Shown here piece after piece: positions 1-25,177 of a DNA stretch of 25,177 bases. A program made the position numbers and the translations under genes. Numbering within the stretch: position 1 is the first letter of the stretch; the number at the start of each line of letters is the position of its first letter. Below the pieces are notes generated by a model that was not told the origin of the DNA, made no database searches, and was given only the letters and a program-made list of their open reading frames with translations. Source of the stretch: a virus; IMG/VR virus record IMGVR_UViG_3300048818_000419, positions 1-25,177 of that record. One strand, written 5' to 3'.

Positions 1-1422
1 ATGTCGAGTGTGCCCCCCGACCTTCTCGGTGTGGCACGCGAGACACCATTGCGGGGCTTGATTCGCGACAGTCTGACCGAATGGACGAAGTGCGCCCTCA
101 GCCCAGTAGATCAAGAACCAGCGGCGCATCACCATGCACTCATTCGCGAGCTGCAGGAAATCAGCACGGGCGCCAACGCCCGGCTCATTGTGCTGATGCC
201 ACCGGGGTCAGCAAAATCGACCTATGCATCGATCCTGTTCCCAGCTTGGTGGTTCACCCAACATCCGCGAAGTTCGGTCATCGGTGTCTCGCATACGGCA
301 AGCCTGGGCGAGCACTTCGGCCGACAAGTCCGCAATCTGATTGCGGACCGTCGGCTGCGCCTGGGGTACGAGTTGGTGCAAGATAGCCGTGCCGCAGGGT
401 ACTGGCGAACAACCAGCGGCGGCGAATACTTTGTCTGTGGGGTTCGCGGCCCGATTACTGGTCGACGAGCCGATCTCGCCCTGATCGACGATCCGATCAA
501 ATCACAGGCCGAGGTTACCAACGCGCGACTTCGCGAAAAACTCTGGAGTTGGCTTCAATCGGAACTGCTCACTCGCCTCAAGCCACGCGGTCGCGTTGTG
601 CTGGTGATGACCCGGTGGCACGAAGACGATATTGGAGGGCGCCTCCAGGCACTTGACCGCGCCGAATGGCGCATCCTCAGGTTGGCGGGGTTCGCCGAGA
701 GCGACGATCCCGTCGGTCGTTGCCTCGGCGCTCCAATATGGCCGGAGTGGGAGGACGTATCGGGTTTGCTCGGCAAGCGTGCGTCGGTCGGGGAACGAGT
801 TTGGTACTCGATGTATCAGCAGTCCCCTGAGACGATCGAAGGTGGTCTATTCCGCTGCGATCGCATCGACACCCTGAGCGACGGGCCCGAAATTGGCAAC
901 GGCCGCGTTGTCCGAGCTTGGGACCTTGCGTCCACAGCGGCGACCAGCGGCACCGATCCGGACTGGACGGTGGGGTTGAAGCTCCTCGCCGTCAATACTG
1001 GCCGCTATGTCGTATTGGACATTGTTCGGTTGCGTGGCAGCCCGCACGAAGTCACGGCGACAGTTGTCTCGACGGCCCAGCGGGATGGTCGGTCGGTCTC
1101 GATCGGCTTGCCGGAAGATCCCGGCCAAGCAGGGAAGGCTCAGGTGGCTTATTTTTCTCGACTTCTTGCCGGATATTACGTCACATCGTCGCGGGAGACC
1201 GGTTCCAAGATGACGCGCGCGATGCCCGTAGCGTCGCAAGTCGAAGCCCGAAGCTTTGCGATCGTGCAGAGCAGATGGAACCATGCGTTTCTGGACGAGT
1301 TGGGTGATTTTCCCGACGGTCGCAAGGACGATCAGGTCGATGCACTGTCACGAGCATTTTCCATGCTAACTCAGTCCGGCGCGCCCACTCGTCGCCTCAA
1401 GACGACGCACCTTGCACGTTAG
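1..1422 (+). CDS. Phage terminase large subunit (TerL)
   Basis: This is the packaging motor: the ATPase pumps DNA through the portal and the nuclease cuts concatemers. The protein is 473 aa. A Walker A-like motif MPPGSAKST lies at about residues 66-74. A Walker B, LALIDDP, lies at about 159-165, followed by the motor-domain motif VMTRWHEDD at about 202-210. The C-terminal RNase H-like nuclease domain starts near AWDLAST (D308), has GLPEDPGQAGK at about 369-379, and ends with the acidic cluster DDQVDALSRAF at about 443-453. This layout matches the TIGR01630/Terminase_6C-type family. The ATG is the first base of the window, so an upstream start cannot be excluded, but the length is normal for the family and the N-terminus looks complete. 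No small terminase subunit is visible; it would lie upstream. The portal gene follows after 48 bp. Confidence 0.95.
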   Translation: MSSVPPDLLGVARETPLRGLIRDSLTEWTKCALSPVDQEPAAHHHALIRELQEISTGANARLIVLMPPGSAKSTYASILFPAWWFTQHPRSSVIGVSHTASLGEHFGRQVRNLIADRRLRLGYELVQDSRAAGYWRTTSGGEYFVCGVRGPITGRRADLALIDDPIKSQAEVTNARLREKLWSWLQSELLTRLKPRGRVVLVMTRWHEDDIGGRLQALDRAEWRILRLAGFAESDDPVGRCLGAPIWPEWEDVSGLLGKRASVGERVWYSMYQQSPETIEGGLFRCDRIDTLSDGPEIGNGRVVRAWDLASTAATSGTDPDWTVGLKLLAVNTGRYVVLDIVRLRGSPHEVTATVVSTAQRDGRSVSIGLPEDPGQAGKAQVAYFSRLLAGYYVTSSRETGSKMTRAMPVASQVEARSFAIVQSRWNHAFLDELGDFPDGRKDDQVDALSRAFSMLTQSGAPTRRLKTTHLAR

Positions 1423-1470
1423 GCAGCGAAGTTATGCTATCTTTCATGGCTAGCCCGCCGCGGGGACCCG

Positions 1471-2889
1471 ATGTTCGATACTATTTGTGAGTTCATCCCG
1501 CGCGATGGCGATTATTCACCGCGTACACGCTCTCTCGATATACTTCGACGAGTGCTAAATGGCACATTATATGATGTTTTGCCGTACCAATTTCATCAGG
1601 AACGTACCGGTGCCGGCGAGTACATTCCCTTGCGCAATCGGCGCCCAAGCGTTAGGTATGCGCTATGCCGCGTCGTAGTCGAAGACAGCGTATCTCTGTT
1701 ATTCAGTGAGGGACATTTTCCTACGATCGACTGCCCGGACCTAGCAGCGACCGCGTTCCTCGCAAATGTGGTTAAAGAGACGCGTCTCAACCAGGTCATG
1801 ATAGATGCCGCAATTCGAGGTTCGATTGGATCGGTTGCGATCTTGCTACGCCTCCTTCGCGGTCGCGTGTTCCTCGACGTCCTCGACACCTCCTATCTCA
1901 CGCCAACTTGGGACGTCGAAGCGCCCGACATGCTGGTTCGAGTAACCGAGAAATACAAAGTCTCGGGTCAGACACTTGCCACAAACGGCTACGATGTCGT
2001 CGATGCCACGGACGACTATTGGTTCATGAGGTGTTGGGATACGCAGAACGAGACGTGGTTCGTACCCTATCCGGTCGGCGAGGTCATCGAGCCGCTGGTT
2101 GACCCTTCCAGAAGCGTCCGTCACGGCCTCGGTTTCGTGCCCCTCGTCTGGATTCGCAATCTGCCGGGGCCCTCCGCCAGCGGCGACCCGAATGATGGAG
2201 CATGCACATTTCGAGCTGCAATAGAAACACAAATCGAGATTGACTATCAGCTCAGCCAGGCCGGCCGCGGATTGAAGTACAGCAGCGACCCCACCTTGCT
2301 GATCAAGGAACCCGCGACGACCGACTCAGAAATCGTCAAGGGTGCCGGCAACGCGCTCGTTGTCAGCGAGAAAGGCGATGCCAAGCTGCTTGAGATAGGT
2401 GGGACTGCGTCCGCCGCGGTGATCGACTACGTGCGTGTCCTGCGTGAGATGGCTCTCGAAAGTGTGCATGGCAATAGGGCCAGTGCGGATCGGTTGACGG
2501 CGGCACAGTCCGGCCGTGCCCTGGAACTGCTGAACCAGGGGCTTATCTGGCTCGCCGACAATCTGCGTATCAGCTATGGTGAAGGTGCGCTGCTCCAGCT
2601 CGCTGGGATGATCCTTCGCGCCACGCAGCTGTACCAGCTGAACATAATGGGTAGTCAGATATCGGGCCTGGACCCTACCACGCGCCTTTCGCTGAAGTGG
2701 CCGCGTTGGTACGCCCCGACCTCTGATGATCGCCAAAAGGACGCGCAGACACTGTCGACCCTTGCGGCTGCGGGTCTCATCAGTCGCGAGTCCGCGGTGA
2801 AGTCGATCGCCGATACCTATGACATTGAAGATGTTCCTGCGGAGCTTTCCCGAATTTCCGAAGATCTTGTATTGGACAAGGAAAATTGA
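1471..2889 (+). CDS. Phage portal protein (SPP1 gp6-like)
   Basis: This 472-aa protein should form the dodecameric portal at the unique head vertex, the docking site for TerL and the head-tail connectors. The N-terminal third (about residues 60-82, RYALCRVVVEDSVSLLFSEG) resembles the start of the SPP1 gp6-like portal core. Mixed alpha/beta wing segments follow, then a long helical region around residues 320-390 (VIDYVRVLREMALESVHG and on) that would supply stem and crown helices. Position directly after TerL and directly before a scaffold-like gene and the capsid gene supports the call. The ATG at 1471 has only a weak upstream GGGGA. The TGA at 2887-2889 overlaps the next ATG by one base, which suggests translational coupling. 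The exact portal subfamily is inferred from patterns I remember, not from an alignment. Confidence 0.85.
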   Translation: MFDTICEFIPRDGDYSPRTRSLDILRRVLNGTLYDVLPYQFHQERTGAGEYIPLRNRRPSVRYALCRVVVEDSVSLLFSEGHFPTIDCPDLAATAFLANVVKETRLNQVMIDAAIRGSIGSVAILLRLLRGRVFLDVLDTSYLTPTWDVEAPDMLVRVTEKYKVSGQTLATNGYDVVDATDDYWFMRCWDTQNETWFVPYPVGEVIEPLVDPSRSVRHGLGFVPLVWIRNLPGPSASGDPNDGACTFRAAIETQIEIDYQLSQAGRGLKYSSDPTLLIKEPATTDSEIVKGAGNALVVSEKGDAKLLEIGGTASAAVIDYVRVLREMALESVHGNRASADRLTAAQSGRALELLNQGLIWLADNLRISYGEGALLQLAGMILRATQLYQLNIMGSQISGLDPTTRLSLKWPRWYAPTSDDRQKDAQTLSTLAAAGLISRESAVKSIADTYDIEDVPAELSRISEDLVLDKEN

Positions 2890-3299
2890 TGTCAGACGAC
2901 ACTCCTACGCCGACTGCCGCAAATGATCCTCTCGAAGAGCTACGGGCTCGAGCTGAGGCTCTGGAACGTCAACTCGCAGAGGTGCAACTGCGTACCGAAG
3001 CTCAGCTCATTCGAGCCGGACTGAAGGTCGAGGCTGTTCGTGCCGGCATGGTTGATCTCGATGGGCTCAAGCTCATCGACCCTTCCGAAGTGAAGCTAGA
3101 TGCGGGCGGCGAGGTCGAGGGCGCGCCAGCACTGATGGCGCGACTCAAGAAAGCCAAACCATGGCTATTCGCGGCGGCTTCGTTGTCCAGCACAGCGATT
3201 CCACCGCCGGCTCAGGCACTTCGGCAAAAATTAGCGACCGAAATGACGGATGCCGAGTACCGCACGGCGCGGCAGGCTGTTGTGAGGAATCGGGGTTAG
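2889..3299 (+). CDS. Scaffold-like protein (GP20-type minor structural)
   Basis: The protein is 136 aa from the ATG at 2889. An upstream in-frame TTG at 2886 is less likely, because the ATG sits in a TGATG overlap with an AAGGAAAA ribosome site just before it. Residues about 14-45 form a charged, heptad-like helix (EELRARAEALERQLAEVQLR), a likely coiled coil. The second half, with LIDPSEVKLDAGGEVEG followed by LMARLKKAKPWLF, matches the C-terminal pattern of phage minor structural/scaffolding proteins of the GP20 type. Scaffolds guide capsid assembly and are lost before DNA filling. The position between portal and capsid genes fits. It is shorter than the usual GP20 proteins and has no visible protease domain. 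Confidence 0.7.
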   Translation: MSDDTPTPTAANDPLEELRARAEALERQLAEVQLRTEAQLIRAGLKVEAVRAGMVDLDGLKLIDPSEVKLDAGGEVEGAPALMARLKKAKPWLFAAASLSSTAIPPPAQALRQKLATEMTDAEYRTARQAVVRNRG

Positions 3300-3365
3300 A
3301 CATACATCGGCGAGATTAATTGATCGTTCGGGTTGGTACACTGACATATCGAGGGATTGCTTCAA

Positions 3366-4688
3366 ATGGGAATTCAGAACTTTCCGGCCGCTCTGCAGCC
3401 GATCATCCAGCAGGGCTTTCTGGAGCGCGAGTTTATGCAGGCGCTCCACTCCCGCCTAGGCTATCGCGCCTGCGCAGATCGTGAGGAGTTCGCGGTCGGC
3501 ATTGGTGAGACCCTAACCAAGACGCGAGCCGGACTGAAACCGACCGTTACAACGCCGTTGGCTCCGAATACGAATACGAATTTCGATAACGGCCTGACAC
3601 CGACCACCTGGGGAGTGGAGCAGTACACGATCACGATCAATCACTACGCGGCGACGACCGACCTCAACATGGTCACTAATCGCGTGGGTATCGCCTCGCA
3701 GTTCCTGCAAAATGCCTATGTAAACGGCGAGCAGGCGGCCCGCAGCTTGGATGAACTGGCACGGAATGCGCTTTTCAATTCCTACTTTGGAGGCAACACG
3801 CGTGTGCGCGTCACGTTGTCAAGTGCTGGTCCGGCGGTGTCGGTTGACGATATCCGCGGTTTCCAGAACGCGTTCGTGAACGGCGTGCAGCAGTCGGTCA
3901 GCAGTTCAAACCCCCTTACGGTTACCGTCGGCGTGGACGCCTATACCCTCGTCACCGCGGCCGCCGATACGACCAACGTATCGACAGCGCCCAATGGTAT
4001 CTCTGGTGTACTGACCTTTTCCGGGAATGTTTCTGTGAGCGATGGCACAGCCGCAAACCCGATCGTGTCGGCGAACGCATCAGTTATTGTGCGCCCTTCG
4101 CAGCGGTCCAACAGCTGTGCATTGGTTGCAGGCGACACGCTCGTGATGGCCAATTTGCTCGACGCCGTCGCAAAGCTCCGCGTGAATGCAGTGCCGGAAA
4201 TCGACGGAGCTTACAATTGCTATCTCGATCCGGTCTCAGCCCGTCAGCTGTTTGCGGATCCCGATTTCAAGCAGCTGTTTCAGGGTGCGACATCCGCAAA
4301 TCAAGTGTTTCGCAAAGGCATGACGAATGACTTCTTGGGCTTGCGCTTCATGCCCACGACCGAAGCTTTTGTTCAGTCACACCCCACGCTCGCAGGCCTA
4401 TTGATCCGTCGCCCGATCATTTGTGGTCAGGGTGCGCTGATCGAGGGTACATTTGCTGGCATGGCAGCCGACGACGTTGCCCCCGCTGATTCGATTGTCG
4501 CGGTGGTCGATGGTGTGGCGATGGTTACCCGCGAGCCGATCGACCGGCTGCAGCAGATCATCGCCCAGTCGTGGTATTGGATGGGCGGCTACTGCGCGCC
4601 ATCCGACACCACCACCAGTCCAACCACCGTACCTACCGCAACCAACGCTGCGTTTAAGCGCGCGGTGATGGTCGAGCATATCGGTTAA
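3366..4688 (+). CDS. Major capsid protein (HK97 fold, N4-gp56-like)
   Basis: The protein is 440 aa from the ATG at 3366, which has a GAGGG ribosome site at 3351-3355 with a 10-nt spacer. A TTG at 3357 would leave almost no spacer. The order of segments is typical of an HK97-fold capsid: an N-terminal arm, an E-loop-like stretch (GETLTKTRAGLKP, about residues 47-59), a long spine-helix region (about 108-140, with EQAARSLDELARNALFNSY), and a C-terminal axial region including YNCYLDPVSARQLFADPDF (about 283-301). The last resembles the 'Y..i.dP..a.dL..D..f' pattern of N4-gp56-type capsids. Residues about 180-248 are beta-rich and Thr/Ser/Val-rich and look like an insertion domain. A Pro/Thr-rich linker (about 411-427) precedes the C-terminus. 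No N-terminal protease or cleavage signal is evident. Confidence 0.88.
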   Translation: MGIQNFPAALQPIIQQGFLEREFMQALHSRLGYRACADREEFAVGIGETLTKTRAGLKPTVTTPLAPNTNTNFDNGLTPTTWGVEQYTITINHYAATTDLNMVTNRVGIASQFLQNAYVNGEQAARSLDELARNALFNSYFGGNTRVRVTLSSAGPAVSVDDIRGFQNAFVNGVQQSVSSSNPLTVTVGVDAYTLVTAAADTTNVSTAPNGISGVLTFSGNVSVSDGTAANPIVSANASVIVRPSQRSNSCALVAGDTLVMANLLDAVAKLRVNAVPEIDGAYNCYLDPVSARQLFADPDFKQLFQGATSANQVFRKGMTNDFLGLRFMPTTEAFVQSHPTLAGLLIRRPIICGQGALIEGTFAGMAADDVAPADSIVAVVDGVAMVTREPIDRLQQIIAQSWYWMGGYCAPSDTTTSPTTVPTATNAAFKRAVMVEHIG

Positions 4689-4708
4689 TTGGCCGGGATA
4701 AAACAGCT

Positions 4709-5017
4709 ATGGCCACAGGATCCGTTACGCCGTTCCGGCCGACCGGGACGGTTTCGATCAGTGCCGGCACTACCTCAGCCAGCGTCCAGCTGGCTGGGGG
4801 CGGTGATTCTGTCGTGGTAACCAACACGACTGCTGCAATCACCTACGTCCGATTCGGCGCGGACCCGTCGGTAACCGCGTCCGCGGCCGACATGCCCGTT
4901 CTGCCGAATGCCCGTATCATGCTCGCGGTGAACAGCCTCATTGCATACGCTGCCGCCGTATTGGCTTCGGGCAGCGGCGCGGTTCTTCTGACCCGTGGTG
5001 ACGGATCCTTTCTGTGA
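4709..5017 (+). CDS. Small beta-rich head-region protein, function unknown
   Basis: This is a 102-aa protein with no family I can name securely. It is rich in Ser, Thr, Ala, Val and Gly, with alternating strand-like segments (TVSISAGTTSASVQLAGG, SVVVTNTTAAITYVRFG) and a short C-terminal GAVLLTRGDG. This composition fits a small beta-sandwich, and the position right after the capsid gene fits a decoration (cement) or minor head protein. That role is inference. There is no signal peptide or membrane segment; the hydrophobic run near residues 71-87 is short and interrupted. The ATG at 4709 has a weak ribosome site. The stop TGA at 5015-5017 overlaps the GTG start of the next gene, which supports it as part of the operon. 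Confidence 0.6.
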   Translation: MATGSVTPFRPTGTVSISAGTTSASVQLAGGGDSVVVTNTTAAITYVRFGADPSVTASAADMPVLPNARIMLAVNSLIAYAAAVLASGSGAVLLTRGDGSFL

Positions 5018-5394
5018 TTCCTCTCACTGACGCTGAAAAGACTGATGTTCGCCGATATTGCGGTTATCCGGCGTATGGGGCAGCGCCCGTCGGATTTCAG
5101 ACGTGGCGATTTTACCAAGTCTACGGCCTGCTGGAATTTCGCATGAACAACCTCTCGCAAGCCGAGACTGGCATCGCGCGGCGGTATCTCGTCGCATTGC
5201 ATGGCCTGGAAGCTGCCGTCCCGCGCTCCGGCGAAAATCTGGACACGGATCAAGCCGCCGTGTGGACCCACAATCGTGATGAGACGCGTGATCGCACCCG
5301 TCTTTTCGACAGTTGGTGTCGTCGTCTTTGTGGCTTTCTTGGCATTCCTGCTGGGCCCGCACTGACCGACGGCGGCATCAGTTTCGTGGTTTAA
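5014..5394 (+). CDS. Putative head-tail connector (adaptor) protein
   Basis: The protein is 126 aa, starting with GTG at 5014 in a GTGA overlap with the preceding stop. The N-terminus LTDAEKTDVRRYCGYPAYG is followed by predicted helices (WRFYQVYGLLEFRMNNL, AETGIARRYLVALHGLEAAV and RTRLFDSWCRRLCGFLGI). A compact, mostly helical protein in this slot suits an adaptor that sits below the portal, as HK97 gp6 or SPP1 gp15 do. I know similar proteins only as hypothetical genes in alphaproteobacterial phages, so the function rests on position and secondary structure. The TAA stop at 5392-5394 is immediately followed by the next ATG. Confidence 0.6.
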   Translation: MIPLTDAEKTDVRRYCGYPAYGAAPVGFQTWRFYQVYGLLEFRMNNLSQAETGIARRYLVALHGLEAAVPRSGENLDTDQAAVWTHNRDETRDRTRLFDSWCRRLCGFLGIPAGPALTDGGISFVV

Positions 5395-6039
5395 ATGGAC
5401 GAATCCCGCCTCCAGGATCGGATCAGTTGGGGCCTGAACGTCGCCGCGCGATCCGTTGGGGCACCCACGGATGCCTATCGACCTTCGGGCGCTATGGAGC
5501 CGCTGCGTCCTGTCAATCGGTTCCTTCGTCTGCGCGCCGCATTCAGTAACGTGCACGGAGGGTTCGAGCGACCTAACACCTATGATCACTCGCTATGGAA
5601 TGGCATCTTCGACTCCGCGTATACCCGCGTCGGAGACTACTTGGTGCAGCAGAGTGGCACCTGGTTCATTGCTGCTCAGCAATCTCTGATGCCGGTCCTA
5701 TGTGTCCGCGCAGATCGGATGGTATCGTTTACCCGTCCCGCCGCGCCAACCGCCAGCGGCGTGAATACGTATGGTGGGGTCACTACCGCAACCAACATGC
5801 CCCTGCTGACGAACTGGCCAGCCAGTGTCCGAGCTGCCTCAATCGGGGGGACCCCGTCAGCCGATCTTCCCGGCGATTCATCAGTGTCGCATTGGACCGT
5901 GCTACTGCCCGCCCAGCCTGATGTCGTCCTTCTCGTCGCCGATCTGATGACCGACGATCTAGGGCGCAATGCTGTTGTTTCGTCAGCAGAGTTGACGAAC
6001 CTGGGCTGGCGTCTTTCCGTCAAGCAGGCTGCGACCTGA
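5395..6039 (+). CDS. Putative head-tail stopper/neck protein
   Basis: The protein is 214 aa and starts directly after the preceding TAA. A helical N-terminus is followed by a segment with YTRVGDYLVQQSGTWFIAAQ (about residues 75-94). This reads like the beta-barrel core of head-closure proteins, which often hold a 'GD.l....g.wfv' pattern. The C-terminus (DLMTDDLGRNAVVSSAELTNLGW, about 182-204) is again strand-rich and ends in LSVKQAAT. Position between the connector-like and terminator-like genes fits a stopper that retains packaged DNA. Family membership is not certain. The TGA at 6037-6039 overlaps the next ATG by one base. Confidence 0.55.
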   Translation: MDESRLQDRISWGLNVAARSVGAPTDAYRPSGAMEPLRPVNRFLRLRAAFSNVHGGFERPNTYDHSLWNGIFDSAYTRVGDYLVQQSGTWFIAAQQSLMPVLCVRADRMVSFTRPAAPTASGVNTYGGVTTATNMPLLTNWPASVRAASIGGTPSADLPGDSSVSHWTVLLPAQPDVVLLVADLMTDDLGRNAVVSSAELTNLGWRLSVKQAAT

Positions 6040-6857
6040 TGGCAGACGAATCCGATGTGGAGAACGCACTGGTCGCGCTAGCTTCGGCTGCTCTCTACCC
6101 GAGCGGCACCAACTCACCAAGCGTTCCGGGACCTGATTGTCGTATTTATCGAGGCTGGCCGAGCTCGGCTGCGCTCGACGCAGACCTTACCGCGGGGCGG
6201 ATCAACGTCACGGTGTTTCCCGCGGCCGGCCACGCGCGCACCACAACGCGATACACCCAAAACCGGTGCGGCAGTCCGACTCAACCGACTCTAACCGCGT
6301 CGGTATCAGGTACCTCAGTGACGTTCGGGGGTTCCGCGGTCCTCGGCCAAGTGGTCGGAATTCTCGTTGGCGGCCAAAGTGGCGAAAGTTATGCCTACCG
6401 TATTCAACCCGGCGACAGTCCGGCCCTGGTTGCAGCTAACTTGGCAACTCTAGTCCGAGCAAATGCAATCGTTCAATTGTCGGGCTCCACGCTAATTATT
6501 CCCGGCACCGGCGACTTGATAGCCCGCGTGGTCGCGGACGGGTCCGCTCAGCAGGAGATTCGACGACAAGAACAGATCTTTCGTGTTACCTGTTGGTGTC
6601 CAACACCGATGTCGCGTGACGCAGCAGCTATTGCAATCGACTTGGCACTCGCACAGTCGGTATTTATCACTCTTTCCGACGGCTCGATGGGCAAGCTGAC
6701 CTACACCGGAACGACCGCGTTCGATCAATCTCAGGACGCGCTGCTCTATCGTCGCGACCTGCTGTACCAGGTTGAGTACCCGACTATCATCAGCACATCG
6801 CCACCGGCGATGTTGTTTGGTGACTTGTTGCTGAACGCGGCCAATTTCACGGCCTGA
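6039..6857 (+). CDS. Putative tail terminator/completion protein with inserted beta-domain
   Basis: The protein is 272 aa in a TGATG overlap with the gene before. Residues about 1-75 (LVALASAALYPSG, IYRGWPSSAALDADLTAGRINVTVF, TTTRY) and about 169-252 (EQIFRVTCWCPTPMSRDAAAIAIDLAL, LLYRRDLLYQVEYPTI) read as two halves of a tail terminator-like alpha/beta fold. The middle segment, about 81-168, is strand-rich (TLTASVSGTSVTFGG, VVGILVGGQSGESYAYRI) and looks like an Ig-like or LysM-like insertion displayed on the neck. The final 20 residues are a hydrophobic tail. Immediate placement before the sheath operon supports a role at the top of the tail. The split-fold reading is inference; relatives I remember are annotated only as hypothetical phage proteins. 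Confidence 0.6.
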   Translation: MADESDVENALVALASAALYPSGTNSPSVPGPDCRIYRGWPSSAALDADLTAGRINVTVFPAAGHARTTTRYTQNRCGSPTQPTLTASVSGTSVTFGGSAVLGQVVGILVGGQSGESYAYRIQPGDSPALVAANLATLVRANAIVQLSGSTLIIPGTGDLIARVVADGSAQQEIRRQEQIFRVTCWCPTPMSRDAAAIAIDLALAQSVFITLSDGSMGKLTYTGTTAFDQSQDALLYRRDLLYQVEYPTIISTSPPAMLFGDLLLNAANFTA

Positions 6858-6871
6858 TTTTCGGAGAACCC

Positions 6872-7021
6872 ATGAATATCCACTTGATTGTGGTAAAGCC
6901 ATTTGATGGCCTCGCCCGCGGTGATACGGTCACCGATCCAACGCGTATTGCGCAAGTTCTCAACAGCGAATGGGCGCACTCTGTGGTACGCGTTCTCGCG
7001 GCGCCCGCGAAAAAGGATTGA
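6872..7021 (+). CDS. Small pre-sheath protein, 49 aa (DUF2635-like position)
   Basis: This small gene is easily overlooked. ATG at 6872 has a GGAG ribosome site at 6863-6866 with a 5-nt spacer, and the TGA at 7019-7021 overlaps the sheath ATG by one base. The 49-aa product begins MNIHLIVVKPFDGLARGDTV and ends AAPAKKD. A short protein starting with a 'VKP..G..' pattern directly upstream of the sheath gene is the arrangement of Mu gp38/DUF2635. The length, spacing and opening residues agree, though I cannot confirm homology. The function of that family is not established as far as I know. A tight ribosome site at one end and stop/start coupling at the other make chance unlikely. Confidence 0.7.
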   Translation: MNIHLIVVKPFDGLARGDTVTDPTRIAQVLNSEWAHSVVRVLAAPAKKD

Positions 7022-8589
7022 TGTCTATGCCGATCTTTCAACAAGGCAGCCTTAACACCACCGCATTGGTGGTGCCGGATCTCTATGTTCAGATAGTCCC
7101 ACCACAAAATCTCGTACTGAATGGTGTGCCGACAAATGTCGTCGGCGTGGTTGGTACCGCCTCGTGGGGAGCCGCCAGCCAGCCCGTAATTGTGGCCACT
7201 ATGGGCGATTACGCGGCTAGCTTTGGCCCCGTCATTGCCCGCCAATATGACATGGGCACTCAGGTCGCGACGGCTGTACAGCAGGGCGCGCAGAACTTCC
7301 GGTGCGTTCGCGTCACCGACGGTACCGATACGGCCGCCCAGGTCGCGGTCCCCAACACGACATTTACGTTTACCGCGTTGTATACCGGCTCACTGGGAAA
7401 CCAGGTTGTGCTGGCACTAAACGCTGGTTCCCAGGCCAACACGTGGCGTCTGACGACACTCCTCCCCGGGCTTCAGCCCGAACTATATGATAACATTGGA
7501 GGGTCAGGAGCGGCTTTCTGGACAGCACTGGCCGATGCGGTCAATCGGGGGCAGGGCCCGCAGCGTGGTCCGTCTCAGCTTGTGATTGCGAGCAGCGGTG
7601 GTGCTATAGCCACCCCATCCAGCTTTGCCATCACGCTTGGTGCCGGAACAGCGGGGTCCGATGGAGCAACTGGTGTCGCCGCAAGCCAGCTCGTAGGCTC
7701 GGATGTACCGCCCAGGGCCGGCATGTACGCGTTGCGCGGTCAGGGCTGCGGCATCGGCCTTCTGGCAGACGCTACTGATGCAACCCAGTGGACGACACAG
7801 GCCGGATTCGGTCTGCAAGAGGGCGTTTATATGATTTTGACCGGACCACCCGGCGATACAATTCAGAACGCGGTCAACGTCAAAGCCCAGGCCGGCCTCG
7901 ATAGCTATGCTGCCAAGCTCATGTTTGGCGACTGGCTATGGTGGTCCGACCAGGTCAATAACGTTGTTCGATTGGTGTCGCCGCAGGGCTTCGCGGCCGG
8001 CCGCCTGGCGAACCTGTCTCCGGAGCAATCCAGTCTTAATAAGCAGCTTTATAGTGTCATCGGCAGTCAGAAATCCGGAACACCCGGGTCGGGTCAATCA
8101 ACTTCTTATTCTTCGGCCGATCTCGCAGTCCTGATCGGGGCCGGCATTGATGTTGTCAGCAATCCTCAGCCTGGTGGAGCATATTGGGGTGTGCGCGCGG
8201 GGCACAATTCGTCTTCAAACCTTGCCACCAACGGAGACAACTACACGCGCCTCACAAACTATCTTGCTGAGACCCTTGCTGCCGGAATGGGCCTGTTCGT
8301 CGGGCAATTGATCAATGCGACCCTGTTTCAACAAATTCGAGCAACGCAACTTGCCTTTTTGCAGAACATGTTCAACCAGGGCATTCTGGGAAGCGCCGAC
8401 GGGAGCCTTCCCTTCAGCGTAATCTGCGACACCTCAAACAATCCTGCCAGCCGCACCGGCCTTGGGTATGTTCAATCCGATGCCCAGGTTCAGTATCAGT
8501 CGATCAACGAGAAGTTCGTTGTGAACATCGAGGGCGGCCAGACTGTTGTAGTGTCCGTTCAGACGCTGCCCAACGGGCAACCGACGTAA
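7021..8589 (+). CDS. Contractile tail sheath protein
   Basis: The protein is 522 aa. It polymerises around the tail tube and contracts on infection. The N-terminal region GVPTNVVGVVGTASWG (about residues 35-50), followed by PVIVATMGDYAASFGP, is the typical sheath opening. The C-terminal part (INATLFQQIRATQLAFLQNMFNQG, then INEKFVVNIEGGQTVVVSV) matches the conserved sheath handshake domain. I chose the ATG at 7021, which overlaps the preceding stop. An ATG at 7027 is equally plausible and has the better distance (9 nt) from AAGGA at 7013-7017. A longer in-frame ATG at 6970 lies inside the preceding small gene and lacks a good site. The tail tube gene follows after 12 bp. Confidence 0.93.
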   Translation: MSMPIFQQGSLNTTALVVPDLYVQIVPPQNLVLNGVPTNVVGVVGTASWGAASQPVIVATMGDYAASFGPVIARQYDMGTQVATAVQQGAQNFRCVRVTDGTDTAAQVAVPNTTFTFTALYTGSLGNQVVLALNAGSQANTWRLTTLLPGLQPELYDNIGGSGAAFWTALADAVNRGQGPQRGPSQLVIASSGGAIATPSSFAITLGAGTAGSDGATGVAASQLVGSDVPPRAGMYALRGQGCGIGLLADATDATQWTTQAGFGLQEGVYMILTGPPGDTIQNAVNVKAQAGLDSYAAKLMFGDWLWWSDQVNNVVRLVSPQGFAAGRLANLSPEQSSLNKQLYSVIGSQKSGTPGSGQSTSYSSADLAVLIGAGIDVVSNPQPGGAYWGVRAGHNSSSNLATNGDNYTRLTNYLAETLAAGMGLFVGQLINATLFQQIRATQLAFLQNMFNQGILGSADGSLPFSVICDTSNNPASRTGLGYVQSDAQVQYQSINEKFVVNIEGGQTVVVSVQTLPNGQPT

Positions 8590-8601
8590 GGAGATCCTAA
8601 C

Positions 8602-9030
8602 GTGGCGCTTACCAATTTTTCCGTTGGCCGGGATACACAGTTGATTGTTTTGGGTCCCGCCGGTCGCGTCGATCTCTCGTATGTCACCGGGTTTGAAGCA
8701 CGCCAGCTAACATACGCGGTACGAGTGGACCGGCTCGATGGTACTCAGATGGGGGCTGAACTTCCCAAAGGCTGGGAAGGCGCCTTCGAAATCGAGCGGG
8801 GCGATTCCGCTGTCGACGACTTCATCGCAGCTTCGGAGCAGCAATTCTACAATGGCAGCACAGTACCCGCCGGCACAATGTATCAGTATGTATCCGAGAC
8901 AGACGGGTCAACGTCTACTTACTTGTATGACGGCGTGACGTTTAAGCTGACCAGCGCTGGTCAGTGGAAGGGCGACAGTGGCGTCAAGCAGAAGTTGGAG
9001 TTCTTCGCCACACGCCGGATGCGCATCTGA
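8602..9030 (+). CDS. Tail tube protein
   Basis: The protein is 142 aa. It forms the rigid inner tube of the contractile tail. GTG start at 8602 has AAGGAG at 8588-8593 with an 8-nt spacer, overlapping the end of the sheath gene. The sequence is a compact beta-barrel type protein (LIVLGPAGRVDLSYVTGFEARQ, GWEGAFEIERGDSAVDDF, TFKLTSAGQWKGDSGVKQ) like Mu gpM and P2 FII-type tubes, and its length is typical. Position after the sheath and before the tail chaperone is the standard order. The TGA at 9028-9030 overlaps the next ATG by one base. Confidence 0.88.
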   Translation: MALTNFSVGRDTQLIVLGPAGRVDLSYVTGFEARQLTYAVRVDRLDGTQMGAELPKGWEGAFEIERGDSAVDDFIAASEQQFYNGSTVPAGTMYQYVSETDGSTSTYLYDGVTFKLTSAGQWKGDSGVKQKLEFFATRRMRI

Positions 9031-9377
9031 TGAGTCCCTCAGCCACGATTATCTCCGCCGCCACGGCCGCTCCTACTGTTACCGACAGGTTGGGTCGGCG
9101 GTTGACGCTCCGCCGTATGACGTCACTTGACAAGCTCCGCTTGTTCAAGGCGGCCGGACCGGTCCTCGCGCATAATCAGCCCTGGCTTGGTATGGCGATG
9201 CTCGCTTGCTCGGTGGCCGAAATTGACAGCGTGCCTGTCCCGGCACCGACCAATGAGCAGCAGATCGAGTCGATGGTCGCGCGTTTGGGCGATTTGGGGA
9301 TTGCCGCCGCTGCTGAGGCGCTCGGGGGGCAGCTCGACGTTACCCACGCAGACACGATGGCCGCGGCGGGAAACTGA
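9030..9377 (+). CDS. Tail assembly chaperone, zero-frame product (lambda gpG-like)
   Basis: The protein is 115 aa from ATG 9030, in a TGATG overlap with the tube gene. Residues about 14-30 (VTDRLGRRLTLRRMTSL) lead into a helical domain (KLRLFKAAGPVLAHNQPWLGMAML), then an acidic/alanine-rich C-terminus. This is the usual composition of G-type tail assembly chaperones, which bind the tape measure and recruit tube subunits but are absent from the virion. The gene ends GCG GGA AAC TGA, so a GGGAAAC heptamer lies directly before the stop. A longer in-frame reading from 8964 would overlap the tube gene and has no support. Context between tube and tape-measure position is diagnostic. Confidence 0.85.
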   Translation: MSPSATIISAATAAPTVTDRLGRRLTLRRMTSLDKLRLFKAAGPVLAHNQPWLGMAMLACSVAEIDSVPVPAPTNEQQIESMVARLGDLGIAAAAEALGGQLDVTHADTMAAAGN

Positions 9378-9547
9378 GCAGGCACCCCGATCTGGTTGAC
9401 TGTCTGTTCTTGGTCAGGAACGGGGTGCCCTTGGATGTGGCATTTAGTCTGCCGCCCGACGAACGGCTTGCGTGGATCGTGGCGCTCGGCACGATCGATG
9501 GTAGGGAGTTTGATTGGCACAACCTATGCTGGAAGGAGCGCAGGTGA
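9030..9547 (+). CDS. Tail assembly chaperone G-T fusion made by -1 frameshifting
   Basis: If ribosomes slip back one base on GGGAAAC (9368-9374), translation resumes with CTG at 9374 and stays open to the TGA at 9545-9547. This adds 57 residues and gives a 172-aa product. The extension begins LSRHPDLVDCLFLVRNGVPL and ends DWHNLCWKERR. It reads like the T domain of G-T chaperones, with a 'VRNGVPLDVAFSLP.ER.AW...LG...G..FDW' pattern. The extension has no useful start codon of its own, so it makes sense only as a frameshift product. Its stop overlaps the GTG of the next gene (GTGA, 9544-9547), so that gene would be coupled to the shifted frame. In lambda, the G-T form makes up a few percent of product and links tube subunits to the tape measure. 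Confidence 0.85.
9368..9429 (+). promoter_or_regulatory. Programmed -1 ribosomal frameshift signal (slippery site and stem)
   Basis: The slippery heptamer G GGA AAC (9368-9374) is in the correct register for the XXXYYYZ rule and ends directly at the zero-frame TGA (9375-9377). After a 6-nt spacer, GGCACCCCG (9381-9389) pairs perfectly with CGGGGTGCC (9421-9429): 9 bp, 7 of them G-C, enclosing 31 nt. Inside the loop TTGAC and GTCAG can form a further short stem. Lambda G/T uses GGGAAAG, one base different. Spacer length is within the range known for stimulatory structures. Confidence 0.88.
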
Positions 9548-9918
9548 TCTCGATTGGCGGCCTGAAGGCGTTCGCGGATCGATTATCCTGCCTCGGTGTT
9601 GGGCATACCGAAACAGATGCGCTGGAGCAGGCGGCACGCGACCTGGAGGCGACCGTCAAGGCAATAGCGGCATCGCCGGCTGATGAGGGTGGCGCGAGCC
9701 GACGCGGGCGAGCGACTGCGACTGCGGCGGTTGTATCGCATCGCGTAGACGAGCACTCCGCTGTAATTGGGTCGGCCGATTCAGTGGCGGTAACGAGGGA
9801 GTTAGGGTCCGCCGGAAGACCACCCGATCCCTTTCTGGGTGTGGCAGGTCGGCAATCAGGGCCTGCCATAGCGGAGCGCATTGGCCAGATATTCGCTCAA
9901 CTAATGTCAGGGTTATGA
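9544..9918 (+). CDS. HK97 gp10-like neck/minor tail protein
   Basis: The protein is 124 aa from GTG 9544. This start has GGAAGGAG at 9531-9538 with a 5-nt spacer and overlaps the frameshifted chaperone stop as GTGA. In-frame TTG 9514 and ATG 9526 lie upstream of the ribosome site and are less likely. A helical N-terminus (GGLKAFADRLSCLG, ALEQAARDLEATVKAIAA) is followed by a Gly/Ala/Arg-rich linker. The C-terminal half (AVIGSADSVAVTRELGSAG then PPDPFLGVAG, and a last helix) resembles the 'VGS.....v.ElGt...pP.PFL.pA' signature of HK97 gp10/tail-completion proteins. In other phages such genes usually sit before the tube gene; here it lies after the chaperone, so the role is less certain. Confidence 0.55.
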   Translation: MISIGGLKAFADRLSCLGVGHTETDALEQAARDLEATVKAIAASPADEGGASRRGRATATAAVVSHRVDEHSAVIGSADSVAVTRELGSAGRPPDPFLGVAGRQSGPAIAERIGQIFAQLMSGL

Positions 9919-9919
9919 A

Positions 9920-10939
9920 ATGATTGACGCTTATACAATCGGCATCACCCTGGCTCTGGACAACGGTGTATCGGAGGGGCTGGCGACCATCCGCCGGGAT
10001 CTTCTCGCGCTGAATGGTGTTGTCGACAGCAGTGCGACACGTTTGAAGCATTTGACGCGCGCCGCGGCCGATCTGCAGGTTCGCCCCGGTGTCGCCGAGC
10101 TGATTAACACGGGATCGACCGCACCTGCTCGTGGACGTGATGACAAGTCTATTCCACTTCCCCTTGATCCGTTCCGTGTCGATCCGGGCTTGTTTGCTTC
10201 GAACCACTCGGACCTGCTTATGGCAGCCAGAAGCCCTACGCCTGTATTTTCTCTTCCTGCTGCAATGTCGATGTTCACTCTTCGTGCGTCCCAGGCCACC
10301 GCAGAGGTTGAAACGGCGCCGGCAAATCGCCCTGACATGACACCGTCGGACGTCCTGTCACTAAAGCCCGGTGTTTTGAGGTCGGTGCCGGGCATGAGTC
10401 AGCAAGTGGGTAATGGCGCGACGATCGCCGATTTCGGCCCGGTCCGCTATCCGCTGCAAATTCCGTCTCCCACGACGGCTCGTGTCGCGCCCCGGGATGA
10501 ATCAGGAGATGACCTGTTCATGAGCCCTGGTACCACCCCGCCGCCAGCCGTTATTACCGACGCGGATTCGCGATTGTCACTGCCTAAAGCAGCGAATATC
10601 TCGGCGCCATTACCCGGGAAACATCCCGCCTTGCATCCGTCACCACAGTGGGCAGCCGGATCGCAAGTGGGTTTTTCGCAGGGCGCGCGTGCATCCCCGT
10701 ACGATGCGGGTGCCTGGGCATGTTCCCCGAGCGCCAATGAGGCCTTGCCATCGGCAACTCCATTACCGACGGAGCGGCAATCGACTGCATTGCAAGGCGA
10801 CATTTATGTCGACGGCTCGCGGCTTGGGCGGTGGATGACTGATCGCCTTGTCAAGGCAGCTGACCTACCGCGGGCGGCTACAACCGGGTTCGATCCTCGC
10901 ATGACGGCTACGTGGCCTGGTGCGCCGGTCGGCGCTTGA
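9920..10939 (+). CDS. Short protein in tape-measure position
   Basis: The protein is 339 aa and starts one base after the preceding stop. The N-terminal 50 residues (MIDAYTIGITLALDNGVSEG, then LATIRRDLLALNGVVDSSATRL) look like the helical start of tape measure proteins from related phages. The C-terminus (GDIYVDGSRLGRWMTDRLVKAA) also resembles the end of tail proteins in this slot. The middle, about residues 70-290, is proline-rich (about 38 prolines in all by my count) and low in predicted helix. That is unlike a normal tape measure, which is long and helical with membrane segments. No other gene between chaperone and baseplate could serve. It could be a true short tape measure, a degenerate one, or a chaperone-bound initiator. 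Confidence 0.5.
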   Translation: MIDAYTIGITLALDNGVSEGLATIRRDLLALNGVVDSSATRLKHLTRAAADLQVRPGVAELINTGSTAPARGRDDKSIPLPLDPFRVDPGLFASNHSDLLMAARSPTPVFSLPAAMSMFTLRASQATAEVETAPANRPDMTPSDVLSLKPGVLRSVPGMSQQVGNGATIADFGPVRYPLQIPSPTTARVAPRDESGDDLFMSPGTTPPPAVITDADSRLSLPKAANISAPLPGKHPALHPSPQWAAGSQVGFSQGARASPYDAGAWACSPSANEALPSATPLPTERQSTALQGDIYVDGSRLGRWMTDRLVKAADLPRAATTGFDPRMTATWPGAPVGA

Positions 10940-10955
10940 CAGGAGAAGCTGCATA

Positions 10956-11696
10956 ATGCCGAACGTCGCGCTACTGCTTGGTCCCATTTCGTTCCGGGAT
11001 TTCGAGGTGCCGGCAACCATCAATATTGGCGGGGTTCAGCGCCTGGTTATTCATCGTCTGCCGGGAGGGACGCGGGTGATTGACGCGCTCGGCCGGGACG
11101 ATGCGGATATCTTGTTTTCCGGAACTTTCTCCGGTCCCGATGCCACCCTTCGCGCCCGAGTGATCGATGAAATGCGCGTATCGGGCTTTCCCGTACCGCT
11201 AACATGGGACGTGTTCTTTTATTCTGTAATAATCAAAAAATTTGAGGCGGATTATCGATCCGGCTGGTGGATCCCCTATCGTATGACTTGTACCGTGGTA
11301 TGTGATGAGGCTAGCAGCGTGGTAGCGTCGGTAATATCGCTTGCGGATGATGCGCTGTCCGACGTCACAACTGCCTTCAGCTTCGCTGCGGCCGCTGGGA
11401 TTGATCTGTCGGACACACAGAGCGCGCTTGGTGCGCCAGACGCGGCCTTGAAGGGAACCGCTTCTTACACTTCTGCGTTGAATACTCTAGCAAGCGCCAG
11501 CGCCCTGGTGGCGTCTGGTATTTCTCAGGCCGAATGGGCTCTCGGATCGGTCTCGTGGACCACCGATGGCCAGATATCATTCACGGCTGGTACATTCGGT
11601 AGCATGGTGTCGGCGGCTCAACAGATCAGTTCTTTGACGTTAGCCGAAGCGTACATTGGCCGCGCCACCATCAATCTTGTGAACGCGAGTACCTGA
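10956..11696 (+). CDS. gpU/Mu gpN-like baseplate or tail protein
   Basis: The protein is 246 aa from ATG 10956, with AGGAG at 10941-10945. Longer readings from 10920 run into the preceding gene and skip this ribosome site. Residues about 5-115 (GPISFRDFEVPATINIGG, GGTRVIDALGRDDADILFSGTF, FPVPLTWDVFFYSVIIKKFEA, RMTCTVV) fit the compact beta-rich fold of P2 gpU and the N-terminal domain of Mu gpN-type proteins, in which '..lG.....i.f.G.f.g......r...l..m...g....l.w' is typical. The remainder is alanine/serine-rich and probably helical. The neighbouring LysM-like and hub genes make a baseplate-hub or tail-tip role likely. Exact homology is not confirmed. Confidence 0.65.
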   Translation: MPNVALLLGPISFRDFEVPATINIGGVQRLVIHRLPGGTRVIDALGRDDADILFSGTFSGPDATLRARVIDEMRVSGFPVPLTWDVFFYSVIIKKFEADYRSGWWIPYRMTCTVVCDEASSVVASVISLADDALSDVTTAFSFAAAAGIDLSDTQSALGAPDAALKGTASYTSALNTLASASALVASGISQAEWALGSVSWTTDGQISFTAGTFGSMVSAAQQISSLTLAEAYIGRATINLVNAST

Positions 11697-11698
11697 TC

Positions 11699-11884
11699 GT
11701 GAAAACGATCATCGTAACAGGGGGTAATTTGTTTCAAGTCGCCGCCGCCGAACTCGCCGATGCAACGCAATGGATTCGGATCGCTCAGCTCAACGACATA
11801 TCGGATCCGATGTTGATTGGCGTCGTGATCCTGATGATCCCCGACATCGATCAGGCCGCAGGAGGAGGCATTGCCGCTCAGTGA
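11699..11884 (+). CDS. LysM-like tail protein X
   Basis: The product is 61 aa from GTG 11699. The whole protein is a LysM-like fold: VTGGNLFQVAAAELADATQW (residues 6-25), then IRIAQLNDISDPMLIGVVILMIP. This follows the gpX pattern of 'v..GdtL..iA...ygda..w..ia..N.l.dP..l..G..L.iP'. In P2-type phages, gpX is a small baseplate or tail protein encoded next to gpU and gpD, which is the arrangement here. LysM domains bind peptidoglycan in other proteins, but for gpX a structural role is more usual. Its 3' end overlaps the hub gene by 14 nt, and the hub's ribosome site lies inside it. Confidence 0.8.
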   Translation: MKTIIVTGGNLFQVAAAELADATQWIRIAQLNDISDPMLIGVVILMIPDIDQAAGGGIAAQ

Positions 11885-12971
11885 CCCGCTAACCTCGCAG
11901 CGATCGCCCTTAGCGCGCATTTTAGCGAATGGTGTATTGGTTCCAGGCTTGATAGAAGTTGAAGTCATTTGCAACAACCACTTCTCTGCGGACACGTTTT
12001 CTGCATCCTTTGCATTGAACGTCGGCCTCCCCTTTGGGAGAATCTTCTGGGCCTCGGAATTAGAGATTGCAGTCCAAATCCTATTTAGCCTGGATGCCTG
12101 TTCGTTCGTCAGTCTTTTTACCGGCACTGTGGATACGGTTGCGATAAATGCCACAGGTGGACTAGTTCATATTTCTGGGCGTGACTTGTCGGCGCAGTTG
12201 ATCGAAGCTCGCACTGAAGAGACATTTTCTAATCGTACTTCGAGCGAAATCGCATCATTGCTAGCGAAGCGGCATGATCTGACACCCAATGTGGTACAAA
12301 CCATGACCCCGGTGGGAAGGTATTATCAGGATGAGCATGATCGTATAACACTTGGTCAGTTCAGCCGGTCGACCACGGAATGGGATTTGTTGGTGTTCTT
12401 GGCTCTACAAGAGGGTTTCGATGTCTCGGTGACTGGCACGGCCCTGAATTTTCTTCCGTCGAACACTGCGACCCCATCTCCATATCTGATCACGCCGGCC
12501 AACTGCATCGATATGAGACTTGAGCGACGCCTAACCCTCGCGCGAGGTATCGCGGTAACTGTCAAGACTTGGAACTCCCGCCAAGGCAGTGCATTTGCCC
12601 AAACAGTGACCGGCGCGAATAACGCGGGTTCTAGTTCGGGTGGACCATCTAACCCCCAGCAATACGTGTTTGTGAGCCCCAACCTAACTGCGGGCCAGGC
12701 TTTGAATTTCGCTCAAAAAAAGCTGAATGATCTCACCATGCATGAACGAGTTGTGGAATTTACCGTGCCAGGCGATCTCTTACTGACTCCGATCGGCCAG
12801 CTAATCTTGACCGGCACGGGCACCCAATTCGACCAAACGTACTATATCGATCTCGTCGAGCGGCGCCTTAGCTTGAATGATGGATTTACGCAGCGAATAA
12901 AGGCGAAGGGCAGCAGCCCTCGGTCCACGTCGAGCAATCAACCCGGCGCTGCCGGTGCGACCGCGAGCTAG
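11871..12971 (+). CDS. Baseplate hub protein (P2 gpD/T4 gp27-like)
   Basis: The protein is 366 aa. It starts with TTG at 11871, just after an excellent GGAGGAGG at 11861-11868; no alternative ATG keeps the conserved N-terminus. Segments PLARILANGVLVPGLIEVEV (N-terminal beta-barrel), LFTGTVDTVAINATGGLVHISGRDLSAQLIEA and ERRLTLARGIAVTVKTWNSRQGSAF match late-control gpD/Mu gp44-type hubs. Hubs form the trimeric tube-to-spike adaptor. The C-terminal 25 residues are Ser/Pro/Gly-rich and probably disordered. The first part of the gene is clearly richer in A+T (about 48% GC at 11941-12240 by hand count) than the following genes (about 61% at 13021-13140), which suggests mosaic exchange. The TAG at 12969-12971 is followed almost directly by the spike gene. 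Confidence 0.85.
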   Translation: MPLSDPLTSQRSPLARILANGVLVPGLIEVEVICNNHFSADTFSASFALNVGLPFGRIFWASELEIAVQILFSLDACSFVSLFTGTVDTVAINATGGLVHISGRDLSAQLIEARTEETFSNRTSSEIASLLAKRHDLTPNVVQTMTPVGRYYQDEHDRITLGQFSRSTTEWDLLVFLALQEGFDVSVTGTALNFLPSNTATPSPYLITPANCIDMRLERRLTLARGIAVTVKTWNSRQGSAFAQTVTGANNAGSSSGGPSNPQQYVFVSPNLTAGQALNFAQKKLNDLTMHERVVEFTVPGDLLLTPIGQLILTGTGTQFDQTYYIDLVERRLSLNDGFTQRIKAKGSSPRSTSSNQPGAAGATAS

Positions 12972-12974
12972 TTG

Positions 12975-13490
12975 ATGGAACGTCTCCTAAACATCATAAA
13001 GGCGCACGCCGACGCTCTGGATTGTGGGGCGGGCCAGCCACGGTTTGGCGTCGTGAGCTCTGTGGATACCAATTCGGCGTGCGCACGAGTAACTCTGCAG
13101 CCCGAGGGGGTTCTAAGTGGTTGGTTGCCGGTCTTATCCCCTTGGGTTGGCGCCGGTTGGGGTCTCATTTGCCCGCCGTCGCCGGGCGATCAAGTAATGG
13201 TGTTAGCGCAGGAGGGCAACGCTGAGCATGGGGTGATCATTGGTGCCGCATTTAGCACCACCCAACTGCCGCCAGCCGCCCCAGTTGGGGAGTTCTGGCT
13301 CGTGCACAGTTCCGGCAGCTTCGTCAAGCTTCAAAATGACGGTACCATTCGTATGGGTGGGGATCTGTATGTGAACGGCGATGTCTACGATAGCCATGGC
13401 TCCCTCTCGGGCCTTCGTGCGCATTACGATGGGCATACGCATGTCGACTCACGCGGCGGCACGACATCGATCTCCAACGAGCAGGACTGA
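12975..13490 (+). CDS. Baseplate spike protein (P2 gpV/Mu gp45-like)
   Basis: The protein is 171 aa from ATG 12975; a TTG at 12972 would add one residue. Residues about 20-95 (PRFGVVSSVDTNSACARVTL, GWGLICPPSPGDQVMVL, EHGVIIGAAF) form the OB-fold of gpV spikes. Residues about 105-140 give short beta-helix turns (FVKLQNDGTIRMGGDLYVNGDVYD). The tip region AHYDGHTHVDSRGGTT contains HTH at residues 154-156. In P2 gpV and phi92 gp138, an HxH motif from three chains holds an iron ion at the needle apex. The trimeric spike pierces the outer membrane, so a Gram-negative host is implied. Confidence 0.87.
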   Translation: MERLLNIIKAHADALDCGAGQPRFGVVSSVDTNSACARVTLQPEGVLSGWLPVLSPWVGAGWGLICPPSPGDQVMVLAQEGNAEHGVIIGAAFSTTQLPPAAPVGEFWLVHSSGSFVKLQNDGTIRMGGDLYVNGDVYDSHGSLSGLRAHYDGHTHVDSRGGTTSISNEQD

Positions 13491-13495
13491 AACAC

Positions 13496-13873
13496 GTGAA
13501 CGATGTCTTCCACATCTGGGAAACTGACTTGACCACCAGCGCAACGGGAGATCTCGCATTCGTATCGGGATCGACTTTGGGCCAGCAAAGAGTGCTGCGC
13601 CGCCTACTCACCAATCCCGGGGATTATATCTGGCACACCGACTATGGCGCCGGATTAGGCGGTTTCGTTGGCACTCCTGCGAACGAGACGCATATCACAG
13701 CGACGATACGGAGTCAAATATTCCGGGAGGCAGCCGTCGCTCGGACACCGGAACCTGCCATCGATGTGCAGGTATCCTCGGCGGGCGCCTTGTCGACGGT
13801 ATACGTTAATATTCAATACACCGATTCACTAAGCGGTGAGACGCAAATGCTGACATTCTCGGTAAGTAGCTGA
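13496..13873 (+). CDS. Baseplate wedge protein, gp25/gpW-like
   Basis: The protein is 125 aa with GTG start at 13496. The central part GSTLGQQRVLRRLLTNPGDY leads into IWHTDYGAGLGGFVG, the hallmark 'q.i.r.L.t..Ge....p.yG..l' pattern of T4 gp25, P2 gpW and Mu gp46. It is followed by a region that would hold the conserved helix ITATIRSQIFREAAV and terminal strands. This protein joins the sheath to the baseplate and helps start sheath assembly. It is encoded directly before gpJ, as in P2 and Mu. An in-frame ATG is not available near the beginning, so GTG is the best start. Confidence 0.85.
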   Translation: MNDVFHIWETDLTTSATGDLAFVSGSTLGQQRVLRRLLTNPGDYIWHTDYGAGLGGFVGTPANETHITATIRSQIFREAAVARTPEPAIDVQVSSAGALSTVYVNIQYTDSLSGETQMLTFSVSS

Positions 13874-13875
13874 TC

Positions 13876-15000
13876 ATGCAGCTCTCTCTTCAAACGTTCA
13901 CCTCCCTGGTCCAGAACATGGCTGCCGCGGTGCAGTCCGCGGCTACTCAGTTGCTGGACCTCACGATTGGTTCTACGCTGCGGGCAGTTCTGGAAGCTAA
14001 TGCGTCCGTGGCGCTTTGGATGCAATGGTTGATCCTTCAGGTCTTGCAGATGACCAGGGCCGCCACCAGTGTCGGGGCGGATCTCGATAGCTGGATGGCG
14101 GATATGTCGCTGAGCCGTCTTCCCGCTGTGCCCGCAGTCGGATCGGTGACGTTTTCACGCTATACGGCGACGGCATCCTCGCTAGTACCCGTCGGCGTTT
14201 TGGTTCGAACTGGGGACGGTACCCTGACATTTGCCGTTACGGCTGATGCCACAAATTCAGTGTGGAACGTGCAGCTCAATGGGTACATGATCGGTCCGGG
14301 CGTGAATTCTCTCACAGTTCCGATCGTCGCGCAGGTGCCTGGCAGTACCGGTAACGTCTTGGCCAACACGATCTCGATGATCGCCACCGCACTGCCAGGT
14401 GTTGACTTGGTTACCAATCCAACAGCGACCCTGAACGGGGTTGACGCGGAGCCAGATGCTGCCTTTCGCGCGAGCTTTCAAAATTATCTGCAGAGCCGTT
14501 CACGGGCGACCATCAGCGCTGTGGCGTATGCGATCACCAGTATTCAGCAGGGATTAGATTTTGTAATTACGGAAAACGTCGACCCGAGCGGCGCAACCCG
14601 GCTCGGGAGCTTTGTTATCACGATCGATGACGGCTCCGGCTACCCGCCGTCTTCGCTGCTTTCGATCGTATATGGCAGTGTCGATTCCGTCCGGCCTATT
14701 GGGTCAATATTTTCGGTGCAAGCACCTAATGTTGTCCAGGCGAACGTCACACTGACGCTATCGGTGGCCCCCGGAGCCGCGAGCTCCATCATTGCCTCGA
14801 AGGTTGCGTCTGCCGTTGCGAGTTACATAAATACGTTGACAATTGGAAGGTTGTTGCCATTAACGCGCATCGCGCAGGTGGCCTATGATGCTAGTAGCGC
14901 CGTTACTAACGTCACGGTTCTGCAGGTAAATGGCGGCACGATTGATATTGTTCCCGGCGAGATCGGGATTGTTAGGGCTGGAACTGTTTCGGTGAACTGA
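13876..15000 (+). CDS. Baseplate J-like wedge protein
   Basis: The protein is 374 aa from ATG 13876, two bases after the preceding stop. The N-terminus has IGSTLRAVLEANASVALWMQ (about residues 31-50), then ADLDSWMADMSLSRLPAVPA (about 68-87), the standard Baseplate_J motifs. A beta-rich central region (VGVLVRTGDGTLTFAVTAD, TVPIVAQVPGSTGNVLANTI) and DAEPDAAFRASFQNYLQSRS further on match P2 gpJ, Mu gp47 and T4 gp6. Three or six wedges form the outer ring of the baseplate and relay the receptor signal. Next is the gpI-like gene, as expected. Confidence 0.9.
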   Translation: MQLSLQTFTSLVQNMAAAVQSAATQLLDLTIGSTLRAVLEANASVALWMQWLILQVLQMTRAATSVGADLDSWMADMSLSRLPAVPAVGSVTFSRYTATASSLVPVGVLVRTGDGTLTFAVTADATNSVWNVQLNGYMIGPGVNSLTVPIVAQVPGSTGNVLANTISMIATALPGVDLVTNPTATLNGVDAEPDAAFRASFQNYLQSRSRATISAVAYAITSIQQGLDFVITENVDPSGATRLGSFVITIDDGSGYPPSSLLSIVYGSVDSVRPIGSIFSVQAPNVVQANVTLTLSVAPGAASSIIASKVASAVASYINTLTIGRLLPLTRIAQVAYDASSAVTNVTVLQVNGGTIDIVPGEIGIVRAGTVSVN

Positions 15001-15001
15001 T

Positions 15002-15676
15002 ATGATTGGTGACCAATCTGATTTCCAAAATCGACTGACTGCTGTGCTGCCCGAGAGTTGGTTTCCCGACAGCGCTCCTATATTGGACAGTCTGCTTGGT
15101 GGCCTAGGGGCCGCATGGTCGCTTATACACGTTATGCTGCAGTATGCCACATCGCAGACCCGAATTCTTACCGCCGGCGACATGTGGCTGGACTTGATAG
15201 CATGGGATTTTTTCGGCCGACGACTCAGGCGGCAACCGAGTGAAGGTGACGACGCGCTGCGTAGGCGCATTATTCTTGAGATGTTCCGGGAACGCGCGAC
15301 GCGTTCGGCCGTCGAATCTGTGCTACAGGATCTCACGGGGCGGGCGCCGATCATATTTGAGCCCGCTCGGACAACTGACACCGGAGGTTACGCGTCGCTT
15401 GAGGGACGGGGCGGCGGGATAGCCTACAATGCTGCAGGTGGCTGGGGTAATCTGAACCTTCCGTTCCAATGTTTTGTTACTGCCTACCGACTCAACGACG
15501 GTGGAATAGGGCAGGTGACCGGATGGGGCGGCTTTTCCGGTGGTTATGGGGGGGGCGCGATCGAGTATGCGTCTTTGGCCATGGTTCAGGCCCAGGTTAC
15601 CGATGCCGATATCTATTTAGCGATCACGGGCGTTCTGCCAGCCGCGACGATAGGTTGGACGCAGATCATCGACTAA
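15002..15676 (+). CDS. Tail protein I-like baseplate wedge protein
   Basis: The protein is 224 aa from ATG 15002. Residues about 10-110 are helical (RLTAVLPESWFP, LDSLLGGLGAAWSLIHVML, WLDLIAWDFFGRRLRRQPSE, LRRRIILEMFRERATRSAVE), with 'G..Ll.lLA.e.g......' features of P2 gpI/Mu gp48 (T4 gp53-like partners). A glycine-rich, aromatic segment follows (about 130-180, GYASLEGRGGGIAYNAAGGW and GWGGFSGGYGGGAIEYA). This part is larger than in P2 gpI and may contact the fibre. The role is to complete the wedge and carry the fibre proteins, whose genes begin 19 bp later. Confidence 0.8.
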   Translation: MIGDQSDFQNRLTAVLPESWFPDSAPILDSLLGGLGAAWSLIHVMLQYATSQTRILTAGDMWLDLIAWDFFGRRLRRQPSEGDDALRRRIILEMFRERATRSAVESVLQDLTGRAPIIFEPARTTDTGGYASLEGRGGGIAYNAAGGWGNLNLPFQCFVTAYRLNDGGIGQVTGWGGFSGGYGGGAIEYASLAMVQAQVTDADIYLAITGVLPAATIGWTQIID

Positions 15677-15695
15677 TACACTCGCAGAGGGTCTT

Positions 15696-16949
15696 ATGGA
15701 CAGAAACATAGTCTATCCCGGAAGTATCCCGCTTGACACAGATCTGTTGTCTATTAATCGCAGTGCCATGGTTGGTTTGGGATACTTAGCACAGGCCGTG
15801 TTGGGACAAAGCACCATCGCTGATGGCCTGGTGTGTAGCCCGACCTCCCCTGCATCACTTGGGGTAACGGTCGGGCCAGGCAGCCTCATTCAGCTCACTA
15901 CCCTCGACAGTCTGTCATATGGTTCTTTGGCGGCGGACACGACCGATCCTCTCGTGAAGATGGGGATCAATATATCTTCCACCGGCTTTTCTTTAGTCAC
16001 TCCGACGACCTCGGGACAGTCGGCCAATTATCTGATCCAGGCCTCATTCCTCGAAAGCGATGTTACCCCCGTGGTGCTACCGTATTACAATGCGGCGAAC
16101 CCAGCACAACCGTATAGCGGTCCCGCAAACTCCAGCGTTGCTCAAAATACGCAGCGTGTACAGCGGGTTCAGTTGGAACTCAAGGTGGGCGCTCCGGCGC
16201 TAACTGGCCAGCAACAGAGCCCGCCAGTGGATGCCGGCTGGGTCGGCTTGTATACGATCAATGTGAGCTACGGCCAGACCGAAGTCCTTGTATCCAACAT
16301 TGCGCTTTCACCGACAGCACCATTTCTCACGTGGAAGTTGCCACAGCTGAGACCGGGCTTTGCGTCCGGTGTGCAGACCTTTACGAGTTCTGGCAACTTT
16401 ACCGTACCACCTGGCGTGACGCAGATGGAGGTTGAACTCTGGGGCGGCGGCTCCGGTTCATTTGCGTCGGTGAATAGCACACCAAGCGGGGGAGGGGCCG
16501 GCGGGGGGTATGCCCGTATGCGGATTGCAAACCTCCTAGCCGGTCAACTTGTTCCGGTTACGGTCGGATCAGGTGGAAATGGCGGGACCATGGCGGGCGC
16601 CGGAGCGACGGCGGGCGGCACGTCGAGATTTGGCACCTATGTCAGCGCCACAGGAGGGGGCTTGAATCAGCTGGCCTCAGTCGGAAGCCCGCTCAATGGG
16701 GCAACCCCTGGCGGCATTGGTGTGGGCGGGGACGTTAATATTTGGGGTTCGTCCGGACAGGCAGGCATCTTGAATCAGGGCGGCCTCGGCGGAGCGGCCC
16801 CAATGGGCGGGACTCAGAACAGTGGGACAAGCGGTGTCGTCGGCAATTTTCCTGGGGGAGGTGCCGCGGGGGCCGGTACCGGTGCGAATAGTGCCACACC
16901 GTATAATGGAGCCGCCGGTGCGGCAGGTTTGGTCGTCGTCAGATGGTAG
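15696..16949 (+). CDS. Tail fibre with glycine-rich tip
   Basis: The protein is 417 aa from ATG 15696 with AGAGGG at 15685-15690. The N-terminal part (MDRNIVYPGSIPLDTDLLSI and on to about residue 224) is of a type I recognise from alphaproteobacterial and burkholderial phage fibres; the part to about 190 contains MGINISSTGFSLVTPTTSGQ. From about residue 226 (VQTFTSSGNFTVPPGVTQMEV, ELWGGGSG) the protein is a glycine-rich adhesin domain with many GG and GGG turns, ending in AAGLVVVRW. Such domains can form stacked polyglycine helices with receptor-binding loops in phage fibre-tip adhesins. Receptor type cannot be read from sequence. It is followed by an unusual 359-bp spacer before the next genes. 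Confidence 0.8.
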   Translation: MDRNIVYPGSIPLDTDLLSINRSAMVGLGYLAQAVLGQSTIADGLVCSPTSPASLGVTVGPGSLIQLTTLDSLSYGSLAADTTDPLVKMGINISSTGFSLVTPTTSGQSANYLIQASFLESDVTPVVLPYYNAANPAQPYSGPANSSVAQNTQRVQRVQLELKVGAPALTGQQQSPPVDAGWVGLYTINVSYGQTEVLVSNIALSPTAPFLTWKLPQLRPGFASGVQTFTSSGNFTVPPGVTQMEVELWGGGSGSFASVNSTPSGGGAGGGYARMRIANLLAGQLVPVTVGSGGNGGTMAGAGATAGGTSRFGTYVSATGGGLNQLASVGSPLNGATPGGIGVGGDVNIWGSSGQAGILNQGGLGGAAPMGGTQNSGTSGVVGNFPGGGAAGAGTGANSATPYNGAAGAAGLVVVRW

Positions 16950-17050
16950 CTGCGGGCAGCCTCACTGGCCGCAGGGGATATGACGGAGAGGCCCGGAGCA
17001 CTCTGCAGTATTTGAGCTCGTACAGGCGCGCCCCCTTGGGCCCCGGCGGA

Positions 17051-17071
17051 ATTCGCGTCCCGCACGCGAAT
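17051..17071 (+). repeat. Perfect 8-bp inverted repeat (hairpin)
   Basis: ATTCGCGT (17051-17058) and ACGCGAAT (17064-17071) are exact reverse complements around a 5-nt loop, CCCGC. The structure lies in the spacer between two fibre genes, about 100 bp after the end of the glycine-rich fibre. There is no T-run after it, so it is not a standard intrinsic terminator. It may stabilise the upstream mRNA 3' end or bind a protein. Confidence 0.5.
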
Positions 17072-17270
17072 GTCGAGGCGCGTGTCCAGAGGTTATGCAA
17101 GATCTCAAGGCTAGGTGACGAACAACTTTCGTCAACGCTGGTGGATGCGTAGTGAGCTAATCCGTTTATCATGCAGATGGTCACTGTATTTTCGAAGTGG
17201 TTTGTTGCCTTTTCATTATGCCGTCGAACTGCCGCTGCCATCTGGTGTATCACACCATTCCGTTGACGCG

Positions 17271-17285
17271 TGTATCCGGGATACA
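17271..17285 (+). repeat. 15-bp near-perfect palindrome before adaptor gene
   Basis: TGTATCC (17271-17277) and GGATACA (17279-17285) are reverse complements around a single G. The site ends 13 bp before the AGGAGG ribosome site of the following gene. Symmetry, size and location suit an operator for a dimeric regulator, or a small RNA stem near the ribosome site. A 6-bp hairpin (17243-17257, triloop) lies just upstream. No promoter is recognisable, so this is a candidate only. Confidence 0.35.
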
Positions 17286-17308
17286 GGCAGAAGCGCTAGG
17301 AGGTTGCA

Positions 17309-17797
17309 ATGTCTACACCTGCGAGCCATGTTTGGAAACCAAGCGGCGCAAGGTCTGTTACGATTGACAGCTTCATTCCGGTAACGCGCGGTTCTACCGC
17401 TGTTGCACCTCCGCTGTTGAACTGGCCGACCAAAGATCCCGGTGACACACTCGATTATGAGGTCGACATATCGCCAGTGCTGGTCGGGAATGATGGGGAC
17501 TCGATAGCGACGCTCGACGTAACGGTTACCCCAGACAATCCGGGTGATCTGTCCGTCAGTAGCACAACAGTGGACGGGAGACGATGCGTTTTTTGGCTGG
17601 CGGAGGGCCAAAGCGGCACAACCTATACTGTGACCATCGTCGTTGGGACGGTGACTGGGCGAACCATTCAGCGAAGTGTTCTGGTGCCGGTCTTGAATCT
17701 GTCGGTTCCACCGATTCCCGCGGATGCACTTGAGACCAATGCAGGGACAGTCGTCACGGACCAGAATGGCAACCCCATATTGGCGCCGTCCTCCTGA
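17309..17797 (+). CDS. Phage fibre-tail adaptor protein
   Basis: The protein is 162 aa from ATG 17309 with a strong AGGAGG at 17298-17303 and a 5-nt spacer. The core LLNWPTKDPGDTLDYEVDIS (about residues 36-55), with GDSIATLDVTVTPDNPG and FWLAEGQSGTTYTVTIVVGT, then GRTIQRSVLVPVLNL, matches the small beta-sandwich family annotated as phage fibre-tail adaptor ('..pp.kDPde.ldY..dws..l......i.s....v'). It should bridge the baseplate to the fibre encoded next. The C-terminal 30 residues look like an extended arm. The TGA at 17795-17797 forms a TGATG overlap with a small downstream ORF. Confidence 0.75.
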   Translation: MSTPASHVWKPSGARSVTIDSFIPVTRGSTAVAPPLLNWPTKDPGDTLDYEVDISPVLVGNDGDSIATLDVTVTPDNPGDLSVSSTTVDGRRCVFWLAEGQSGTTYTVTIVVGTVTGRTIQRSVLVPVLNLSVPPIPADALETNAGTVVTDQNGNPILAPSS

Positions 17798-17919
17798 TGA
17801 ATCGATCGTCGGGGATGGCCCGTTCAGACCACTCTGTGCTGGTTCCCGTCTCACATCTGGTTTGCCAATCGGCAACAATCATCCTTTCTGGAGCTGTGCC
17901 CGAATATGCCCACGATTGA
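17797..17919 (+). CDS. Candidate small ORF, 40 aa, coupled to the adaptor
   Basis: ATG at 17797 overlaps the adaptor stop as TGATG, and the frame runs 40 codons to a TGA at 17917-17919, overlapping the start of the next fibre gene (17906) by 14 bp. The product begins MNRSSGMARSDHSVLVPVSH and continues through ATIILSGAVPEYAHD. Overlap with stops at both ends is the same arrangement as at other junctions in this operon. Without it, the 108 bp here would be an unusually long empty gap. It is short and has no ribosome site of its own, so the call is tentative. I do not recognise a family. Confidence 0.45.
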   Translation: MNRSSGMARSDHSVLVPVSHLVCQSATIILSGAVPEYAHD

Positions 17920-20881
17920 TCAACTGGCACCGGCAACCGCTGCGGCTGACACCGATGAATTTATGGTTAGCCAGAGCGGAATCGCCCGTTCAGTCACGCG
18001 CGCTCAGATTCTGGCCGGCGTTCAACCGCAGTTGTCTGTCGCGAGCGGGGCGTTGCTGGGTGGCCCGAGCACCGGAACTGGCGGCCCAGCGCAGGTCGCC
18101 GTCGGGGCCAACTTGGCTCTCACCTCCGGGACCCTGAGCGCCGCGGCAAGCAGTTTTGTCGTGTCGACGTTGCCCGCGGGCAATGTACCGGCCGCGACGG
18201 ATAGCGTGCCGATAGGTCAAGCTAGCACCAACGTTGCCGTGACCTACGCGCAATTCTTGAGTGGCCTGCCGGGTGCTACGAACGTCGATGGATCTCAACT
18301 GCTGGTGACGGCGACTGGCAGCTCGGCACATCAGAGACTGGCCGATTTCGTCGCGGCCACCCTGCCAAAAGCTGGCGGAACATTGACCGGGCCTCTCAAC
18401 TTGGCTAGCGACCCGCAAGTCGGACTGCAGGCCGCAACCAAAGAGTATGTGGACACGCGCGTGTTCCGCGCCGGAGACTCGTTGACCGGGCCTTTGATGT
18501 TGGTAGGGGACCCTTCAACGGCGTTGCAGGCCGCAACCAAGGAGTATGTGGACACGCGCGTGTTTCGCGCCGGAGACTCGTTGACCGGGCCTTTGGTGTT
18601 GGCGGGGGACCCTTCCACGGCATTGCAGGCGGCGACCAAGGAGTATGTGGACATGCGCATGTTCCGCTCCGGGGACTCGTTGACCGGGCCTTTGGTGTTG
18701 GTAGGGGATCCTTCAACCGCATTGCAGGCAGCGACCAAAGAGTATGTAGACACTCGCATGTTCCGCTCTGGGGATACAATGACTGGTCTCCTGGTGTTAT
18801 CGGGAGACCCTGCCGTCCCGCTCGGGGCAGCTACACTGGAATACGTTACCGGACAAGTAACAAAATCCTTGCTTACCGCCGGCGGGACGATGACCGGCCC
18901 CCTTACCCTTTCGGCGAGTCCAACCGTTGCACTTCAGGCGACGCCCAAGCAATACGTAGATGGGCTGGTAGCAACAACGCTTTCGTTGTTCGGGGGAACT
19001 CTGAGCGGCTCCCTGTCATTGGCCGCGAATCCGTCGGGCACGATGCAGGCTACGACAAAGCAATATGTGGACGCCCAGGTCGGTATGGCGTTGCCGCTGG
19101 CTGGCGGTACTCTTATCGGGCCCGTCACTTTACCGTCCAACCCCACTACAGCGTTACAGGCCACTCCCAAGCAATATGTTGATACCCAAGTAGCAACAAC
19201 ACTGCCATTGGCAGGCGGCACATTATCCGGTTATCTAACGCTGACCAGCATCCCCACGAGCAGCCTACACGCGGCGACTAAATCCTATGTGGACGTGAGA
19301 GTCCAGAAATCCGGCGATACGATGACCGGACCCCTGACGATGAGTGCGTCGTTCACTGGATCTGGCGTACCCACTTTACTTGCGGTGACGAGAGGCCAGA
19401 GCGCGGTTGGGGACGGTCCGCTTGTTAGCGCCGCTATGACGCTGGCCTTTGCAGGTGGCGCCGGTTCATCGAATACGAATACCCTGCTTACCACTACCGT
19501 CGGCAGCAGTCTGAACGCTAGCGGCAATGCCGTTGATGGTCCGGGCACGGAAGTCTATTCGCTAGTAAGTTACCTGAACTCATCTGCGTTACGTCCGCTT
19601 GGTGTGTCTCCGGTTGCCGCCCAGCATGTCGCAATACAGTCGGCGCCCACACGCAGCTTGCCGCCCGGTGGCGTCCCGGTAGGCCGGCAGATGGCGGAAC
19701 TTTGGGCTCTCTGGTTGCCCGCCGTTGATGAAACTAACCTGCCATCGTCGATCGCGAACTCCTTGGTAGGAAATGAAACAGACCTTAACGCGAACAATGT
19801 TGACGATGCTAACGCGCGGTCTGGCCTCCTGCTCTGTGCAAACGAAGCAATATCGTTAGCGTCGGGCGGATATCCACTTGAATGGGCTAACGGTATCGCA
19901 ACTACCACGAGCGCTACGTCTCAGTTCAAGTGGATGCTAAACCTCCAAGGTAACTACTCCATCGCCGTAATAGATACCCGCAGTGCATTCCCAAACGGCA
20001 CCGCGGGCGCAGCACCCCAAGTCACTACCTCTCTGACGAGCCCCGTTGCCAGCATCCACGTAAGTAACGTCCTACCTTTCACCTCGGCAGGCGTGTATGG
20101 CAAACCTGTCTCAGCGTCCAATACGTCGCAAGTCAAAATAGGATTCGATACGTACACGCAAACGGGGTATAGTTTTGATGGCGCAGGGCTGCAGTCCGGA
20201 ACCTTAACACTTTCGACCTCAGTCTCGGTTGCTGACGGCGCGTCCGGAAATCTGGTTACTAATTCGAGCAGGACCATATGGCTGGCCACGGGGCAGCAGA
20301 TCGCGTTTGATTACGGCGGATTGATAAATACCTTCTATGACACGAGCATCAGCGCTCTTCATATCACCAGCACCATTTTCGCCGATGGTGGCTTGCTCCT
20401 CGACCACAAAAGCAATACCACCTTGTATTGGGATAGTGCCGCCTTCGGTTCTTCTGGTGGAGGACACCTGCAAGGCAATCTCTTGGTTAGTGGTACGCTG
20501 TATAGTCCGACCGGCTTAACCGTAGGCGGGGCGTCATACCTGGGCGGTCCTGTGACTGCCAGTAGTACCGCGACGTTTTCAGGCACGAGCACGTTTCAGG
20601 GTGCAGTGTCGATGAACGCCGGGCTGACAGTCTCCTCAGGTACACTTGTTGCCAAAGGCAGCGCGTCGGTCATGGGCAGCTTATCCGTTGATGGCGGCAC
20701 GATCGGCCTCCCAACCTATCCCGTGGCGACATTACCGGCGACCGTGGCCGGAGGCCTGGCTTATGCGACCAACGGTCGCAAGACTGGCGAGGCGGCCGGG
20801 GCAGGCACTGGGATCCTGGTCGTAGGAGGCAGTAGCGGCCAATGGATATCGGTGATGAGCGGAACGACCGTCCTGGCGTAG
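17906..20881 (+). CDS. Long tail fibre with 33-37-residue tandem repeats
   Basis: The protein is 991 aa with ATG at 17906 and GGAG at 17890-17893. The N-terminus (MPTIDQLAPATAAADTDEFM and on to about residue 80) is shared with the next fibre and probably attaches to the tail. A second module (LPAGNVPAATDSVPIGQAST) precedes about nine full and one partial repeats at about residues 155-482, with consensus (S/A)GDSLTGPLVLxGDPSTALQ then AATKEYVDxRxF. This matches phage tail fibre repeats (Phage_fiber_2-like). Residues about 482-850 are a non-repetitive beta-rich shaft. The C-terminus is again repetitive (LTVGGASYLGG, GTSTFQGAVSMNAG, GLTVSSGTL) and ends with a tip (NGRKTGEAAGAGTGILVVGG). No intramolecular chaperone domain is seen. 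Confidence 0.85.
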   Translation: MPTIDQLAPATAAADTDEFMVSQSGIARSVTRAQILAGVQPQLSVASGALLGGPSTGTGGPAQVAVGANLALTSGTLSAAASSFVVSTLPAGNVPAATDSVPIGQASTNVAVTYAQFLSGLPGATNVDGSQLLVTATGSSAHQRLADFVAATLPKAGGTLTGPLNLASDPQVGLQAATKEYVDTRVFRAGDSLTGPLMLVGDPSTALQAATKEYVDTRVFRAGDSLTGPLVLAGDPSTALQAATKEYVDMRMFRSGDSLTGPLVLVGDPSTALQAATKEYVDTRMFRSGDTMTGLLVLSGDPAVPLGAATLEYVTGQVTKSLLTAGGTMTGPLTLSASPTVALQATPKQYVDGLVATTLSLFGGTLSGSLSLAANPSGTMQATTKQYVDAQVGMALPLAGGTLIGPVTLPSNPTTALQATPKQYVDTQVATTLPLAGGTLSGYLTLTSIPTSSLHAATKSYVDVRVQKSGDTMTGPLTMSASFTGSGVPTLLAVTRGQSAVGDGPLVSAAMTLAFAGGAGSSNTNTLLTTTVGSSLNASGNAVDGPGTEVYSLVSYLNSSALRPLGVSPVAAQHVAIQSAPTRSLPPGGVPVGRQMAELWALWLPAVDETNLPSSIANSLVGNETDLNANNVDDANARSGLLLCANEAISLASGGYPLEWANGIATTTSATSQFKWMLNLQGNYSIAVIDTRSAFPNGTAGAAPQVTTSLTSPVASIHVSNVLPFTSAGVYGKPVSASNTSQVKIGFDTYTQTGYSFDGAGLQSGTLTLSTSVSVADGASGNLVTNSSRTIWLATGQQIAFDYGGLINTFYDTSISALHITSTIFADGGLLLDHKSNTTLYWDSAAFGSSGGGHLQGNLLVSGTLYSPTGLTVGGASYLGGPVTASSTATFSGTSTFQGAVSMNAGLTVSSGTLVAKGSASVMGSLSVDGGTIGLPTYPVATLPATVAGGLAYATNGRKTGEAAGAGTGILVVGGSSGQWISVMSGTTVLA
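18368..19355 (+). repeat. Tandem fibre repeats, 99-bp period in the central copies
   Basis: Inside the fibre gene, repeat units recur every 99 bp (33 codons) in the first half and every 105-111 bp later. Copies 2 to 4 (about 18470-18766) are nearly identical in DNA as well as protein, for example TTGACCGGGCCTTTG in each. Later copies keep only the protein pattern (GGT-LTGPLTL-P-ALQATPKQYVD). High identity in the central copies points to recent duplication and allows unequal recombination that would change fibre length. Confidence 0.85.
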
Positions 20882-20929
20882 CCGACCTCAACCGACATTC
20901 GCTGCGTCCCCCCATCCTGTGAGGCGTTT

Positions 20930-23098
20930 ATGCCAACGATTGGTCAATTACCGTCGCTTTCTGCAGTTGACCCTGCCGATGAGATCCCACTTAGCCACGG
21001 CGGCATGACGCAATCGATAAGCGTTGGTACGCTGCTGTCTGGTGTGCAGCCAGCGATCCTGGCGCCCACGGGCACATTACTCGGCCGGGAAAGTCTTGGA
21101 CTGGGCGGGCCCGAATCCATTAGTGTCGGGGTAGGGCTTGGCCTGCAGTCCTGCGTTCTGGCCGCAACCGGCGCGGATCACGCAAGTTTTCCGAGCCAGA
21201 CGGTCCTTGAACCGTCTGATCAGGCTGTGCTCAGTTCGGGCGGCTCACCCATGCTGCTCGAGCTATCACTCCTGCGCGGACTGTTTTCCGCTGGCAGCAA
21301 CATTGCTATTAGCTCGGCTGGAACCATCTCTGCGACGGGCAGCGCCACATCCAGCGGCGTCAGCGGCGCCTCCTATAGCATCGCTGACTTGCCGGTCGTG
21401 ACGACAATTTCCACGGGGGATCTGGTTGGAATTAGTCAGAGTGGCTCCGCCGATTCCATTACCTACCAGAATTTTCTGAACGGGCTGACCATCAACGACG
21501 CGCAGCCCGCCGCTGCAGCATCAAACAGCGATACTACTTGGGTCGCGCAGGCTAGCGACACAATGGTCTGTCAGACCTTTGGCGCCATATGGGCATGGAT
21601 AGTGTCTAATCAACCGAGTTACAAATATCCCGTAGTCGAGATAACTACAAGCACGACGCTGGATGGAACAGTACACAACGGGAGAATTCTTGTGTGCAGC
21701 CAACCGATCACATTAACGCCGGTGTTTGCCAATATGGGATCCGGCTTTGCGTGTAACGTTATCAATCTGAGCGGAGCCAATGTGACTTTCGGCGCTGGTA
21801 TCGTGAGTTCGTCGGGGACATCGGTTCTTCCCTCGGGCCTCTCGTGCATGATGCAAGGCGTGTCGTATTCAGGTGGCAGCGTCATCTATGCGTCGGTCTC
21901 GGGTGGTGTAACTCAGAGTATCGAAACTATACCGGGCGCCGTCACCGGTGTTGTCATTACCGGGGTTTCAAGCGATGGGGCCTCGTTGGCTTGGGTGGCA
22001 CCTGCCTCGGGAGGTTCGGTTACGAGCTATAACGTGCAATACCAGGCGAGCGGAGCGACAGCCTGGAGTACGGCAAATTCAGCCGTCATCGGCACAAGTT
22101 ATAACATTTCGAACCTCCAGGCATCCACCACCTATGACTTTGTGATATTTGCTGCGAATTCCGCCGGATCCGGTCCATCGTCTAGCGTGGTCACGGGGGC
22201 CACCGCCGCAGCGGCTGGCGTTCTTCCCGGCCAGATTACCGGGTTTACCGTCAATGCGCCAACCAGCACGACTCTTTCCCTCGCATGGTCTGCACCCGGT
22301 GTCGGGACCACTCCAATCAGCTATACGATCAGCTATCGACCAACCGGCACAACGGCATGGACGACATATGCATCCGGTCTTTCGGGCACGGCAACCATCG
22401 TAACCAGCCTTTCGGCGAGCACCAGCTACGACTTTGAGGTATTTGCTAACAATTCCGCCGGATCCGGTCCATCCTCTAGCGTTGTCACGGGAGCCACCGC
22501 CGCAGCGGTGGGTGTTGTTCCCGGGCAGGTCACCGGGCTTATTGCCGGTGCGCCAACGGACACGACTCTTTCCCTCACATGGTCCGCACCCAGCGTCGGG
22601 ACCACTCCGATCAGCTATACGATCAGCTATCGACCAACCGGCACGACGGCATGGACGACATATGCATCCGGCCTTTCGAGCACGGCAACCAGCGTAACCG
22701 GACTTTCGGCGAGCACCAGCTACGACTTTGAGGTATTTGCAACCAATGCCTTGGGGAATGGGATGCCGTCGTCCGTAGTCTCGCAAAGTACGGCCGCGGC
22801 CGGTATTTCGGTGACCGCGATCACATGGAATGCCCCCCCGTCGGGTAGCTACACGCATGGTAGCGGCCAGATCGGCGTGAACGCCAAAATCACACCGTCC
22901 AATGCTCCGGTTCAGTTTGGGTTTTGGACGTCGCCAACGACCCCACCGGCCAATTGGACCCAGGCGTCCTACGTCAATACCGATCTCTGGGGCGCCTACG
23001 TCAATAACCCGGCGACTCCGGGAACCTGGTATGCCTGGGTTGAAGGTACGAACGGCAGCCTACCAACGGTATACCCGACTCCTTTTACGGTGACCTAG
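20930..23098 (+). CDS. Tail fibre with three fibronectin type III domains
   Basis: The protein is 722 aa from ATG 20930. The first 80 residues (MPTIGQLPSLSAVDPADEIP, IAPTGTLLG-like segment, GLGGPESISVGVGLGL) are paralogous to those of the preceding fibre. Residues about 145-330 contain a second copy of the LPVVTTISTGDLVGISQSGS-type module and a beta-rich domain. Three FN3 domains follow at about 335-430, 433-530 and 531-626, each with a conserved W (SLAW or LTWSAP), a Y of SYTISYR and the TSYDFEVFA motif. The end (ISVTAITWNAPPSGSYTHGS and on) is a separate tip domain rich in Trp and Pro, a probable carbohydrate-contact region. The stop TAG abuts the next ATG. Confidence 0.85.
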   Translation: MPTIGQLPSLSAVDPADEIPLSHGGMTQSISVGTLLSGVQPAILAPTGTLLGRESLGLGGPESISVGVGLGLQSCVLAATGADHASFPSQTVLEPSDQAVLSSGGSPMLLELSLLRGLFSAGSNIAISSAGTISATGSATSSGVSGASYSIADLPVVTTISTGDLVGISQSGSADSITYQNFLNGLTINDAQPAAAASNSDTTWVAQASDTMVCQTFGAIWAWIVSNQPSYKYPVVEITTSTTLDGTVHNGRILVCSQPITLTPVFANMGSGFACNVINLSGANVTFGAGIVSSSGTSVLPSGLSCMMQGVSYSGGSVIYASVSGGVTQSIETIPGAVTGVVITGVSSDGASLAWVAPASGGSVTSYNVQYQASGATAWSTANSAVIGTSYNISNLQASTTYDFVIFAANSAGSGPSSSVVTGATAAAAGVLPGQITGFTVNAPTSTTLSLAWSAPGVGTTPISYTISYRPTGTTAWTTYASGLSGTATIVTSLSASTSYDFEVFANNSAGSGPSSSVVTGATAAAVGVVPGQVTGLIAGAPTDTTLSLTWSAPSVGTTPISYTISYRPTGTTAWTTYASGLSSTATSVTGLSASTSYDFEVFATNALGNGMPSSVVSQSTAAAGISVTAITWNAPPSGSYTHGSGQIGVNAKITPSNAPVQFGFWTSPTTPPANWTQASYVNTDLWGAYVNNPATPGTWYAWVEGTNGSLPTVYPTPFTVT
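21932..22800 (+). repeat. Three FN3-encoding DNA repeats, 294-bp spacing
   Basis: The second and third FN3 units are nearly identical DNA offset by exactly 294 bp (98 codons): CTATACGATCAGCTATCGAC occurs at 22321 and at 22615. The AATTCCGCCGGATCCGGTCC stretch near 22158 recurs near 22452. The first unit is much more diverged except at its last third. The pattern suggests recent duplication and a domain boundary that can move by recombination. Confidence 0.85.
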
Positions 23099-25177
23099 AT
23101 GAGTGTCGCCTTCGTGGGGCCAAATTCGCCGATGGGAATTGGCGGCGGCCAGGTGGCGCTTTGGACGGCCCTGCGGGCATCGCCGATTTCCTCCAACTCA
23201 GGAGCGGGTAGTTCGTCGCCGACTTCCATTGATAACGTCGTGGCTTGGTGGGACGCAAGTTCAGTCGGTGGGTTCCGCGACCCGAGCGGCAATCCGATTA
23301 TGGGGTGGAATTTGCCCGTAGGGAGCCTGCCCAACAGCTGCGAAGCCGGTTGTGCGCTCACGCCCTACTCCTTCGGTGTCTTGGCGGGCCCTCCAGTGGC
23401 GACCCCCAGGCTTAATGGCCATTTAGGAGGAATAGGGCTGGTCGTAGGTGGCGCGAACACGCTGGCTCCAGCGCTTGATCCCGATCTCGGCTTTAGTGCT
23501 GCTACCTTGAGTTACAGCTCGGCAGCGAGTTGGACCTGGTACCTGGTTTGGTCACGTCCGAATTGGCGGCAGAACTCCGGACGAGACGCCAATCCGATCA
23601 CTCTGATGACGCTGGGGTCGTCCCCGATATTGCAGGCGGACAGTTCCGGCGGCGGATCCCGGCTCGTGCTGTTTCCTGGCGCGAGCGAGACGGTGTTGTC
23701 GTCTTCGCTCGAACGCCGCCACACTCACTCGATTGTCCTGCGCTACACAGCCGGGAGTGGGGTCGACGCGTGGTTGGATGCAACACAGGTTGCCACCGCA
23801 GCGCCCATACCGCCGGGCTTTGCGGGCGGGTCAATCGTACTTCTGCACGACACCACAGTATTTGGGGGCGCGCAATGCTGGCTGCATGAAGCCGCGGTAT
23901 GGGCGAACGCAATTAGCAACACCGACGTATCAAGTCTACTGACCTTCGCAACACGCTGGGTGCTAGGCAAACGTGTCGGGATCATGCTCGTGGTGAACGG
24001 GCAATCCAATGCGATAAACTACTCGCTAAATGATGGAGCGGCCACGCTACTGGTTCAGGGCATAGCTTGGTATATCGGCGCACTCGCCTACAACATACTA
24101 GCGACGACGGGTAGCCCCAGCAGTTACACCATGGAGAGCGGCAACGGAATTTACCTGGTAGTCGAGGGCAACTATCCCGGCAGCTTCGTCAGTGATCCAG
24201 AGAATGGCTCTGATCCGTCGGGGTGGCAATTGGGAGCGGACGGTGAGGCAGATACGAAGGCGATCGGCGCGCTCTCAGCGGAGGATAGTAGCGACGTCTG
24301 CGCGTTGTTATGGCCCTGGAGTGAGACGGACAGCCTCCGATTGTACTCGGAAAAAGCAACCTTCATGGCGGCGGCCGAGCGCTTCTTGCTGCTGGCGCGG
24401 GGTATGCTTGACCGGCCGGCCGGCGCACTCCCTTTGGTGTGGTGGAATGCGATTCCGTATGGCAGCACTGGCGGTATGCAGATGCATAGAGAAGTCGTGG
24501 CAGCGATGTCCGAAAGCTCTTCCCAGAATGTCGTCGTCGGTAACCCGCAAACTACCGACAGCAATCCGCGCGACAGTTCATGGAACCCGGCCACCGGTAT
24601 AGCCACCGGCGGCGATTCCTCGCACCGTGATGCCCTCGATAATCAACGATTTGCGCGCTTGGCTGCTCCGATAGCGGCGCGCGCATTACTTGCCTCTGGT
24701 CGAGGCGGCGTATTCACATCAATCCCCGACGGCATACCCCAGGTCGGTGGGCCGACAATCATACATGTCTATCGACAGAGCGATTCATCGCTGATTCTTA
24801 CCGTTCAACAGGATACCGGAACAGATCTTATCGTCCCACTCCAGGCGGCGGTTGGCGCTGGCTTTGCCGTTATGGACGGTGGCAATATCGAAAACCCTGG
24901 TTCTATCGTTGCGGCGATAGCGTGTGCACGAATAGATGCCAACCATCTGCTTGTGACGTTGGCAAAAAAACTCGTGAGTCAGAGTAGTTCCTGCAATCTT
25001 TATTATCCATATGGAAACATCACGATCGGACGGGGAAATGCAGTAACTGACAACTTCTCGAGCCAGTCTCCTCTCACCGGTTGGGATATCGTTGGAGATC
25101 TTGGCAGCGCGTGGGCGCTAGACTTCCCGCTTGCCGCCACCACGACGCCAATACCAATTAGCGACGTGCCGAGCTAG
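23099..25177 (+). CDS. Fibre-associated lectin-like/SGNH esterase protein
   Basis: The protein is 692 aa and begins directly after the preceding TAG. Residues about 45-290 form a lectin (LamG/concanavalin-like) region with strand-rich segments and a final amphipathic stretch ([20 protein letters not shown], a feature of LamG_3 domains). Residues about 290-530 carry SGNH/GDSL features: [16 protein letters not shown] with catalytic Ser303 in [14 protein letters not shown] at about 403-412 (in place of the usual W.QGE..), and [20 protein letters not shown] with Asp506 and His509 as the D..H block. These resemble DUF303/SASA-type acetylesterases. The last about 160 residues are a beta-rich C-terminal domain. 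It probably deacetylates or trims host surface polysaccharide. The gene ends exactly at the window edge with a TAG. No N-terminal fibre anchor is recognised. Confidence 0.75.

Follow-up and report, generated by a model that had tools for sequence, protein, structure and literature searches.

Frameshifted G-T tail assembly chaperones are described as general in tailed phages (Xu 2004, as cited in PMC5009743). In phage lambda, a -1 frameshift at G_GGA_AAG, near the end of gene G, yields G-T as a minority extension of the short product G. In phage Mu, gp41 and its frameshift product FS-gp41 are likewise encoded in a myovirus tail module. Related slippery heptamers have been predicted in several other phages: GGGAAAC directly before TGA in gp18/gp19 of Burkholderia phage KL1 (PMC3483164), AAAAAAC in Caulobacter phage phiCbK and GGGAAAC in Caulobacter phage Colossus (PMC3556154), and G_GGA_AAC in HCTV-1 (PMC5009743). 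Experiments on two chaperone genes from another cluster measured 6-7% frameshifting (PMC3711429), and annotated tail-chaperone sites lie on average 26-36 nt from the stop (PMC10885494).

The window analyzed here is a 25,177-nt stretch of viral DNA (IMG/VR record IMGVR_UViG_3300048818_000419, positions 1-25,177). One of its prophage genes carries a cassette that most probably (about 0.93) directs programmed -1 ribosomal frameshifting for the production of G and G-T type tail assembly chaperones; slippage itself, how often it happens and the proteins that G and T would bind are inferred. The locus resembles lambda in its probable gene order, in a predicted short product with a minority extension and in an X_XXA_AAZ slippery site close to where G ends. 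Unlike in lambda, the heptamer ends in AAC, the stop codon touches it and a conserved 9-bp hairpin follows, and the profile searches that were run detected no sequence similarity between the two systems. Mu FS-gp41 weakly matches the structural model of G (E 0.07, TM 0.56), whereas its sequence is unlike (14% over the aligned part). KL1 has in common the heptamer, the abutting stop and a gene interposed ahead of the tape measure gene; it is, however, a siphovirus, and its products are longer (142 and 264 aa). Between them, phiCbK and Colossus use both heptamers of the Acetobacteraceae family described below, and do so in phages of Alphaproteobacteria, but they belong to a different phage lineage. 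The whole cassette is present in an isolated phage, Komagataeibacter phage phiKX1 (LC644975), as AAAAAAC TGA GCA GGCACCCCG; phiKX1 has the same gene family and the same gene order, and the final position, that of the tape measure candidate, is taken by a protein of 743 residues.

Anatomy of the cassette

The cassette and the genes from 8602 to 10939 lie on the plus strand. Gene G (9030-9377) encodes a short product of 115 aa, and its ATG overlaps the stop codon of the preceding gene. The slippery heptamer GGGAAAC occupies positions 9368-9374 in the zero-frame phase G_GGA_AAC, which is the phase needed for a tandem -1 slip, and is abutted by the zero-frame TGA at 9375-9377. A 6-nt spacer, TGAGCA, separates the heptamer from a stem whose arms are GGCACCCCG (9381-9389) and CGGGGTGCC (9421-9429), forming nine Watson-Crick pairs around a 31-nt loop. 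The original prediction, which placed GGGAAAC directly before TGA with this spacer, is right to the base; its suggestion that the 31-nt loop of the 9-bp stem may fold further agrees with RNAfold, which predicts exactly that stem and, within it, an inner hairpin (-27.4 kcal/mol).

The -1 frame is open from position 9317, so that an in-phase X_XXY_YYZ heptamer at the end of the G gene is combined with an open -1 frame. The T extension (9374-9547) runs from CTG (9374-9376) to AGG (9542-9544), followed by TGA (9545-9547), and the GTG of the next gene (9544-9546) overlaps this stop by 4 nt as GTGA; the 57 codons and the GTGA overlap claimed beforehand are thereby borne out. In 86 of 103 relatives, the T stop lies within ATGA, GTGA or TTGA. 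The predicted fusion protein would read ...AAAGN-LSRHPDL... across the G/T junction. The extension had also been claimed to have no start codon of its own. This holds for ATG, or for a start located before the conserved residues, but not for GTG and TTG, which occur in the -1 frame downstream of the heptamer (e.g., GTG at 9425-9427).

In the proposed mechanism, most ribosomes would terminate at the TGA, giving the 115-residue chaperone G. A minority would be held up by the 9-bp stem, their two tRNAs would slip back from GGA-AAC to GGG-AAA, and translation would resume for 57 codons to produce the 172-residue G-T. If lambda is a guide, G would bind the tape measure protein, as would the G portion of G-T, the T part would recruit tail tube subunits, and then both G and G-T would leave.

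Taken singly, the window gives little statistical weight to these elements: GGGAAAC occurs six times against 2.8 expected, and the single-sequence fold of the stem region is unremarkable (z -1.6). As neither the heptamer alone nor this fold is significant, whether the site is a chance occurrence is decided by conservation. The window contains no Rfam family.

Conservation of the heptamer and the abutting stop

The G protein served as the sole query against viral contigs, genome contigs and 147 related genomes; with phiKX1 (locus L054), the relatives comprise 203 loci, two of which are cut off, leaving 201 readable. A broader viral-contig scan reported 360 relatives, and the best 80 of 360 were kept. 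Named hosts of the relatives include Acidisphaera, Acidisoma, Acidiphilium and Rhodopila. A G match in genome G108 (L066, E 2.8e-4) was dropped, as the strand that was read showed neither a G frame nor a T frame. Because records are partly repeated between searches and the relatives are not independent, the counts given here are descriptive.

The original prediction would have been contradicted by close relatives that had lost the heptamer or the open -1 frame, and it withstands this check. An X_XXY_YYZ heptamer is kept in 198 of the 201 readable relatives, and the -1 frame is retained in nearly all of them. The heptamer touches the zero-frame stop in 181 of the 201, and in 17 others the stop follows 3 to 39 nt later (at 18 nt in 15 of these). 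An intact heptamer is missing from three loci (L048, L239 and L323), of which L323 has GGGAAC, one base short. In L048 (G001 contig 29), the T-like frame is +1 relative to G and begins with its own ATG, preceded by GGAG about seven bases before; T may there be made separately or via a +1 shift.

Among 139 unique stop-abutting sequences, GGGAAAC is found in 110, AAAAAAC in 28 and GGGAAAT in one. The six-A run of the second form would also suit transcriptional slippage, by which mRNAs of altered length would fuse G and T, but the commonest form contains runs of three only, and such slippage needs no RNA-selected stem at a fixed distance (see below), making this explanation extremely improbable compared with ribosomal frameshifting. 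The preference for these heptamers is seen also in a viral-contig scan with a partial pattern (AAACTGA, a short spacer and the stem) in which the first three heptamer bases were left free. At least 108 distinct cassettes were recovered; among the matches listed, the free bases are GGG in 85, AAA in 23 and any other triplet in none, and the geometry is constant (59 nt in 107 of 108). When the cassette pattern was searched in 385 genomes of the class, the sole match was the window's own genome, with none in the 384 others.

In 15 loci (L272, L297, L303, L325, L203, L206, L208, L214, L219, L225, L229, L230, L232, L233 and L243), a synonymous Leu change abolishes the abutting stop; zero-frame reading there continues to a TGA located 18 nt past the heptamer and just beyond the 5' stem arm. 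The abutting stop was considered as a sign of a special mechanism and set aside: CTG also predominates at two further positions with a conserved Leu (69/91 and 70/103; 26/99 at a third), so that codon preference may explain much of the abutment. It is considered unlikely that the phages of Acetobacteraceae have a distinct frameshift design defined by Asn AAC in the A site and a stop touching the heptamer. If such a design exists, slow termination or a property of the host tRNA would help to set the ratio of G to G-T.

Selection on the stem and on the -1 frame

Conservation of the stem, which the original prediction had proposed checking across related phages together with the heptamer, was assessed in 103 representatives, all selected for a heptamer that abuts the stop. 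The 3' arm encodes an invariant Gly-Val-Pro of T, and its Gly and Val codons are GGG GTG in all 103, the fourfold synonymous sites being frozen, while between four and six alternatives occur at neighboring codons for Leu, Val and Ala. Stem pairs are kept in 98% of cases, compared with 36-49% when the partner is slid. In a codon-shuffle control, the median z is -2.9, and 37 of 40 sequences are at or below 5%, i.e., more stable than their own shuffles. From these alignments and controls, the stem is judged to be selected as RNA. The inner hairpin is conserved in part only, and, as the stem itself is nearly invariant, there is little compensatory change to count. In one metagenome-assembled sequence (L241, from base 388), GGGAAAC is kept, the Gly-Val codons of the old 3' arm are relaxed to GGC ATT and a different strong GC-rich hairpin lies directly 3' of the heptamer, which appears to represent a natural stem swap.

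Conservation of the site is accompanied by selection on the protein that the -1 frame would encode. For codons between the stem arms in 60 representatives, pN/pS is 0.22 in the -1 frame and 1.46 and 1.34 in the other two frames; the -1 frame between the stem arms is under purifying protein selection. Two motifs, LSRHP directly after the heptamer and GVP, are conserved throughout the alignment.

These data bear on whether T could instead be a separate small gene, started within the overlap at a GTG or TTG, or through translational coupling downstream of the G stop, without any frameshifting. The GTG within the Gly-Val-Pro codons is invariant (103/103), T in L048 lies in the +1 frame with an ATG of its own, and in phiKX1, in contrast to the present locus, the annotation treats T as a hypothetical protein in its own right (6022-6201) starting from an internal ATG, the frameshift site preceding it being left unannotated. 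However, codons 8-16, upstream of the invariant GTG, are constrained as protein (the pN/pS of 0.22), and the conserved LSRHP residues come right after the heptamer. Before GVP, the -1 frame has no ATG in 93 of the 103 representatives and no ATG, GTG or TTG in 44; an internal start common to the family is hard to reconcile with these counts. A separate gene would also leave the conservation of the heptamer unexplained, and this alternative is considered highly improbable; programmed -1 frameshifting from G into T would account for the heptamer as well.

The tail module and the identity of G and T

The cassette is located within a tail gene cluster ordered as sheath, probable tube, G/G-T, one small gene and a tape-measure-like gene. 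The sheath gene (6970-8589; phrog_23, E 2e-45) directly precedes a gene for a probable tail tube protein of 142 aa (8602-9030), which matches phrog_12993 (unknown function, E 3.7e-41) and whose tube role is suggested by position. Downstream of T, the gene with the overlapping GTG start (9544-9918, 124 aa) matches phrog_5, 'tail completion or Neck1' (E 6e-4). It is followed by a gene for a 339-aa protein (9920-10939), for which no family match was found. Tape measure proteins have conserved ends and a variable middle; in relatives of the 339-aa protein, both ends are kept and the middle varies in length, and together with its position this makes it a probable short tape measure protein. If so, a tape measure of 339 aa would mean a short tail. 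Further along the window, 17906-20881 and 20930-23098 encode long tail-fibre-like proteins with repeats, as seen in their translations, including LQAATKEYVDTRVFRAGDSLTGPL units and fibronectin-III-like units.

G belongs to phrog_20383, a family of unknown function (E 8.8e-21), and phrog_508 (tail assembly chaperone) weakly matches 6 of 17 members of the G family (best E 0.0023). An AF2 model of G made with 75 sequences has a pLDDT of 85.9; it replaced a poor single-sequence model (pLDDT 49.7). A fold search with this model gave a single strong match, to a phage protein that carries no name, and matches that are each weak when taken singly; these include Mu FS-gp41, several annotated chaperones and a tail assembly chaperone of a Rhodococcus phage. 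Foldseek against the PDB gave nothing convincing, and a second look at the PDB gave two middling matches, YqbN (Z 4.6), presumably an XkdN-like chaperone, and PICI ORF19 (Z 4.1). The identification of the products as G and G-T tail assembly chaperones, as originally proposed, is a sequence-based assignment supported by the gene position, the weak phrog_508 match and weak fold matches that include Mu FS-gp41 and YqbN.

The frameshift might be real and the protein be another tail factor using the same trick. Neither G nor T has a strong family match, the phrog_508 match is weak and the gene following T shows a weak likeness to a connector protein, all of which would be compatible with such a factor. 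Against this, the gene sits between the probable tube gene and the tape-measure-like gene, and both the protein size and the weak fold matches, including Mu FS-gp41 and other tail assembly chaperones, point to a chaperone; a different tail factor is thus regarded as improbable. For the 57-residue T extension, no convincing relative was found in Pfam, PHROGs or PDB. T domains diverge strongly, and the lack of a library match therefore does not exclude T identity. The predicted T domain, absent from PHROGs and Pfam, would be new.

The mechanism itself is already known; what appears to be new is the breadth of the family, the T domain missing from the libraries and the near-universal stop abutment. 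Hundreds of related phages of Acetobacteraceae carry the signal, which offers an annotation rule for such genomes. The family also provides a clean test set for frameshift predictors, consisting of AAC-ending sites with the stop at distance 0. Overall, several hundred phages and prophages from a single bacterial family share a predicted frameshift cassette whose conservation is seen both at the protein level and at the RNA level.
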